Assembly: GCF_014217855.1 (NCBI RefSeq)
Contig: NZ_CP059059.1
Coordinates: 372,001 to 436,000, forward strand
Reading direction: 5' to 3'
Source: Synechococcus sp. HK01-R
GTDB lineage: Bacteria; Cyanobacteriota; Cyanobacteriia; PCC-6307; Cyanobiaceae
DNA: 64,000 nucleotides
Part shown: positions 1 through 64,000 of the stretch, piece after piece
Position numbering within the stretch: the stretch's first letter is position 1
Layout: each line of letters begins with the position of its first letter
Notes under the pieces: generated by a model
Database searches by the model: none
Seen by the model: only the letters and a program-made list of their open reading frames with translations
What the model was told of the DNA's origin: nothing
Translations under genes and position numbers: made by a program

Positions 1-5
1 GCTCC

Positions 6-164
6 ATGGCCCACACCACACTGTTGGAACGCATGATCGATTTCATGCGCAGCATCAGTACGGAAACTCCATCTCCTCTCCAGATGGAAGTGTTCACAGG
101 GCCGCATGGCGGTCGTTATGTGCTGACTGCCGATGGACGCAAGCGTTACCTCAAACGCTCCTGA
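6..164 (+). CDS. Small hypothetical protein, 52 aa, possibly the 3' end of a longer gene
   Basis: An ATG five bases into the window opens a frame of 52 codons ending in TGA at 162-164. The product is basic at its C terminus (GRKRYLKRS) and has no obvious membrane segment. I do not recognise the family. The frame is also open through the single codon left of the ATG, so the real start may lie outside the window. It runs in the same direction as the DUF751 gene 52 bases downstream. Coding status is inferred only from the open frame and position. Confidence 0.45.
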   Translation: MAHTTLLERMIDFMRSISTETPSPLQMEVFTGPHGGRYVLTADGRKRYLKRS

Positions 165-216
165 GCTTCAGGGTCTCGGCGATGATGGGGAGCCGCTTCA
201 GCTGTAGCTCCCGGCC

Positions 217-423
217 ATGAAGGACTTCTTCATCAATGTGACGCGGTATCCCCGCTATCTGATCGCCTTCAGCCTGGGGGTTCTCAACTCGGTTGCGGAG
301 CCCTTGGCCCAGCGGCGCAGCAATCCTGTGACCGCTGTGGCGCTGATTGGCGCCCTGGTGAGCGGCCTCATCAGTGTGGGATTGGTGCTCCGTGCCATGG
401 TGACGCCATCCCCCCTGATCTGA
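217..423 (+). CDS. DUF751 / Ycf33-like small membrane protein
   Basis: A 68-residue protein that starts [16 protein letters not shown] and has the [16 protein letters not shown] segment I associate with the DUF751 (Ycf33-like) family, which is confined to cyanobacteria and plastids. Two hydrophobic stretches (about residues 13-28 and 37-60) suggest a small thylakoid or plasma-membrane protein. Its function is unknown. It ends eight bases before rbfA and probably shares a transcript with it. The length is normal for the family. Confidence 0.8.
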
Positions 424-431
424 AGAAGGCG

Positions 432-839
432 ATGGCACCGGGACGGCGTGTCGAACGAGTTGCGGCCTTGATCCGACGCGAAACAAGCGAATTACTGATC
501 AACGGCATCCGCGATGAGCGGGTGCATCAGGGCATGGTGAGCATCACCGAAGTGGAGGTCAGCGGAGACCTGCAGCACTGCAAGATCTTCGTGAGCATCT
601 ATGGCGATGACAGCCAGAAACAAGAAGTGCTCGCAGGACTGCAGGCTGCCAGCGGCTTCCTGCGTGGTGAACTCGGGCGTCGGTTGCAGATGCGTCGAGC
701 ACCTGAGGTGGTGTTCCAGCAGGATCGCGGGATTGAGAAGGGCACCTCCGTGTTGAGCCTGCTCAACCGCCTGGAGGAGGAGCGTCAAGAGCGGGGAGAC
801 ATCCCCGAAGGCTCCGACGCGGATGATGAGCGGCCATGA
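432..839 (+). CDS. rbfA: 30S ribosome-binding factor A
   Basis: A 135-residue protein with the RbfA KH-like fold signature: an N-terminal [18 protein letters not shown] helix, the strand region [23 protein letters not shown] and the C-terminal block [14 protein letters not shown]. RbfA binds the 30S subunit and helps late 16S rRNA processing and cold adaptation. The acidic tail (about residues 115-135) is variable in the family. The TGA overlaps the ATG of the next gene in an ATGA junction, which suggests translational coupling. Confidence 0.93.
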
Positions 840-2470
840 GCCCCGAGGCCGAACTGCGACGACAGGTGGCCTCGCTGCTGGTGGTGCGCGGCAGCGGCCA
901 TGCTGAAGACCGACAACGCCGCTACCCCCGCTGGGAACTCCCGAATCAGGAGCTGCGTCGTCTGATCGGTGAGGGGATTGGTGGTGTCATTCTGCTCGGC
1001 GGCAGCAGCACCGAACTGCAGCAGCGCTGCCAGACCCTGCAGAGCTGGGCGCGAGAGCCGTTGCTTCTGTGTGCCGATGTGGAGGAAGGGGTCGGCCAAC
1101 GCTTCGAGGGGGGCACCTGGCTGGTGCCTCCCATGGCCCTCGGCCGACTGCATGCCCGGGATCCCGAACGAGCGATTGCGCTGACTGAGCACTACGGACG
1201 CTGCACCGGACGTCAGGCCAGACGCTGCGGACTGAACTGGGTGCTCGCTCCGGTTGCTGATGTGAATAACAATCCGGGAAATCCGGTCATCAACGTTCGG
1301 GCCTGGGGCGACGCTCCAGACTGTGTGAAGGCCCTCGCCTGTGCCTTCCAGCGGGGACTGGCCAGCACAGGAGTGCTCGGCTGCGCCAAACATTTCCCTG
1401 GCCACGGGGACACCGGCGTGGACTCCCACCTGCAGCTGCCGGTGCTGCGCCACGACAAAGCTCGCCTGGAGCGCGTGGAACTGCCCCCTTTTGCGCAGCT
1501 GATCCAAACTGGAGTCGACAGCGTGATGACGGCCCACCTCCTGATCCCGGCCCTCGATCCCGAGCTTCCAGCCACCCTCTCCCGGGCAGTACTCACCAAT
1601 CTGTTGCGAGACGATCTGGGCTTCCAGGGGCTTGTCGTGACCGACGCACTGGTGATGGAGGCGATCAGCAAGCGCTGGGGTGCCGGCGAGGCAGCGCGGC
1701 TGGCCTTCGCCGCTGGGGCGGATCTGATCCTGATGCCGGCGGATGCCGATGCCGCCATCGAGGCGATCGTGGCTGCTCTCCAGAGCGGCGTCATCCCCCG
1801 GGAGCACCTAGAGACGGCTCTCGCCCGCCGGCAGCAGGCGCTCCAGAAGGTCGCGGCAGCTGCCGCCTCCGGAGCGACGGGCGAGGGGTTTCAAGACGAG
1901 CCCCTTGAACTCGATGGGGAGAGGAGCCTGGCTTTGGAGCTGATTCAACTCAGCCTCGACACCCAGGGACCACTGCCCTTGCCACCTCTCAACGCTGAAG
2001 GGATCAACCTGCTGCGAGTCGACACTGTGCTGCCATCGCCACTGCTGCGAGCCGATGCACCGTCGCTGGCGCTAGCGGAGGCAGCTGGCTATCGAAGCCT
2101 GATCTGCCACCCCCAAGGCATCTCGCCATGGCAACCAGGAGCGGACGAGAACCCCCTCGCTCTTGAGCGCCTCGGCGATGGGAATGTGCTGCTGCAACTG
2201 TTCCTGCGGGGCAACCCCTTCCGGGGCGAGCGGGATCGAGCCGAACCCTGGAGCGCAGCCCTGCGGCAACTCCAGAAACAGCAGCGACTGGCGGGTCTTG
2301 TGGTGTATGGATGCCCATACACCTGGGCCAATCTGCGCAGGGAGCTCGAGCCGCAGATCCCAGCGGTCTATGCCCCAGGACAGATGGCTGAGGCTCAGCA
2401 GGCAGCACTTTCGCTGCTGCTGGGATCATCGGAACCGAGCGCCATGGCCGTCGAGGGCTTCACGGACTGA
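836..2470 (+). CDS. nagZ: Glycoside hydrolase family 3, beta-N-acetylhexosaminidase-like
   Basis: A 544-residue GH3 protein. Residues 185-198 read [14 protein letters not shown], the NagZ-type motif that carries the acid/base His and Asp. The nucleophile Asp is in [11 protein letters not shown] (about residue 270). NagZ enzymes remove GlcNAc from muropeptides in peptidoglycan recycling. The protein is about 150-200 residues longer than E. coli NagZ, with a C-terminal extension (about residues 370-544) of unassigned role that I have seen described in cyanobacterial homologues only loosely. It starts inside the rbfA stop codon. The exact substrate is inferred. Confidence 0.82.
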
Positions 2471-2510
2471 GCAGCAGCCGTAACCTCCCACCAGTTCCGG
2501 CCCCGATCCG

Positions 2511-3722
2511 ATGCTCAGTCTTTCGATGATCGTGCGCGATGAAGCGCAGCGTCTGGAGGCCTGCCTGGGATCCGTCAAGGACCTGGTGGACGAGATGGTG
2601 GTGGTAGACACGGGCTCCACCGACAACACCATTGCGCTGGCCGAACAAGCGGGTGCGCGGGTGGAGCGCATCGACTGGCCAGGCGACTTCGCCCCAGCCC
2701 GCAACGCAGCCCTCGAGCATGTGAAGGGCGACTGGGTGCTGGTGCTGGATGCCGATGAGCAACTGCGCCCGGAAGCCATCCCCCCTCTCAAGGCATTGAT
2801 GGCCCAGCCGGATGTGCTCGTGGTCAACCTGCTCCGCTACGAGCAGGGGGCGGCCATGGCGCCTTATTCCAGCGTGAGCCGACTGTTTCGCCGACATCCC
2901 GACATTGCTTGGAGCCGGCCCTATCACTCCATGATTGACGACAGCGTGCAGGGGATCCTGGAACGCGAACCCCATTGGCGCATCGTCAACTGCAGTGAGC
3001 CGGCCCTGCTGCATGACGGCTACCGCCCTGAGCTGTTGCAAGGGAGTGACAAAGCCGAACGCTTGCGCCAGGCCATGGAAGCCACCCTTGCGGAGCACCC
3101 CGACGACCCCTACGCCTGCGCGAAGCTCGGCGCCCTCGAGGTTTCCGAAGGCAACAGGGAGCGGGGCATCAGCCTGCTGCAGCAGGGACTCGCGGCCCTG
3201 GAAGCAACGCAGGGAGAACAACGACCTGCCGAGCACTACGAACTGCTGTTGCACCTGGCGATCGCCCAGGCAGAGACGGATCCAGACACGGCCATCCGCA
3301 CGTACCGCAAGGCGCTGGAGCTGCCGATCGACACCCGACTGGGCCTGGGCGCTCGCTTGAACCTGGCGGCCCTGCTGCTTCAGCAGGGGGCTCTCGAAGA
3401 GGCCTTGCAGCTCACTGGCACTGCCACCCAGAGGGCACCGGAGGTGGCCCTTGCTTGGTACAACCTTGGCCTGATGCAACGCCGCAAGGGCGACATCGCC
3501 GCAGCCCTCCAGGCCTATGAACGGGCCCTGACCCTGAACCCTCAGCATGCGGAAAGCCACCAAAACCTGGCGGTCGCTCGGCTGCTCGGGGGCGACATCG
3601 ATGGGGCCAGGAGCAGCTTCCGTCTGGCCATTGAGCTGCTGCATCAACAGGCACGCCCACAGGATGCCCAGGCGCTGCGGGCCCAGGTGGAGGGCCTCGT
3701 GAAACTGGAGGAGGCACGCTGA
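2511..3722 (+). CDS. Family 2 glycosyltransferase with C-terminal TPR repeats
   Basis: A 403-residue protein. The N terminus is a GT-A family 2 domain: MLSLSMIVRDEA opening strand, VVVDTGSTDNT nucleotide-binding loop and LVLDADEQ, a DxD-type metal site near residues 80-86. From about residue 230 the protein is built of tetratricopeptide-like helices (WYNLGLMQRRKGDIAAALQAY and following). This GT2-plus-TPR architecture is common in cyanobacteria and usually linked to surface or protein glycosylation, but donor and acceptor are unknown. The TGA overlaps the hemD ATG by one base (TGATG). Confidence 0.85.
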   Translation: MLSLSMIVRDEAQRLEACLGSVKDLVDEMVVVDTGSTDNTIALAEQAGARVERIDWPGDFAPARNAALEHVKGDWVLVLDADEQLRPEAIPPLKALMAQPDVLVVNLLRYEQGAAMAPYSSVSRLFRRHPDIAWSRPYHSMIDDSVQGILEREPHWRIVNCSEPALLHDGYRPELLQGSDKAERLRQAMEATLAEHPDDPYACAKLGALEVSEGNRERGISLLQQGLAALEATQGEQRPAEHYELLLHLAIAQAETDPDTAIRTYRKALELPIDTRLGLGARLNLAALLLQQGALEEALQLTGTATQRAPEVALAWYNLGLMQRRKGDIAAALQAYERALTLNPQHAESHQNLAVARLLGGDIDGARSSFRLAIELLHQQARPQDAQALRAQVEGLVKLEEAR

Positions 3723-4528
3723 TGAGCAACGCAGCGCAGCCCCTGCTCGGGCGCACCGTCGTGGTCACCAGGGCTCAGGAGCAGCAAGGGGAAGCCAGGA
3801 AGCAGCTCGAGCAGCTCGGTGCGGCGGTGCTCGACCTACCGGCTTTGGTGATCGGCCCGCCCGATGAATGGGGGCCGTTGGATGACGCGTTGTCGGAACT
3901 GGATGAATTCCATTGGCTGGTGGTCTCCAGTGCCAATGGGGTGAACGCGGTGGAGGAGCGCCTGCAACTGACGGGCCGCAGCCTCAGCCGTCGCCCCGCA
4001 AGCCTGAAGATTGCCGCCGTTGGCCGCAAAACTGCAGCGGCCCTGGAAGCGCTTGGCGCTCCCGCGGATTACGTGCCGCCCAACTTCGTGGCAGACAGCC
4101 TGATCGAGCATTTCCCCGTGTCGGGGTGGGGCCTTCGCCTGCTGCTGCCACGCGTCCAGAGTGGCGGTCGCACCGTGTTAGCGGAAGCCTTCGGGGAAGC
4201 CGGGGCCAGGGTGGTGGAAGTAGCCGCCTATGAATCACGCTGCCCCGCAGACATGCCGGCTGTCACCGCAGAGGCCCTGAAGAACCAGCAGGTGGATGCG
4301 ATCACGTTCAGCAGCGGGAAGACCGTGTCGCATACCGCATCCCTGCTCAGCGAATGCTTTGGGGCTGATTGGCAGGCACTCCTGCGGGAGGTAAAGCTGA
4401 TCTCGATTGGTCCCCAAACCAGCATGCGTTGCCGCGAACTGCTGGGCCGGGTGGATGGCGAAGCCGACCCCCACGACCTGGAGGGGTTGGTGCAATGCTG
4501 CGTTCAGGTCATGCAGACGGGCGGCTGA
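3722..4528 (+). CDS. hemD: Uroporphyrinogen-III synthase
   Basis: A 268-residue HemD-type protein made of two Rossmann-like halves. It begins with the typical GRTVVVTRAQEQ segment and contains WLVVSSANGV and VDAITFSSGKTV, matching the conserved strand-turns around the active-site cleft. The enzyme cyclises hydroxymethylbilane with D-ring inversion, feeding heme, chlorophyll, bilin and cobalamin synthesis. It is translationally linked to the upstream GT2 gene. Its last 25 bases overlap the convergent lipoprotein gene. HemD sequences diverge strongly, so the call rests on overall layout plus motifs. Confidence 0.85.
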   Translation: MSNAAQPLLGRTVVVTRAQEQQGEARKQLEQLGAAVLDLPALVIGPPDEWGPLDDALSELDEFHWLVVSSANGVNAVEERLQLTGRSLSRRPASLKIAAVGRKTAAALEALGAPADYVPPNFVADSLIEHFPVSGWGLRLLLPRVQSGGRTVLAEAFGEAGARVVEVAAYESRCPADMPAVTAEALKNQQVDAITFSSGKTVSHTASLLSECFGADWQALLREVKLISIGPQTSMRCRELLGRVDGEADPHDLEGLVQCCVQVMQTGG

Positions 4529-5052
4529 AGCTTGGCACCGACGGCATAGGTGAGACAGCCCCTGCGCAGATCGATCTCCCGCACGCTCCAGTCGGGAGGA
4601 AGGAGAGGTGCCGACTCCGCAAAACAACGGCCGCGCGTTCCGACGCAGACGGCACCGGAGCCTGCATCTGTCGTGATCAGCGCCTGGAGCTGACCGCCCA
4701 CGGCGAGCACCCCCTGCAGGCTGAGGATCGGTGCAGATCCGGAGGTCGCTGGCTTGGCCTGGGCATCTCCAGCCGTTGCAGAAGCTGCAGGGAGGGGAAG
4801 GGCCGCGAATGGATCAGAACGGCCGCGCGGCGTAGCCGCCTCCACTTGAGCGCTACTGGGCAAAGCCACCAGCCCTGGAGCCTGAAGAGTGGGTGCTGCC
4901 GACTCGGCACCCTCAGCCCGCTTCTCAGAAGCGGAAGGCTGAACAGATGGCGCTGGGCTCTGCGTGCGCGCAACTGGAGTGCCACAGGCCGCCAACAGGG
5001 TGCAGAGCAACAGCTCAGCTCGAAACGGCGTAATCGCTTTCCACCAGGTCAC
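4504..5052 (-). CDS. Putative lipoprotein
   Basis: From a GTG at 5052 the product is 182 residues, opening with a lipoprotein signal: short charged region, hydrophobic stretch and the lipobox LLAAC at about residues 19-23. A long Ala/Pro/Ser-rich low-complexity linker follows. The C-terminal domain (ILSLQGVLAVGGQLQALI onward) has four Cys after about residue 130. I do not recognise the family; the layout is faintly reminiscent of PilP-like periplasmic lipoproteins. A longer frame reaches 5097, but the GTG places the signal correctly. It overlaps the SRPBCC stop by 38 bases and hemD by 25 bases. Confidence 0.6.
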   Translation of the reverse strand: MTWWKAITPFRAELLLCTLLAACGTPVARTQSPAPSVQPSASEKRAEGAESAAPTLQAPGLVALPSSAQVEAATPRGRSDPFAALPLPAASATAGDAQAKPATSGSAPILSLQGVLAVGGQLQALITTDAGSGAVCVGTRGRCFAESAPLLPPDWSVREIDLRRGCLTYAVGAKLQPPVCMT

Positions 5053-5464
5053 GGAAACGGTCAAGGTTGGCCTGCAACTCGCGGGTGACAATCCCACCCA
5101 GGATGGTCGGTTCCATCAGGGGTGCCAAGACTCCAGGCAGCTCATAAGTGACACTCAGCTTCACCACCGTCCGATCATCCGCCTCGGGATAGAAGCGGAC
5201 GGCCCCCTTGGTGGGCAGCCCACCCACGGACTCCCAATGCAGCTGCTGTGCTTCCACGCGGGTGGTGATCCGGGCCTTCCACTGAAATCGGAATCCTTGA
5301 GCGGCAAGGGTCCAGTCGGTGAGATCAGGATCCTCGAGGGTCTTCACTGACTCAATCCAGCGCATCCACCGCGGCATCGCCTCGAGGTCACTCCACACCG
5401 CCCAGACGCGGTCCACTGGCGCTTTGACCTCCGTGGTGACGGTGTGTTCGAGCCAACGTCCCAT
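5015..5464 (-). CDS. SRPBCC-superfamily (polyketide cyclase/dehydrase-like) protein
   Basis: A 149-residue protein of the START/Bet v1-like SRPBCC fold. It has the N-terminal TEVKAPVDRVWAVWSDLEAMPRWM helix-strand pattern and a C-terminal long helix (LGGIVTRELQANLDRFRDLVE) that closes the hydrophobic cavity. Proteins of this type bind lipids, quinones or pigments. It starts three bases after the stop of zeta-carotene desaturase on the same strand, so a role in carotenoid or quinone handling is plausible but unproven. The ligand is unknown. Confidence 0.8.
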   Translation of the reverse strand: MGRWLEHTVTTEVKAPVDRVWAVWSDLEAMPRWMRWIESVKTLEDPDLTDWTLAAQGFRFQWKARITTRVEAQQLHWESVGGLPTKGAVRFYPEADDRTVVKLSVTYELPGVLAPLMEPTILGGIVTRELQANLDRFRDLVESDYAVSS

Positions 5465-5467
5465 GGT

Positions 5468-6949
5468 TCAAGCCACTGCCGTGTTGGTGGCCAGTGCCGC
5501 AGGTCTGTCGAGAATCGCAGCCGCGGCAAGATGTCCGCTCATCGTCGCCCCCTCCATCGAGTCGATGTAATCCTGCCGTGTGTAGCTCCCTGCCAGGAAG
5601 AAGTTGCTCACGGGTGTGCGCTGATCAGGGCGGTAGGGATCCATCCCTGGTGCCTCCCTGTAGAGCGACTGGGCCAGCTTCACCACGTTGCTCCAGGTGA
5701 GTGTGAGCTCCTTGGCAGAGGGGAACAGAGCGCGCACCTGCGCATCGGTATGGGCGACGATCTCATCCACTGACTTCGGAATCCAGGGATCGCCAGGCGT
5801 CAGCACGCACTGCAGCAGTGAGCCCTGGCCCTCTTTGCGGTAGTCCTCTGGACTGGCCAGGGCCAGATCCGCAAAGCAACTGAAATCTGCATCGGCGGTA
5901 TAGAGCAGGTTGTCGAGTCCAGCGGGCTTCGAGCAATCGCGGCGACGCTGGTCCTGCCCCTGCTGATCCCCGAGTTCGGTCACCCAGCCGTCGTAGCGGA
6001 GCTGGACAGTCGCCACCGGAACGGCCTCCAGCCGGTGGATCGCGTCGAATTGCGGGAACCGACGCCAGTCTTCAGGCAGCAGACGCTGAATGCCAGGCAC
6101 GTCGCATGCGGCCAGATAAGCATCGGCTTCCACATGGATGTCTCCTTCAGGGGTGCCAAGGGTTAGGCCACTCACCTCCGGCGTATCGGCAGCGTTGCAA
6201 TGCACCTGCTTCACCCGGTGGCGCAGATGCAGTTGCCCCCCACGGGCCTTGATGTAATCCAAGATTGGACCTGTGAGCCAACGATGGGGTGATCCTTTAA
6301 GCAGATTGAGCTTCGAGGCTTCCGTCTTCGCCGCAAACATCATGAAGATGGTGAGCATGCAGCGCGCAGAGATCGCCTCACAATCGATAAATCCGAGGGC
6401 ATAGGCAATCGGATTCCACATCCTGCGGATGCTCTCGGGGCTGCCACCGTGGCCGACGAACCAGTCCTGAAAACTGACGGAATCCAGGGCCCGGATCGTC
6501 CGCATGGCCCCCTCGTAATCCACCAGCCCCCTCACGATCGGACTGGTGCCCAGGGCCAGTGCATTGCGCAACTTATCGATCCAACTGAGCTGAGGGGTGG
6601 TGAAAAAGGCCTTTAAGCCGTTGAAGGGGGCACCAATCGGAAAGCGAAAGTCGAGCTCGCGCAGGTCACCACCCAAGTTCACGAACAAGTGGGTGTGATC
6701 CTTGGGCAACAGATTCTCGATCGCTCCAACCTTGCGCATAAGCGCAAACAGGTTGGCGTAGTTGAAGAAAAACACATGCAACCCCATCTCGATGTGGTTG
6801 CCCTGGTCGTCTTCCCAGCTACCCACCTTGCCGCCAAAAAATGGCCGCGCCTCATAGAGGTTCACCTCGTGCCCGGCATCCACCAGATCCACTGCGGCGG
6901 CCAGACCAGCCAACCCAGCGCCCACGATCGCGACCCGCACCGGCAGCAT
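5468..6949 (-). CDS. crtQ: 9,9'-dicis-zeta-carotene desaturase
   Basis: From the ATG at 6949 the product is 493 residues. It opens with an FAD Rossmann motif [17 protein letters not shown] and continues with GGKVGSW and [14 protein letters not shown], features of plant-type zeta-carotene desaturase (ZDS). The C terminus has the family motif [17 protein letters not shown]. The enzyme converts zeta-carotene through neurosporene to prolycopene using plastoquinone. A longer open frame extends upstream to 7522, but the FAD motif fixes the start. It shares a 75-bp divergent promoter region with the iscA-like gene and is followed immediately by the SRPBCC gene. It is a paralogue of crtP at 44.6-46.0 kb. 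Confidence 0.93.
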
Positions 6950-7024
6950 CCGCCAACAACAGAACGACTCTATGAATCGGCAGGACGCAGCGGGGATCCA
7001 TACAGTAAGGACAGGTCTGAACCC

Positions 7025-7462
7025 ATGCCCGTGACCGCATCCCCTCTCAACGCTGCCACGACCAACACGGCTGACGGCACGGCTGACGGCACGGCGCCCC
7101 ACACCGGGAAGGACGGCAAGGGGATCCTGATCACAGCCACGGCCATGCAGCAGCTCGCCAAGCTCTGCCGCGAACAGGGAGAGGATCGTGTCCTGCGGGT
7201 CGGGGTGCGTTCCGGTGGCTGCAGCGGCATGAGCTACACGATGGATTTTGTGCCGGCAAGCGAGATCGAGGAGAGCGATGAGATCTACGACTACAGCTCC
7301 CCAGATGGCGCCAGCTTCCAAGTGATCTGTGATCCCAAGAGCCTGCTCTACATCTATGGAATGCAGCTGGATTTCAGTACCGCCCTCATCGGTGGTGGCT
7401 TCAACTTCACCAACCCCAATGCCACGCAGACCTGTGGCTGCGGCAGCTCCTTCGCCGTTTGA
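7025..7462 (+). CDS. A-type iron-sulfur cluster carrier (HesB/IscA/SufA family)
   Basis: A 145-residue protein from the ATG at 7025. It carries the three invariant Cys of A-type carriers: C66 in SGGCSGMSY and C137/C139 in TCGCGSSF near the C terminus. Such proteins carry Fe or Fe-S clusters to apoproteins, including ferredoxin-dependent photosynthetic enzymes. The first 30 residues are an Ala/Thr/Gly-rich extension with a short ADGT repeat. A longer frame starts at 6689, but that part lies antisense within crtQ. It is divergent from crtQ and followed by a TPR gene. Confidence 0.9.
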
Positions 7463-7508
7463 GTCCGCTGCATGGGAATCTGAGAGCACTGCAGGAACAA
7501 CCTGAACG

Positions 7509-7931
7509 GTGAACGCGATCAACGAGGAAAGCCTGTTTGAACAGGCGATGGGCCGTTATCAGAGCGGCGCAGAGGCCTCAGAACTGCTGGATGACTTCAT
7601 CGCGATCACAAACGCGGCCCCCAGGCAATCGGCAGGCTGGACCTGCCTGGCCTGGCTCCAACTGCTCTGTGATCAGGGGGAAGAAGCCCTGCGTTCGGCC
7701 CGCACAGCAGTGAAACTCAACCCCCAAGACCCTCAAGCCAGGATCAACCTTTCTCTGGCCATGCTGGAAACCGAAGCCAAAGGGGTGCGCGATCACATCC
7801 AGATGGTGCAACAGGTGCTGGCGATGGCTCCGGAGGTGGGAGACGAGCTCAAAGCCTCGATCGCCGATGGCCTGGCCCGCAAGCCCGGCTGGCCCGCCCT
7901 CACCAAGGTGAAGGCCTGGTTGGAGCTCTGA
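7509..7931 (+). CDS. Tetratricopeptide-repeat protein, 140 aa
   Basis: A GTG-started protein with about three TPR-like helix pairs: [43 protein letters not shown] and [18 protein letters not shown]. The C-terminal part ([17 protein letters not shown]) is a conserved-looking tail. I see no signal peptide, so it is probably a cytoplasmic scaffold. It lies 46 bases after the Fe-S carrier gene and one base before the next gene, consistent with one operon. Partner and function are unknown. Confidence 0.8.
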
Positions 7932-7932
7932 G

Positions 7933-9138
7933 GTGTCGCGCCTGCTGCTGCTGAGCAATGGCCATGGCGAAGATCTCTCGGGCGCCTTGCTTGGCCTTGC
8001 CCTCCAGCAACTCGGCCATCAGGTGGACGCCCTGCCTTTGGTGGGGAACGGCCACCCCTACCGAGAGGCAGGACTGCCACTGATCCTGCGCACCCGAGAA
8101 TTCAGTACAGGTGGACTGGGCTACACAAGCCTGCGCGGCAGGCTGACGGAACTCGTGCAGGGTCAGGTGCTCCACCTGCTCGGTGGCCTGGTGAGGCTCC
8201 TGAAGGTCGCCCATCGCTACGACCTGGTGGTGGTGGTGGGTGATGTGATTCCGGTGATGGCGGCCTGGCTCTGCCGAAGGCCGGTCGCCACCTATCTCGT
8301 GGCCTACTCCAGTCACTATGAGGGGGTGCTGCGCCTGCCCTGGCCCTGCGGCAGCTGCCTCTCAGGCCGTCAGTCACGCCTGGTCTTCAGCCGGGACCAA
8401 CGCAGCGCCGATGATCTGAGCAGGCAGCTGGGACGGCCGGTGCGCTTCCTTGGCAACCCCTTCATGGATCCTGTCCTGCAGCTCCAGGAACCGCTTCCCT
8501 CCTGCAGGCGGCGTCTTGGCCTACTTCCAGGAAGCCGGCGCCCGGAACTGGAACAGAACCTCATGCTGCTGCTTCAAGTGGTGGAGAGGCTGCCGGAGCC
8601 GCAGATCAGCAGCGGCGAACTGGCCCTTGACCTGGCTCTGGTCAACAGCTTTCCCGACCCTGAATTGGCCGCGTTGGTGAGCCAACGGGGCTGGCAGATG
8701 AACGTCAGCGGACAGCTGGTGCAAGGAGGCCGCAGGATCACCCTGCGGCGCGGCTGTTTCGGTTCCGTCTTGCAGAGCTCGAATCTGCTTCTTTGCATGG
8801 CTGGAACCGCCGCAGAGCAGGCGGTGGGCCTGGCCAAACCTGTGCTGCAGCTGGCAGGGCAAGGCCCCCAGTTCACGGCCAGCTTTGCCGAGGCCCAGCG
8901 GCGCTTGCTTGGCCCCACCGTCTTCTGCGCTAAGGGTCCCATCGGCAGCCCTGAGACCCTGAGCGCGACAGCGCAGCTCGCTCTAGAGCTACTGGAGCGC
9001 AGTGCCTCGGATCCTCAGCTTCAGGAGCAGTGCCGAACCGAAGCCCGCATCCGCCTTGGCACGATTGGCGGCAGCACCAGGATCGCCCAGGCGATCGATG
9101 ATCAGCTCCACCTCTGCCAAGAGCCCCTTTCGACATGA
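7933..9138 (+). CDS. LpxB-related glycosyltransferase-like protein (TIGR03492 type)
   Basis: A 401-residue GTG-started protein. It has an N-terminal LLLSNGHGEDLSGA motif and a GT-B-like two-lobe layout: the second lobe begins around RRRLGLLPGSRRPELEQN, and CMAGTAAEQAVGLAKPVLQL resembles the donor-binding region of LpxB/MurG-type enzymes. I assign it to the LpxB-related group found in cyanobacteria and plastid-bearing organisms, which is distinct from true lipid-A-disaccharide synthase. The substrate is unknown. It overlaps the next gene by four bases (ATGA). Confidence 0.78.
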   Translation: MSRLLLLSNGHGEDLSGALLGLALQQLGHQVDALPLVGNGHPYREAGLPLILRTREFSTGGLGYTSLRGRLTELVQGQVLHLLGGLVRLLKVAHRYDLVVVVGDVIPVMAAWLCRRPVATYLVAYSSHYEGVLRLPWPCGSCLSGRQSRLVFSRDQRSADDLSRQLGRPVRFLGNPFMDPVLQLQEPLPSCRRRLGLLPGSRRPELEQNLMLLLQVVERLPEPQISSGELALDLALVNSFPDPELAALVSQRGWQMNVSGQLVQGGRRITLRRGCFGSVLQSSNLLLCMAGTAAEQAVGLAKPVLQLAGQGPQFTASFAEAQRRLLGPTVFCAKGPIGSPETLSATAQLALELLERSASDPQLQEQCRTEARIRLGTIGGSTRIAQAIDDQLHLCQEPLST

Positions 9139-9404
9139 ACGCGAATCCGCAGGAACCGCTCTGGAAGCGCTGGCTGGACCGGCTGCTGGTGCTGAATGTG
9201 TTTCTCGTTCTTGCAGGCGCGTTCTGGTTTGCAGCAGCCGTTCTGGCGAGCAGTCAGGGGGTTGAACAACCCCTGCGATTGTTTCAGGAACTCTGGGAGC
9301 CCTTGTTTACACCGGCCATCGGCCTGCTGATCAGCGCAGCCCTCATCAGCGGAGGCTGGTCTTGGTGGCAGAGGCGAGGGCCTCGATCAGATCAGGGTGG
9401 CTGA
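9135..9404 (+). CDS. Small two-TM membrane protein, 89 aa
   Basis: An 89-residue protein with two clear hydrophobic helices, about residues 18-40 (LLVLNVFLVLAGAFWFAAAV) and 57-75 (LFTPAIGLLISAALISGGW), and a basic C terminus. It is translationally coupled to the LpxB-related gene by an ATGA overlap, which suggests a joint role at the membrane. The final 59 bases overlap the 3' end of the convergent epimerase gene. I do not recognise the family. Confidence 0.75.
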   Translation: MNANPQEPLWKRWLDRLLVLNVFLVLAGAFWFAAAVLASSQGVEQPLRLFQELWEPLFTPAIGLLISAALISGGWSWWQRRGPRSDQGG

Positions 9405-10287
9405 AGCGGAAGCCCAGTGGCTCAAGCCGCTCGGAACGCACCTGCTGGCCGTCCAACACCACACGAGCCCCATCACCGAGCAGCAGATGGAGCACCGGTC
9501 CAGGAACTGGCAGCAGGCTGGGACGCCCCAAACAGCGACCGAGCGTGAAGGCGAACTCCCCCATGCTCACTGGGTTAGGAGCGACGCCATTCACCACCCC
9601 TGACCAGGCCGGCGTCTCCAGGGCGGTCTGAATCAGACGACAGAGGTCAGTGCGATGAATCCAGCTCATCCACTGACGGCCGGTGCCGATCGGACCACCG
9701 AAGCCAGCCCGGAACACCGGCAGCATCTTGCCCAGTGCTCCGCCATCGCCGGCCAAGACGATGCCGATCCGCACCATCACCAGTCTTGTGGCCAAGGGCT
9801 TTTGCGCTGCGGCGGCCTCCCAGGCCTGACAGAGCCGACCCAGCACATCATCTCCACCTGCACTGGATTCCACGAAGGAGGCGGTTTCACTGGTGCCGTA
9901 AAAACCGACGGCCGAGGCATTCACCAAGACGGAGGGAGGCTGCTCCAGGCCCGCCATCGCCTGCACCAGATGCTCCGTAGTGGCGATGCGGCTATCGAAG
10001 AGCCGCTTCAGATGCTCGGGAGTCCAGCGCTGCTCGGCAATCGGCTCCCCAGCCAGATTCACAACGCCTTCAGCTGCCACCAACGCTGCATGCAATGCTC
10101 CGGCCTTCTCCCAGCTGGATGACTGGGCGGGATCGACCCCCACCCAGGTGACCTCAGGCGCCCCAAGCTCGATTCTGACCGCCTCCGGACGACGGCTGAC
10201 GACCGTGAGCTCGTGCCCCTGCTGGAGAAGCATGGGGATCAGTTCACGGCCCACCAGACCGGTGCAACCGAGCAGCAGGAGGCGCAT
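9346..10287 (-). CDS. TIGR01777-family NAD(P)-dependent epimerase/dehydratase
   Basis: A 313-residue extended SDR. The nucleotide-binding motif is LLLGCTGLVGREL at the N terminus, followed by GVVNLAGEPIAEQRW, NASAVGFYG and the LPVPGPVLHLLLGD C-terminal region characteristic of the YfcH/SulA-type TIGR01777 group. The catalytic Tyr appears in VGFYG. Family members have been linked to cell division or photosystem stress in different organisms, but the substrate is unknown. The 3' end overlaps the small membrane protein gene, and an antiporter gene lies upstream on the same strand, 35 bases away. Confidence 0.85.
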   Translation of the reverse strand: MRLLLLGCTGLVGRELIPMLLQQGHELTVVSRRPEAVRIELGAPEVTWVGVDPAQSSSWEKAGALHAALVAAEGVVNLAGEPIAEQRWTPEHLKRLFDSRIATTEHLVQAMAGLEQPPSVLVNASAVGFYGTSETASFVESSAGGDDVLGRLCQAWEAAAAQKPLATRLVMVRIGIVLAGDGGALGKMLPVFRAGFGGPIGTGRQWMSWIHRTDLCRLIQTALETPAWSGVVNGVAPNPVSMGEFAFTLGRCLGRPSLLPVPGPVLHLLLGDGARVVLDGQQVRSERLEPLGFRFSHPDLIEALASATKTSLR

Positions 10288-10322
10288 GGGGCTTCATTGG
10301 CGAGGCTCTGAAGGCTAAGGGC

Positions 10323-11555
10323 CTAGGGACCGCTAACGGGAAGCGTGATCTTCATGCGACGGGCGAGGGGCACTAACGCGAACCCCTGAATGAACAATCC
10401 GAACAGAACCACCGCCAGAGCAAGCGGTGGCATCTCGCGTCCCCAGGGCACTCCGGAAGCCCAGGCATCAATCGCTAGAGCAATCGGCACCGCCCCCCGC
10501 ATGCCTGCCCAACAGACGAACATTCGCTCAGGAGGGCGAAATGGCGTCCGCAGGAGCAGGGCCTGAACGATCAGCAGTCGCACCAGCTGCATCACGAGGA
10601 AGAGGAGCAATCCCCAACCCGCTGCAAAAACGACGTTTTGAGGTTCCACCACAAGGCCCATGCAAAGAAACAGCATGAGCTCGGCCATCTTGGCGAAACT
10701 GGCATGGGCCTCCTCAAGGACGGCCTGATCAAGGCTGGGGCCATTGCCGAGCACCAGACCGGCCACATAAGCCGCGAGCAGGGGGCTACCGCCCATCAAC
10801 GCCGCACCGCCACTGAGCACCATCAAGAGAGCCAGGCTCACCAGCGGAAGCATCGTGTTGTGGTTCAGGCTGGTGCGACTGCCCAGCAGCTGCACGGTGA
10901 CGCTGCCGCCAAGAAAGCCCAGCAGGATGCCGAGGAGGAACTGGCGAACCACATCGATCACCAGATCAGCAGCGGCGACCCCCTCGCCACCGGCAAGGGC
11001 AAGCGCCACCCCTGCCAGAACAACAGCCATCGGGTCATTGAACCCGGATTCGGTTTCAATCAGATCCATCAAAGGCTGAGGCAATTGACCCGCTAGGGGG
11101 CGGAGCAGTGCCAGCACGGCCGAAGCGTCGGTACTCCCAACCATGGCGCCCACGAACAGGGCCTTGGGCAACAGAGCTGCCATGGAGCCATCGGGGTCAA
11201 GGGACCCGAAACCAAGGATCACCAGTGCGATCAACACTGAGGTCAGGAGAACCCCCAAGGTGGCAAGCCTCGCCGCAGGGCGAATCACAGCCCTGACCTC
11301 AGCCCAGTTGGTGGTCAGCCCCCCAAAGAACAGCACCAGCACCAGAGCTATCTGAGTGATCTGCGCGGCGTGACTCAGGCTGAGCAGGGAAGCTGTGCCT
11401 GAGGAGACTTCCAGCTTGTTGTCGATCAACAGCCCAAGTAGAAGCACCATCAAGATGCCCGGCACTCGGATCCGAGCTGCCAGATCATCCAGAAGCACCG
11501 CCACCAGCAGCAAGCCACCGAAAGCAAGCAGATACACCGCCAGTTGATGGGCCAA
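10323..11555 (-). CDS. Cation:proton antiporter, CPA1/NhaP family
   Basis: A 410-residue, TTG-started integral membrane protein with about 12-13 hydrophobic segments. It shows the Na+/H+ exchanger layout: ARIRVPGILMVLLLGLLI at TM2, LFFGGLTTNWAEVR, the acidic transport site region GSTDASAVLALL and FNDPMAVVL, and WAGMRGAVPIALAI, which matches the conserved Arg-containing segment of CPA1 exchangers. It probably extrudes Na+ (or K+) in exchange for H+, which suits a marine lifestyle. Ion specificity cannot be told from sequence. Confidence 0.88.
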   Translation of the reverse strand: MAHQLAVYLLAFGGLLLVAVLLDDLAARIRVPGILMVLLLGLLIDNKLEVSSGTASLLSLSHAAQITQIALVLVLFFGGLTTNWAEVRAVIRPAARLATLGVLLTSVLIALVILGFGSLDPDGSMAALLPKALFVGAMVGSTDASAVLALLRPLAGQLPQPLMDLIETESGFNDPMAVVLAGVALALAGGEGVAAADLVIDVVRQFLLGILLGFLGGSVTVQLLGSRTSLNHNTMLPLVSLALLMVLSGGAALMGGSPLLAAYVAGLVLGNGPSLDQAVLEEAHASFAKMAELMLFLCMGLVVEPQNVVFAAGWGLLLFLVMQLVRLLIVQALLLRTPFRPPERMFVCWAGMRGAVPIALAIDAWASGVPWGREMPPLALAVVLFGLFIQGFALVPLARRMKITLPVSGP

Positions 11556-11613
11556 GCGGGAGACAACGCCACGATCGGATGGTTCTAGCCTGCTTCACAG
11601 CACAATTCCCGTG

Positions 11614-11841
11614 ATGGCCGAGACAGCCCCCGCCCTCAAGAAAGGCACCCTGGTGCGGGTCAACCGCCAGGCCTACGCCGGCAGCACCGAAGCTGCAGCC
11701 AGCGATCCATTGCCCCCCACCTACATCTTCGAGGGCCCGGGCGAAATCCTTCTCGTGAAAGGCGACTACGCCCAAGTGCGCTGGCGTCGTCCAGTTCCGG
11801 ATGTGTGGCTCAAGCTGGATCAGCTCGAAGCCTGCGGCTGA
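11614..11841 (+). CDS. ndhO: NAD(P)H-quinone oxidoreductase (NDH-1) subunit O
   Basis: A 75-residue protein from ATG 11614 (an in-frame GTG lies just before at 11611). The core [50 protein letters not shown] is the NdhO signature. NdhO is a small OPS-type subunit of the cyanobacterial NDH-1 complex with a role in cyclic electron flow. It is a lone + strand gene in a minus-strand neighbourhood. The last 22 bases overlap the convergent glycosyltransferase gene. Confidence 0.92.
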
Positions 11842-13889
11842 AGCTGCTGCTCAACCTCCTGCACAGCGCGGGGGACCGAGAGAGCGGCAGAGGGCAAGCG
11901 CCAGAAGGCCCCAGACAGCACGGCCCCAAGGTCATCCAGAGCCACCAACAACGGCTGGGAGCCATGCCGATGTCGAGCCTCGGCCGCCACCGCGCTCGCC
12001 CTCCAAGGGGCCCAATCCGCCAGGAGCACCACAGATCGATAGGCCGCAGGCCAGGGGTTTCCTGGCAGCCGCACCTGAAGAGCAGCAAACTGCCGTTCTG
12101 CTTCGCCTGGTCGATTCCCCAGCAGGGCGAGCAGGGCAAGGCTCCAATGGGACTGAACCGCCTGGGGATCGCGTCGGCGTTCTTGCTCTGCCTGTCGACG
12201 GACCCGGTCGCGATAGAGCCTATGGCCATCAAGCATGTGCTCCAGAGCTACTGCCTGAAACAGGGGATCCAAGCCGGCAGGCCCTTGCGCCAAGCCCGCA
12301 GCAAGCGTGGGGAAACGCTCTTCAAATCCTGGGAGCGGCCTTGATTGAGGCCGCCGCCGCCAGAGGGAATAACTGCCGCCCTGAGGTCTTGGGAAGCGCT
12401 CCACCCGCTCGAACAGACCACTGCGGCGCACCGCCTGATCAAGACGTGTGGCGCTCTTGCGAACGGACCCCTGATCGCCCTCAGCGAGCAGCACCAAGCT
12501 GGCGCGATCGAGCACGGGCTGCAGGTCACTGCGACGGCCTCCGAGCTGGCGGCCGACCAGCTGACCGCCGTGGCGACGGCCGTAGTAGCTCACGTTGTGC
12601 TGATTGAGATCAGGGGTACTCGGTACAACGATCAGCGTGGAAGGTGCAGCCTGGGGATCACCTCCACCAGCCCGGCGAACGATGGCCTCCAAAGGGCCCT
12701 GCGGCTGCTGGCGCAAACGAGACGCCTGGGCACTCCAGCCAGCCGGAAGGCACGCCAGCAGGCCCGAGACCAGAGCCAACGGCGCCAGCCATGGCAACGA
12801 TCCAGGCCAGCGCGAACGCCACCAGAGTCCCCACTGCCACCAGCCGCGCGTCAGCAGCAGGATCAAGGGAGCCAACAGCGGTGCGATGTAACGGTCGTCC
12901 TTGTTGGGACTGAGGCTTGTGACGATCCACCCCGCCAACAGGGTGACGAGCAGAAACCTCCAGCCCAGGGAGTCATCCCCGTCGGTACGGGTGCACTGCA
13001 ACCCCCAGAGCAGCAGTCCTCCCAGTCCGACGGCCAGCAGAACGACTCCGATCTGCCCAGGCAGAAGCTTGGGATACCAGAGCCATCCCGCCAGGGTCAG
13101 CGGGCCTGGATCCCCCTCTCGGGATGCCGACTCCAACACCGCCCGGTTGGTGCCACCGAGGGTGGTGATCCAGTTGTGATGCAACCAGGGCAGCACTCCC
13201 GCCAACACCAGGATCAGGCCCGTCAACAGCTGCCAACGGCGACCATGACCGCGACGAAGCGAGCCCCAGGCGACCCAGGCGAGAGCGGGTATCAGCACGA
13301 GCAGCGCACTCTGTTTCACCAGCAGCGCCACGGTGCAGGCCAGCGCCGCCGCGATCGCTTGGCTCCAGCGGCCTCCGCGCTGGGGATGCCACCAACAGCT
13401 CAGACGCCAGAGCGCCAACACCACCGTGGCACTGAGAGACATTTCCAACACGTAGTCGCTGCGTAACTCCAGCAGCGCTGGAGCGACGGCCAACAGCAAG
13501 CTGGCCAGGAGCGCAAAGCCTCTGGCCTCGCGGCGCTCCTGCCGCAACGTCAAGGCCCAGGAGGCGACGCCCAGCAACAACAGGCCGTGCCAAAGGCTGA
13601 GGCTCCAGGCCGCTTGAGCCGGGGCATCACCGGCTGCCGCCATCACCGTGCCGTTGACCAGCGAGGCCAGGGGCGGAATCTTTGGGGAGAGATCGAGCAG
13701 GGCCTGCCAACCCCGCCAACCGCCACCGGGGAGCAACCCAAGGGCTCGACCATGCTCAAGGGCACTATTGAGATAGTCGGCTTGATCCCAAGCGGGGAGC
13801 CCGCTCTGCAGCATCCACCAAAGCCGGTCGATTCCGGTGGCAAGCAACCAGATCAGCAGGACAAGCGCACGGAACAGCCAAGGGCCCAT
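11820..13889 (-). CDS. GT39/ArnT-like membrane glycosyltransferase with a C-terminal soluble region
   Basis: A 689-residue protein with about 11 membrane helices in the first ~400 residues. The first loop has the acidic motif PAWDQADY, matching the catalytic Asp region of GT-C (PMT/ArnT) enzymes that use polyprenyl-phosphate sugars. From about residue 420 a soluble part begins, and residues 560-680 look helical and TPR-like ([22 protein letters not shown]). It is the last gene of a cysK/DnaJ-like/GT unit: its ATG shares one base with the DnaJ-like TGA. Sugar and acceptor are unknown. Other GT-C-like proteins lie at 19.5-26.0 kb. Confidence 0.82.
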
Positions 13890-14614
13890 CAGATGATCTC
13901 CAGCCGACGGCGCTCCTCTTGCAAACGCTGACGCCGACGTTTCGCCTCTCGCAACATCTCGCGCCCGTCGTGGAGATAGTTATCCACATAACCCATCGTG
14001 TAGCGATCCAACTCGTTGAGGGCATCCTCCACCTGAGACAGACAGTGATAGACGCTCAAACCGAAACCACGGGCCGTCGCTGGCGTCGGGAGGGATTGAT
14101 ACAGCGTCTTGACTTTGTCGATGCGCTGGCGACTCTGCTGGACATAGATGCAGAACGCCTCCATCAGTGTGTCGTCATACGGGTCGGCGGCTAAAGCACG
14201 GAGTTGAGCAGGAAAGGCATTGATGACCTGACCCAACTGCCGATCGATTGGGGCATACACAGTCTGCAGCCACTGCACCAGGGCGTCATCGGCATGGGCC
14301 CCCTGGCCGCTGGAGCGGCGGGCCGCCTGGGCAGCCCTGGCATTGCGAGCCCCCCGCCGGCTCGCCTCATCGCTCCCCCCTGCCATGGCCGAAAACGTCC
14401 GGTCAAACGAACGACGTCTGTCGGCATCCCCCAGCAGTTCCCAGGCGGCATTCAGAGCCAGAATCCGCTCGGGATCGCCTCCAGCATCGGGATGATGCTG
14501 TTTCACCAGACGCCTGTAAGCAGCCTTGATCTCGGCATCACTGGCGGTGCGCCCGACCCCCAGCACGCCGTAGGGATCACCACCATGGGCATCAAGCTGG
14601 GGGGCACGACTCAT
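13889..14614 (-). CDS. DnaJ-domain protein
   Basis: A 241-residue protein with an N-terminal J domain. [35 protein letters not shown] contains the essential HPD loop that stimulates DnaK ATPase (the segment is broken here only for naming; HPD is near residues 41-43). There is no Gly/Phe or zinc-finger region. The rest is a helical domain with an Arg/Glu-rich C-terminal coil ([20 protein letters not shown]). It is a type III J protein with unknown client. It overlaps cysK by four bases and the GT39 gene by one base. Confidence 0.88.
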
Positions 14615-15579
14615 AGGTGCCCATCCCGCCTGGCAGGCATCACGGCCGTTGCACTGAACATCGGCGTGGACAAGTAGCGCTCGCCGAAACTGGCCAGGAT
14701 GACCACGATGCGGCGGCCAGCCATCTCCTGACGTGCACCGATCCGCAGAGCAGCTGCCACCGCAGCACCGCTACTGACACCGCTGAGCAAACCCTCCTCC
14801 CTGGCGAGACGGCGACCCATCGCCATCGCCTCCTCATCACTGACCGCGAGCACCTCATCAATCAGATCCTGTTCCAAGACAGGCGGCACAAAGCCAGCAC
14901 CGATGCCCTGGATCCGGTGGGGGCCTGGCTCACCTCCCGTGAGCACAGGGCTTCCAGCAGGTTCCACCGCCACCACCTGCAGCTGAGGAAGCCGCTCGCG
15001 CAGCACTCGGGCACAACCGGTGAGGGTGCCGCCGGTGCCAACGCCGGCCACAAAGACATCCAAGGCACCGTCGGTGTCGGCCCAGATCTCCTCCGCGGTG
15101 GTGGCGGCATGAACCGCAGGGTTGGCCGGATTGTCAAACTGCTGCAGCAAATAAGCCTCGGGAATCTCCTCCACCAGCTCACGCGCCAAGGCGATCGCCC
15201 CCTGCATCCCTTCACTACCTGGTGTGAGCTGCAACTCTGCGCCGTAGGCCCGGAGCATGGCGCGCCGCTCCGTGCTCATCGTGTCGGGCATGGTGAGAAT
15301 CAGGCGGTAACCGCGTGAAGCCGCCACCATCGCCAGGGCAATACCGGTGTTACCGCTGGTGGGTTCCACCAGCACCGTGCGGCCAGGATGAATGGTGCCG
15401 CTTGCCTCTGCCGCCTGCACCATCGCGCCAGCAATGCGGTCTTTCACCGAAGCCGTGGGGTTGAAGCTTTCCAGCTTGGCGAGGATCTCCGCGTGGCATC
15501 CATGGGCAGCAGGGAGCCGATTGAGGCGCACCAGAGGGGTGCGACCCACCAGCGCTGTGATGTCAGGCGCAATCGGCAT
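14611..15579 (-). CDS. cysK: Cysteine synthase (O-acetylserine sulfhydrylase)
   Basis: A 322-residue fold-type II PLP enzyme from the ATG at 15579 (an upstream in-frame start at 15627 adds an unconvincing leader). K46 in [11 protein letters not shown] is the PLP Lys, TSGNTGIA binds the substrate carboxylate, GTGGTLTG is the phosphate loop and [12 protein letters not shown] the C-terminal Ser loop. It makes cysteine from O-acetylserine and sulfide. It heads a unit with the DnaJ-like and GT39 genes. The isozyme type (CysK or CysM) is not settled, but the motifs fit CysK. Confidence 0.9.
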
Positions 15580-15676
15580 AGACGGTGGGAGCGGTACTGA
15601 ACACCAACACTCCACCCATCCAATCAAACCCCCGCAGCAGACGACAGGGCGCTGACTGGAATGCCCTCAAGATGCA

Positions 15677-15704
15677 CAAAAAAGCCCCCGGGGTTCCGGG
15701 GGCT
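15677..15704 (-). terminator. Intrinsic terminator of the downstream porin gene
   Basis: A 9-bp GC-rich stem (15683-15691 with 15696-15704) and a GGTT loop, followed in the minus direction by a run of six T. It lies about 100 bases after the stop of the porin at 15808-17475 and before cysK. Confidence 0.85.
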
Positions 15705-15807
15705 GATCGCAAGGCAATGGTGAGGAGTGCCTCACGCTTGGCTGTATGAACCGTGATGAATTAGAGCCCCACCGAAGCAGGGCTCCCATCGTCCGTTCTG
15801 ATTGCGA

Positions 15808-17475
15808 TCAGAACTTGAAGGTGGTCTGGACCAGACCGCCGAAGACGTTGAAGGTACCGTCGTAGCCGTTGCCATCGGTTACGAGGCTACGGGTGCCCTG
15901 ACCCAAGGGGCGGGACAGATAGAACAGAGCCGGGGTGATGGCGATGTTGTCGGTCACCTGGAAGTTGTAATACAGCTCGAAGGCATAGTTGCCATCGAAG
16001 GGAGTATCGCTACCTTTCAGAGCCGTGGCGAAGGTGGGCTGACCGAAGGCGAAACCCAGATCATTGCCCTTCAGGAACACATCATCCCACTTCAGGCCGG
16101 TGAACCAGCTCTGAGAGGTTGTGTAAGAACCTTCTTGAATGTCGTCGCCAGAAACATTGTTCAGAGCCCAACCCACAGAGATGGAAGGGATGAAGCCTGC
16201 TTTCTTAGGCTGCCAATAAGCGTTGAGGGCGTAGCTGTTGGAAGAGCGGTCGCCGTCTTTGCCCAAGCAATCGAGGTTGAAGTTATCGCTAGCGCCACTC
16301 AAGCCTTGTTGAACGAATTGAGTGGAACGACGCATGCCGGAACGGCATTGGCCATAGCGATAGCCGAAGGCCACACCCCACTCAGGGCCGCCATAACCGA
16401 TCTGCGCCAGCAGGTTGGCACGGGAGTTGTCGGTCATGAAACCGCCGGTGGAGGAATCTGATTTGTTCCCTTCACCATCGTCAGCTACGTAGTTGACGGA
16501 CACGCTGAAGGCGTTGGCGCCCTTCTTGACCTTCTGCTTCCAGTAGGCACCAATCAGCTGACCGGTCTCCTTGTTGTAGACACCAGGAGTGCCAGCAAGA
16601 GCGAAGTAATCGAGGATTTTGGCTCCACCCTTGTTGTAAACAGAGGGCCACATCGCCAGAGACTCGGTGTTACGAGCAAGAGCACCGGCAATCACGGTGA
16701 ACTCTTTGCCGACCGGGAACTTGTAATACAGACGATCAAGGACAACGTTGTTCTCAGTTGCCTCAGCGATGTCCAGCTTGGTCAGGTTGACGCCGCCACC
16801 ATCAAAGGCATTGTCGTTATCGAAGTTGCCAGCACGGAGGCGGGCATACAGCTTGTCCTTACCGGTGAAGCTGGTGTTGAAGGCCAGACGCTGGTCGTAG
16901 TTGAAGGTGAAGGCGCCGAACTCCTTGTTGTAAGCGTTGGCTCCGCCGCCGCCAGTCCTGTTGTTCCAGGCAGTGTCGTCAACGCTATCGCCGCCAGCAG
17001 TCGTGGCACCCATGACGAAGGTGGTTTGACCCTTCAGCTTGGTGGTGGTGGAGAACTGGGTCGCTTCCAGCTCACCCACGCGGGCCTCGAGACCGTCGAC
17101 GCGGCCCTTGAGGATGGCGAGCTCCTTCTCGAACTCGGCCATCAGGCGCTTGAGCTCGTCGGTCACTTCAGTGACGCGGTCGAGACAGGCGTTCAGCAGA
17201 GCAGCCGCCTCGAAGCGGGTCATGGCGCGGTTGCCGCGGTAGGTGCCGTTGGGATAACCGGCGACGCAGCCGTAGCGCTCGATCAGGTTGGAGAGAGCCT
17301 GGTAAGCCCAGTCGGTCGGGTAGACGTCGGAGAACTGGGAGATGCTGGTGACCTGCTCGCCAGAAGCGGCGTAGTCAGACACACCGTTGATGTTCAGCTC
17401 AGCAGCAGACGCAGCCACAGGAGCCAGAAGGCCCAGGGCAGCAGGTGCCACCAGCAGTTGCTGGAAGAGTTTCAT
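15808..17475 (-). CDS. SLH-domain outer-membrane porin (som / iron-uptake porin family), copy 2
   Basis: A 555-residue protein from the ATG at 17475. A Sec signal peptide (MKLFQQLLVAPAALGLLAPVAASA) ends near residue 24. An SLH domain follows (about residues 45-100: ISQFSDVYPTDWAYQALSNL, NGTYRGNRAMTRFEAAALL), then a coiled coil (about 103-140) and an OprB-type beta-barrel ending in Phe (TTFKF). The SLH domain anchors to cell-wall polymers and the barrel forms a solute channel. It is paralogous to the gene immediately upstream: the first ~148 codons are almost identical while the barrels differ. The mRNA leader carries a Yfr1-complementary ribosome-binding site. Confidence 0.93.
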   Translation of the reverse strand: MKLFQQLLVAPAALGLLAPVAASAAELNINGVSDYAASGEQVTSISQFSDVYPTDWAYQALSNLIERYGCVAGYPNGTYRGNRAMTRFEAAALLNACLDRVTEVTDELKRLMAEFEKELAILKGRVDGLEARVGELEATQFSTTTKLKGQTTFVMGATTAGGDSVDDTAWNNRTGGGGANAYNKEFGAFTFNYDQRLAFNTSFTGKDKLYARLRAGNFDNDNAFDGGGVNLTKLDIAEATENNVVLDRLYYKFPVGKEFTVIAGALARNTESLAMWPSVYNKGGAKILDYFALAGTPGVYNKETGQLIGAYWKQKVKKGANAFSVSVNYVADDGEGNKSDSSTGGFMTDNSRANLLAQIGYGGPEWGVAFGYRYGQCRSGMRRSTQFVQQGLSGASDNFNLDCLGKDGDRSSNSYALNAYWQPKKAGFIPSISVGWALNNVSGDDIQEGSYTTSQSWFTGLKWDDVFLKGNDLGFAFGQPTFATALKGSDTPFDGNYAFELYYNFQVTDNIAITPALFYLSRPLGQGTRSLVTDGNGYDGTFNVFGGLVQTTFKF

Positions 17476-17489
17476 GGAGTTCCTCACAC
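17030..17489. repeat. 460-bp direct repeat, copy A (5' part of porin copy 2)
   Basis: Aligned at a constant offset of 1800 bases with 18830-19289. I count three mismatches, two of them silent and one changing Gly to Ser in the coiled coil. It covers the SD region, signal peptide, SLH domain and coiled coil; identity stops abruptly at both ends. Confidence 0.95.
17480..17489 (-). promoter_or_regulatory. Porin copy 2 ribosome-binding region, complementary to Yfr1 core
   Basis: The mRNA reads GUGUGAGGAACUCC directly before AUG. GAGGA is the Shine-Dalgarno, and GUGUGAGGA is perfectly complementary to the last nine bases of the conserved unpaired motif ACUCCUCACAC of the sRNA Yfr1, a known repressor of porin translation in Prochlorococcus. 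The pairing would cover the SD. Confidence 0.7.
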
Positions 17490-17616
17490 CAATTTGAGGG
17501 AAATGGAGCTCGCGGTAGCCGTACGCACAAAAATGCACGCCAGACCACGAACGAATCGAGCGTACAGAGGACATCTGATCGCCGGCCAGCTGGTCAGTGA
17601 AAAATCTGTCTACCAA

Positions 17617-17642
17617 CAAAAAACCCCGGCCAAGGGCCGGGG
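17617..17642 (-). terminator. Intrinsic terminator of the upstream porin gene
   Basis: Stem CCCCGGCC (17624-17631) with GGCCGGGG (17635-17642), loop of three bases, and a six-T tract in the minus direction. It lies 50 bases after the stop of the porin at 17692-19275, so each porin has its own terminator. Confidence 0.88.
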
Positions 17643-17691
17643 CGCTGGTCAACTCCTCAATCGCGAAAGCTGACAAATCGATCTGAAGCAA

Positions 17692-19275
17692 TCAGAACTT
17701 GAAGGTGGTTTTAACAAGGCCACCAAAGTTATTGAAAGTGGCATCGCCATCTTGATTCAGCAATCGGGTCCCCTCACCGAGGGGTCGGCTGAGATAGAAG
17801 AGAGCAGGAGTCACAGAAATGTTATCTGTAACCTGGAACATGTACCACCACTCAAAAGCATAGTTGCCGTCGGCCACGAAATCGCTTTCTGAATTGTCGC
17901 GGTAATCAATGGATGTAACAAAAGTCGGCTGACCGACGGCCATACCGGCAGCATTGCCTTTCAAGAAAACATCAGCCCATTGCAAACCAACATACCAAGA
18001 TTGGGATGTTGCGCTTTTGATGGGCGTAGTATCGAGACCGTCTACGGAGTTCAAGCCCCAGCCTGTGCTGATGCTGGGAATCCAACCTGCAGTTTCCGGA
18101 GTCCACCAAGCACTGAGACCAACTGAATTGCTAACCCCTGCACCAGAAACAAGCACCGAGAAAGGCGTTGCATTGCCTCCGTAAACACCTGCACCGTTAT
18201 CGCCGGATGCGTAGTTGTAAGCGGCAGCAAGACCCCAGGAATCCTTAGCATAGGCTAACTGGACGGTTCCATTGGAGGCCGCTGCATCAGTTGCGATACC
18301 TCCACCAACTCCCTTCTCTGAGCTTGATAGATTTCCGTTTGCTGAGACGTAGTTGGCACTGATACTAAAGCCATCCTTCTGCCACCAGACGCCGGCACCA
18401 GAACCTAACGTCAAGTTGTATGCCCCTGGGGCACCGGCATAGGTAAAGAAGTCGAGAATGGTATCAGAGGGATACGCACTCGGCCAGACCGCGAGCATGT
18501 CGTCTTGACGAACGCGCCCACCAGCCGTGACCGTAAAGTTTTCGCCGACAGGGAACTGATAGAACAGTCGATCAACACCCACACTGTTGGCACCACTGGG
18601 CTCTTCGAAGGCGACTTCCATCGCAGTCAGGCCAGTGCCAAAAACAGAATTACCAAAATTACCAGCACGCAGACGGGTCTTCAGCAAATCCTTACCCGTA
18701 AAGCTGGTCAAAAGCTCTAAGCGATAATCATAATTGAAAGTAAATGCGCCAAGATCTTGATTGTAAGTATCATTGGCTGATGACTCGCTACCACCAGCGG
18801 TGGACGCACCCATCACGAATGTGACCTGGCCCTTCAGCTTGGTGGTGGTGGAGAACTGGGTCGCTTCCAGCTCACCCACGCGGGCCTCGAGACTGTCGAC
18901 GCGGCCCTTGAGGATGGCGAGCTCCTTCTCGAACTCGGCCATCAGGCGCTTGAGCTCGTCGGTCACTTCAGTGACGCGGTCGAGACAGGCGTTCAGCAGA
19001 GCAGCCGCCTCAAAGCGGGTCATGGCGCGGTTGCCGCGGTAGGTGCCGTTGGGGTAACCGGCGACGCAGCCGTAGCGCTCGATCAGGTTGGAGAGAGCCT
19101 GGTAAGCCCAGTCGGTCGGGTAGACGTCGGAGAACTGGGAGATGCTGGTGACCTGCTCGCCAGAAGCGGCGTAGTCAGACACACCGTTGATGTTCAGCTC
19201 AGCAGCAGACGCAGCCACAGGAGCCAGAAGGCCCAGGGCAGCAGGTGCCACCAGCAGTTGCTGGAAGAGTTTCAT
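17692..19275 (-). CDS. SLH-domain outer-membrane porin (som / iron-uptake porin family), copy 1
   Basis: A 527-residue protein from the ATG at 19275. It has the same signal peptide, SLH domain and coiled coil as the adjacent copy, then a different beta-barrel (from about residue 150) that also ends in TTFKF. Barrel motifs such as LFYQFPVGENFTVTAG and YNFQ/YMFQ-VTDN-I-TPALFYLSRPLG are shared with copy 2, so the barrels are related but diverged, with length changes in loops. It lies upstream of copy 2 and has its own terminator. The promoter region contains two inverted repeats (19316-19347 and 19373-19421). Confidence 0.93.
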   Translation of the reverse strand: MKLFQQLLVAPAALGLLAPVAASAAELNINGVSDYAASGEQVTSISQFSDVYPTDWAYQALSNLIERYGCVAGYPNGTYRGNRAMTRFEAAALLNACLDRVTEVTDELKRLMAEFEKELAILKGRVDSLEARVGELEATQFSTTTKLKGQVTFVMGASTAGGSESSANDTYNQDLGAFTFNYDYRLELLTSFTGKDLLKTRLRAGNFGNSVFGTGLTAMEVAFEEPSGANSVGVDRLFYQFPVGENFTVTAGGRVRQDDMLAVWPSAYPSDTILDFFTYAGAPGAYNLTLGSGAGVWWQKDGFSISANYVSANGNLSSSEKGVGGGIATDAAASNGTVQLAYAKDSWGLAAAYNYASGDNGAGVYGGNATPFSVLVSGAGVSNSVGLSAWWTPETAGWIPSISTGWGLNSVDGLDTTPIKSATSQSWYVGLQWADVFLKGNAAGMAVGQPTFVTSIDYRDNSESDFVADGNYAFEWWYMFQVTDNISVTPALFYLSRPLGEGTRLLNQDGDATFNNFGGLVKTTFKF

Positions 19276-19289
19276 GGAGTTCCTCACAC
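18830..19289. repeat. 460-bp direct repeat, copy B (5' part of porin copy 1)
   Basis: Partner of 17030-17489 with three mismatches over 460 bases. It ends at the base where the two leaders diverge, nine bases beyond the Shine-Dalgarno/Yfr1-complementary segment. Confidence 0.95.
19280..19289 (-). promoter_or_regulatory. Porin copy 1 ribosome-binding region, complementary to Yfr1 core
   Basis: Identical to the leader of copy 2: GUGUGAGGAACUCC precedes AUG, so both porins could be controlled by the same sRNA through the same site. Confidence 0.7.
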
Positions 19290-19315
19290 AGGAAAAGCGC
19301 AGTGCGCCAATCAAT

Positions 19316-19347
19316 AAGTTGGTTCTTTACCTACCAATAACCAACTT
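19316..19347. promoter_or_regulatory. Inverted repeat in the porin upstream region (9-bp arms)
   Basis: AAGTTGGTT (19316-19324) and AACCAACTT (19339-19347) are perfect reverse complements with a 14-base spacer. It lies 41-72 bases upstream of the porin copy 1 start codon, so it could be an operator or a 5'-UTR hairpin. Confidence 0.55.
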
Positions 19348-19372
19348 GACCTGTGCCAGCTTGCGCAACGAC

Positions 19373-19421
19373 TGGTAACAGCCATAACCAAAACGAGAGA
19401 AAAACGTTATTGCTGTTACCA
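19373..19421. promoter_or_regulatory. Inverted repeat between porin and DUF2079 genes (10-bp arms)
   Basis: TGGTAACAGC (19373-19382) and GCTGTTACCA (19412-19421) are perfect reverse complements, 29 bases apart, with an AT-rich centre. It sits in the divergent region between porin copy 1 and the first DUF2079 gene and may bind a regulator of either. It does not match the NtcA consensus. Confidence 0.5.
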
Positions 19422-19513
19422 AATTCCCGCCCGGCGGCAACGCTCCAGAATCGGTGCTTACTCCGCCCAGGAACTTGACCGTGCGTTCAGACCAGCGCTC
19501 GCCGAGAACGTTC

Positions 19514-21127
19514 ATGGGCTTGTCGCGCGAAGCGCTGATCGCTGCTCTTTTCTTTTGGGTCATCGGCCTTGGGCTTCAAGCCTGGCGCTCCCACGTGCTG
19601 TTGGCCAGCTACGACCAGGGAATCTTCCAACAGGTGCTCTGGAACAGCCTCCGGGGCCATCCCTTCGAAAGCACCCTCTCCTCACAGCTGTCCACCAACG
19701 TGATCCACGGCGGCGAAGCGCCAGCCCTTGGCTATGCCCGCCTCGGACAACACTTCACCCCCACACTCCTGCTCTGGGCCCCCCTGCTGGCACTGATTGG
19801 CGCTGCAGCTCTACCCCTGGTTCAGGTGACGCTGATCGCAGCTGCCGGTCTGCTGCTGCACAGACTCGCCAGCAGCGGTCTCCCCATCCGCACCGCCAAC
19901 TGGATCACTTACGGCTTTTTCTGCGGCAATGCCCTCGTGGGACCAACTCTGGGGAATTTCACTGATCTCTGCCAGCTTCCCTTCGCGGTGTTCGCACTGA
20001 TGCTCGGCCTGCTCGGGCGACGGTCCTGGCTGATCCTCACGGCGGCGCTGCTGATCCCACTGATCCGGGAAGACACCGGCATCCTCCTCGTGGCCGTGGG
20101 GCTCTGGATGCTGCTGCGAGACAGGGTCCGCTGGCCACTGGCCTTTGCGCTCATTGCCTGGGGCGGCGGCTGGATGCTGGTGGTGACCAGTCAGATCATG
20201 CCCCTGTTCTCCGACGACAACAGCAAGCGTTTCATGGTCGAGAACTTCGGCCAATACCTCACGGAAGACAAAGCCGATGGGGCGAGCAGCCTGAGCATGG
20301 TGCGACAGGCCCTCGGTCAGCCTTTGACCCTTCTCCAGGAGCTGATCGACCCTCCTGGGCAGACGGTTCTTTATCTCCTCGGCCACGCCCTCCCCTTTTT
20401 GTTTGTGCCCCTGATCAGCCTCGATGCCTGGGTGATAGCGGGGCCGAGCCTGCTTGGGCTGTTTCTAGCCCAGGGCAGCAACGACCCCCTGTCGATCACG
20501 ATCCGCTACACACTCCTTGTGGTGCCGGGATTCAGCCTGGGCACGGTGTTCTGGTGGCAGCGCAGGTCCGTCGCCCCACCCGGCCCGCGGACGCGCCTGG
20601 CCTGGGGAGCAGCCCTTGCCCTCTCGCTCGTGCTCACCATCAGCAGCAATCCCCATCGCAGCCTGTCCTTTCTGATCCCCGACAGCGTTCGGCCCTGGGT
20701 GTACAGCACTCCTCTGGCGCAGTGGCGACACGGACACGCAGCCAGGGAGGTCTTGAGCGTGATCCCGGCGGATGCAAGCGTGAGCGCCAACACCAATCTG
20801 GTGCCCCTGCTAGCACGCAGGGAAGTTGCCGTACGTTACCCCTACAACACCAGCTATCTCGACAGACATCAAGTGGAGCGCTCCGTTGACTGGATCGCCA
20901 TCGATCTCGACTGGCTGGAGCGCTACGCGGTTGCCTTCCGGGGGGACTGGAAAGCTCTTCAACGCATCCGAGAAGACCTGCCCCAGCAACTCGACACCTT
21001 CAAAGTGCAAGCCCTCAAGGATGGTGTTGTTGTGCTGCAACGCGATGGAGCCATCCAATCAAACCTGCAGAAAGCCGTGAATGATCGTCTCCAAAGGCCC
21101 TTACCAAGAGATCCCCGCAACCGGTGA
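19514..21127 (+). CDS. DUF2079 integral membrane protein (GT-C-like), paralogue 1
   Basis: A 537-residue protein from ATG 19514; an in-frame GTG at 19454 would add 20 polar residues. It has about ten hydrophobic helices and the DUF2079 block LLASYDQGIFQQVLW, then HPFESTLSSQLSTNV, GYARLGQHFTP and LIREDTGILL. The Asp in the first loop (DQGIF) sits where GT-C enzymes hold their catalytic acid, which fits a lipid-linked-sugar glycosyltransferase, though DUF2079 activity is not established to my knowledge. It is closely related to the protein at 23023-24645 (the two share the ESTLSSQLSTNV and DDNSKRFMVENFGQYL blocks). Confidence 0.83.
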   Translation: MGLSREALIAALFFWVIGLGLQAWRSHVLLASYDQGIFQQVLWNSLRGHPFESTLSSQLSTNVIHGGEAPALGYARLGQHFTPTLLLWAPLLALIGAAALPLVQVTLIAAAGLLLHRLASSGLPIRTANWITYGFFCGNALVGPTLGNFTDLCQLPFAVFALMLGLLGRRSWLILTAALLIPLIREDTGILLVAVGLWMLLRDRVRWPLAFALIAWGGGWMLVVTSQIMPLFSDDNSKRFMVENFGQYLTEDKADGASSLSMVRQALGQPLTLLQELIDPPGQTVLYLLGHALPFLFVPLISLDAWVIAGPSLLGLFLAQGSNDPLSITIRYTLLVVPGFSLGTVFWWQRRSVAPPGPRTRLAWGAALALSLVLTISSNPHRSLSFLIPDSVRPWVYSTPLAQWRHGHAAREVLSVIPADASVSANTNLVPLLARREVAVRYPYNTSYLDRHQVERSVDWIAIDLDWLERYAVAFRGDWKALQRIREDLPQQLDTFKVQALKDGVVVLQRDGAIQSNLQKAVNDRLQRPLPRDPRNR

Positions 21128-21146
21128 TGCCCTTTCTAAAACGATG

Positions 21147-21171
21147 CCCCCGACCGGAAACCGATCGGGGG
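21147..21171 (-). terminator. Hairpin, possible minus-strand terminator
   Basis: An 11-bp stem with one mismatch (21147-21157 with 21161-21171) and an AAA loop. In the minus direction it is followed by ATCGTTTTAG, a weak T tract; in the plus direction no T tract follows. It could end the transcript of the small ORF at 21225-21278, or stabilise the 3' end of the DUF2079 mRNA. Confidence 0.4.
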
Positions 21172-21224
21172 CTCTCGCCAGGTCCGCTCTGTCGCGAAAC
21201 CGATTGATCAGTCAGAAGGTGCCG

Positions 21225-21278
21225 TCAGTCGGCGTTCTCCGCGATCAGCAGACCCTGAATCAAAGAACTGGAACTCAT
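21225..21278 (-). CDS. Candidate 17-residue peptide with very strong Shine-Dalgarno
   Basis: ATG at 21278, sequence MSSSSLIQGLLIAENAD, TGA at 21225. Upstream the mRNA reads AGGAGGAGGTGTCC before the ATG, one of the best ribosome-binding sites in the window, which is what draws attention to it. It lies on the minus strand in the 255-bp gap between two plus-strand membrane-protein genes and is followed by a hairpin. The peptide is too short for a membrane helix and I know no homologue. It could be a leader peptide, a small regulator, or a relic of a lost gene. Confidence 0.3.
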   Translation of the reverse strand: MSSSSLIQGLLIAENAD

Positions 21279-21382
21279 GGACACCTCCTCCTGAATGGAT
21301 TGATGAACGCCGGCAATGCCTTCGATGCTCAGACGACATCCGAAGATGGAATCCCAGCATCACATCACTGCGATCGGAACTC

Positions 21383-23026
21383 TTGAACCATAACGGAACT
21401 CATCTGTTCTTGAAAGGCAGACCGGCTCTTGTTCTCTGGCTTTTCACCCTCTGCCTCTGGCTGCCCTGGCTGGGAAATCTGCCCTTGAGGGACTGGGATG
21501 AAGCACTCATCGCCTCCATCTCCCATTCCACGATGGGGCAAGACGGCTTGGAACGCCTGCTGCCGATTCGCTGGGATGGAAATTATCTCAACAAGCCCCC
21601 TGGCCTGCACTGGCTCATCGGTGCCATGAGCCAGTGCTTTGGGAGGGCGGAGTGGGCCTTGCGCCTTGTTCCCGCCTTGCTCTCCACCCTGGCAGTGCCT
21701 CTGATTGTGCTCCTACGCCAGGAGTTGGCAGTCACGTGCGGTAAAGGAAGTGATGGGAGACGCAATGACGAACGCTCAGCCTGGCTTGCGGGCTTGATCC
21801 TGATGACCTTGCTCCCCATGGCACGCCAAGGTCGACTGGTGATGCTCGATGGAGTGCAGCTGAGTTGCGCACTCCTGCTCTGGTGGGGATGGTTGCGAAG
21901 CCTTCGTGAGCCTTGGATAGGTCTGCTTGCCGGCCTGGGCAGTAGCGGAGTGCTTCTAAGCAAACCACCCGCTCTTCTTGGCTTCCTGGTGATCCCGATT
22001 GTTATCGGACTGGCAGAAAACCAACTCGTTCCCAACAGTGAGAGAAGCAATAGGGCAAGGATTCACTGGTCAACAAGATTTAGCTGGGTACTCCTGGGTT
22101 TAGTGCCAGGGATCAGTTGGCATGCCTGGAATTTCAACCAACGTGGCGATCAGGCCTGGCACATGTGGGGAGCTCAGGGATTGGCTCGGGTCACCACCGT
22201 GCTGGGTGACAAATCTGGGGCCTGGGTGATGCCACTCACAGAAGTGCTGGAAGGAGGCTGGCCCTGGTTGCTCCTCCTCCCATCAGGCTTGATCTGGGCG
22301 TGGCGCTGTCGACACCGTCGCGTCGGGTGCTGGGAACTGGGATTACTGATCGGCTGCAGCGCGATGGTGCTTCCTCTCAAAACCCAGCTGCCCTGGTACA
22401 GCCATCTGCTCTGGCCTCCAATTGCCCTACTTTGCGCCGAAAGTCTGAACGAGCTGCTTGAAAACCAGCGTCATCGTTGGATCGCGGGCTGCTGGGCTGG
22501 ACTCGGAGCAATCTTGATCCTGGCAGCCTCACTGCTCCAGTTCAAAGTCATCGCCATTGCAGTACCGCCGAGCCCAGCATTATTGGCTGGCGCAGGTCTC
22601 CTCGTCGGCGGCATCTCGCTGCAATCAACGTCAAAAAACAGGCGACGCCAGGGGTTGACTGTTCTGTTGTGTGGCTGGAGCCTTGGCCTGCTGTTTCTCT
22701 GGCAGAGCGGAAGCTGGCTGTGGGAACTGAACGAAACATGGGATCCGCGCCCCATTGCAGCCCGGATCCGCACTCTTCCTGCGTCTGCCCTTGTTCTTCG
22801 AGAAGGCAACGAACATCCGGCCCTGGATTGGTATTCAGAACGAAAGATTGCCCGAATCTCAGAGAGTTCCCATCCAGCAGGAGAGTTTTGGCTGATCAGC
22901 AATCAATTTCAGGAGCGATGCCAGATGTTTGATGCAGCCAAGCCCTTTGATTCGGAGATTTGGGGACTTTGGTTTTGCCCCGCTCTCGATACAGACTCTA
23001 TTGTCGCCCCATCGCCAACACCATGA
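21383..23026 (+). CDS. GT39/ArnT-like membrane glycosyltransferase
   Basis: A 547-residue polytopic protein. Start TTG 21383 is the only reasonable start before the first helix (LVLWLFTLCLWLPWLGNL). The first loop has LRDWDEALIASIS, the GT-C catalytic acid region, then YLNKPPGLHWLIGA, a motif typical of ArnT/PMT family 39 enzymes that transfer sugars from polyprenyl phosphate. About 11 helices precede a soluble C-terminal domain (about residues 440-547). The TGA overlaps the next ATG (ATGA), tying it to two DUF2079 genes. Donor and acceptor are unknown. Confidence 0.83.
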   Translation: MNHNGTHLFLKGRPALVLWLFTLCLWLPWLGNLPLRDWDEALIASISHSTMGQDGLERLLPIRWDGNYLNKPPGLHWLIGAMSQCFGRAEWALRLVPALLSTLAVPLIVLLRQELAVTCGKGSDGRRNDERSAWLAGLILMTLLPMARQGRLVMLDGVQLSCALLLWWGWLRSLREPWIGLLAGLGSSGVLLSKPPALLGFLVIPIVIGLAENQLVPNSERSNRARIHWSTRFSWVLLGLVPGISWHAWNFNQRGDQAWHMWGAQGLARVTTVLGDKSGAWVMPLTEVLEGGWPWLLLLPSGLIWAWRCRHRRVGCWELGLLIGCSAMVLPLKTQLPWYSHLLWPPIALLCAESLNELLENQRHRWIAGCWAGLGAILILAASLLQFKVIAIAVPPSPALLAGAGLLVGGISLQSTSKNRRRQGLTVLLCGWSLGLLFLWQSGSWLWELNETWDPRPIAARIRTLPASALVLREGNEHPALDWYSERKIARISESSHPAGEFWLISNQFQERCQMFDAAKPFDSEIWGLWFCPALDTDSIVAPSPTP

Positions 23027-24645
23027 CCATGGAGCGGGACCTGAAGTTATCAGCGAAGGCTCAGCACACGGTTTGGATCGCTGCCGCAGTATTTGCCGCC
23101 ACCGGATTCGCCCTCCAATGGTGGCGAATGCAGTCCCTGACTGCATCAATGGACCAAGGAATCTTGATGCAGGTTCTCTGGAATGGATTAAGTGGCCATC
23201 CTTTTGAAAGCACACTTTCCTCTCAACTGTCCACCAACGTCTCCCATAGCGGGCAGTTGCCAGCGCTTGGATACCACCGGCTAGGCCAACACTTCACCCC
23301 AGCCCTGGCTCTCTGGATTCCTCTGGTAGGAGTGATGGGGAAATGGGCCCTACCGATGCTGCAGGTCGCCCTGATCACCCTGGCCGGCCTGGTACTGCAT
23401 CAACTGGCACGCGATGAACTGGAGCCAAAACTGGCCAGCTGGATTCCACTGGCTTTCTACGGGGCCAACGCCGTTATCGCCCCTTGCATGCTGGGAAATT
23501 TCACCGATCTCAGTCAGCTCCCACTGTGTTTCTTTGTGCTGCTGCTAGGCCTAAAGCGTCACTCACTGCCTCTCATCGCACCAGCAGCATTGTTAATGCC
23601 TTTAATACGGGAAGATACTGGTGTAGTCCTGGTAGGCATCGGCATTTGGCTAGGAATCCGCGATCGTCAACGTTGGCCCCTGGCAGCAGCACTCATTGCT
23701 TACGGCGGGAGCTGGGTGACTATAGCGACCAATCTCTTGATGCCACTCTTCAGTGATGACAACAGCAAGAGATTTATGGTCGAAAATTTTGGCCAATATC
23801 TTCAGGGTCGCGAACAGGCTTCCAGCCTTGAAGTGCTTGGCCTAGCTCTTCAACAGCCCTGGATTTTGCTGCGGGAACTGATCACACCTCCAGGCGACAC
23901 ATTCACTTATCTATTGGCACAGGGATTACCCCTTTTAATGATTCCCTACCTATCCATCGACAGCTGGCTTCTCATGGGCCTTCCCCTGTTGGGCTTGCTT
24001 CTGGCTCAGGGCTTCAACAATCCCTTGTCGATCAGCATTCGCTATACCTACTTGGTCGTACCTGGCTTATTCGTTGGCACCATTTTCTGGTGGCGCCATC
24101 ATCAATCACTCTTTCGTTCGCGACGACTACGACGACTTTGGAGCGGCGCCATTGCGCTCTCCATCCTGTTCACCATTAGCGGCAATCCCAACCGCAGCCT
24201 CTCCTGGTTGGTACCAGACAGCATTCAACCCTGGATCTACCGCAGCCCGATGGAGCAGCTTACCCATGGCGCAGCAGCCCGTAGCCTGATCGCGTCAATT
24301 CCAGCAGACGATTCAGTTGCCGCCACAACACAGTTAGTCCCTCATCTCGCTGCGCGAGAAGCTCTGATTCGCTTCCCTTACAACGCGATCTATCTCAATC
24401 GGGAAAGACAGCCAACTCCCGTCGATTGGGTTGCAGCTGATCTCCACAATCAAATACGTTTTCAACAATACCCAAAAGAATTAAGAGGCCTAAAACAAAA
24501 TTTATCAAGCATCGAAATACTCCGCAAAAAGGGTTACGGACTAGTGGGTTTCAATAGTGACGTTGTGCTTTTGCACTTAAACCAAACTGATAACCCTTCT
24601 GCGGCCAAGCAATTCGAAACACTCAAAAACCAGATCTCGCAATGA
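23023..24645 (+). CDS. DUF2079 integral membrane protein (GT-C-like), paralogue 2
   Basis: A 540-residue protein starting at ATG 23023, inside the previous stop codon; a longer frame from 22960 lies within the preceding gene. It aligns end to end with paralogue 1: SMDQGILMQVLW, HPFESTLSSQLSTNV, LGQHFTPAL, LIREDTGVVL, DDNSKRFMVENFGQYL and NPLSISIRYTYLVVPGL. The last ~65 codons (24430-24645) are clearly AT-richer than the rest. It overlaps the third gene by ATGA. It is likely a membrane glycosyltransferase of the GT-C type, by inference from fold and neighbours. Confidence 0.83.
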   Translation: MTMERDLKLSAKAQHTVWIAAAVFAATGFALQWWRMQSLTASMDQGILMQVLWNGLSGHPFESTLSSQLSTNVSHSGQLPALGYHRLGQHFTPALALWIPLVGVMGKWALPMLQVALITLAGLVLHQLARDELEPKLASWIPLAFYGANAVIAPCMLGNFTDLSQLPLCFFVLLLGLKRHSLPLIAPAALLMPLIREDTGVVLVGIGIWLGIRDRQRWPLAAALIAYGGSWVTIATNLLMPLFSDDNSKRFMVENFGQYLQGREQASSLEVLGLALQQPWILLRELITPPGDTFTYLLAQGLPLLMIPYLSIDSWLLMGLPLLGLLLAQGFNNPLSISIRYTYLVVPGLFVGTIFWWRHHQSLFRSRRLRRLWSGAIALSILFTISGNPNRSLSWLVPDSIQPWIYRSPMEQLTHGAAARSLIASIPADDSVAATTQLVPHLAAREALIRFPYNAIYLNRERQPTPVDWVAADLHNQIRFQQYPKELRGLKQNLSSIEILRKKGYGLVGFNSDVVLLHLNQTDNPSAAKQFETLKNQISQ

Positions 24646-26033
24646 AGTCGCCGCGCCCCATCCGTCTGCACTGGGTGGCCCTTTGCGTTGGGCTCCTCTG
24701 GTGGGGAGCCGCTGCACTACGCCATCACTGGCTGCAAAGCAACGGCTTCGACCTTGGGATCTACGACCAGGTGGCCTGGCAAATCGGACAGGGACTGGAA
24801 GCGCGCTCCAGCCTTCTGGGCCTTCATCACATGGGAAATCACGGTGCCTGGGTCTTCTATCTGATCGGCCTCCCCTACCGCTGGTTGCCTTCCGTGCAGT
24901 GGCTGTTTGCAAGTCAGGCCTTGGCACTGGCCTTCACAGCGCTGCCGATCACCGCCCTTTGGCGACAGCTTGGTTTGCCTGATCGGCTGTCACTCACTGC
25001 AGCATTGCTCTGGTGGCTGCAGCCACAGGTCTTCAACACAAACCTGTTTGATTTTCATCCGGAAACATGGGCAATGCCGGCACTCGCTGGGGCGATCTGG
25101 TGTAGCAGAGCGCGCCGGCCTCTTCTCTGGTTGACATGCCTGATCTTCTTACTCGGATGCCGGGATGGCCTTTCCTTGGTTGTGATGGGTCTTGGCCTTA
25201 GCGAATTGGCTCAAAAGCGTTGGCGCTGGGGAGCGAGCGCTCTCGTTCTCGGCTTTGGCTGGTTGCTCTGGCTGAGCCAATGGCTTTATCCAACACTGAA
25301 TGGAAATGGTGCTGGGCCTGCCGCCCTGGAACGTTTCAATCACTTGGGCACGAGTGTTCCCGAAATCCTGCTGAACAGCATCACGCAACCTTGGAGCTTG
25401 ATTCACACCTTGCCATGGGCAGAGATCCCGACTTTTCTTCTGCTCCTGGCCGCTCCCACTGTGCTGTTCTGGCGCAAGCGATCGATACCGATCCTGCTCG
25501 CAGCCTTACCTCTCTTGGCAGTCAACCTCCTGTCTGCAGATCCAGCACAACGCAATCTGGTGCACCACTACAACCTGCCGATGGCAGTGATTGCCGTGAC
25601 CGCTGCGATCGATGGATTAAGCAGTACAAAATGCCAACGTTGGCCCTGGCGACGCCTCATCGTGACAGCAGCCTGCTGGGCCCTGCTAGCCAAACCGGGA
25701 TACTTCCTGAGCATCTACACCAGTCGTCTGGATCAGATTGCAGATGTTCAACGAGCCGAACAGCTTGTTCAAGCAGAGGATCGCCTGCTAACCAGCAGCC
25801 ACTATGCGCCCCACTTCAGCGATAGAGCATGGATTGAATTGCTGAGACGGCGCAGCCAGATCGATGCAGGAGTGCAAACCTGGGATGCAATTCTCCTCAA
25901 CCCAAGCGATCCAGGCTGGTCATCACGTTCAACACTTCAAGACGATGCTCTTAAGCAAGCCCAGCAAGATCAATGGATGTGCAAAACATGGAAGTCAGGT
26001 CTCAGTCTCTGCAGAAAACCGAGAACGAACTGA
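24642..26033 (+). CDS. DUF2079 integral membrane protein, divergent member
   Basis: A 463-residue polytopic protein with about ten helices. The first loop NGFDLGIYDQVAWQIGQGLEARSSLLGLHHMGNHG and the segment NLFDFHPETWAMP follow the DUF2079 pattern (the xFDLGIYDQ acidic motif, then a His/Asp-rich loop). It is much less similar to the two large paralogues than they are to each other, so it is an older relative. It ends the ATGA-linked three-gene unit and is followed by a hairpin shared with psbD. Activity is unknown. Confidence 0.82.
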   Translation: MKSPRPIRLHWVALCVGLLWWGAAALRHHWLQSNGFDLGIYDQVAWQIGQGLEARSSLLGLHHMGNHGAWVFYLIGLPYRWLPSVQWLFASQALALAFTALPITALWRQLGLPDRLSLTAALLWWLQPQVFNTNLFDFHPETWAMPALAGAIWCSRARRPLLWLTCLIFLLGCRDGLSLVVMGLGLSELAQKRWRWGASALVLGFGWLLWLSQWLYPTLNGNGAGPAALERFNHLGTSVPEILLNSITQPWSLIHTLPWAEIPTFLLLLAAPTVLFWRKRSIPILLAALPLLAVNLLSADPAQRNLVHHYNLPMAVIAVTAAIDGLSSTKCQRWPWRRLIVTAACWALLAKPGYFLSIYTSRLDQIADVQRAEQLVQAEDRLLTSSHYAPHFSDRAWIELLRRRSQIDAGVQTWDAILLNPSDPGWSSRSTLQDDALKQAQQDQWMCKTWKSGLSLCRKPRTN

Positions 26034-26075
26034 TAAAAATGAACAGCCTCTGTTGAGGAAATCTCTAATTCAACA

Positions 26076-26102
26076 ATAAAAAACCTGCCTTTCGGCAGGT
26101 TT
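26076..26102 (-). terminator. psbD terminator (possibly bidirectional)
   Basis: Nine-bp stem AAACCTGCC (26081-26089) with GGCAGGTTT (26094-26102) and a four-base loop, followed on the minus strand by TTTTTTATT. It lies 28 bases after the psbD stop and could also end the convergent DUF2079 transcript. Confidence 0.88.
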
Positions 26103-26130
26103 CAGTCAGAACGCATTTTGATTCAAGAAA

Positions 26131-27186
26131 TCAAAGAGCGTTACCACGGGGCAGAACCTCTTCAGGGAAGACGAAGTTTTCGTGCGGCTGGTCAGCCGGT
26201 GCCATCCAGGCACGCAGACCTTCATTGAGAAGGATGTTCTTGGTGTAGAAGGTCTCGAATTCGGGATCTTCTGCAGCGCGGATCTCCTGCGACACGAAGT
26301 CGTAGGCGCGCAGGTTGAGGGCCAGGCCGATGATGCCGATGGAGCTGGTCCACAGGCCCATCACAGGCACAAACAGCATGAAGAAGTGCAGCCAGCGCTT
26401 GTTGGAGAAGGCGATCCCGAAGATCTGGCTCCAGAAGCGGTTGGCGGTGACCATCGAATAGGTCTCTTCTTCCTGGGTCGGTTCGAACGCCTTGAAGGTG
26501 TTCGACTGCTCGCCGTCCTCAAACAGGGTGTTCTCCACGGTGGCGCCGTGGATGGCACAGAGCAGAGCACCGCCGAGGATGCCGGCCACGCCCATCATGT
26601 GGAAGGGGTTCAGGGTCCAGTTGTGGAAGCCCTGAAGGAAGAGCAGGAAGCGGAAGATCGCGGCCACACCGAAGGAGGGAGCGAAGAACCAGCTGCTCTG
26701 GCCGAGGGGGTACATCAGGAAGACGCTCACGAACACCGCAATCGGACCGGAGAAGGCGATGGCGTTGTAAGGACGGATGCCGACGAGACGGGCAATCTCG
26801 AACTGACGCAACATGAAGCCGATCAGCGCGAAGGCACCGTGGAGAGCCACGAAGGCCCAAAGGCCGCCGAGCTGACACCAGCGCACGAAGTCACCCTGGG
26901 CCTCAGGGCCCCAGAGCAGCAGGAGGCTGTGACCCATCGCATCAGCGGGGGTGGACACAGCAGCGGTGAGGAAGTTGCAACCTTCCAGGTACGAGGAGGC
27001 GATGCCGTGGGTGTACCAGGAGGTGACAAAGGTGGTGCCGGTGAGCCAACCACCGATGGCCAGATAGGCCGTGGGGAAGAGCAGGATGCCGGACCAGCCG
27101 ACAAAAACGAAGCGGTCGCGCTTGAGCCAGTCATCGAGGACGTCGAACCATCCCCGCTGTGGCGCGCGTCCTACAGCGATCGTCAT
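26131..27186 (-). CDS. psbD: Photosystem II D2 reaction-centre protein
   Basis: A 351-residue D2 protein of normal length, from [21 protein letters not shown] to the LPRGNAL end. It contains five transmembrane helices and the conserved [14 protein letters not shown] stretch and the His ligands for P680 chlorophyll and the non-heme iron. D2 with D1 binds the PSII cofactors. No psbC follows: the downstream neighbour is a terminator and then convergent DUF2079. Most cyanobacteria carry a psbDC operon, and a second monocistronic psbD is common, so this is probably the stress/high-light-type second copy. Confidence 0.98.
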
Positions 27187-27192
27187 GAGGAG

Positions 27193-27206
27193 AGCTTCAT
27201 GAAGCT
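27193..27206 (-). promoter_or_regulatory. Perfect palindrome in the psbD leader
   Basis: AGCTTCATGAAGCT is a 14-bp perfect palindrome that ends six bases before the psbD start codon. It contains an out-of-frame ATG. As RNA it has no loop, so it would act as a DNA site or form a dimer rather than a simple hairpin. Confidence 0.4.
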
Positions 27207-27343
27207 TTACGAAGCGAGCCTAGGGGGCGCAGCGGTTTTTGTGGGCGGAACCCAGAGGACGTCGTTCACAGATGAGTAGAAATGCCCACGCGTCCGGGCG
27301 AGCGCCTGATTCGCAAGAATGCGGTGACTAAATTTCTGCCGCC

Positions 27344-27607
27344 GTGTACGTCGTTGAACTGGCCCTCCGAATGAGCCCGATGCCGGTCTCGGTGCAGCGC
27401 AAGGAGCACGGCGACGCCGAAAGCCTCTATCAACAGATCCGACAAAGCCTGGAGCAGGGGCAACCGAGAATGCTCGAACTGACCTGCGAGAAAGTGGAAG
27501 GCAAGCGCATCAGCGTGCTGATCAGCGACGTCCTGGCCGTGCAGATCTATGAGAAGGCTGCTGCCACCGGTGGCAGCAAGCGTCCAGGCTTCGCCTTTGA
27601 TGGCTGA
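27344..27607 (+). CDS. Small conserved cyanobacterial protein (UPF0367-like)
   Basis: An 87-residue GTG-started protein: [57 protein letters not shown]. This matches my memory of the UPF0367 family found in cyanobacteria, whose function is unknown. It has no signal or membrane segment and is predicted to be a small alpha/beta protein. It is divergent from psbD over a 157-bp region and overlaps the ABC ATPase gene by eight bases. Confidence 0.8.
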
Positions 27608-28283
27608 GCCCGGAGGGCTGAGGCTGGAGAGGGTCAGTTTCGGCTGGCCCTGCGGTAGCAAGGCTCTGGATCACTGCAATCTCAACCTGCCAGGCCCCGG
27701 CCTTTGGATGCTTGTGGGCAGCAATGGCAGCGGCAAGAGCACGCTGTTCCGACTGATTGCAGGCCTCATCCATCCCCAGCAGGGCACGCTGGTCAACCGG
27801 CTGCGCCCGGCCCTGGTTTTCCAGAATCCAGACCATCAGCTGTTACTTCCCAGCTGCGGCAGCGAACTGCGCCTCAGTCTCCCCGAGGCCCTTGACCCTG
27901 AGCAGCGCCAGCAGCGCGTCAACCAAGTGCTCGAGCAAGTCGGGCTGGCCGGGATGGCCTCGAGGCCGATCCACACCCTCAGCGGCGGCCAGAAGCAACG
28001 GCTAGCGATTGCGGGTGCCCTGGCCAGCGAAGCCAGCCTTTTGCTGCTGGATGAGCCCACGGCCCTCCTGGATCCGGCCAGCCAGCAAACGGTGTTGGCG
28101 ACCGTGCAGCAGCTGTGCCATCGCTCCACCAACCCCCTAACCGCCCTCTGGGTGACGCATCGCCTCGACGAACTGGACCACGCCGATGGCGCCGCACGGA
28201 TGGAGAAAGGCCGAATCGGAGCCTGGTGCCCGGGGCCGCAACTACGCCGCAACCTTCAACCTCTTGCCGGCCGGCGGGGCTGA
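27600..28283 (+). CDS. ABC transporter ATP-binding protein (ECF/CbiO-like)
   Basis: A 227-residue ABC ATPase from ATG 27600; an in-frame upstream start at 27549 would overlap the preceding gene more. Walker A is GSNGSGKST, the signature [15 protein letters not shown] and Walker [13 protein letters not shown], with a Q-loop at [13 protein letters not shown]. The NPDHQ Q-loop is typical of energy-coupling-factor (CbiO/EcfA) ATPases that import metals or vitamins. No permease gene is nearby, so its partner must be elsewhere. The start overlaps the UPF0367-like stop. Confidence 0.88.
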
Positions 28284-28306
28284 GAGGTAGGTTCTTCGGG
28301 TCCCAT

Positions 28307-28378
28307 TCCTCGGTAGCTCAGCGGTAGAGCGGTCGACTGTTAATCGATTGGTCGCAGGTTCGAATCCCGCCCGGGGAG
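28307..28378 (+). tRNA. tRNA-Asn (GTT)
   Basis: A 72-base cloverleaf. Acceptor arms TCCTCGG (28307-28313) and CCGGGGA (28371-28377) pair with one wobble, the D arm is GCTC/GAGC, anticodon GTT is at 28339-28341 in the loop CTGTTAA, and the T arm has GGTTCGAATCC. No CCA is encoded. Confidence 0.96.
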
Positions 28379-28390
28379 CTTCAATTCACA

Positions 28391-28419
28391 AAACCGCAGT
28401 TTCACGCTGCGGTTTTTTT
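28391..28419 (+). terminator. Terminator of tRNA-Asn
   Basis: Stem AAACCGCAG (28391-28399) with CTGCGGTTT (28407-28415), seven-base loop, and a seven-T tract ending at 28419, 12 bases after the tRNA. Confidence 0.92.
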
Positions 28420-28675
28420 ATGGCCGCCGCCGCGGCCGATTTTCCTCTCAAACCGGAAAATCCCGTTACAAACGCCGTGCAATTTGGAAGACTTCCTGAA
28501 GAGGGAAGGGGATTGTCGCCCAGGCAACCGCGAAAAAACCTTGACAGCACTGGATATCTAGCCATTTCACACCAATAGGGAGGTTCGACGACACGGCCTG
28601 CAACCCCCTACAAATCTTGGGAGAATCCGCACAGAGATTGTTTCAACTCCTGCTATTCCCCTCGCCTGAGTACCG
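28420..28675. promoter_or_regulatory. Upstream region of rpaA
   Basis: A 256-bp region without a convincing gene; the short open frame across 28348-28578 starts inside the tRNA and looks spurious. It holds a good -35-like TTGACA at 28541-28546 but no matching -10 at 17 bases (TATCTA at 28555 is too close), and TACAAA at 28609-28614. GTTACAAA at 28465-28472 resembles one half of the RpaB-binding HLR1 element, without a second half. Confidence 0.35.
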
Positions 28676-29470
28676 ATGAAGCCCTGCATCCTGCTGATCG
28701 AAGACGACAGGGACATGCGCGAGCTGGTGGGTGGCCACCTGGAGCACAGCGGCTTTGACGTGCAACGCGCCGAGGACGGCATCAAAGGCCAGGCCCTCGC
28801 CCTGCAGTACACCCCCGACCTGATCCTCCTGGATCTGATGCTCCCGAAGGTGGATGGCCTCACCCTCTGCCAAAGGCTGCGCCGAGATGAGCGCACGGCT
28901 GGCATCCCGATCCTGATGCTCACCGCCCTAGGCGGCACCAAAGACAAGGTCAGCGGTTTCAATTCCGGTGCAGACGACTACCTGACCAAGCCCTTTGACC
29001 TCGAAGAACTGCAGGTGCGAATCAAAGCGCTGCTGCGTCGAAGCGACCGGGCACCCGTGGGCACTGGATCCCATCAAGAAATTCTTAGTTACGGTCCGCT
29101 CACCTTGGTGCCGGAACGGTTCGAAGCGATTTGGTTCGACACTCCGGTGCGTCTCACCCACCTCGAATTCGAGCTTCTGCACTGCTTGCTTCAGCGCCAT
29201 GGCCAAACCGTGGCCCCCTCGCTGATTCTCAAAGAAGTCTGGGGCTACGAGCCCGATGACGACATCGAGACGATCCGGGTGCACGTGCGTCACCTGCGCA
29301 CGAAACTCGAACCCGATCCCCGCAAGCCCCGCTTCATCAAAACCGTCTACGGCGCTGGTTACTGCCTCGAGCTACCGACTGGGGCCCAGCTCGACGACCT
29401 CGGCGACGTGCTCTCCCAGGCGCGGCAAGAGCGCGACCGACTCGATCAGTCCAAACGCGCCAGCGCCTGA
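28676..29470 (+). CDS. rpaA: OmpR-type response regulator RpaA
   Basis: A 264-residue protein with an N-terminal receiver (acid pair D10/D11, phospho-acceptor D53 in LLDLM, T83, K105) and an OmpR winged-helix domain. [30 protein letters not shown] and [28 protein letters not shown] closely match cyanobacterial RpaA, the master output regulator of the circadian clock and of phycobilisome-photosystem association. SasA is its usual kinase, not in this window. It stands alone on +, with holB convergent five bases after its stop. Confidence 0.9.
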
Positions 29471-29475
29471 TCGCT

Positions 29476-30459
29476 TCAGGCCCCGTCCACCAAAAGATCC
29501 AACAGCGCCACCTCCCAGGCCAACCGGGGTTGCACAAAAGCGAGCAGATGCTGGCGCAGTCGCTGCAACCGCTGCAGCTCCCTTTCGCAGTGGTGCTGGC
29601 GCCAGCGATGTTGCTCCCACCAGCTCAACAGCCACAGTTGCTGCTCTCCACTCAACGACTCGCTGAGATCTCGGGCGAGGCCGAGGGCTTCCGCTGGAGT
29701 TTGAGGAGGCTGCTCCAAGCGGGTACGCAGTTCTTCAGGCAGAGCCTGCCATTGGCTCTCATGCTGGAGTAAGGCGCCAGGTGATCCCGCTGCGAGCGCC
29801 AACAGATCTGGTTCCTGCAACGCAGCGCTGCCCCGATGCGGCCCATCCCCTTCCAACCCTTGCAAGACCGTTCGCATGTCGTCACTGCCCAGACGGATGA
29901 AACGGATCTGCTGGCAACGGGAGCGGATCGTGCTCAAGAGGCGCTCAGGAGCCGAGGACAGCAGGATGAGCAGTCCATGCCCCGGTTCCTCGAGGGTTTT
30001 GAGCAGAGCATTCGCCGCCGACTCCGCCATAGCCTCCGGCTCCTCGATCACCACCAGCCCGCGACGGGCTTCCAGAGGCTGGCGGGCCAGAAAGCGACTG
30101 ACCGCACGAATCTGCTCCAGGCGTAACTGGGGCGGCGTGCGCCGACTCACACCCGCCTCGTCCGCCTCGGAACGGGGCACCAAACGACCCTGGTGGGAGT
30201 AGGTCGGCTCAACCCAGAGCAGATCGGGATGATTGCGGGCTGCCAGCCGACGACGCTGGCGCTGATCGCTCCGGCCAGCGGCCAGGACCCCCTCTAAAAA
30301 ACGCAGCGCCGCCAGTTTCCGGCCGACCCCTTCCGGTCCACTAAAGAGATAAGCCGGAGCCACGCGATCACGCTCGAGAGCGGCCTGGAGCAGGGCCACG
30401 GCTAAGGGCTGCCCCACCAGGTCGCTGAACAGCGATGGCGTCTGCTGGAGCGCGACCAT
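29476..30459 (-). CDS. holB: DNA polymerase III delta' subunit
   Basis: A 327-residue AAA+ clamp-loader protein, ATG at 30459 (a TTG at 30468 is an alternative). It has QTPSLFSDLVGQPLAVALLQ, the P-loop region SGPEGVGRKLAALRF, NHPDLLWVEP, and the delta' signature LLKTLEEPGHGLLILLSS, SRCQQIRF. The Walker A is degenerate (GVGRK rather than GVGKT/S), as expected of the non-hydrolysing delta' subunit. No four-Cys zinc module is visible. The ATG overlaps the tmk stop by one base (TGATG). It is convergent with rpaA. Confidence 0.9.
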   Translation of the reverse strand: MVALQQTPSLFSDLVGQPLAVALLQAALERDRVAPAYLFSGPEGVGRKLAALRFLEGVLAAGRSDQRQRRRLAARNHPDLLWVEPTYSHQGRLVPRSEADEAGVSRRTPPQLRLEQIRAVSRFLARQPLEARRGLVVIEEPEAMAESAANALLKTLEEPGHGLLILLSSAPERLLSTIRSRCQQIRFIRLGSDDMRTVLQGLEGDGPHRGSAALQEPDLLALAAGSPGALLQHESQWQALPEELRTRLEQPPQTPAEALGLARDLSESLSGEQQLWLLSWWEQHRWRQHHCERELQRLQRLRQHLLAFVQPRLAWEVALLDLLVDGA

Positions 30460-31106
30460 CAGAGCCAAGCCCTCGCCTGATCGCGGAGGGTGGATTCCAA
30501 ATCAAGGCTGACCTGAGCTGCAGGTTGGCAGGCATCGATCGTGACCCATCCCTGCGCGACCGCCTCAGCAGCAAATCCGGCGGCCACCCGTTCCAAAAAA
30601 GCGCCTCCAGCGGCCTCCATGCGATCGTCCTGACGCTCGCCACGGCGCTGCAAGCTGATCGCTACCGGCAGTGACAGCCAGAGGGTGAGATCGGCGGTCA
30701 GCCCACCGGTGGCGATGGTGGCCAACTGACGGATCAGGTCCTGTTCCAACTGCCTGCCATACCCCTGATAAGCCAGGGTCGAGCCGGTGAATCGATCGCT
30801 GAGCACCCAGTCGCCTCGATCCAACGCCGGTTGGATGCACTGGGCCACGTGCTGAGCCCGATCAGCGGCGTAAAGAAGCAGTTCGGCCAGCGGCTGTGGC
30901 GCACATGCCTCCGGCGGATGCAACAACAGTTCGCGCAGGGCTCGCCCCAAGGCTGTTCCCCCTGGCTCCCGGGTCTGCACAAGCTGGGCACCAGGGGGCA
31001 TCAGTCCACTGGTGGGAAGCCAGGCGGCAAGGTGCTGCCACTGGGTTGTTTTGCCGCATCCATCGATGCCCTCGAGCACAAGCAGTCGCCCACGGGTGCT
31101 GGTCAT
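30459..31106 (-). CDS. tmk: Thymidylate kinase
   Basis: A 215-residue P-loop kinase. Walker A is LEGIDGCGKTTQ, TREPGGTALG is the DRX-preceding loop, LSDRFTGSTLAYQGYGR contains the DR(Y/F) motif and dTMP-binding residues, and the LID region is RGERQDDRMEAAGG. It phosphorylates dTMP to dTDP. The ATG overlaps the copper-ATPase stop by four bases and its stop overlaps holB, so all three are translationally linked. The tmk-holB pairing is common in bacteria. Confidence 0.94.
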   Translation of the reverse strand: MTSTRGRLLVLEGIDGCGKTTQWQHLAAWLPTSGLMPPGAQLVQTREPGGTALGRALRELLLHPPEACAPQPLAELLLYAADRAQHVAQCIQPALDRGDWVLSDRFTGSTLAYQGYGRQLEQDLIRQLATIATGGLTADLTLWLSLPVAISLQRRGERQDDRMEAAGGAFLERVAAGFAAEAVAQGWVTIDACQPAAQVSLDLESTLRDQARAWL

Positions 31107-33439
31107 GGCAAACGAAGGCTGAGGGCATTCAGCACCACAGTGATCGAACTCAAGGCCATCAGCAGAGCCGCGAGGGGGGGAGAGAGCAGGATGCCGAAAC
31201 CCGGCAGCAAGACCCCAGCAGCCACGGGCAACACGATCAGGTTGTAACCAAAGGCCCAGCCAAGGTTCTGACGGATTTTGGTCATGGTGCGACGCGCCAA
31301 AGCCAATGCCTCTGGAATCGCTTCGAGCCGATCACCCAGCAACACGAGATCAGCCGTGTCCTGAGCGATCTGAGTTCCCGTACCAATGGCAATGCCCAGA
31401 TCTGCCGCAGCCAGCGCCGGGGCGTCATTGATGCCATCGCCGACCATCGCCACCGCCCCCTGGGCACGCAGCTGCTCAAGGTGCTGCAATTTCTGCTCAG
31501 GCAGCAGCTGCCAACCGAGCTGATCGGATTGGAAGCCAAGCTGATGACCAAGCCGTTCCACCGCTCCGCGGCGATCGCCGCTGAGCATCGCCAGCTTGAG
31601 CCCCTGATCCCGCAGGCGCCCTAGGGCGAGCAGCGCATCCTGGCGGGGGCGATCATCGATCCCAACCAAGCCCAGGGGTTCCTGATCCAGAGCCACCGCG
31701 ACCACCGACTGGCCCGCCTGCATCGCCTGATCCAGAGCCCCCTGCATCCGTTCCGACCAGCCAACCCCTTCAGCCTGCAGCCATTCCGGAGCACCAACCC
31801 GCAGCACACCACTGACCCCTTCGAGTTCCCCCAAGACCCCCGCGCCGGAGATGGTGCGGCTGGAGTTCGCCGCCAGTAAGGGCAGCTGACGACGCTGGGC
31901 CTCCTGCAGCAGCGCATGGGCCAGAGGATGACGGCTGGACTGCTCAAGGCTTGCGGCGAGCTGGAGCGTCCGGGATGGATCCTCACAGGCGAGCACCGAT
32001 GCCACCAACGGGCGGCCGAGGGTGAGCGTGCCGGTCTTGTCAAACACCAGCTGCTGGAGAGAGGCCGCGAGCTCGATCACATCCCCTCCCCGAAACAGCC
32101 AGCCCTGCCGCGCGGCTAAGCCTGAGGAGACGGTGATCACCGTGGGGGTGGCGAGACCGAGGGCGCAGGGGCAAGCGACGACAAGCACAGCGATGGTGAG
32201 CTGAAGCGCCAGACCCAAGGGCGTTTCAGCGCCCGCCCCCAGGGGTGCATGGGCGCCATGGCTATGCACAGCACTGGCCTCGTTCATCAAGGCCATCGGC
32301 ATGGCGAGCACCTGGGGCCAGAGGCGTGCTCCCAGCTGCCACCAGAACAGGAAGGTCAGGAGAGCGAGGGCGACGACGCCGTAGCAGAACCAGCCCGCCA
32401 CCCGATCCGCCAGACCCTGGATCGGGGCTTTGCGCGCCTGCGCCTGTTCCACCAGCGCAATGATCCGAGCGAGGGCCGTTTCGGCGCCAACCCGACGGAC
32501 CTCCAGCACCAACGTGGCCTCCAGGTTGAGGCATCCGGAAGCGAGCTCACAACCAGGGGTGGCTTCAAGGGGCAGAGGCTCACCGGTGAGGCTGGAGACA
32601 TCCACGGCCGAGTGACCCTCCAGCACGACACCATCGACAGGGATGCGATCCCCGGCGAGCAGTTGCACCCGCTCACCCGGACGCAGGGCAGCAACGGGAA
32701 CCTCCCGAACGGCACCGTCCTCCATCAGCAGCCGGGCCCCTGCGGGCTGCAGAGCCGCCAGTTGCCTCAGAGCCCGTCCAGTCCGCAGGCGTGCTCTCTC
32801 CTCGAGGAAGCGTCCCAACAAGACGAATCCCAGGAGCATCACCGGCTCGTTAAAGAAACAGGGCCAGCCAACCTGAGGCCAAACCAGTGCCACGGCACTG
32901 GCGAGATAGGCACTGCCCACCCCAAGACCCACCAGCGTGTCCATGCTGGGGGCGCCGGCACGGGCAGCAGCCCAACCGCTCACAAGGATCGAGCGTCCGG
33001 GACCGAACACAGCCACCGTGGCTAGTGCGGCATGAAAAGGCAGGGCACCGAGCAGGGGCAAGGGCAGCTGTCCGCCCTCCGCCAGATGCCCCAGCACTGA
33101 CAGCAGCAACAAAATCAACGCCACCATCAGCTGACGCCACTGGCGCCACCAACCCCAAGTCCGTTCAGGGTCCTGCTCCGCAGGGCCTGGAAGGGTCTGA
33201 GATCGGGAGCGCGCCGGAAAACCACGGGTCTCCAGGGCGGCCAGCACCGACTCGAGCCCCCCTTCATCCTCCCTGAGGCGCACCCAGGCACTGCGGGTGA
33301 CCAGGTTGACACTGGCCTCCTCCACGGCGGGCTGGTCAAGCAGGGTGCGCTCCACAGCTCGCACACAGCCACCGCACTTCATGCCCTCCACGTCCAGGAC
33401 CAGCGCAGTCGTCACAGCAGAAGGACGAGACGGATTCAC
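31103..33439 (-). CDS. Copper-transporting P1B-type ATPase
   Basis: A 778-residue GTG-started protein. Residues 19-25 are the HMA metal site GMKCGGC; a run of eight helices includes [14 protein letters not shown] (CPC ion site). [11 protein letters not shown] holds the phosphorylated Asp, [10 protein letters not shown] the actuator TGE, and [18 protein letters not shown] the hinge. This is a Cu(I) exporter/importer of the PacS/CtaA group, supplying plastocyanin or exporting copper. The loop before CPC has a Met/His-rich patch ([18 protein letters not shown]). It is followed by tmk and holB. Confidence 0.9.
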
Positions 33440-33511
33440 GGCGACTCTTGGCTTGGTTGCAGGCTAGGCAGGACCGATTCCGGTCAGGATGGTGACACTT
33501 TCCTGCCCGCC

Positions 33512-34033
33512 GTGCCCCGCAGCAACCGCAACGACAACTTCATCGACAAGAGTTTCACGGTCATGGCCGATCTGATCGTGAAGCTGTTGCCGATCAATGC
33601 TCGGGCCAAAGAGGCCTACGTGTATTACCGCGATGGGCTTTCCGCTCAAAACGATGGGGATTACGCCGAAGCTCTGGAGAACTACGAGGAGAGTCTGAAG
33701 CTTGAGGAGAACCCGATCGACCGGGGCGAAACCCTCAAGAACATGGCGATCATCTACATGAGCAACGGCGAGGAGGATCGGGCGCTGGAGACCTATCAGA
33801 AGGCTCTGGATGAAAACCCCAAACAACCCTCCTGCCTCAAGAACATGGGGTTGATCTACGAAAAACGTGGACGCATGGCGGAGGAAGAGGGCCGGCGCGA
33901 TGAAGCCGATGGCTGGTTTGACCGCGCCGCGGACGTTTGGACCCAGGCGGTTCGCCTCAATCCCGGTGGCTATCTCGACATCGAAAACTGGCTGAAATCG
34001 AGCGGCCGAAGCAACGTCGACGTGTATTTCTGA
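33512..34033 (+). CDS. ycf3: Photosystem I assembly protein Ycf3
   Basis: A 173-residue GTG-started protein with the standard Ycf3 opening [24 protein letters not shown] and three TPR units ([61 protein letters not shown]). It acts as a thylakoid-associated chaperone for PsaA/PsaB assembly. Length and sequence are typical. It is divergent from the copper ATPase over 72 bp and convergent with radA 17 bases after its stop. Confidence 0.96.
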
Positions 34034-34050
34034 TCCAGTTCCTCAGGCGT

Positions 34051-35478
34051 TCAAGCCCGATCGTCTGCCGGATCGACACCGAGGGCCATGACGAGGGCCT
34101 CGGTGATCCGTGCTGCCTCGAGCAGCTCCAGATCAAGCGCTGAAGCCAAACGCCCGAGGCCACTGCCCCTTGGCACAACAGCCCGGCGGAATCCGAGGCG
34201 GACCGCTTCTTGAAGGCGTAGTTCCAGCTGGCTCACGGGGCGCAATTGCCCTCCCAACCCCAGCTCGCCCAGCAGCACAGTGCCGTCCGGCAGGGTTAAG
34301 TCGCGATAGCTGGCGACCACCGCTGCAGCCACCCCCAGATCCGCCGCCGGCTCTTCCACCTCGAGCCCGCCTGCCACAGCGAGATAGCAGTCGTAGCGCG
34401 AGAGAGGCAGGCCCATGTGCTTCTCAAGAACGGCCAGGATCTGATGCAGTCGATTCACGGCAATGCCCGTGGCGGTCCGCCTTGGGCTCGAATAGCTGGT
34501 CGTGCTCACAAGGGCCTGCAAATCGACCACGAGCGGGCGCGTTCCTTCACAGGCCACGATCGTGGACACACCACTGGCTTGATCCCCACTCAGAAATAGA
34601 GCGCTGGGATTGCCCACCTCCGCCAGGCCCTGGCCACGCATCTCGAAGACACCGAGTTCATGGGTGGCCCCGAAGCGATTCTTCACGGCCCGCAGCAAGC
34701 GATGGCTCGCAAAACGATCCCCTTCAAAGGTGAGCACGGCGTCCACCAAGTGCTCAAGCACCTTGGGACCAGCAAGCACCCCTTCCTTGGTGACGTGACC
34801 CACCAGCAACAGCGCTGTGTTCTGACGTTTGGCAAGCCGTTGCAGGGCAGCGGCGCACTCCCGCACCTGGGCCACCGACCCTGGGGCGCTGGACAGATCG
34901 GCGTCATGGAGGGCCTGGATACTGTCAATGATCGCCACCTCCGGCCGCAGAGCCTCCAGCTCCTCCAGCACCAGTTCCAGGTCCGTCTCCGCGAGCAGCT
35001 GAAGCTCAGCACTCTTGTCCTGACTTGCTCCCTCCTGGCTTGATGCCTCCTGAAGGCGCTGCCAGCGCAACCTCACTTGAGCCGCAGACTCCTCGGCACT
35101 GACATAAAGCACCGAGCGCCGACCCGCCATCCAGGCCGCGCTTTGAAGCAGCAGGGTGCTTTTACCAATGCCGGGATCTCCACCCACCAGCACCAACGAT
35201 CCCGGCACAAGTCCCCCGCCAAGCACGCGGTCCAGCTCCCCATAACCGCTGGCGAGGCGCTGAAGCGGTTGATTGCCCAGCTCTGCAATCGCTTTCGAGC
35301 GGCGGGCCGACGGAGCGGTGGACGGATCCGCACCGGCCCGGCGACGTCGACCATCCTCCCGGGGGGCCGCCTGCTCGACCAACGAATTCCAGCTGCCGCA
35401 GCTGTTGCAACGGCCAAAGAACTGACGAGTCTGGGCGCCACAGCTCTGGCAAACGAAGAGGGAAACCGGCCTGGGCAC
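34051..35478 (-). CDS. radA: DNA repair protein RadA
   Basis: A 475-residue GTG-started protein. The N-terminal zinc finger is CQSCGAQTRQFFGRCNSCGSW, the RecA-like domain has Walker A GGDPGIGKSTLLLQ, the RadA-specific KNRFG motif is present, and a Lon-type S16-like domain forms the C terminus (LDLQALVSTT onward, LGELGLGGQLRPV). RadA promotes branch migration in recombination. A variable linker occupies about residues 38-58. It shares a 90-bp divergent region with rpaB. Confidence 0.95.
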   Translation of the reverse strand: MPRPVSLFVCQSCGAQTRQFFGRCNSCGSWNSLVEQAAPREDGRRRRAGADPSTAPSARRSKAIAELGNQPLQRLASGYGELDRVLGGGLVPGSLVLVGGDPGIGKSTLLLQSAAWMAGRRSVLYVSAEESAAQVRLRWQRLQEASSQEGASQDKSAELQLLAETDLELVLEELEALRPEVAIIDSIQALHDADLSSAPGSVAQVRECAAALQRLAKRQNTALLLVGHVTKEGVLAGPKVLEHLVDAVLTFEGDRFASHRLLRAVKNRFGATHELGVFEMRGQGLAEVGNPSALFLSGDQASGVSTIVACEGTRPLVVDLQALVSTTSYSSPRRTATGIAVNRLHQILAVLEKHMGLPLSRYDCYLAVAGGLEVEEPAADLGVAAAVVASYRDLTLPDGTVLLGELGLGGQLRPVSQLELRLQEAVRLGFRRAVVPRGSGLGRLASALDLELLEAARITEALVMALGVDPADDRA

Positions 35479-35568
35479 GTCGAATGATGAAGAAACTTGG
35501 CGCTGAGTGAACGATGGGCACCCTCATCCACTTATGTGTGGCGAGATCTTGTAAAGGCTGCTGGCCTT

Positions 35569-36315
35569 ATGACAGCCACCGGTTCTGGGAAGGAAACCAT
35601 CCTCGTCGTCGATGACGAGGCAAGCATCCGGCGGATCCTCGAGACCCGCCTCTCAATGATCGGCTACAACGTCGTGACGGCCTGCGATGGCAACGAGGCC
35701 CTGGAGTGCTTCCGCGATTGTGAGCCAGATCTGGTGGTGCTCGACGTGATGATGCCGAAGCTGGATGGCTATGGCGTCTGCCAGGAGCTGCGCAAGGAAT
35801 CCGACGTTCCGATCGTGATGCTCACGGCCCTGGGAGATGTGGCCGACCGGATCACAGGCCTTGAGCTCGGTGCTGACGACTACGTGGTCAAGCCGTTCAG
35901 CCCCAAGGAACTGGAGGCTCGGATCCGCTGCGTTCTGCGCCGGGTTGACAAGGACCAGGTGGCCGGCATCCCCAACTCCGGCGTCATTCAGGTGGCTGAT
36001 CTGCGCATCGACACCAACAAGCGACAGGTGTTTCGCGCTGATGAACGGATCCGCCTCACCGGGATGGAGTTCAGCCTTCTGGAGCTCCTGGTGAGTCGCT
36101 CCGGCGAACCCTTCAGCCGAGGAGAAATTCTCAAGGACGTGTGGGGCTACACCCCTGAGCGACATGTCGATACTCGGGTGGTGGATGTTCATATCTCCCG
36201 GCTTCGCTCCAAACTGGAAGACGATCCGGCAAATCCCGAGCTGATCCTTACGGCCCGGGGAACCGGCTATCTGTTCCAGCGCATCGTCGATTCCGTTGCC
36301 TCCGAAGGACCCTGA
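35569..36315 (+). CDS. rpaB: OmpR-type response regulator RpaB
   Basis: A 248-residue protein from ATG 35569; an upstream GTG-type frame to 35497 is not conserved-looking. Receiver: ILVVDDEASIRRILETRLSMIGY, phospho-acceptor D59 (VVLDVMMPKLDGYGV), T86, K108. DNA-binding domain: RIRLTGMEFSLLELLVSRSGEPFSR, GYTPERHVDTRVVDVHISRLRSKLE. This matches RpaB/Ycf27, the essential regulator that binds HLR1 sites to control high-light and photosystem genes with kinase NblS. Its 3' end overlaps plsX by 20 bases. Confidence 0.93.
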   Translation: MTATGSGKETILVVDDEASIRRILETRLSMIGYNVVTACDGNEALECFRDCEPDLVVLDVMMPKLDGYGVCQELRKESDVPIVMLTALGDVADRITGLELGADDYVVKPFSPKELEARIRCVLRRVDKDQVAGIPNSGVIQVADLRIDTNKRQVFRADERIRLTGMEFSLLELLVSRSGEPFSRGEILKDVWGYTPERHVDTRVVDVHISRLRSKLEDDPANPELILTARGTGYLFQRIVDSVASEGP

Positions 36316-37621
36316 CTCCGCCGCGACTCCGTCGCCCCGGACCAAACCACGTCGTTCTCGTGCCGTTCGTCGGCTCGTGATCTGGTATCGACGCAACGCA
36401 GCGGTGACCAGCCTCGTGGACACCGCTACCACCTCGGCCAGCGCCGCCGGTACCGCCGCGGGCAACGTGGCTGGATCCGTCGGATCCATCGCCGGCAGCA
36501 TGCTGCAGCCTTTGGTCTTCGATCCTCTGCGCCGGCTGCAAGGTGGTGGTGAGGGTTCCGATCAAACGATTGACGACCGCGATCGGCTCTGGGTGGCCGT
36601 TGACGGCATGGGTGGTGACCACGCACCAGGCCCGATCCTCGAAGGATGCCTCGAGGCGATCGAGCGGCTGCCCCTCCGCATTCGTTTCGTCGGAGAAACC
36701 GATCGGGTGCTGCAAGCTGCTGCAGCCATGGAGCTCAGCAGCGCCCTGGAGAGGGCCATCGCGGCAGGCACGCTCGAACTGGTGCCCAGCGGGGCCTCCA
36801 TCGGCATGGATGACGAGGCCACGGCCGTGCGTCGCAAACGCGACGCCAGCATCAATGTGGCCATGGATCTGGTGAAAAAAGGTGAGGCCCTAGCCGTGTA
36901 CTCGGCAGGAAATTCAGGCGCGGTGATGGCCTCCGCGATCTTCAGACTGGGTCGCCTCGCCGGCATCGACCGACCCGCCATCGGAGCCCTGTTCCCCACC
37001 AAGGATCCCGGCCAGCCGGTGCTGGTGCTGGATGTGGGGGCGAACATGGATTGCAAGCCTGCCTATCTGCATCAATTCGCCCTCTTGGGCAACATCTACA
37101 GCCGCGATGTGCTGCAAGTGAGCAGCCCTCGCATTGGACTTCTGAACATCGGCGAAGAGGAGTGCAAGGGAAACGAGCTCTCCCTGCGCACCCATGAACT
37201 GCTGAGCAAGGAAACCCGCCTCAACTTCGCCGGCAACTGCGAAGGCCGCGATGTGCTGTCCGGAGACTTTGATGTGGTGGTCTGCGATGGCTTTACGGGC
37301 AACGTGCTGCTCAAGTTCCTGGAATCGGTCGGCAGCGTGCTTTTGGATGTCTTGCGAGCCGAGCTGCCGCGAGGACGCCGGGGCAAGGTGGGATCGGCCT
37401 TCCTGCGCAGCAACCTCAGGCGCATCAAGAAACGACTCGACCATGCCGAACACGGGGGCGCCCTGCTCCTGGGGGTCAATGGCATCTGTGTCATCGGTCA
37501 TGGCAGCAGCCGTGCCCTCTCAGTGCTCAGCGCCCTACGCCTCGCGCACTCGGCGGCCAGTCACGGCGTCATGGACGATCTGAACGCACTGGGCGAGAGT
37601 CAGGCCATGGTCGAGGCCTGA
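36296..37621 (+). CDS. plsX: Phosphate acyltransferase PlsX
   Basis: A 441-residue protein if it starts at TTG 36296. The PlsX core begins near residue 97 (RLWVAVDGMGGDHAPG) and continues with SAGNSGAVMASA, GALFPT, VLDVGANMDCKP and GFTGNVLLKFLE. PlsX makes acyl-phosphate from acyl-ACP for phospholipid synthesis. The first ~95 residues are an unusual basic, then Ala/Gly/Thr-rich extension; an internal ATG at 36500 would give a shorter form without most of it. It starts inside rpaB. It leads the plsX-fabH-fabD-plsC lipid unit. Confidence 0.9.
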   Translation: MPPKDPDSAATPSPRTKPRRSRAVRRLVIWYRRNAAVTSLVDTATTSASAAGTAAGNVAGSVGSIAGSMLQPLVFDPLRRLQGGGEGSDQTIDDRDRLWVAVDGMGGDHAPGPILEGCLEAIERLPLRIRFVGETDRVLQAAAAMELSSALERAIAAGTLELVPSGASIGMDDEATAVRRKRDASINVAMDLVKKGEALAVYSAGNSGAVMASAIFRLGRLAGIDRPAIGALFPTKDPGQPVLVLDVGANMDCKPAYLHQFALLGNIYSRDVLQVSSPRIGLLNIGEEECKGNELSLRTHELLSKETRLNFAGNCEGRDVLSGDFDVVVCDGFTGNVLLKFLESVGSVLLDVLRAELPRGRRGKVGSAFLRSNLRRIKKRLDHAEHGGALLLGVNGICVIGHGSSRALSVLSALRLAHSAASHGVMDDLNALGESQAMVEA

Positions 37622-37668
37622 AACACCTGGACTGTGGTTGACTGACGCCGAATCTGCGGCCGACTGTC

Positions 37669-38697
37669 TTGACTGGATCACCTCCACTCTCCGGTGCAAC
37701 CGGTGGCGTGGCCCTGGTGGCCAGCGGCAGTGCCCGTGGCGCCCAACAGATCAGCAACGCCCAGCTGGGCCAACGGGTTGACACCAGCGACGAATGGATT
37801 CGCACCCGCACTGGGATTGGCAACCGCTGCATTTGCGGCCCCGATCAGAGCCTTGCTGACCTGAGCCATCAGGCCGGCACGCAGGCCCTCTCGATGGCGG
37901 GATGGGACGCCGACAGCCTCGACCTGGTGCTGCTGGCCACATCCACCCCCGATGACCTGTTCGGCACAGCACCGAAGGTGCAGGCCCTGCTCGGAGCCCG
38001 CAACGCTGTTGCCTTCGATCTCACAGCTGCCTGCAGCGGCTTTCTGTTCGCATTGGTCACCGCTGCACAATTTCTGCGCACAGGTGCCATGCGCAGGGTC
38101 CTGGTCATCGGCGCTGACCAGCTCAGCCGCTGGGTCGACTGGGACGACCGGCGCACCTGCGTTTTGTTTGGAGACGGGGCCGGTGCGGTCGCGCTTGAGG
38201 CCACGAGCGCCGACCAGGATGGACTGGTGGGTTTCGCGCTTCGAAGCGATGGTGCCAGAGGAAACTGCCTGAATCTCGCCCAGCACAACGAGCGTCAGAC
38301 GCTGGTGGACAGCGCCTCGCACCAGGTCGGTGGGTATCAGCCGATCAGCATGAACGGCCAGGAGGTCTACAAATTCGCGGTCCGCGAAGTGCCAGCCATC
38401 CTCAAGCAGCTCCTCGAGGCGACTGACACCGCTCCAGAGAACCTCGACTGGCTGCTCCTTCACCAGGCCAACCAGCGGATCCTCGATGCCGTTGCCGATC
38501 GTTTCAACCTTCCCCACGCGAAGGTCCTCAGCAATCTGGCCCACTACGGCAACACCTCCGCCGCCACGATCCCACTGATGCTGGATGAGGCCGTCCGTGA
38601 CGGCCGTGTACAGCCTGGCCACCGGATTGCAAGCAGCGGATTCGGAGCCGGTCTCAGCTGGGGTGCTGCGCTGTTCCACTGGCAAGGCCCCTCGTAG
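37669..38697 (+). CDS. fabH: Beta-ketoacyl-ACP synthase III
   Basis: A 342-residue thiolase-fold enzyme, TTG start at 37669. The catalytic Cys is in LTAACSGFLFAL, the His in LLHQANQRILDAVADRFN and the Asn in HYGNTSAATIPL. DTSDEWIRTRTGI is the FabH N-terminal signature. It condenses acetyl-CoA with malonyl-ACP to start fatty-acid synthesis. The first residues (MTGSPPLSGATGG) are uncertain and a later start is possible. It is 47 bases after plsX and 23-26 bases before fabD. Confidence 0.93.
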   Translation: MTGSPPLSGATGGVALVASGSARGAQQISNAQLGQRVDTSDEWIRTRTGIGNRCICGPDQSLADLSHQAGTQALSMAGWDADSLDLVLLATSTPDDLFGTAPKVQALLGARNAVAFDLTAACSGFLFALVTAAQFLRTGAMRRVLVIGADQLSRWVDWDDRRTCVLFGDGAGAVALEATSADQDGLVGFALRSDGARGNCLNLAQHNERQTLVDSASHQVGGYQPISMNGQEVYKFAVREVPAILKQLLEATDTAPENLDWLLLHQANQRILDAVADRFNLPHAKVLSNLAHYGNTSAATIPLMLDEAVRDGRVQPGHRIASSGFGAGLSWGAALFHWQGPS

Positions 38698-38723
38698 GCT
38701 CGCCGCACTGTTGCTCGCGAGTG

Positions 38724-39620
38724 ATGTCGATCGCCTGGGTGTTTCCTGGTCAAGGGTCTCAGAAACTAGGCATGGCCGATCCGGTGCTCGCTCTTCCCGG
38801 AGCAGAGGAACGTTTCGCGCTGGCCGAAAAGATCCTGGGCAGGAATCTGCTGGCCATCTGCCAGGGGGACACCGACATTGCCGGTGATCCAAGCGACCTG
38901 AATGACACTCGCAATACCCAGCCAGCTCTCTTTGTCGTGGAGACGCTGCTCATCGATGAGCTGCGGCGGCAGGGTCGGGAACCGGCGCTGGTGGCCGGCC
39001 ATAGCCTCGGAGAACTGGTAGCGCTCTATGCCGCAGACGTCTTTGATGCCGCAACCGGCCTGGAGCTGATGCAACGCCGCTCCACCCTGATGGCCGCAGC
39101 AGGTGGTGGCGCAATGACGGCCGTGATCGGCTTCGATCGCAGTCAGCTGGACGAACTGGTGGCGGCCCATGAGGCCGTGGTCATTGCCAATGACAACAGC
39201 GCTGCCCAGGTCGTGATCTCAGGGACGCCCGATGCTGTGAAAAGCGTCAGCGAGCAACTCACCTGCAAACGGGCGATTCCGCTGCCGGTTTCAGGAGCCT
39301 TCCACTCCCCGTTCATGGCCGAGGCCGCCGAAGCCTTCGCCACCCATCTCGATGCCATCGCTTTTGAGGATGCGCGCTTCCCGGTCTTGAGCAACACCGA
39401 CCCAAGCCCCAGTTGTGATGCAGCTGTCCTGAAACAGCGCCTCCGGAACCAGATGACCCATGGGGTTCGTTGGCGGGAAACGATGGACGCAATGGTGTCA
39501 GCCGGCGTTGACACCCTCGTGGAGATCGGCCCAGGCAATGTTTTGGGTGGTCTGGCGAAGCGCTCCATGGAGGGCATCAGCATCAGCCAGCTGGCCAGCG
39601 CCGCTGACCTTGGACTCTGA
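38724..39620 (+). CDS. fabD: Malonyl-CoA:ACP transacylase
   Basis: A 298-residue protein from ATG 38724 (a GTG directly precedes it at 38721). It opens with the FabD motif IAWVFPGQGSQKLGM; GHSLGELVALYAAD contains the nucleophile Ser, QRRSTLM follows, and the catalytic His is in VSGAFHSPFM. It loads malonyl groups onto ACP for chain elongation. It lies third in the plsX-fabH-fabD-plsC unit. Confidence 0.95.
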   Translation: MSIAWVFPGQGSQKLGMADPVLALPGAEERFALAEKILGRNLLAICQGDTDIAGDPSDLNDTRNTQPALFVVETLLIDELRRQGREPALVAGHSLGELVALYAADVFDAATGLELMQRRSTLMAAAGGGAMTAVIGFDRSQLDELVAAHEAVVIANDNSAAQVVISGTPDAVKSVSEQLTCKRAIPLPVSGAFHSPFMAEAAEAFATHLDAIAFEDARFPVLSNTDPSPSCDAAVLKQRLRNQMTHGVRWRETMDAMVSAGVDTLVEIGPGNVLGGLAKRSMEGISISQLASAADLGL

Positions 39621-39649
39621 GCGCAGATCCAGCACCAGGATTCAAAACC

Positions 39650-40321
39650 TTGACCTCCTCTCTCACCCCTTCTGACGCTGGCGCCCTCCCGGTGCTGCTA
39701 AGCCCCAAGCCCAGCCTCACCTACAGATTGGTGAGCAATCTTCTGGTGTTTCCAGTCTTCCGGGGCTTGTTCCGCGGACGCACGGAGGGGAACCATCACG
39801 TTCCGATGCAGGGTCCCGTTGTGGTGGTCGCCAACCATGGCTCCCATCTCGACCCCCCTCTGCTCGGTCACGCGCTTGGACGCCCCGTGGCCTTCATGGC
39901 CAAGGCGGAACTCTTTGCGATTCCGCTGCTGGGACCCATCATTCGAGCCTGTGGCGCCTACCCCGTCAAACGAGGTGCCAGTGACCGCGAAGCGATCCGC
40001 ACCGCCACGGCTCGCCTCGACGAGGGATGGGCTACAGGCGTGTTCCTCGATGGCACACGCCAGCGAGACGGCCGGGTCAACCAGCCGATGCCAGGGGCGG
40101 CCTTGCTGGCGGCCCGCAGCGGCGCCCCCTTGCTACCCGTCGCCATCATCAACAGTCACAGGGCCCTGGGCCCTGGACAGAACCGCTTCAGGCCGGTCCC
40201 GATCGTGCTGCGCATCGGAGCTCCGATCCCCGCACCAGCCAGCCGGCGCAAACCGGATCTGGAGGCCACCACCCTCGAGCTGCAGCGCCGGATCAACGCA
40301 CTCCTTGATCAGGGTTGCTGA
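39650..40321 (+). CDS. plsC: 1-acyl-sn-glycerol-3-phosphate acyltransferase
   Basis: A 223-residue TTG-started acyltransferase. It has the HX4D active-site motif in VVANHGSHLDPP, the second block FMAKAELFAIPLLG, the FLDGTRQRDG phosphate-binding block (EGTR-like) and PVAIINSHRA. It makes phosphatidic acid from lysophosphatidic acid, completing the pathway begun by PlsX. The substrate-side Gly-Thr block reads DGTR instead of the more usual EGTR. Its last 29 bases overlap the convergent YdcF-like gene. Confidence 0.9.
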   Translation: MTSSLTPSDAGALPVLLSPKPSLTYRLVSNLLVFPVFRGLFRGRTEGNHHVPMQGPVVVVANHGSHLDPPLLGHALGRPVAFMAKAELFAIPLLGPIIRACGAYPVKRGASDREAIRTATARLDEGWATGVFLDGTRQRDGRVNQPMPGAALLAARSGAPLLPVAIINSHRALGPGQNRFRPVPIVLRIGAPIPAPASRRKPDLEATTLELQRRINALLDQGC

Positions 40322-40892
40322 GCAGCCGCCCGAGATGATCACGGGCCCAGGGCTTGAGGTCTTGTCCCGTGAGCACCCAGGCCAGGGCTCTGAGACCATC
40401 CCCAAACGTTTTGCTGAAGCCCTCCTGCTGACAGTGGGGAGAGCAGGCCACCGGCACTCCCGTGAGACGAATGCCCCGGCTACCCGCCACCAGGGCACCC
40501 ACGGCCATGGCCCGAGGCAGATGGTCCTCACTTGTGACCAAAAGGAGATGCTGCACCCCCTCTCGCTTCAACTCATCCACCAGCGACGTGAAATTGCCGA
40601 GAGTGTCTTCCGCCCGATAGTCGAGGCGTACACGCCCCGCCGAGAGTCCCTCCCGGTGCATGAGCCAATGGGCATACTCCGGATTACTACCGCCGCTCAC
40701 GAGCAGGGGCAGCTGCAACCTCCTGGCGAGCTGCAAGCCCGCCCTCTCACGGTCGACATCTCCTCCCAGCACAAGGATTCGCTGGGGGGGAGTGCGGGTG
40801 AACCAGGCCTGCCGGAAAGGCCGCAGTGGCCAGGCGGCGGCAGCACCCATCAGTGCCGCGAGCAGAAGCATGACTCCACGACGACCGTTCAC
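40293..40892 (-). CDS. YdcF/SanA-like DUF218 protein
   Basis: A 199-residue GTG-started protein with an N-terminal membrane anchor (VMLLLAALMGAAAAWPL). The DUF218 core follows: RILVLGGDVDRERAGLQLARRL, LLVSGGSNPEY, DYRAEDTLGNFTSLVDEL (with the conserved A-DT-N block) and LLLVTSEDHLPRAM. Members are linked to cell-envelope functions in E. coli (SanA, ElyC) but the reaction is unknown. It lies downstream of tsaB on the minus strand with a two-base gap and overlaps plsC convergently. Confidence 0.82.
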   Translation of the reverse strand: MNGRRGVMLLLAALMGAAAAWPLRPFRQAWFTRTPPQRILVLGGDVDRERAGLQLARRLQLPLLVSGGSNPEYAHWLMHREGLSAGRVRLDYRAEDTLGNFTSLVDELKREGVQHLLLVTSEDHLPRAMAVGALVAGSRGIRLTGVPVACSPHCQQEGFSKTFGDGLRALAWVLTGQDLKPWARDHLGRLLSNPDQGVR

Positions 40893-40894
40893 CG

Positions 40895-41518
40895 TCAGAC
40901 CACCCCCACCGGTGACGTGGGATAAACAGGCAGCACCGTGCTCCAGGCAGCGGGACGTTGCAGACGATGGGCGTGGTGGCAGAGATCGAGCAGATGACCC
41001 ACGTCCGCTTCCACCTGCTCCTCCATCACGAGGGCCGGAGTTGGTTGCAGCTCATCGGCCAAGAGTGCTGGAGGCTCCAGCTCCTCAGCCCCGAGTTGAC
41101 CTGGGTTCAGGCGATAGCAACCAGCGACCCGGCCGCGGCGGGGCAGGGTCTGCACGATCCAGAACGGAGAGGTCGGGTCCAGAGAAGGCGCAGCGGCGGC
41201 TAGCCGGGGTGCCATCAAGGCAAAACTGCTGACACCGTCAAGGGCGCAATCCAGCTGCTGGGCCAGGGTGCGGGCCATCACCACGGTGAGTCGCGTGCCA
41301 GTGAAGCCACCGGGGCCGATAGCCACCGCCAACCTGGCAATGTCACCCCACTGATCGCTGGGCAAAAGACGCTGCACAGCCTCGATCAGCTCATTGGTCA
41401 GGCCCCGTCCACAGGGGAGAACCAACTGCTGCCTGGAGTGTTGGGGATTCTCGAGATCTAGAACCGCCACACCCAGGGCAGGGGTAGAGCTGTGCAGTGC
41501 CAGGAGCCAGCGGGTCAT
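40895..41518 (-). CDS. tsaB: tRNA t6A-modification protein TsaB
   Basis: A 207-residue protein from ATG 41518; the open frame extends upstream to 41554 but that part overlaps ycf34. It has the ASKHA-fold opening LLALHSSTPALGVAVLD and the conserved VAIGPGGFTGTRLTVVMARTLA motif of TsaB (YeaZ). TsaB partners TsaD and TsaE in threonylcarbamoyl-adenosine formation at tRNA position 37. It overlaps the ycf34 3' end by four bases on the same strand. Confidence 0.92.
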   Translation of the reverse strand: MTRWLLALHSSTPALGVAVLDLENPQHSRQQLVLPCGRGLTNELIEAVQRLLPSDQWGDIARLAVAIGPGGFTGTRLTVVMARTLAQQLDCALDGVSSFALMAPRLAAAAPSLDPTSPFWIVQTLPRRGRVAGCYRLNPGQLGAEELEPPALLADELQPTPALVMEEQVEADVGHLLDLCHHAHRLQRPAAWSTVLPVYPTSPVGVV

Positions 41519-41766
41519 GAGGGGAGCTTCGCACCCGGCCTCAGGCGCTGCCAACGGCCTGGATCCGCATCAAAACTGTCGCAGGCGCGCACATCCCACT
41601 CCACACCGACCTCACCACCCTCGAGTTCCAGAACACTCACATGAATGCGAGGGGCATCCGGCTTCCAATCTGGAGCAGCAGTCAGGTGTGGAACACCATG
41701 CTGGCGTTCCACCGCGTGATAGGCCTGACAGCGATCCACCCAGCGGCAATCCACACAGATGCACAT
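41515..41766 (-). CDS. ycf34: Ycf34 iron-sulfur-type protein
   Basis: An 83-residue protein with the Ycf34 signature: MCICVDCRWVDRCQAYHAVE with Cys at 2, 4, 7 and 13, PHLTAAPDW and VEWDVRACDSF. Ycf34 in Synechocystis binds an Fe-S cluster and affects photosynthetic electron transport and iron homeostasis. The ATG (41766) shares two bases with the divergent cca start. The C-terminal ~12 residues (RWQRLRPGAKLPS) go past the conserved core. It is followed by tsaB with a four-base overlap. Confidence 0.93.
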   Translation of the reverse strand: MCICVDCRWVDRCQAYHAVERQHGVPHLTAAPDWKPDAPRIHVSVLELEGGEVGVEWDVRACDSFDADPGRWQRLRPGAKLPS

Positions 41767-43009
41767 GGCTCACGACGCCGCTGAGGCCTCCATTCTGGAG
41801 CTAGAGCCCGAGCAGCAGGCCCGTGAGGTTTGGCGCCGACTCACCCCAGAACGCTGGCCTGTATCCCCAAAGGATCTCCCTGCGGGTTCAGCCCTTGTCG
41901 GGGGCTCGATCCGAGACGCCCTAATCGGACGCCAACGTCGAGCGCCGGATCTTGATCTGGTGGTCCCGGAGGGGGCCCTCAAGCTGACGCAACGACTGGC
42001 TCGCGACTATGGAGGGGCCTGTGTCGTACTGGATGAAGCGCGGGATATGGCCCGCCTGGTGCTGGGCGGCTGGACCCTCGATCTGGCCCGTCGAGATGGC
42101 GATGACCTGGAAACGGACCTCGGGCGCCGCGATTTCCGCCTGAATGCAATCGCACTGGTGTTGGGGGATGCACCGATGCTTCTCGATCCCACCGACGGCA
42201 TCGCCGACCTTCGCTGCTCGCGGCTTCAGGCCGTGCAGGAGCAAAACCTGATCGACGACCCCCTGCGCCTACTTCGGGCCCTGCGCCTGATCGCAGAGCT
42301 GCCCCTGACGATCGAAGCGGAAACACGCGTGATGCTGCATCGACATCGGCATCGGTTGCCCCTCGCAGCTCCTGAACGAATCCAGGCCGAGCTCACGCGT
42401 CTCGTGGAAAGCCCGGGTGCTGCTCTCGCCCTGCAGGAGCTGAAGGCCCTGGACCTGCTGGCCCCCTGGCAGGAACTCCCGGCACCGGGGTTCGGAGGTG
42501 TTCTTGCGGGAGCCGATCCGGAGACCACAGCGAGCTGCCTAACCACCCAGGAACGAGACCAGGCCCTACCCCTTCTCCGGCTGACGACCTGCCTGAGCGA
42601 CGAAGGCCTGCAAGCTCTGCGCTTCAGCCGTCGCCAGCAACAACGCTGCGCAAGGCTGCGCCAGTGGCTGCACCGCGATGACGGCAAAGCCTTCGGTTCA
42701 CTGCCAGAAGCGGAGCGTCTGACACTGCATCGCACGCTCGAGGACGACCTTCCTGCCCTGATCCTGACTCTTCCGCTCCCTGAGCGAGAGGAATGGCTGC
42801 AACGCTGGCGGAACGACGAGGATCCGCTCTTTCACCCCCGCCCACCCGTGGATGGACGCACCCTTCAAGAGAGCCTCTCCATCCCCCAGGGCCCCAGGCT
42901 GGGGGAGCTGCTGCAGCACCTCAGCCTGGAGAGGGCCTTCGGACGGCTCCATCACCGTGAGGAGGCTCTGGAGGCAGCACGGCTCTGGCTCTCTGGGCGC
43001 TGTGGTTGA
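41759..43009 (+). CDS. cca: CCA-adding enzyme / poly(A) polymerase family protein
   Basis: A 416-residue class II nucleotidyltransferase; ATG at 41759 or 41765. GGSIRDALIGRQRRAPDLDLVV holds the GG(S)xxRD and DxD catalytic motifs, GWTLDLARRD and RRDFRLNAIA are the second and third blocks, and RLLRALRLIAELPLTIE the neck helix motif. In an organism without encoded tRNA CCA (see tRNA-Asn) this enzyme is needed for tRNA 3' ends. It may be one of a pair (A-adding or C-adding). The start overlaps the divergent ycf34 start. Confidence 0.88.
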   Translation: MHMAHDAAEASILELEPEQQAREVWRRLTPERWPVSPKDLPAGSALVGGSIRDALIGRQRRAPDLDLVVPEGALKLTQRLARDYGGACVVLDEARDMARLVLGGWTLDLARRDGDDLETDLGRRDFRLNAIALVLGDAPMLLDPTDGIADLRCSRLQAVQEQNLIDDPLRLLRALRLIAELPLTIEAETRVMLHRHRHRLPLAAPERIQAELTRLVESPGAALALQELKALDLLAPWQELPAPGFGGVLAGADPETTASCLTTQERDQALPLLRLTTCLSDEGLQALRFSRRQQQRCARLRQWLHRDDGKAFGSLPEAERLTLHRTLEDDLPALILTLPLPEREEWLQRWRNDEDPLFHPRPPVDGRTLQESLSIPQGPRLGELLQHLSLERAFGRLHHREEALEAARLWLSGRCG

Positions 43010-43070
43010 CTGGCCCTGCAACGATGAGCCCGATCGGACTGACCGGATCTTCAGCTTTTTCCCTCCCTTC

Positions 43071-43508
43071 ATGAGCGTTCGCCTTTACGTCGGCAACCTG
43101 CCGCAGGACTTTGACACCAAGGAGCTGGAATCCCAGCTCACCAGCGTGGGGGAGGGGATTCGCTTCAAGGCGGTGCTTGACCGTGAAACTGGCGCCTGCC
43201 GTGGCTTCGGCTTTGCCAATGTCAACGATGACAAGGTCGCCGATGCACTGATCGAACAGTTCAACGGCAAGGAATTCGGCGGCAACGCCCTGCGGGTGGA
43301 GCGCTCAGAGCGCCGTGATAACAACGCTGGCGCAGCCGGTGGCCGTCGTGGTGGCCGCGACCAGGGTCATGCACCCGGTTCAGCCCGCAAGGCAGTGAAC
43401 AAGGTGGTCCACAGCGATGCCAAGGCCGAGGAAGCTCCGGATCCCCGCTGGGCGGGTGAACTGTCCAAGTTGAAGGACCTGCTCGCCAATCAAAAAACGG
43501 CTGTCTGA
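43071..43508 (+). CDS. RRM RNA-binding protein
   Basis: A 145-residue protein from ATG 43071. One RRM occupies about residues 2-80: RNP2 LYVGNL and RNP1 RGFGFANV are both intact. A Gly/Arg-rich stretch (AAGGRRGGRDQG) and a Lys/Ala tail follow. Cyanobacterial Rbp proteins of this type are cold- or stress-induced and help mRNA localisation to thylakoids. A longer frame from 42852 overlaps cca and is not needed. Two hairpins follow (43532-43556 and the terminator at 43566). Confidence 0.93.
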   Translation: MSVRLYVGNLPQDFDTKELESQLTSVGEGIRFKAVLDRETGACRGFGFANVNDDKVADALIEQFNGKEFGGNALRVERSERRDNNAGAAGGRRGGRDQGHAPGSARKAVNKVVHSDAKAEEAPDPRWAGELSKLKDLLANQKTAV

Positions 43509-43531
43509 GGCGATTGTCCACCTCATCAGTC

Positions 43532-43556
43532 GAGGACATCCCTCGCAGATGTCCTC
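43532..43556 (+). other. RNA hairpin between RRM gene and its terminator
   Basis: GAGGACATC (43532-43540) pairs perfectly with GATGTCCTC (43548-43556), with a seven-base loop and no T tract. It may protect the mRNA 3' end. Confidence 0.55.
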
Positions 43557-43565
43557 ATTGACCCC

Positions 43566-43597
43566 AAGCCTTCAGGCGGAGCCTGGAGGCTTTTGTT
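43566..43597 (+). terminator. Terminator of the RRM gene
   Basis: Twelve-bp stem (43566-43577 with 43581-43592, one G-U pair), three-base loop and TTTTGTTT. It is convergent with the crtB stop at 43601. Confidence 0.85.
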
Positions 43598-43600
43598 TGA

Positions 43601-44551
43601 TCAACGTGCCTGGGCTGTCACGAAGGACCGTGGGATTTCGAGCAACTTACCCAGACGCCCCACATAGGCTCTGTGATTAAAAACGTCGTAATCCAGTCGT
43701 TCGATTGCATCCAGAATCCCTCTGTAGAGACGCAGTGAAGTCCAAACCGGCCAACGCGCATCTCCAGACAACCAGCGCACACCTGCTTCCGAGCGAGAAA
43801 ACCAGCTGCGCGCCCTATCCAGCTGAAACACCATCAAGTCGCGCCAAGCATCGTTCAGACGACCTGCCATCAAGTCATCCTCTGAGTAACCAAAGCGATC
43901 GAGGTCTTCCTGGGGAAGATAGATCCGCCCTCGATGTCGGTCCTCGCCCACATCTCGAAGGATATTGGTGAGCTGATTGGCGATGCCAAGAGCAACGGCA
44001 GCATCCGACGTATCCGGTCGGGCGCTCCATGGAGCCGTGGTGTAAGCCTCGTCCACTCCCATGACCCCCTGCGTCATCAGACCGACCGTGCCAGCCACCC
44101 TGTAGCAATAAAGCTTGAGATCCTCAAACTTCGGGTAGCGCGTCCAGGTGAGGTCCATGCGCTGGCCCTCGATCATGTCGATGTAGGGCTGAATGCCCTG
44201 GGGGAAACGCTGCAGCGTGTCCACCATGACGGCATCCAGGTCATCTTCGACCATGCCGTTGAATAAGGCACGGGTCTTCTCTTCCCAGCGATCCAGCCGT
44301 TCAGCTAGCTCCTCAACAGAGCGGGACTGCGCCTCAGCACTATCCATCAACTCGTCAGTTCGACGGCACCAGACGTAGATGGCCCAGATCGCGCGGCGTT
44401 TCTCTGGGGGCAGCAGCAGGGTCCCGAGATAGAAGGTCTTAGCCCATTCAGCAGTCTCGAGACGACAGGCTTCATAGGCACTCTCGAGGGCGGGAGAAAG
44501 ACTCGCGTGATTCCCCCGATCCTTCGAGAGATCGGGAGGCGCCAGGGTCAT
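43601..44551 (-). CDS. crtB: Phytoene synthase
   Basis: A 316-residue prenyltransferase of the squalene/phytoene synthase family. The two Asp-rich sites are RRTDELMDS (first DxxxD) and LRDVGEDRHRGRIYLP (second); the FxRAG-like C-terminal region is RSWFSRSEAGVRWLS. It condenses two geranylgeranyl-PP to phytoene, the first committed carotenoid step. It starts four bases after crtP on the same strand, giving the classical crtP-crtB operon. Confidence 0.96.
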   Translation of the reverse strand: MTLAPPDLSKDRGNHASLSPALESAYEACRLETAEWAKTFYLGTLLLPPEKRRAIWAIYVWCRRTDELMDSAEAQSRSVEELAERLDRWEEKTRALFNGMVEDDLDAVMVDTLQRFPQGIQPYIDMIEGQRMDLTWTRYPKFEDLKLYCYRVAGTVGLMTQGVMGVDEAYTTAPWSARPDTSDAAVALGIANQLTNILRDVGEDRHRGRIYLPQEDLDRFGYSEDDLMAGRLNDAWRDLMVFQLDRARSWFSRSEAGVRWLSGDARWPVWTSLRLYRGILDAIERLDYDVFNHRAYVGRLGKLLEIPRSFVTAQAR

Positions 44552-44555
44552 GGGA

Positions 44556-46001
<1,446 letters not shown>

Positions 46002-46080
46002 TTAAAAGGCCTGCTTCCCCAGGCGCTTCCTAAAGTCGATGTCACAAGCCCCCGGAGTTCCTGAGGACTCCTCCCACGTC

Positions 46081-46428
46081 ATGGCCGAGACCCTGCTGAA
46101 GTGCACCACCCGCCACGTGCGGCTGTTCACCGCCCGGGTGGAAAACAACAACCTTGTTCCGGCTGACGACCAGCTCACCCTCGACCTTGATCCCGACAAC
46201 GAATTTCTCTGGAATGAGGCTGCCGTGGCGACCGTGCAGCAGCGCTTCCGTGCGCTCGTGGATCACCAAGCTGGCCAGGAGCTGAGTGATTACAGCCTGC
46301 GCCGCATCGGCACCGAGCTTGAGGGCTGCATCCGTGAATTACTTCAGGCTGGATCCTTGAGCTACAACCCGGACTGCCGAGTCCTCAACTACTCCATGGG
46401 GCTACCCAGAACCCCTGAACTTCTGTGA
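46081..46428 (+). CDS. ndhM: NAD(P)H-quinone oxidoreductase (NDH-1) subunit M
   Basis: A 115-residue protein beginning [21 protein letters not shown] and ending [12 protein letters not shown], the NdhM signature. The frame opens earlier at 46039, but the family start matches ATG 46081. NdhM is a peripheral stromal-side (cytoplasmic) subunit of cyanobacterial NDH-1 needed for cyclic electron flow. The stop overlaps the next gene in a GTGA junction. Confidence 0.94.
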
Positions 46429-47033
46429 GTCGCTCCCCCTACGACCGGCGGTATGACGATCGCCGTTATGACGACCGGCGCTACGAGCAGCGACGAGCAG
46501 GAGGGCCTGCGGGTCCTGGTCCCAGTGGTGGTCCTGGTGGTGGCGGTTTGAAATTGAACGGTGCCTCCGCCGCCGTGCTCGCCGGTGTGCTCGTGATCGG
46601 TATCGGCATCGGCAGCGCCGTGACCAGCACGACCCAGGGAGACCAAGGCAATATCGCCAGCAGCCAACAGCTCGACATGGCTGTTCCTGACCCGGAATTC
46701 TGCCGGCAGTGGGGAGCGAGTGCCTACGTCATGGATGTGGAGATGTACACAACCATGAACCCTGTAAGCAGCTTCGTGACCCAGCCATCACTCCAGGCGG
46801 GTTGCGTGATCCGGCGAGAAAACTGGGCCGTGCTTCGCAAGGAGGGGGCGATCACCCCAGCCCAGGAACGGGACTGCAAACAGCGCATGAACACCTTTGC
46901 CTACATCGGATCGGTTCGCGACAAACCCGTTGTGCGTTGCGTCTATCAAACCGACGTGAGCGAAAACAAATTCATCACCAAGGGGGTCGCCGATGACACC
47001 GTTGGCATCACTCCTGAAGCAGGTCAGTTCTGA
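46425..47033 (+). CDS. DUF3172 membrane-anchored protein
   Basis: A 202-residue GTG-started protein. An N-terminal polar repeat [19 protein letters not shown] is followed by a Gly/Pro-rich linker, one transmembrane helix ([20 protein letters not shown], about residues 47-66) and a conserved soluble domain ([70 protein letters not shown]) with four Cys. This is the DUF3172 pattern of cyanobacteria and algae. Its function is unknown; translational coupling with ndhM hints at a thylakoid role. Confidence 0.8.
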
Positions 47034-47043
47034 GCCGCTGCGA

Positions 47044-48072
47044 TCACCCCTGGGAAGGGGCCTGGGGATCTTCGTCGACCAGAGGTTCCACCTTGGCAGC
47101 TCCCTGGGTGGCAGCTCCCTGGGGTGATCTCGACTGGCGTAAGGGGCTGTCAGGGCTAGCGAACACAGGCAGGACGTCGCGACGGAAGGCCTCAGAGGCC
47201 CTTGAGCAGTAACGGGCGGGATGACTGATCAGCTTGAGCTGTCTGCGCACCTGGAGATCAACCACCGAAGGCCGATGCAGGGTGCCGGCATTCAGCTCCC
47301 TCTCGATCGAGACCACCGGTAGGAATGCAGCGCCAAGACCAGACTGCACGGCGTTCTTGATGGCTTCGAGGGAATTGAGCTCCATCTCAATCCGCAGTCT
47401 CTGGACATCAAGACCGGAGCGAGCGAGCAACTGATCCACCATCTTCCGCGTGGTGGACTGAGCATCTAAACAAACAAAGCCCAGCCTGTAGAGATCCTCC
47501 TTGCTGAGCTCCAGCAAACGGGCGAGGGGGTGCTTGACAGGCAAAACAAGGGCCAGCTCGTCGTTGGCATAAGGCACCACCTGGAGCAGATCGTTGAGCT
47601 CGGCTGGAAGTTCACCGCCGATGATCGCCAGATCGATCTGGCCATTGGCCACACTCCAGCCGGTGCGTCGAGTGCTGTGAACATGCAACTGCACCGCCAC
47701 ATCCGGATACTTCTGCCGAAACAGCCCGATCATGCGGGGCATCAGATACGTGCCGGTGGTCTGACTAGCTCCAACCACCAGTGATCCGCCCTTGAGGTTG
47801 TGGAGGTCATCGAGGGCACGACACGCCTCATGGCACTGGCTCAGGATCCGATCGCAGTAGCCCAGCAGCAGATGTCCGGCTTCAGTGAGCTGGGCCTTGC
47901 GACCTCCACGATCGAAAAGCGAGACCTCGAGCTGCTTTTCAAGGTTCTGAATCTGAAGGCTGACGGCAGGCTGGGTGACAAACAGGCTGTCGGCCGCCTT
48001 CTTAAAACTGCCCTCGCTGACGATGGCTCGCAGGATCCGCAGCTGGTCGAGGGTGAACGGGAGATCAGCCAT
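47044..48072 (-). CDS. rbcR: LysR-type regulator RbcR (Ycf30)
   Basis: A 342-residue LysR protein. The HTH is [43 protein letters not shown], with effector-domain segments [42 protein letters not shown]. This matches RbcR/Ycf30-type regulators of Rubisco and carbon genes. The C terminus (about residues 305-342) is a low-complexity Gln/Ala/Pro tail that varies. It faces the divergent NnrU-like, ndhF and ndhD genes; the same order in many cyanobacteria suggests regulation of them. Confidence 0.9.
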
Positions 48073-48158
48073 GGGGGCCTGCCAGCTGGGCAGGAACGAT
48101 CAAAAAACTGTAGTGGGGCCGGCAGCCGCCAGAATCGCGCTTCGCCGCAATCGCCAGC

Positions 48159-48905
48159 GTGCTCCCCAGTGACCCGAGCAGTCCCCATCACACCAGCCTG
48201 GTGATGCTGATGCTGCTGTTGCTCTTCGCTGTTATTCACAGCGGCGGAGCTGCCCTGCGCAGCCGCGCAGAGGCCCGGATCGGTGCCCGGGCCTGGCGGC
48301 TGATCTTCGCGGCGCTGAGCATTCCCTCAGCAGTGGTGGTGATCGGGTATTTCCTGGCGCATCGCTACGACGGAGTACGCCTCTGGAATCTCCAAGGGGT
48401 GCCTGGTCTGGTGCCGTTGATCTGGGGCCTCACGGCAATCAGCTTTCTGTTTCTCTACCCAGCCACCTACAACCTGCTGGAAATCCCGGCGGTGCTGAAG
48501 CCCCAAGTGCGCCTCTACGCAACAGGGATTATCCGGATCAGCCGCCACCCTCAGGCCGTGGGGCAGATCCTCTGGTGCTTCAGTCATGCCCTCTGGATCG
48601 GCAGCAGCTTCATGTTGGTGACCTGCGCCGGCCTGATCGGTCATCACCTCTTTGCCGTGTGGCACGGCGATCGCCGTCTGCAAGAACGCTTCGGCGCCGC
48701 CTTTGACACCTTGCGGGACAGCACATCTGTGATTCCCTTCGTGGCGATCTTTGATGGACGCCAACAGCTGGCATGGCGGGAGCTTCTACGCCCGGCTCAG
48801 TTAGGGATCGTCATCGCCGTGGGCCTGTTCTGGTGGGCCCACCACTGGATCCCGGTCGGCACCACCGTCTTTCTTCACTCACGGCTGGAGAGTCTGCTGA
48901 GCTGA
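48159..48905 (+). CDS. NnrU/Z-ISO-like membrane protein (candidate 15-cis-zeta-carotene isomerase)
   Basis: A 248-residue GTG-started protein with about six helices. It has FAVIHSGGAALRSRAEARIGARAWRLIFA and a second block IRISRHPQAVGQILWCFSHALW, LIGHHLFAVWHGDRRLQERFG, containing His residues at the positions typical of NnrU/Z-ISO. Z-ISO of plants, a heme enzyme, is related to NnrU, and cyanobacterial homologues are accepted candidates for 15-cis-zeta-carotene isomerisation. The window also has crtB, crtP and crtQ, which would need such an enzyme in the dark. It sits between rbcR and ndhF. Confidence 0.8.
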   Translation: MLPSDPSSPHHTSLVMLMLLLLFAVIHSGGAALRSRAEARIGARAWRLIFAALSIPSAVVVIGYFLAHRYDGVRLWNLQGVPGLVPLIWGLTAISFLFLYPATYNLLEIPAVLKPQVRLYATGIIRISRHPQAVGQILWCFSHALWIGSSFMLVTCAGLIGHHLFAVWHGDRRLQERFGAAFDTLRDSTSVIPFVAIFDGRQQLAWRELLRPAQLGIVIAVGLFWWAHHWIPVGTTVFLHSRLESLLS

Positions 48906-48940
48906 GCTGCCTACACTCACCAGCAGCCTGACTCGCGCGG

Positions 48941-50953
48941 ATGCATTCGGCAGCTGATTACGCCTGGTTGATCCCAGTGCTCCCTCTGCTCGGCGCAGTC
49001 CTCACAGGCTTAGGCCTGATCAGTTTCAACCGCACGATCAATCGGCTGCGAAAGCCAGTGGCCATCCTGCTGCTGAGCTGTGTGGGTGCTGCAGCCGTCA
49101 TCAGTTACGCGGTGCTCTTCGAGCAACTTGCAGGGGCACCGGCAGTCGAACATCTGTTTGTTTGGGCCAGCGCCGGAAGCTTCAATCTGCCGATGGGCTA
49201 CGTGGTCGACCCCCTCGGGGCCGTGATGCTGGCCCTGGTGACCACGATCGCCCTTCTGGTGCTGATCTACTCCCATGGCTATATGGCCCACGACAAGGGC
49301 TATGTGCGCTTTTTCACGTATCTCGCCCTGTTCAGCAGCTCCATGCTTGGTTTGGTGCTGAGCCCCAATCTTCTCGAGATCTACGTGTTCTGGGAGCTGG
49401 TGGGCATGTGTTCCTACCTACTCGTGGGCTTCTGGTACGACCGGGATGGTGCCGCCCATGCAGCCCAGAAGGCCTTTGTCGTGAACAGGGTTGGTGATTT
49501 CGGATTGCTCCTTGGAATCCTTGGTCTGTTCTGGGCCACGGGAAGCTTTGATTTCCAGGGGATTGCTGATGGCCTCAGTGCTGCCATCAGCAATGGCACG
49601 GTTCCAGGCTGGGCTGCCTTGGCTCTCTGTCTGTTCGTGTTCATGGGTCCGATGGCCAAGTCGGCCCAGTTCCCCCTCCACGTTTGGCTACCCGATGCCA
49701 TGGAGGGTCCAACACCGATCTCCGCCCTGATTCACGCCGCAACGATGGTGGCGGCAGGCGTGTTTCTGGTCGCCCGACTGGAGCCTCTCTATGCCCAGTT
49801 CCCAAGCGTTGGTTTGGTGATCGCCGTTGTGGGAACCATCACCTGTTTCCTTGGCGCCTCCATCGCCCTCACTCAGATGGACCTCAAGAAAGGGCTCGCC
49901 TACAGCACCGTGTCTCAGCTGGGCTACATGATGCTGGCCATGGGTTGTGGGGCCCCGGTGGCTGGCATGTTCCACCTGGTGACCCATGCCTTCTTCAAGG
50001 CGATGTTGTTCCTGGGGTCAGGCTCCGTCATCCATGCCATGGAGGATGTGGTGGGCCATGAGCCCGTGCTGGCGCAGGACATGCGCCTGATGGGAGGACT
50101 GCGCAAAAAGATGCCGATCACAGCCATCACCTTCTTGATTGGCTGCATTGCCATCAGCGGTATTCCGCCGTTGGCCGGCTTCTGGAGCAAAGACGAAATC
50201 CTCGGCCAGGCGTTCAACAGCTATCCGGTTCTTTGGGCCGTCGGCTTTCTGACCGCCGGCATGACCGCCTTCTACATGTTCAGGCTTTACTTCCTGACCT
50301 TCGAAGGCGACTTCAGGGGCCATGACAAGAGCCTCCAGCACGCGTTGATGGAGGCTGCTGGCAAATCCGCCGATGAAGATCATGACCATCACGCCGGCAG
50401 CCTCCATGAGTCCCCCTGGTCCATGACCCTGCCTCTGGCCGTGCTTGCGGTGCCTTCTGTGCTGATCGGTCTCTTGGGCACCCCCTGGAACAGTCGCTTT
50501 GCCGGTCTGCTCAACCCTGAAGAAGCTGCCGAGATGGCCGAGCACTTCAGCTGGTCAGAGTTTTTACCCCTCGCCGGAGCCTCCGTCGCGATCTCCCTCA
50601 CAGGCATCACCATTGCCGTGCTGGCCTATGCCCTGCATCGCCTCGATCTAGGTCAGCTGGTGGCGGCTCGCTTCCCGGCTATCAACGCCTTCCTCGCCAA
50701 CAAGTGGTACCTCGATGCGATCAACGAGAAACTGTTTGTGCGTGGCAGCCGCAAACTTGCCCGCGAGGTGCTTGAGGTGGATGCCAAGGTTGTCGACGGT
50801 GTGGTCAACCTCACGGGCCTCCTGACCCTGGGCAGCGGTGAGGGGCTCAAATACTTTGAGACGGGCCGAGCCCAGTTCTATGCCCTGATCGTGTTCGGGG
50901 GCGTGATTGGCCTGGTGGTGCTCTTCGGAGTGCTGGGGGGCCCGATCGGCTAG
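48941..50953 (+). CDS. ndhF: NAD(P)H-quinone oxidoreductase subunit 5 (NdhF1)
   Basis: A 670-residue antiporter-like NDH-1 subunit with about 16 helices. It has GYVVDPLGAVMLALVTTIALLVLIYS, FTYLALFSSSMLGLVLSPNLLEIYVFWELVGMCSYLLVGFWYDR, PLHVWLPDAMEGPTPISALIHAATMVAAGVFL and the long lateral C-terminal region. NdhF1 is part of respiratory/cyclic NDH-1L and pumps protons. It has the histidine-bearing insert DHDHHAG (about residues 480-486). It is 35 bases after the NnrU-like gene and 99 bases before ndhD. Confidence 0.97.
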   Translation: MHSAADYAWLIPVLPLLGAVLTGLGLISFNRTINRLRKPVAILLLSCVGAAAVISYAVLFEQLAGAPAVEHLFVWASAGSFNLPMGYVVDPLGAVMLALVTTIALLVLIYSHGYMAHDKGYVRFFTYLALFSSSMLGLVLSPNLLEIYVFWELVGMCSYLLVGFWYDRDGAAHAAQKAFVVNRVGDFGLLLGILGLFWATGSFDFQGIADGLSAAISNGTVPGWAALALCLFVFMGPMAKSAQFPLHVWLPDAMEGPTPISALIHAATMVAAGVFLVARLEPLYAQFPSVGLVIAVVGTITCFLGASIALTQMDLKKGLAYSTVSQLGYMMLAMGCGAPVAGMFHLVTHAFFKAMLFLGSGSVIHAMEDVVGHEPVLAQDMRLMGGLRKKMPITAITFLIGCIAISGIPPLAGFWSKDEILGQAFNSYPVLWAVGFLTAGMTAFYMFRLYFLTFEGDFRGHDKSLQHALMEAAGKSADEDHDHHAGSLHESPWSMTLPLAVLAVPSVLIGLLGTPWNSRFAGLLNPEEAAEMAEHFSWSEFLPLAGASVAISLTGITIAVLAYALHRLDLGQLVAARFPAINAFLANKWYLDAINEKLFVRGSRKLAREVLEVDAKVVDGVVNLTGLLTLGSGEGLKYFETGRAQFYALIVFGGVIGLVVLFGVLGGPIG

Positions 50954-51052
50954 GGCTGCCTGACCGGCTCTGTGTGTGTCAACGCCTATCGAGTGGCTGC
51001 GCTTCTGCGCAGGATTTCTACACTCCAGCCAATGCTGTGAAAAGGCCGGGCC

Positions 51053-52714
51053 GTGTTGGAGTTTGCCGTCAGTCCACCTTTTGACCCCACCTCACCCCTC
51101 ACGCCTGAATTGATCGAGGCAGGGGTGCCCTGGCTGAGTCTCTCGATCTTGTTCCCAATCGTTGGAGCTCTGATCGTCCCCTTCATCCCTGATCAAGGTG
51201 AAGGGAAACAGGTGCGCTGGTTTGCTCTCGGCGTCGCCCTGATCACGTTTTTGATCACGGGAGCTGCCTACCTGAATGGCTACGACCCCAGCGTCAGTGG
51301 GCTGCAGCTCTCTGAACGGGTGAGCTGGCTACCTGATCTGGGCCTGACATGGGCCGTAGGAGCCGACGGGCTTTCGATGCCCCTGATTCTGCTCACCAGC
51401 TTCATCACAGCGCTGGCCGTTCTTGCAGCCTGGCCTGTGACCTTCAAGCCGAAGCTCTTCTTTTTCCTGATTCTGGCCATGGACGGCGGACAGATCGCTG
51501 TCTTTGCCGTTCAAGACATGCTGCTCTTCTTCCTGGCTTGGGAACTGGAGCTGATTCCCGTTTACCTGTTACTGGCGATCTGGGGAGGCAAGAAGCGTCA
51601 ATATGCAGCCACCAAATTCATCCTCTACACAGCGGGAAGCTCTCTGTTCATCCTGCTGGCAGCCCTGGCGATGGGCTTTTTCGGCGGAGGCACCCCCAAC
51701 TTTGAATACAGCGTGCTGGCTCAGAAGGGCTTCGGGACAGGCTTTCAGCTGCTCTGCTACGCGGGTTTGTTGATCGCCTTCGGCGTGAAGCTCCCGATCG
51801 TGCCACTCCACACCTGGCTGCCGGATGCCCATGGCGAAGCCACAGCACCTGTGCACATGCTGCTGGCAGGGATTCTGCTCAAGATGGGCGGCTATGCCCT
51901 CATGCGCTTCAACGCTGAGATGCTGCCCGAAGCCCATGCCCAATTCGCACCCCTTCTGGTGGTGCTCGGCGTGGTGAACATCATCTACGCCGCCTTGACC
52001 TCCTTTGCCCAGAGGAATCTCAAGCGCAAGATCGCCTACAGCTCAATCAGCCACATGGGTTTCGTGCTGATTGGCATTGGCAGCTTCAGTGCTTTAGGCA
52101 CGAGCGGAGCCATGCTGCAGATGATCAGCCATGGACTGATCGGAGCCAGCCTCTTCTTCTTGGTGGGAGCCACCTATGACCGCACCCACACGCTCCAGCT
52201 CGATGAAATGGGAGGCGTGGGCCAGAAGATGCGCATCATGTTTGCGCTCTGGACCGTCTGCTCCCTCGCCTCTCTCGCCCTACCTGGCATGAGTGGTTTC
52301 GTGAGCGAGCTGATGGTCTTCGCAGGATTCGCCACCGATGAGGCTTACAGCCTGACCTTCAGGATCGTGATTGATGGCCTGGCGGCTGTGGGCGTGATCC
52401 TCACCCCCATCTACCTGCTCTCCATGCTCCGCGAAATCTTTTTCGGCAAGGAGAACACCCAACTGGCTGCTAACACGAATCTGGTCGATGCCGAACCGCG
52501 GGAGGTTTACATCATTGGCTGCCTGCTGGTGCCGATCATCGGAATCGGCCTCTATCCACGGCTCATGACGGACAGCTACCGCAGTTCGATTGAAGCCCTG
52601 GTCAACAGAGACGTGGTGGCAATGGAGCGAATCAAACAACCCACCGCCTCGATGCTGCGCAGCGTGTCCCTTGCACCAGCGCTTCTTCGAGCACCCACCC
52701 TGCCCGAGGCGTAA
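51053..52714 (+). CDS. ndhD: NAD(P)H-quinone oxidoreductase chain 4 (NdhD1)
   Basis: A 553-residue antiporter-like subunit, GTG start at 51053. It has [63 protein letters not shown] with an adjacent His/Glu channel, and [11 protein letters not shown]. With NdhF1 it forms the proton-pumping arm of NDH-1L. A short C-terminal extension (about 30 residues) passes the last helix. It follows ndhF in the classical ndhF-ndhD arrangement. Confidence 0.96.
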
Positions 52715-52792
52715 CAATCTTCGTCTGTTCGCCAGGCGAGTGAAACAGCCGCCTCCATCACCCGTAATTTTCTGGGGTCTAGCCAGCGAGCC

Positions 52793-53182
52793 ATGCGCCA
52801 GGTCAATTTCACCCTGATCTTTGCTTTTGGCTTGGCCATGGTGTTCTTCACCCTGGAGAACACAGCGGCCACCACCGTGCATCTGCTGCCGGGACTCCAG
52901 TACACACTGCCCCTGGCAGCCCTGCTGCTGGTGTTCGCGGGCATCGGGGCTGTGTCCGCGTGGTTCTTCGCCGCCTGGAGCGGGATGCTCAACAACGTGG
53001 AGCAGTTCAGCCGGGAGGGGGAGCTAGAGGCACAACAGGTCCGGATCAAGGATCTGGAAAGTGACCTCAATCGCTACCGAGCCACCGTAGAAACCCAGCT
53101 GGGCCTGCTTCCCGCGGCCGGAGGAACCGGGCCCGATCAGAGCGCTGAGCCCAGTGATCATGTGGACGTGCAGGCCAGCTGA
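52793..53182 (+). CDS. LapA-domain (DUF1049) membrane protein
   Basis: A 129-residue protein with two membrane helices (about residues 5-20 and 38-62) separated by ENTAATTVHLLPGLQYTLPL, the pattern of LapA/DUF1049 proteins. A coiled coil with Glu/Gln/Arg (SREGELEAQQVRIKDLESDLNRYR) and an acidic tail follow. In E. coli LapA helps regulate LPS synthesis; the cyanobacterial role is unknown. It lies 78 bases after ndhD and 33 bases before scpA. Confidence 0.82.
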   Translation: MRQVNFTLIFAFGLAMVFFTLENTAATTVHLLPGLQYTLPLAALLLVFAGIGAVSAWFFAAWSGMLNNVEQFSREGELEAQQVRIKDLESDLNRYRATVETQLGLLPAAGGTGPDQSAEPSDHVDVQAS

Positions 53183-53215
53183 GGCCTGGCGTCTTGAGCA
53201 CCCACTCGATACGTT

Positions 53216-54139
53216 GTGGGCAGCGATGCAACATCCTTGTCGGAGGCCGGGCTAATCCGCAATCGAGAGGGTGGAGCCCGCCTGGCGATCCGCCTTCTCC
53301 AGGATGCGGCCCAACGGGGTGATCTAGACCCCTGGGATGTTGATGTGATCGCCGTGGTCGACGGCTTTCTTGACCAGCTCCGCCAACGGATCAGCGTGCC
53401 CAGGCAGGTGGCCGAAACGCTGCGACAGCGAGGAGGAAGCTACGAACAGGACCTAGCGGACAGCAGCGAGGCCTTCCTGGCGGCAGCGGTACTCGTGGGG
53501 CTGAAAGCCGAAGTGCTTGAAGCCCAGACCTTTCCCCCTGAACCTGTAATCGAGGACTGTTGCGACCCTGAATTCGGAGATCAGGGGTGGCTCAACCCTG
53601 AATTTGATCTACCGCGGCGCCCTGAGCGGCATCTGGAGCGACGGCCTGTTGCCCCACCGCCGCTGCGCCGGCCGGTGACCTTAGGGGAGCTGATCGAGCA
53701 ACTGGAGGCGATCGCCGAGCAGCTTGAATCCGATGAGCTGGAACTCAAGCGGCGTCAGCGCCAGAAGCGCTTCAGCCGAAGGGAAGCGATTGCCCAGGTG
53801 GCCGCCCTGGCCCATCGGGAAAAACTGCCGGAAACCACCGCAGCCCTGGGTGTGTTTCTGAACAGTTGGGACGCCGCTCTCCACTGGACCGACTTTGATG
53901 CGCTGGTCAACCGATGGGGTGAAGTAGCTGCCCAGGACCTGGACACCGATCGAGTCGGTGTCTTCTGGGCTTTGCTGTTTCTCTCCTCCCAGGGCCAGGT
54001 GGAGCTGGAACAGGAGGGCCATCTGCATGCTCCGCTCAAGCTGAAACGCCTGTTGGCACCAGGGACGATGGCCCAGCTCCCCCTCACCAGCCTCGAGGTG
54101 CCAGCTGTCGTGCCGTCTGGAGCATCGTTGGTGGCCTGA
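53216..54139 (+). CDS. scpA: Segregation and condensation protein A
   Basis: A 307-residue GTG-started kleisin. It has GGARLAIRLLQDAAQRGDLDPWDVDVIAVVDGFLDQL and SEAFLAAAVLVGLKAEVLE near the N terminus (SMC neck binding), and a C-terminal winged-helix (VNRWGEVAAQDLDTDRVGVFWALLFLSSQGQVELEQEG). The middle (about residues 125-200) is charged and variable. ScpA joins SMC and ScpB to condense the chromosome. scpB is not in the window. Confidence 0.9.
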   Translation: MGSDATSLSEAGLIRNREGGARLAIRLLQDAAQRGDLDPWDVDVIAVVDGFLDQLRQRISVPRQVAETLRQRGGSYEQDLADSSEAFLAAAVLVGLKAEVLEAQTFPPEPVIEDCCDPEFGDQGWLNPEFDLPRRPERHLERRPVAPPPLRRPVTLGELIEQLEAIAEQLESDELELKRRQRQKRFSRREAIAQVAALAHREKLPETTAALGVFLNSWDAALHWTDFDALVNRWGEVAAQDLDTDRVGVFWALLFLSSQGQVELEQEGHLHAPLKLKRLLAPGTMAQLPLTSLEVPAVVPSGASLVA

Positions 54140-54185
54140 GCGGCCCCTTATGTTGACCTATCCAAACTGAGGCCTTGAGACGTCG

Positions 54186-55364
54186 ATGAAGGCGATGATC
54201 CTGGCGGCCGGCAAGGGGACGCGGGTCCAGCCGATCACGCACGTGATCCCCAAGCCGATGATTCCGATCCTGCAGAAGCCGGTCATGGAGTTTCTGCTGG
54301 AGCTTCTCAAGGAGCATGGCTTCAATGAGGTGATGGTGAATGTCTCCCACCTCGCTGAGGAGATCGAAAACTATTTCCGAGACGGCCAGCGCTTCGGTGT
54401 CGAGATCGCCTACAGCTTCGAGGGTCGAATCGAAGACGGTGAGCTGATCGGTGATGCCCTCGGATCAGCCGGCGGACTCAAGAAGATCCAGGACTTTCAG
54501 ACCTTTTTCGATGACACCTTTGTGGTGCTCTGCGGCGATGCCCTGATCGATCTCGATCTTAGTGAGGCCGTGCGTCGTCACAGGGAGAAGGGTGCGATCG
54601 CCAGCCTGGTTACCAAACGGGTTCCACGGGATCAGGTGAGCAGCTACGGCGTCGTGGTGACCGACGAGCAAGACCGCATCAGTGCCTTCCAGGAGAAGCC
54701 GCGCGTCGAGGAGGCGCTGAGCGACACAATCAATACCGGCATCTACATCTTCGAACCGGCCATCTTCGAACACATTCCTTCCGGGCAACCCTTCGATATC
54801 GGCTCGGATCTCTTCCCGAAGCTGGTGGAACTTGGTTCACCCTTCTACGCCTTGCCCATGGACTTCGAATGGGTCGACATCGGCAAGGTGCCCGATTACT
54901 GGCAAGCCATTCGCAGTGTTCTCCAGGGCGACGTCCGCCAGGTGGGCATTCCAGGCAAGGAAGTTCGCCCCGGCGTCTATGCCGGCCTCAACGTGGCTGC
55001 CAACTGGGACAAGATCAATGTGCAAGGCCCTGTCTATGTGGGTGGCATGACCAAGATCGAAGACGGCGCCACGATTCTCGGTCCCTCGATGATCGGTCCC
55101 AGCTGTCACATCTGCGAAGGGGCCGTGATCGACAACTCGATCATCTTTGATTATTCCCGGATCGGACAGGGGGTTCAGCTGGTCGAGAAGCTCGTGTTCG
55201 GCCGCTACTGCGTTGGCAAAAACGGCGACCACTTCGACCTGCAGGAAGCAGCCCTTGACTGGTTAATCACCGATGCCAGACGGCAGGACCTGGTGGAACC
55301 TTCTCCGCAGCAGAAGGCCATGGCAGAGCTCTTGGGCACGGATCTCACCCCGGCAGCGAGCTAA
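54186..55364 (+). CDS. Sugar-nucleotide pyrophosphorylase (mannose-1-phosphate guanylyltransferase-like)
   Basis: A 392-residue protein. The nucleotidyltransferase domain has MKAMILAAGKGTRVQPITHVIPKPMIPILQKP (GxGTRxxPxT and the Lys of PKPM), VVLCGDALIDLDLSEA (metal Asp) and NTGIYIFEP. A left-handed beta-helix hexapeptide domain follows from about residue 255. This cyanobacterial type is annotated as mannose-1-phosphate guanylyltransferase or glucose-1-phosphate enzyme; the sugar cannot be decided here. It might feed the GT-C enzymes at 11.8-26.0 kb. It overlaps metF by 20 bases, convergently. Confidence 0.87.
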   Translation: MKAMILAAGKGTRVQPITHVIPKPMIPILQKPVMEFLLELLKEHGFNEVMVNVSHLAEEIENYFRDGQRFGVEIAYSFEGRIEDGELIGDALGSAGGLKKIQDFQTFFDDTFVVLCGDALIDLDLSEAVRRHREKGAIASLVTKRVPRDQVSSYGVVVTDEQDRISAFQEKPRVEEALSDTINTGIYIFEPAIFEHIPSGQPFDIGSDLFPKLVELGSPFYALPMDFEWVDIGKVPDYWQAIRSVLQGDVRQVGIPGKEVRPGVYAGLNVAANWDKINVQGPVYVGGMTKIEDGATILGPSMIGPSCHICEGAVIDNSIIFDYSRIGQGVQLVEKLVFGRYCVGKNGDHFDLQEAALDWLITDARRQDLVEPSPQQKAMAELLGTDLTPAAS

Positions 55365-56241
55365 TCCCAGCGCATTCAAGAATCTCCGGGATTCGCTGCT
55401 CTGCCTTGACGGCCATCAGATGGACCCCCTGGGCGATGCCCAGGTAGCGGTGCACCTGCTCTGCGGCGATTTTGACCCCCTCAGCAGCGGGATCCTGGGC
55501 CTGAGCAAGCCGTTCGATCAAGGACTCGGGGATGCAGGCCCCAGGCACCATGCGATTGATGAATTGGGCATTCCGGGCGGATTTGAGCAGGAAGACACCA
55601 GCAAGAACCGGCAACTCCAGGGGATCCGCCAGCTCACGGCAAAAGCGTTCCAGCGCCTCTGGATCCATCACCATCTGGGTCTGAACAAATGCTGCTCCTG
55701 CCATCCGCTTCCGTTCCAGGCGACGGGCGAGACCACTCCAACTGGCTGAATGGGGATCAGCCGCGGCTCCTGCAAACAACGCGGTGGGGCCATCGGCAAG
55801 GGCACCCTCGACAGGATCTTCACCGCGGTTGAACGCTGAAACCTGCTGCAACAAGCGCACCGCTTCCAACTCATTCACAGGGCGGGCCGCGGACTGATCC
55901 CCGGCCCGAACGGGATCCCCCGTCAGGCAGAGAAGATTGCGGATCCCCAGGGCATGGGCACCGAGAAGATCCGCCTGCAGAGCGATGCGATTGCGATCAC
56001 GACAGGCGATCTGCAGCACTGGCTCATGCCCCGCATCCAACAGCAAGCGACAGAGGGCCAGGCTGCTCATCCGCATCACAGCCCGACTGCCATCCGTGAC
56101 GTTGATGGCATGGACACGATCACGGAGCCGCTCGGCCATGGCCAGGGCATGGCTGGGATCCCCACCTCGAGGAGGCATCACCTCCGCCGTGAGAGCAGGA
56201 CCACCTCCTTGAGCCAGGATGCGCTGCAGCGCGCTCGTCAA
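55345..56241 (-). CDS. metF: Methylenetetrahydrofolate reductase
   Basis: A 298-residue TTG-started TIM-barrel flavoprotein. It has LTAEVMPPRGGDPSHALAMAERL (start of barrel with the catalytic Glu position), INVTDGSRAVMRMSS, HALGIRNLLCLTGDPVRAGDQ, FVQTQMVMDPEALERF and PVLAGVFLLKSARNAQFINRMVPG. It makes 5-methyl-THF for methionine synthesis. The sequence opens with a short leader before LTAEV. It is divergent from the pedR-like gene over 88 bp. Confidence 0.88.
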   Translation of the reverse strand: MTSALQRILAQGGGPALTAEVMPPRGGDPSHALAMAERLRDRVHAINVTDGSRAVMRMSSLALCRLLLDAGHEPVLQIACRDRNRIALQADLLGAHALGIRNLLCLTGDPVRAGDQSAARPVNELEAVRLLQQVSAFNRGEDPVEGALADGPTALFAGAAADPHSASWSGLARRLERKRMAGAAFVQTQMVMDPEALERFCRELADPLELPVLAGVFLLKSARNAQFINRMVPGACIPESLIERLAQAQDPAAEGVKIAAEQVHRYLGIAQGVHLMAVKAEQRIPEILECAGISSLPG

Positions 56242-56329
56242 ATCCGATCACCATTCACCGAGCCACTATGGGGGATCAAGCACCCTGCCCGCACCTAGGA
56301 TGGAATGAACGGCGTGGGAAACGGTCACC

Positions 56330-56608
56330 ATGGCCAACGGCAGCGTTCCCGATCCCCTGACGATCGATCTATCGACCAGGGAAGTCGAAATCGTGGAGCT
56401 TGTCGCTGAGGGACTGACCAATCAAGAAATCGCAGAGCGACTCACGATCAGCAAGCGCACCGTGGACAATCACGTCAGCAATGTCTTCACCAAGACCGGC
56501 GCCAAGAACAGAGTGGCCCTTCTGAACTGGGCGATGGATCATGGCAAGATCTGCCGCGATGGCTTCAACTGCTGCTCCCTGTCGGACGGTGAGCCCGGCG
56601 CGTCCTGA
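56330..56608 (+). CDS. pedR: LuxR-type regulator, PedR-like
   Basis: A 92-residue single-domain LuxR regulator: LSTREVEIVELVAEGLTNQEIAERLTISKRTVDNHVSNVFTKTGAKNRVALLNWAMDHGK is a full HTH. The tail has Cys at 75, 81 and 82 (GKICRDGFNCCS). This fits Synechocystis PedR, a redox-sensitive regulator of photosynthetic electron-transport-dependent genes whose activity depends on a C-terminal Cys and thioredoxin. No receiver domain is present. Its last bases overlap a convergent small ORF. Confidence 0.88.
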   Translation: MANGSVPDPLTIDLSTREVEIVELVAEGLTNQEIAERLTISKRTVDNHVSNVFTKTGAKNRVALLNWAMDHGKICRDGFNCCSLSDGEPGAS

Positions 56609-56750
56609 GCGGAGATCCGATCGCTCTGGGAATCGACAGCAAGGAACAGCTGGCCAAAGAGAGCTCAAACAGGGCCGCATAGTCCTCGCAGGCCTCCCTG
56701 CTCACGCCCATGAAACGGAGGATGCCATCGCTGTCGTAAAGGCCATACAT
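56565..56750 (-). CDS. Small hypothetical protein, 61 aa
   Basis: MYGLYDSDGILRFMGVSREACEDYAALFELS opens a compact, protein-like sequence that resembles small picocyanobacterial proteins I have seen, though I cannot name the family. The last ~20 residues (RTRRAHRPTGSSS) lie antisense to pedR and look less protein-like, with a 44-base overlap. It is upstream of nothing on its own strand and may be the tail of the nadK/CYTH transcript. The call rests on N-terminal composition and a G-rich run before the ATG. Confidence 0.5.
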   Translation of the reverse strand: MYGLYDSDGILRFMGVSREACEDYAALFELSLASCSLLSIPRAIGSPLRTRRAHRPTGSSS

Positions 56751-56814
56751 GGCGACCCCCCAGAAGATCCCGTTGCTGAGTGAACCGACGAAGCCGGAGA
56801 CCCATCAACAGAAT

Positions 56815-57330
56815 CTAAAGCAAATCGAAAGACTCTTTCCACTCCCGGGGCCAACGGGACAAAGGGCAATGGGCCAAGGCGGCATTGCTCCAGCGGTCAT
56901 CACCCGTAATTTCGCGCCCACACCACTCCGGCACCCGGATCGGCACATCGGCTGCGGGAAGCTCCACCTCAGCCAGCACTAAAGGAGCGTTGTCAGCCTC
57001 AAACACATCCACCACCCAGTCACCGCCTGGACAATCGAGGCTGAAGCGGGTCTTGGTGAGCCGCTGGGGGGCGAGCTGCCAGAGCGCCTCTCCGTCCTCC
57101 ACCGGAATGTCGTATTCGAATTCATGACGGGCGAAACCTGCCGCCGGTGCCTTCAGGGTCAGCCAGGCCCTGTCGGCAAGCCCTGGTTGCTCCCCCCTAA
57201 GCCGCAGGCGAACGGTCAAACCCTCCCGGGAACCAGCGAGATAGCCCTGACGCAGGGGCTGAGGCGGACCAGCGAGGGTTCGCCAGCCCTCAGCAGTCAC
57301 CAAAAAACGCCGTTCAATCTCCAGAGCCAT
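56815..57330 (-). CDS. CYTH-domain triphosphate tunnel protein
   Basis: A 171-residue CYTH domain protein. The N terminus has the ExExR/K signature (LEIERRFLV), followed by RQGYLAGSREGLTVRLRLRG and WLTLKAPAAGFARHEFEYDIP, with the alternating Arg/Lys/Glu strands of triphosphate-tunnel enzymes. Members hydrolyse tripolyphosphate or make cAMP; small bacterial forms are often inorganic triphosphatases. It lies 24 bases after nadK on the same strand. Confidence 0.88.
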   Translation of the reverse strand: MALEIERRFLVTAEGWRTLAGPPQPLRQGYLAGSREGLTVRLRLRGEQPGLADRAWLTLKAPAAGFARHEFEYDIPVEDGEALWQLAPQRLTKTRFSLDCPGGDWVVDVFEADNAPLVLAEVELPAADVPIRVPEWCGREITGDDRWSNAALAHCPLSRWPREWKESFDLL

Positions 57331-57354
57331 GACCGTGAATCGATGGGGGCCTCG

Positions 57355-58308
57355 TCAGTTGGGGGACGGAGCGCTGTCCACCAGACTGCCGGCCCAGTGA
57401 AGCTTGTAGGCCAGGGTGCGGTAGTAGGAGGGGCGCTGCTCCAGCTGCACCATCAAGGCATGGTGGGGAGCCCGCTGAATCACGCAGCACTCGCCAGGTT
57501 CCAGCACCGTGCCACTGGCACCGTCCTTCCAGAGCTTCACCTGACGGCTTCCATCACCCAGGGGCCAGATCACAAGCCTGGAACGCGGTGGCACCACGAC
57601 GGGGCGACTCGAAAGGCTCATGGGGCAAATCGGGCTGACGATGATGGCATCGATGCCGGGATGAAGGATTGGCCCTCCCGTCGCCATCGCGTAGCCAGTG
57701 GAGCCGGTCGGGGTGGCCAGGATCAGACCATCGCCGCGGATCTGATCGACCACCTCCCCATCGATCTCCAGTTCGAGGGTGCAGGTGGGAGCGATTTCAT
57801 CGCGATAGGGGCGGAGATACAGATCGTTCAGCGCCCAGTGAACCTCTGGCGAATCACCGCCATTGGACTGATCACGCCCGGATGACGTGCCCACGGGGCA
57901 ATTGAGATCAGGGCGACGATTGATCGTGGCCTGCAGCATCATGCGACGCTCCATGGCGAAACGATCTTCCAGAAGCCGCTGCCAGAGCTCCTGACCACCC
58001 AGCAGGCTGGCCTCGTGGGTGAGGAAGCCGAGATGACCGCCCACGTTGAAGCAGAGGATCGGCACATTCAGCACCGCCAGGTGGCGTGCTGCACCCAGCA
58101 CAGTGCCGTCACCACCAAGCACCACGGCTAAATCCGGCAGCTCAGGCTCGGACGCGAGCAAACCCGGAAATGGATCTGCACTCAGACCACTCATGGCCAG
58201 GCTGACCTTGGCCCCCAGTGACTCCAGTTCAGAGGCACACTTGCGTGCTTCACGCAAGGCGATGGGGCTGTCAGCCCGATAGATCAACCAGACCCGATCG
58301 AGGCGCAT
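57355..58308 (-). CDS. nadK: NAD kinase
   Basis: A 317-residue protein with [19 protein letters not shown] (the GGDG motif), [13 protein letters not shown], the second conserved block [22 protein letters not shown] and [14 protein letters not shown]. It phosphorylates NAD to NADP, the electron acceptor of photosynthesis. There is an Asn/Gly/Ser-rich insert around residue 140. It is located 18 bases after ndhE on the same strand, so it may be co-transcribed with NDH-1 genes. Confidence 0.92.
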
Positions 58309-58326
58309 GAAACAGTGGCGCCGGGG

Positions 58327-58656
58327 TCACCAGCGCAGCAGGTTGAAACGTTCCATATCCACTGTGACCCTGTTCCGATAAAGCGACAGCAAGATCGCCA
58401 GACCAACGGCAGCTTCCGCCGCTGCCACCGTGATCACAAACACCGCAAACACCTGACCGCGAATCAGATCGCCATCCACATAGGACGAGAAGGCCATCAG
58501 GTTGATGTTGACTGCGTTGAGCATCAGCTCAATGCTCATCAGCACCCGAACGGCATTGCGGCTATTGATCAGGCCCCAAACACCAGTGCAGAACAGAACA
58601 GCTGCCAGCAGCAGAAAGGCCTCGAGGGGAACGGAACCGCTGAGCAGATCAGACAT
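58327..58656 (-). CDS. ndhE: NDH-1 subunit 4L (NuoK-like)
   Basis: A 109-residue protein with three helices and the Glu in helix 2 ([22 protein letters not shown]) that is required for proton transfer. [20 protein letters not shown] carries the second conserved Glu. It is part of the membrane arm of NDH-1. It is in the ndhA-ndhI-ndhG-ndhE order, 48 bases after ndhG. Confidence 0.97.
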
Positions 58657-58704
58657 GGGAGGGAGTAAGAAAAAACGGTGCGACCGGAACAGTGATCAAC
58701 GCAA

Positions 58705-59307
58705 TCAGGAGGGGCCCTGATCGACCAGAAGTGGTGTCCGCGCCTTTTCGATCAGGCCTTGATCGGCCTCCTCGCCCGTGCCGAGATCCGTGGCCTGAAC
58801 ATCCCGACGTGCGAGCACAATCGCTCCAATCATCGCCATCAGGAGGAGAACGGAGGCGAGCTCAAAGGGCAGTAAATAGTCGGTGAAGAGATGCTCACCG
58901 ATCCGCTCAGTGGCTGCCTCGCCAATGGCCGCCGGGCCAGGAGTGGCCCATGGGGTGGTGACCACCACACGAACCAGCAAGGCAAAAAGGCCGGCACAGA
59001 CCCCACCTGAGAGCAGGCGCCGCGTTGACAACCCTGGAACTGGAGCGAGGTCTTCCCGTTTGTTCACGAGCATGATCGCGAACAGGATCAGCACGTTCAC
59101 AGCACCCACGTAAACAAGCACCTGGGCTGCCGCCACAAAGCTTGCATTGAGAAGGAGATAGAGGCCGGCGACCGCCAGAAACACCCCGCCGAGCAGAAAC
59201 GCGGAGTACACGATGTTGCTCAGCAACACCACACCGAGGGCGCCAAGCACCACCACGGCCCCAAGAACAACAAAGCAAATCAGCTGGGTGGATGCCGCGA
59301 TCGTCAT
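58705..59307 (-). CDS. ndhG: NDH-1 subunit 6 (NuoJ-like)
   Basis: A 200-residue protein with five helices. It has [55 protein letters not shown], the NuoJ signature. It overlaps ndhI by four bases (ATGA). The C-terminal polar tail ([17 protein letters not shown]) is typical of cyanobacterial NdhG. Confidence 0.97.
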
Positions 59308-59960
59308 TCGGCGCTCTCCTCCTTCGCGGGGGCAGACCCTGAGGATTCTCCCCCATCCCCTGCTCCTGAACCAGGATTGCTGGAGAGAGAAGCCAGGATC
59401 TGCTCAGGGAGCTGACCGGCTCGGGGTTGATCGGCAGGCACTCCGTGGGGATCCATGGCACCGGCAGGGAGATACCCCAGCTCTCGCAGGGGCTGAACGG
59501 AAGGATCGGTGGTGACGCTGGTGGGCAGGCGTCCGAGGGCCACGTTGTCGAAATTCAGGCTGTGACGATCAAAAGCTGCGAGCTCGTACTCCTCCGTCAT
59601 CGACAGGCAGTTGGTGGGGCAGTACTCCACGCAGTTGCCACAGAAAATGCAAACCCCGAAATCGATCGAGTAGTTGCGCAGCTCTTTCTTCTTGGTCTCC
59701 TTGTTCATCACCCAGTCAACGACTGGGAGATTGATCGGACAGACCCGCACACACACCTCACAGGCGATGCATTTATCGAACTCGTAATGGATGCGGCCGC
59801 GGTAACGCTCCGACGGGATCAATTTCTCGTAGGGGTACTGGACCGTGACCGGTCTCCGCTTCATGTGGTCAAAAGTGACCGCCAAGCCCTGGGTGAGATT
59901 GCGGGCTGCATCCACCGCATCCCGGGTGTACTCGCCAACCTGCTTGAGAAATCCGAACAT
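59304..59960 (-). CDS. ndhI: NDH-1 subunit I (NuoI-like, two 4Fe-4S)
   Basis: A 218-residue protein with two ferredoxin-type motifs: [12 protein letters not shown] and [12 protein letters not shown]. It carries electrons to N2 and quinone. The C-terminal ~40 residues are a low-complexity Ser/Gly/Pro/Glu tail ([22 protein letters not shown]). Its TGA overlaps the ndhG ATG. Confidence 0.97.
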
Positions 59961-60028
59961 GGCCAGGGTGCCGTCAGAGGGTCATGATGCCGCGTCCAGC
60001 GGCGTGTTGTCTGAGATGAGGGAGCGGC

Positions 60029-61189
60029 TCAACCACCGAAAGCAACGGGGAACGCCAGCTTGAGAGCAGCCGTGACCAGGAGATTCACCAGGGAAAGGGG
60101 AAGCAGGAACTTCCAGCCCAGGTCGAGCAACTGGTCAATGCGCACCCGCGGAGTGGTCCAGCGCAGGAGAATGGCCAGGAACACAAGCAGATAGGCCTTG
60201 AGCACGGTCATGACGATGCCCACCGTGCCGGTGATCACTTGGACCAAAGGAGCATCAACCGACTGGCCGAGCCAGCCAGCCAGCCATTCGACCGGAATCG
60301 GGAAACCCCAACCACCCAGGTAGAGCACCGAAACCAACAGGGCCGAGAGCACGAGATTGATGTAGCTGCCCAGATAGAAGAGGGCAAATTTCATGCCCGC
60401 ATATTCGGTCTGGTAGCCGGCCACCAGCTCCTCTTCGGCCTCCGGAAGGTCGAAGGGAAGACGCTCGCATTCGGCCAGGGCACAGATCCAGAAGATCAGA
60501 AAGCCAACGGGCTGACGCCAAACATTCCAGCTCAGAAGACCAGCTCCTGTCTGCTGGTCAACAATGTCGATGGTGCTGAGTGAGTTGCTCATCATCACCA
60601 CCGCCAACACCGCCAGGGCGAGGGGAATCTCATAGCTGATCGACTGAGCAGCGGCCCTCAGACCGCCAAGCAGGGAATATTTGTTGTTGGACGCGTAGCC
60701 GCTCATCAGCAAACCGATCGGCTGCACGCTGCTCAAGGAGATCCAGAGAAAGATGCCGATGCCCACATTGCTGATCAGCAGGTTCTGACCGAAGGGCACG
60801 ATCAGCCAGGAGAGAATGACCGGAACCACCACCAGCACAGGGCCAAGGGTGAAAAGCAGCCCATCGGCTCGGGCGGGAATGATGTCTTCCTTGACGAGAA
60901 GCTTCAGGCCATCAGCAAGGGGCTGAAGCACGCCGAGGGCTCCGGCGTACTCAGGACCGATCCGTTGCTGGACGGCGGCGGAGATCTTGCGCTCGAGCCA
61001 CACGGTCACCAGCACGCCCACCACTGCAGCCACCAACACCAGCAGCATCGGCAGCGGCAACCAGAGCAGATGGGCGGCCTGCGGAGACAGGCCCAGACCC
61101 TGGAGTGTCTGACTGAAGCTGACCTCCAGATCCAGGCCCGGGCTCACCAGGGCCGGCGCAGTGGTGGCGAGAGGGATCACCATGTTCAT
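60029..61189 (-). CDS. ndhA: NDH-1 subunit 1 (NuoH-like)
   Basis: A 386-residue membrane subunit with about eight helices and the quinone-channel features [61 protein letters not shown] and [24 protein letters not shown]. There is an in-frame ATG at 61183 as a second start. It sits 18 bases downstream of gltA and 68 bases upstream of ndhI. Confidence 0.97.
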
Positions 61190-61207
61190 GGGTGAGTTGC
61201 CAGCAAC

Positions 61208-62404
61208 TTAGGCGCCCGCAGCCGGAACACGACCTTCAGCGGGAAGCCACTGGCGGAGCGGCTGGCCCGTATAGATCTGTGAGGGACGGAAAATCCTGTT
61301 GGCGCCAAGCTGCTCGCGCCAGTGAGCGAGCCAACCGGCCACGCGGGCAATCGCAAAGACCGGCGTGAACAGATCGCGAGGAATCCCAAGCTTGCGGTAA
61401 ACGAGCCCGGAATAGAAATCGACATTCGGATAAATCCCCTTGGGGCCGAGACGGCTCTCTGCAGCCGCCTCCAGCGCACGCGCCACGTTGTAGAGCTCAT
61501 CGTGACCGAATCGCGCAAACATCTCCTCCGCCAGGCCTTGAAGGATCACAGCGCGGGGATCCTTGACCCGGTATTCGCGGTGTCCAAATCCCATCACCTT
61601 GCGCTTCTTGGCAATGGCCGCGTCGAGATAGGTCGCCGCCTGATCGGGCGTTCCGATCTCCTCGAGCATGGCGAGCACATCTTCGTTCGCTCCCCCATGG
61701 AGGGGACCGGCCAGTGTGCCGACGGCCGAGGCAACCACGGCATAGGGGTCAGTGAGAGTGCTGGCCGTCACCCGAGCGCTGAAGGTGCTGGCGTTGAGGC
61801 TGTGCTCGGCGTGGAGCATCAGGCAGCGGTCAAAGATCCGTGCTGCAAGCGGGTCCGGCTCCCGTTCAGTGAGCATGTAGAGGAAGTTCGCCGAGTAGGC
61901 GAGGTCATCCCGGGGCTGGATCGGATCCTGGCCCTTCCGGATGAGCTGGAAGGCGGCCACCATCGTGGGAATTTTGGCGATCAGCCGCACCACCGCGTCG
62001 TAGATGTATTGCGGGTCATCGATGGCCCGACGTGAATAAAACAACCCCAGAGAGGCGGCACTGCTCTGCAGCGCATCCATCGGGTGGCCACTGGCGGGGA
62101 AGCACTTCATCATGTCGCGCACACGGAAGCTGACGCGCCGGTGCATCTGCACCTCTTCCTCGAAGTCGCGCAACTGCTGACTGGTGGGCAACTCTCCCCA
62201 GATCAGGAGGTAGGTGGTTTCCAAGAACGTGCTCTTCACCGCCAACTCCTCGAGGGCGTATCCCCGGTAGGAGAGGCGACCGCGCTGACCATCGATATCG
62301 CAGATGGCCGACTGGGTGGCAGGCACACCCTCCAGGCCTGGACGGAACACGATGCCCGTCTTGTCGTGACGGATCTCCTCAGCCTGGTTGTGTGCCACCT
62401 CCAC
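61208..62404 (-). CDS. gltA: Citrate synthase
   Basis: A 398-residue GTG-started enzyme. Catalytic elements: HAEHSLNASTFSARVTAST (His), PLHGGANEDVLAMLEE, KVMGFGHREYRVKDPRA (His) and NVDFYSGLVYRKLGIP (Asp). It opens the TCA pathway from oxaloacetate and acetyl-CoA. It belongs to the short (~400-residue) type II-like form. The neighbour ndhA is 18 bases downstream, so it is probably co-transcribed with the NDH genes, a link from carbon to electron flow. Confidence 0.95.
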   Translation of the reverse strand: MEVAHNQAEEIRHDKTGIVFRPGLEGVPATQSAICDIDGQRGRLSYRGYALEELAVKSTFLETTYLLIWGELPTSQQLRDFEEEVQMHRRVSFRVRDMMKCFPASGHPMDALQSSAASLGLFYSRRAIDDPQYIYDAVVRLIAKIPTMVAAFQLIRKGQDPIQPRDDLAYSANFLYMLTEREPDPLAARIFDRCLMLHAEHSLNASTFSARVTASTLTDPYAVVASAVGTLAGPLHGGANEDVLAMLEEIGTPDQAATYLDAAIAKKRKVMGFGHREYRVKDPRAVILQGLAEEMFARFGHDELYNVARALEAAAESRLGPKGIYPNVDFYSGLVYRKLGIPRDLFTPVFAIARVAGWLAHWREQLGANRIFRPSQIYTGQPLRQWLPAEGRVPAAGA

Positions 62405-62422
62405 TCCGCTGCTGAGGGCAAC

Positions 62423-62923
62423 CTAAACCGAGCGGGGGAGAAGAAACCGTGGCCTCAGTAACGCCTCCAGCTGGGCTCCGGACCTGGCGTCAGCCGGCCC
62501 CGCCGGGATATGGAGATGGCAGAACCCGGCCTTACGCAAGCGAATGCTTTGGTCTGGAGCACCGAGAAGCCTTGCTGCAAAGGCACTGAGATCAGGCTCA
62601 TGACCAACGAGGAGGCAACGGCCCTCCAGGCTTGGCAGCAGGGCATCGCAATCACCTCCAGGCATCAACCTCGACTCCAGCTGCAGCTCTGAAGCGAGAC
62701 CAACCTGAAGAGCCAGCTCCGCTGTCTCCCGGGCCCGTCGAAAAGGGCTGCTGAGCAGGCGATCGGCGTTGAAACCCAGACTGCGCAGTCTGCGCACCAC
62801 CGCCAGGGTGCGCTGACGCCCTGGCGGGGTCAGGGCCCGTTCAGGATCATCCCGACCCGCAACGCGCTCCTCGGCAATGCCGTGACGGAGGAGGAATAGA
62901 TCAAGCGAAGCTGAGCCGGGCAC
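62423..62923 (-). CDS. sixA: SixA-like phosphohistidine phosphatase
   Basis: A 166-residue protein from GTG 62923; the open frame runs upstream to 63310, but that part is antisense-like and overlaps the next gene. It has the histidine-phosphatase RHG motif (LDLFLLRHGIAEE) near the start, SSPFRRARETAELA and the second His in LVGHEPDLSAFAARLLG. SixA dephosphorylates phosphohistidine in HPt-type proteins. The start overlaps the DUF3352 gene by 23 bases, and gltA starts 19 bases after the stop. Confidence 0.88.
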   Translation of the reverse strand: MPGSASLDLFLLRHGIAEERVAGRDDPERALTPPGRQRTLAVVRRLRSLGFNADRLLSSPFRRARETAELALQVGLASELQLESRLMPGGDCDALLPSLEGRCLLVGHEPDLSAFAARLLGAPDQSIRLRKAGFCHLHIPAGPADARSGAQLEALLRPRFLLPRSV

Positions 62924-64000
62924 GGAAGCGCAGGGTGTCGCTGGCTTCAGCCTGATCAGTTGCCGCTGGAATGTCAGCAGAAACAGCCTCTCCTGCAGAA
63001 ACAGCCTCTCCCGCGGAAACAGCCATCGCCATGCCATGAACAGCCGGCAACAGGGAGCGACCGGCCACGGCCTGAAGAAGCGTCCAGGGGCGCCACTGCT
63101 GCAGTTGATCCCGAGCCCCCTGCTCAGCAAGGGCAAGCTGCTGCAACGAGGCCCCGTCGGCGGCAAGCGCCTCCAACTGATCGAGGCGTGGTTCAAGGGC
63201 TTTCTGATCCCTCCGCTGATGCAGCGCCTCGAGAGCGTTGCTCCACCAAGCGACTCCCGATTCCGACTCCAGGGCGACGGCGAGCTGGGCCTCGAGTGCC
63301 TCTTTGCCATGGCTGCGCTGCCGCTGCAGTTGCGTCCAGACGTTCAGGGATGCGGACTCACCAGGCAGGTTGGAACGAACCAGTCCCTTCTGTTTCAGCT
63401 GCGCATCCACGGCCTGATCATCAGGACGGCCATCGCGACTGCCTAGAAGCCAGCCATCGTTCAAATGCTCCCAGAGCAATGGGCCCTCATCGAGTTCGGC
63501 AATCACCTCCAGTGCGGGGGAACCGATCCGCTCCAGACGGCTGCGGAGGATGGGGCCCAGCCATTGGTCCAAAGGATCACCGACGTCGCTTTTGAGTAAC
63601 TGGGCTGGTTTCTCCAGCAACGCCAAGGCATCCGCAGGCCCCCCTGAGGCCCGCAGCAGGGGAGCCGAAAGCTCCGCTGCCCCGGAACGCCGGATGACTG
63701 GCGAGCGGAAACGCAAACGGCCCTCCAACTGCAAATCGGCACGCTCGGGAACCAAGGCCGCCACGAGGCCCTCAAGATCCTTTCGCTGGGAGAGTGCCGC
63801 AGGGAAACCAAGCCAGGTTTCCATGGCCGCCGGACTGGCCGTCAACAAGGCGACACCATGGCCCAGCTGCCGCAGCTGTCGGCTGAGCTCCTGATCACCG
63901 AGCTGATGGAGTTCATCAAGCTGGGATCCATCAAGGGCCTGCTCCAGCACCCCACGACCTGAGGCCAGAAGGAGCAGGTCATCGTCAATCAGTGCCGTGG
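62901..64000 (-). CDS. DUF3352-like protein, partial (runs off the window)
   Basis: The frame is open from the window edge through 366 codons to a TGA at 62901; the listed GTG at 63950 is internal, because the upstream sequence TALIDDDLLLLASGRG continues the protein. The readable part has GVALLTASPAAMETWLG, DPLDQWLGPILRSRL and an extended helical region. It ends with a Glu/Ala/Val-rich repeat (EAVSAGEAVSA). DUF3352 is the nearest match I can suggest, with limited certainty. The start lies beyond 64000. Confidence 0.65.
   Translation of the reverse strand, partial: TALIDDDLLLLASGRGVLEQALDGSQLDELHQLGDQELSRQLRQLGHGVALLTASPAAMETWLGFPAALSQRKDLEGLVAALVPERADLQLEGRLRFRSPVIRRSGAAELSAPLLRASGGPADALALLEKPAQLLKSDVGDPLDQWLGPILRSRLERIGSPALEVIAELDEGPLLWEHLNDGWLLGSRDGRPDDQAVDAQLKQKGLVRSNLPGESASLNVWTQLQRQRSHGKEALEAQLAVALESESGVAWWSNALEALHQRRDQKALEPRLDQLEALAADGASLQQLALAEQGARDQLQQWRPWTLLQAVAGRSLLPAVHGMAMAVSAGEAVSAGEAVSADIPAATDQAEASDTLRFRARLSFA
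62977..63024. repeat. 18-bp tandem repeat in the DUF3352-like gene
   Basis: The unit GCAGAAACAGCCTCTCCT occurs twice fully and a third time partly (62977-62994, 62995-63012, 63013-63024), giving the repeated residues GEAVSA near the C terminus. Copies differ by one or two bases. Confidence 0.8.

Follow-up and report, generated by a model that had tools for sequence, protein, structure and literature searches.

The Rgt galacturonosyl system of Rhizobium comprises several ArnT-like GT-C enzymes and an enzyme resembling dolichol-phosphate-mannose (DPM) synthase. The locus described here, from Synechococcus sp. HK01-R, resembles it in holding several GT-C genes and in the polyprenyl-phosphate sugar synthase encoded within the cassettes of its relatives, although the protein families differ. 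ArnT (GT83) and the protein O-mannosyltransferases (PMT; GT39) provide a further comparison. The middle gene of the cassette resembles them in sequence, through PMT and PMT_2 similarity and its DE and NKxP motifs; the DUF2079 proteins share the GT-C fold over most of their models, but carry a DxGxxxQ-like motif rather than DE and lack detectable sequence similarity to solved structures. DUF2079 (PF09852), which we take to be a member of the Pfam GT-C clan, was found in 102 of the 292 genomes sampled across the phylum, and our literature search found neither an established activity nor a described function for it.

The lipid A of marine Synechococcus has been reported to bear galacturonic acid (PMC4515613). 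Glycosyltransferase-rich genomic islands have also been described in these organisms, and were proposed to help them avoid grazers and phages (Dufresne et al. 2008; PMC2441476). Our locus shares with these islands the turnover of glycosyltransferase genes, but differs in being a small cassette, composed largely of GT-C enzymes, whose single position between porin and psbA genes is fixed; neither of these two genes is mentioned in the main text of that work.

A four-gene cassette bordered by porins and psbA

The window, i.e. the whole 64,000-nucleotide stretch of DNA that was analysed, belongs to a complete 2.48 Mb genome from a genus that includes Synechococcus WH7803. Open reading frames and Pfam matches bear out the preliminary description of four large GT-C-like membrane-protein genes, three DUF2079 and one GT39/ArnT-like, all on the plus strand at 19454/19514-26033. 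The cassette and the features discussed with it are as follows.

11820-13889, minus strand: fifth GT-C protein, PMT domain (Pfam PMT 23.5 bits against a cut-off of 22.7)
15808-19314, minus strand: two SLH-OprB porins of the somA type, the fixed left border (Pfam SLH and OprB)
19514-21127, plus strand: D1, DUF2079 protein of the long type, 537 aa (Pfam DUF2079 448 bits)
21390-21138, minus strand: conserved structured RNA, about 253 nt (nhmmer, fold z, covariation)
21383-23026, plus strand: ArnT/PMT-like GT-C glycosyltransferase, 547 aa, TTG start (Pfam PMT and PMT_2)
23023-24645, plus strand: D2, DUF2079 protein of the long type (Pfam 422 bits), in its own lineage with the D2 of genome G012
24642-26033, plus strand: D3, DUF2079 protein of the short type, 463 aa (Pfam 320 bits)
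26131-27186, minus strand: psbA, photosystem II D1 protein, the right border (Pfam Photo_RC)

The genome has no DUF2079 genes other than D1, which has an alternative upstream GTG start at 19454, D2 and D3, and all three score far above the PF09852 cut-off across nearly the whole model. The ArnT-like protein exceeds the gathering thresholds of PMT (PF02366; 38.2 bits against 22.7) and PMT_2 (PF13231; 26.3 against 26.1). A closer assignment to the ArnT equivalog (NCBIfam, PRK13279) was rejected, with 26.2 bits against a cut-off of 567. Three genes had been described as joined by ATGA overlaps with a fourth ahead of them, which is correct: the overlaps lie at 23023-23026 (ArnT-like gene and D2) and 24642-24645 (D2 and D3), and D1 is set apart by 255 bp that hold the structured RNA and its terminator on the other strand. 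Beyond psbA, a cbiO-type ABC gene and an rpaB-type regulator gene (Pfam ABC_tran and Response_reg) complete the fixed right border.

Two further genes of the window had been listed alongside the cassette. The fifth GT-C protein, at 11820-13889, stands narrowly above the Pfam PMT cut-off; it also has a weak C-terminal TPR match below the cut-off, an arrangement reminiscent of TMTC proteins, and its gene is conserved beside dnaJ-cysK in several relatives. The sugar nucleotidyltransferase gene at 54186-55364 is real and lies about 28 kb away, and its functional tie to the cassette is not supported.

DUF2079 proteins are predicted to adopt the GT-C fold

AlphaFold2 models were computed from alignments of 48 sequences for D1 (long type) and 25 for D3 (short type), reaching a pLDDT of 91.6 and pTM of 0.91 for D1, and 86.6 and 0.87 for D3. 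When compared with the PDB (VIA), the D1 model matched OST-A (Z 18.6), PglB (Z 18.3) and ArnT (5f15, Z 18.2); every one of the 48 chains listed between Z 18.6 and Z 9.6 is GT-C, and the next chain, which is unrelated, scores 4.5. These matches span OST, PglB, ArnT, PMT, ALG9/12, Aft/Emb, DPY19, PimE and the GPI transamidase subunit U. The D3 model matched Pmt4 (Z 20.5) and ArnT (5f15, Z 18.9), and again all listed chains (Z 10.5-20.5) are GT-C. Structure prediction and comparison thus agree with the GT-C assignment first proposed, and both D1 and D3 are predicted to have this fold. Solved-structure relatives of the DUF2079 proteins or of the ArnT-like protein were not detectable by sequence search of the PDB.

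The preliminary description had also pointed to an acidic motif in the first loop. Within the alignments, Asp34 of D1 is invariant in 48 of 48 long-type proteins and Asp37 of D3 in 25 of 25 short-type proteins; in the D1 model, a helix spanning residues 5-27 (TM1) precedes Asp34. The acidic motif is kept in all 73 DUF2079 sequences of the two alignments, with the invariant Asp directly after TM1 and surroundings of the form YDQGIFxQ or FDLGIYDQ. The ArnT-like protein instead has a D-x-DE motif of the DWDE type, which is invariant among 14 relatives, as are the YLNKxPxLH positions.

Linked genes support polyprenyl-phosphate sugar donors

At the same site in related genomes, DUF2079 genes are accompanied by an ArnT-like gene, a gene combining GT2 and GtrA domains, and another PMT_2 gene. 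The GT2-GtrA protein aligns end to end with the dolichol-phosphate-mannose synthase 5mlz (E 4e-36), and at one locus outside the site (L120) a DUF2079 gene overlaps a GtrB-type gene closely related to the sll0501 structure (E 8e-77). Because DPM-synthase and GtrB-type genes are linked with DUF2079 in these relatives, the genomic association supports polyprenyl-phosphate sugars as the putative donors, in line with the chemistry originally suggested. The window's own cassette holds no DPM-synthase-type gene; elsewhere in its genome, at about 850-851 kb, a single GtrA gene adjoins a GT2 gene and may supply the donor. This pair (L144:2200-8337) is found downstream of transketolase; grouped with it are an NDP-sugar epimerase and a membrane protein of 668 aa that has no Pfam match.

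Linkage of DUF2079 with GT2 genes was considered as a general rule and rejected: 20 DUF2079 loci from other cyanobacteria had no GT2 neighbor and one GT-C neighbor, and 20 control regions gave identical counts. The donor argument is therefore limited to picocyanobacteria. Among the loci of other cyanobacteria, three of the short type have a common neighbor, a membrane protein of 421-441 aa that by eye resembles a sugar transferase. The long type is often found near a SasA-like gene, related to a histidine kinase with a KaiB-like domain; the gene adjoins DUF2079 in L164, L167, L171 and L179, and Pfam shows the domain for L103 alone.

The site between porin and psbA is an exchange hotspot

Wherever the loci cover them, the borders are constant within the genus, formed by dnaJ-cysK-porin to the left and psbA-cbiO-rpaB to the right. 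Between these fixed borders, 22 same-genus genomes carry 12 gene sets, as judged by gene classes assigned from BLAST best hits. Genomes with close flanks can differ entirely: in one pair (G006 and G021) the flank proteins are 99% identical and no cassette gene classes are shared, and in another (G011 and G022) the flanks are 96% identical and the ArnT-like gene 62%. Likewise, D3 is just 49% identical between the window and its nearest relatives by flank (81%), yet 63% identical between the window and two genomes with 74% flanks (G012 and G001). The site is therefore an exchange hotspot, with fixed flanks and replaced gene content.

The site was also found in Synechococcus WH7803, whose cassette comprises a D1 gene and an ArnT-like gene, in SynAce01 and in many Prochlorococcus single cells, and the same gene classes recur across Synechococcus, Cyanobium and Prochlorococcus. 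Four members of the family with small genomes have cysK directly beside cbiO, and the site there lacks porin, cassette and psbA. No phage-borne copies were found. Some cassettes alone encode small membrane proteins (L039:7493-9519, L044:3582-7716, L046:10582-11622 and L156:8192-11280). Pfam gave no match for those tested, and a motif resembling EEISWGERL...QGETxLHN recurs in several of the proteins, which may form one uncharacterized family.

The preliminary description had D1 and D2 arise by duplication on either side of the ArnT-like gene. A phylogeny of 151 DUF2079 proteins places D1 among 15 sequences that form a group with full support; D2 pairs, again with full support, with the D2 of G012, in a group that also holds freshwater and Prochlorococcus members. 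The AU test rejects D1 and D2 as each other's closest relatives (p 2.9e-62), and with this the duplication is rejected; the two are old paralogs of separate lineages that spread independently.

A conserved structured RNA lies within the hotspot

The gap between D1 and the ArnT-like gene encodes, on the minus strand, an RNA that folds better than shuffled sequences (z -4.1) and ends in a strong terminal hairpin (21172-21146), a terminator. Its nhmmer match is 3e-69, with a model built from an alignment that includes the window's copy. In an alignment of 38 sequences, the paired fraction is 97.3% of cells, and two-sided changes occur in 203 cells, compared with 60 in shuffles and at most 62 with partners slid; because this alignment also yielded the structure, the latter is somewhat favored, which does not explain the two-sided changes. 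By blastn and nhmmer, 29 of the 31 same-genus genomes carry the RNA, including 24 of 24 of good quality, and it is single-copy except in two with a second match. It occupies the site in 22 of 22 loci of the genus, whichever GT-C genes surround it, and is missing from empty sites as well as from 55 other loci (35 DUF2079 loci outside the site, of which 15 were picked and 20 fetched, and 20 control regions). In G012, a second, diverged copy lies between the D3 gene and psbA (L049:14014-13819).

Within the RNA is a short ORF of 17 codons at 21278-21225 (MSSSSLIQGLLIAENAD), with a strong Shine-Dalgarno sequence. Its reading as a plain small protein was rejected: the core codons double as paired bases of the RNA's central helix and synonymous changes are few, so its coding is unproven.

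The RNA matches no Rfam family, with a best score of 14.9 bits in a permissive search against a gathering threshold of 70, and is a candidate new RNA family. Yfr103, an abundant non-coding RNA of this group, is 290-328 nt long with seven paralogs in CC9605 (PMC5069720). Compared by description only, the RNA reported here is about 253 nt and single-copy in nearly every genome, and this difference in copy number makes its identity with Yfr103 somewhat less likely.

Function of the cassette

We lean towards reading the four genes as a single allele of an exchangeable, envelope-directed cassette of GT-C glycosyltransferases. Each enzyme would sit in the plasma membrane and draw its sugar, on the periplasmic side, from a polyprenyl-phosphate carrier; the first-loop acid would lie at the catalytic center. 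It would pass this sugar to an acceptor, most likely LPS or some other glycan of the envelope, that is destined for the outer surface, such that strains with different enzyme combinations at this one site would display different glycan decorations, plausibly under selection by phage or grazers. The LPS reported for WH8102 and CC9311 is simple, its chain being built of 4-linked glucose and its lipid A bearing a galacturonic acid (PMC4515613), and leaves little room for many LPS-modifying enzymes.

The cassette might instead glycosylate envelope proteins, such as the neighboring SLH porins or an S-layer or motility protein, in the manner of PMT or PglB rather than acting on a lipid or polysaccharide. 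PMT and OST/PglB are among the closest solved folds, and the porins, whose adjacency is confirmed by their SLH and OprB domains, border the cassette; yet a common fold says nothing of the acceptor, and porin and cassette can occur apart. In one genome (G265), no recognized GT-C gene lies between porin and psbA, and genomes with an empty site keep porins elsewhere, so adjacency is no proof of a porin-directed function. A functional tie to porins is not supported, and we judge protein glycosylation unlikely. The variation at the site could also be read without any role in surface variation, as the outcome of lineages losing different parts of a single large ancestral cassette, horizontal exchange having contributed little. 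The recurrence of the same classes in Synechococcus, Cyanobium and Prochlorococcus implies that an old common pool existed, and turnover could in part reflect differential loss of ancient paralogs. Pairs whose flanks are 96-99% identical, yet which have no classes in common or have 62% identical alleles, are not readily produced by loss alone, and we find loss improbable as a full account.

A further alternative concerns DUF2079 itself, which may have the GT-C fold and yet serve as a scaffold or a lipid-linked sugar carrier for the ArnT-like enzyme. GT-C relatives devoid of enzymatic activity exist, PIG-U being reported as one (PMC7801869), and the matches of the D1 model include GPI-transamidase chains labelled U. 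Against this stand the first-loop Asp, invariant in 73 diverse sequences, and cassettes such as that of G001, in which DUF2079 occurs in the absence of an ArnT-like gene; we consider a non-enzymatic role very unlikely. DUF2079 is directly testable, given its GT-C fold, its invariant residue as a candidate for catalysis and the donor-synthase family linked to it.

Relative to the preliminary description, the new elements are that the site is an exchange hotspot and that it holds a conserved structured RNA. A broader and more tentative proposal, to which we give less credence than to the exchangeable cassette itself, is that picocyanobacteria possess a site akin to those of antigenic variation, which swaps sets of uncharacterized GT-C enzymes, DUF2079 included, between porin and psbA, and is built around a fixed, undescribed RNA that may regulate porin or cassette, or anchor recombination. 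Overall, the enzymes of this exchangeable cassette probably attach sugars to the cell surface of marine Synechococcus and Prochlorococcus, with a surface glycan as the putative product. The hosts are some of the most abundant photosynthetic organisms; if this reading is true, a compact, fixed and exchangeable glycan cassette would be a natural place to seek their determinants of phage and grazer resistance.
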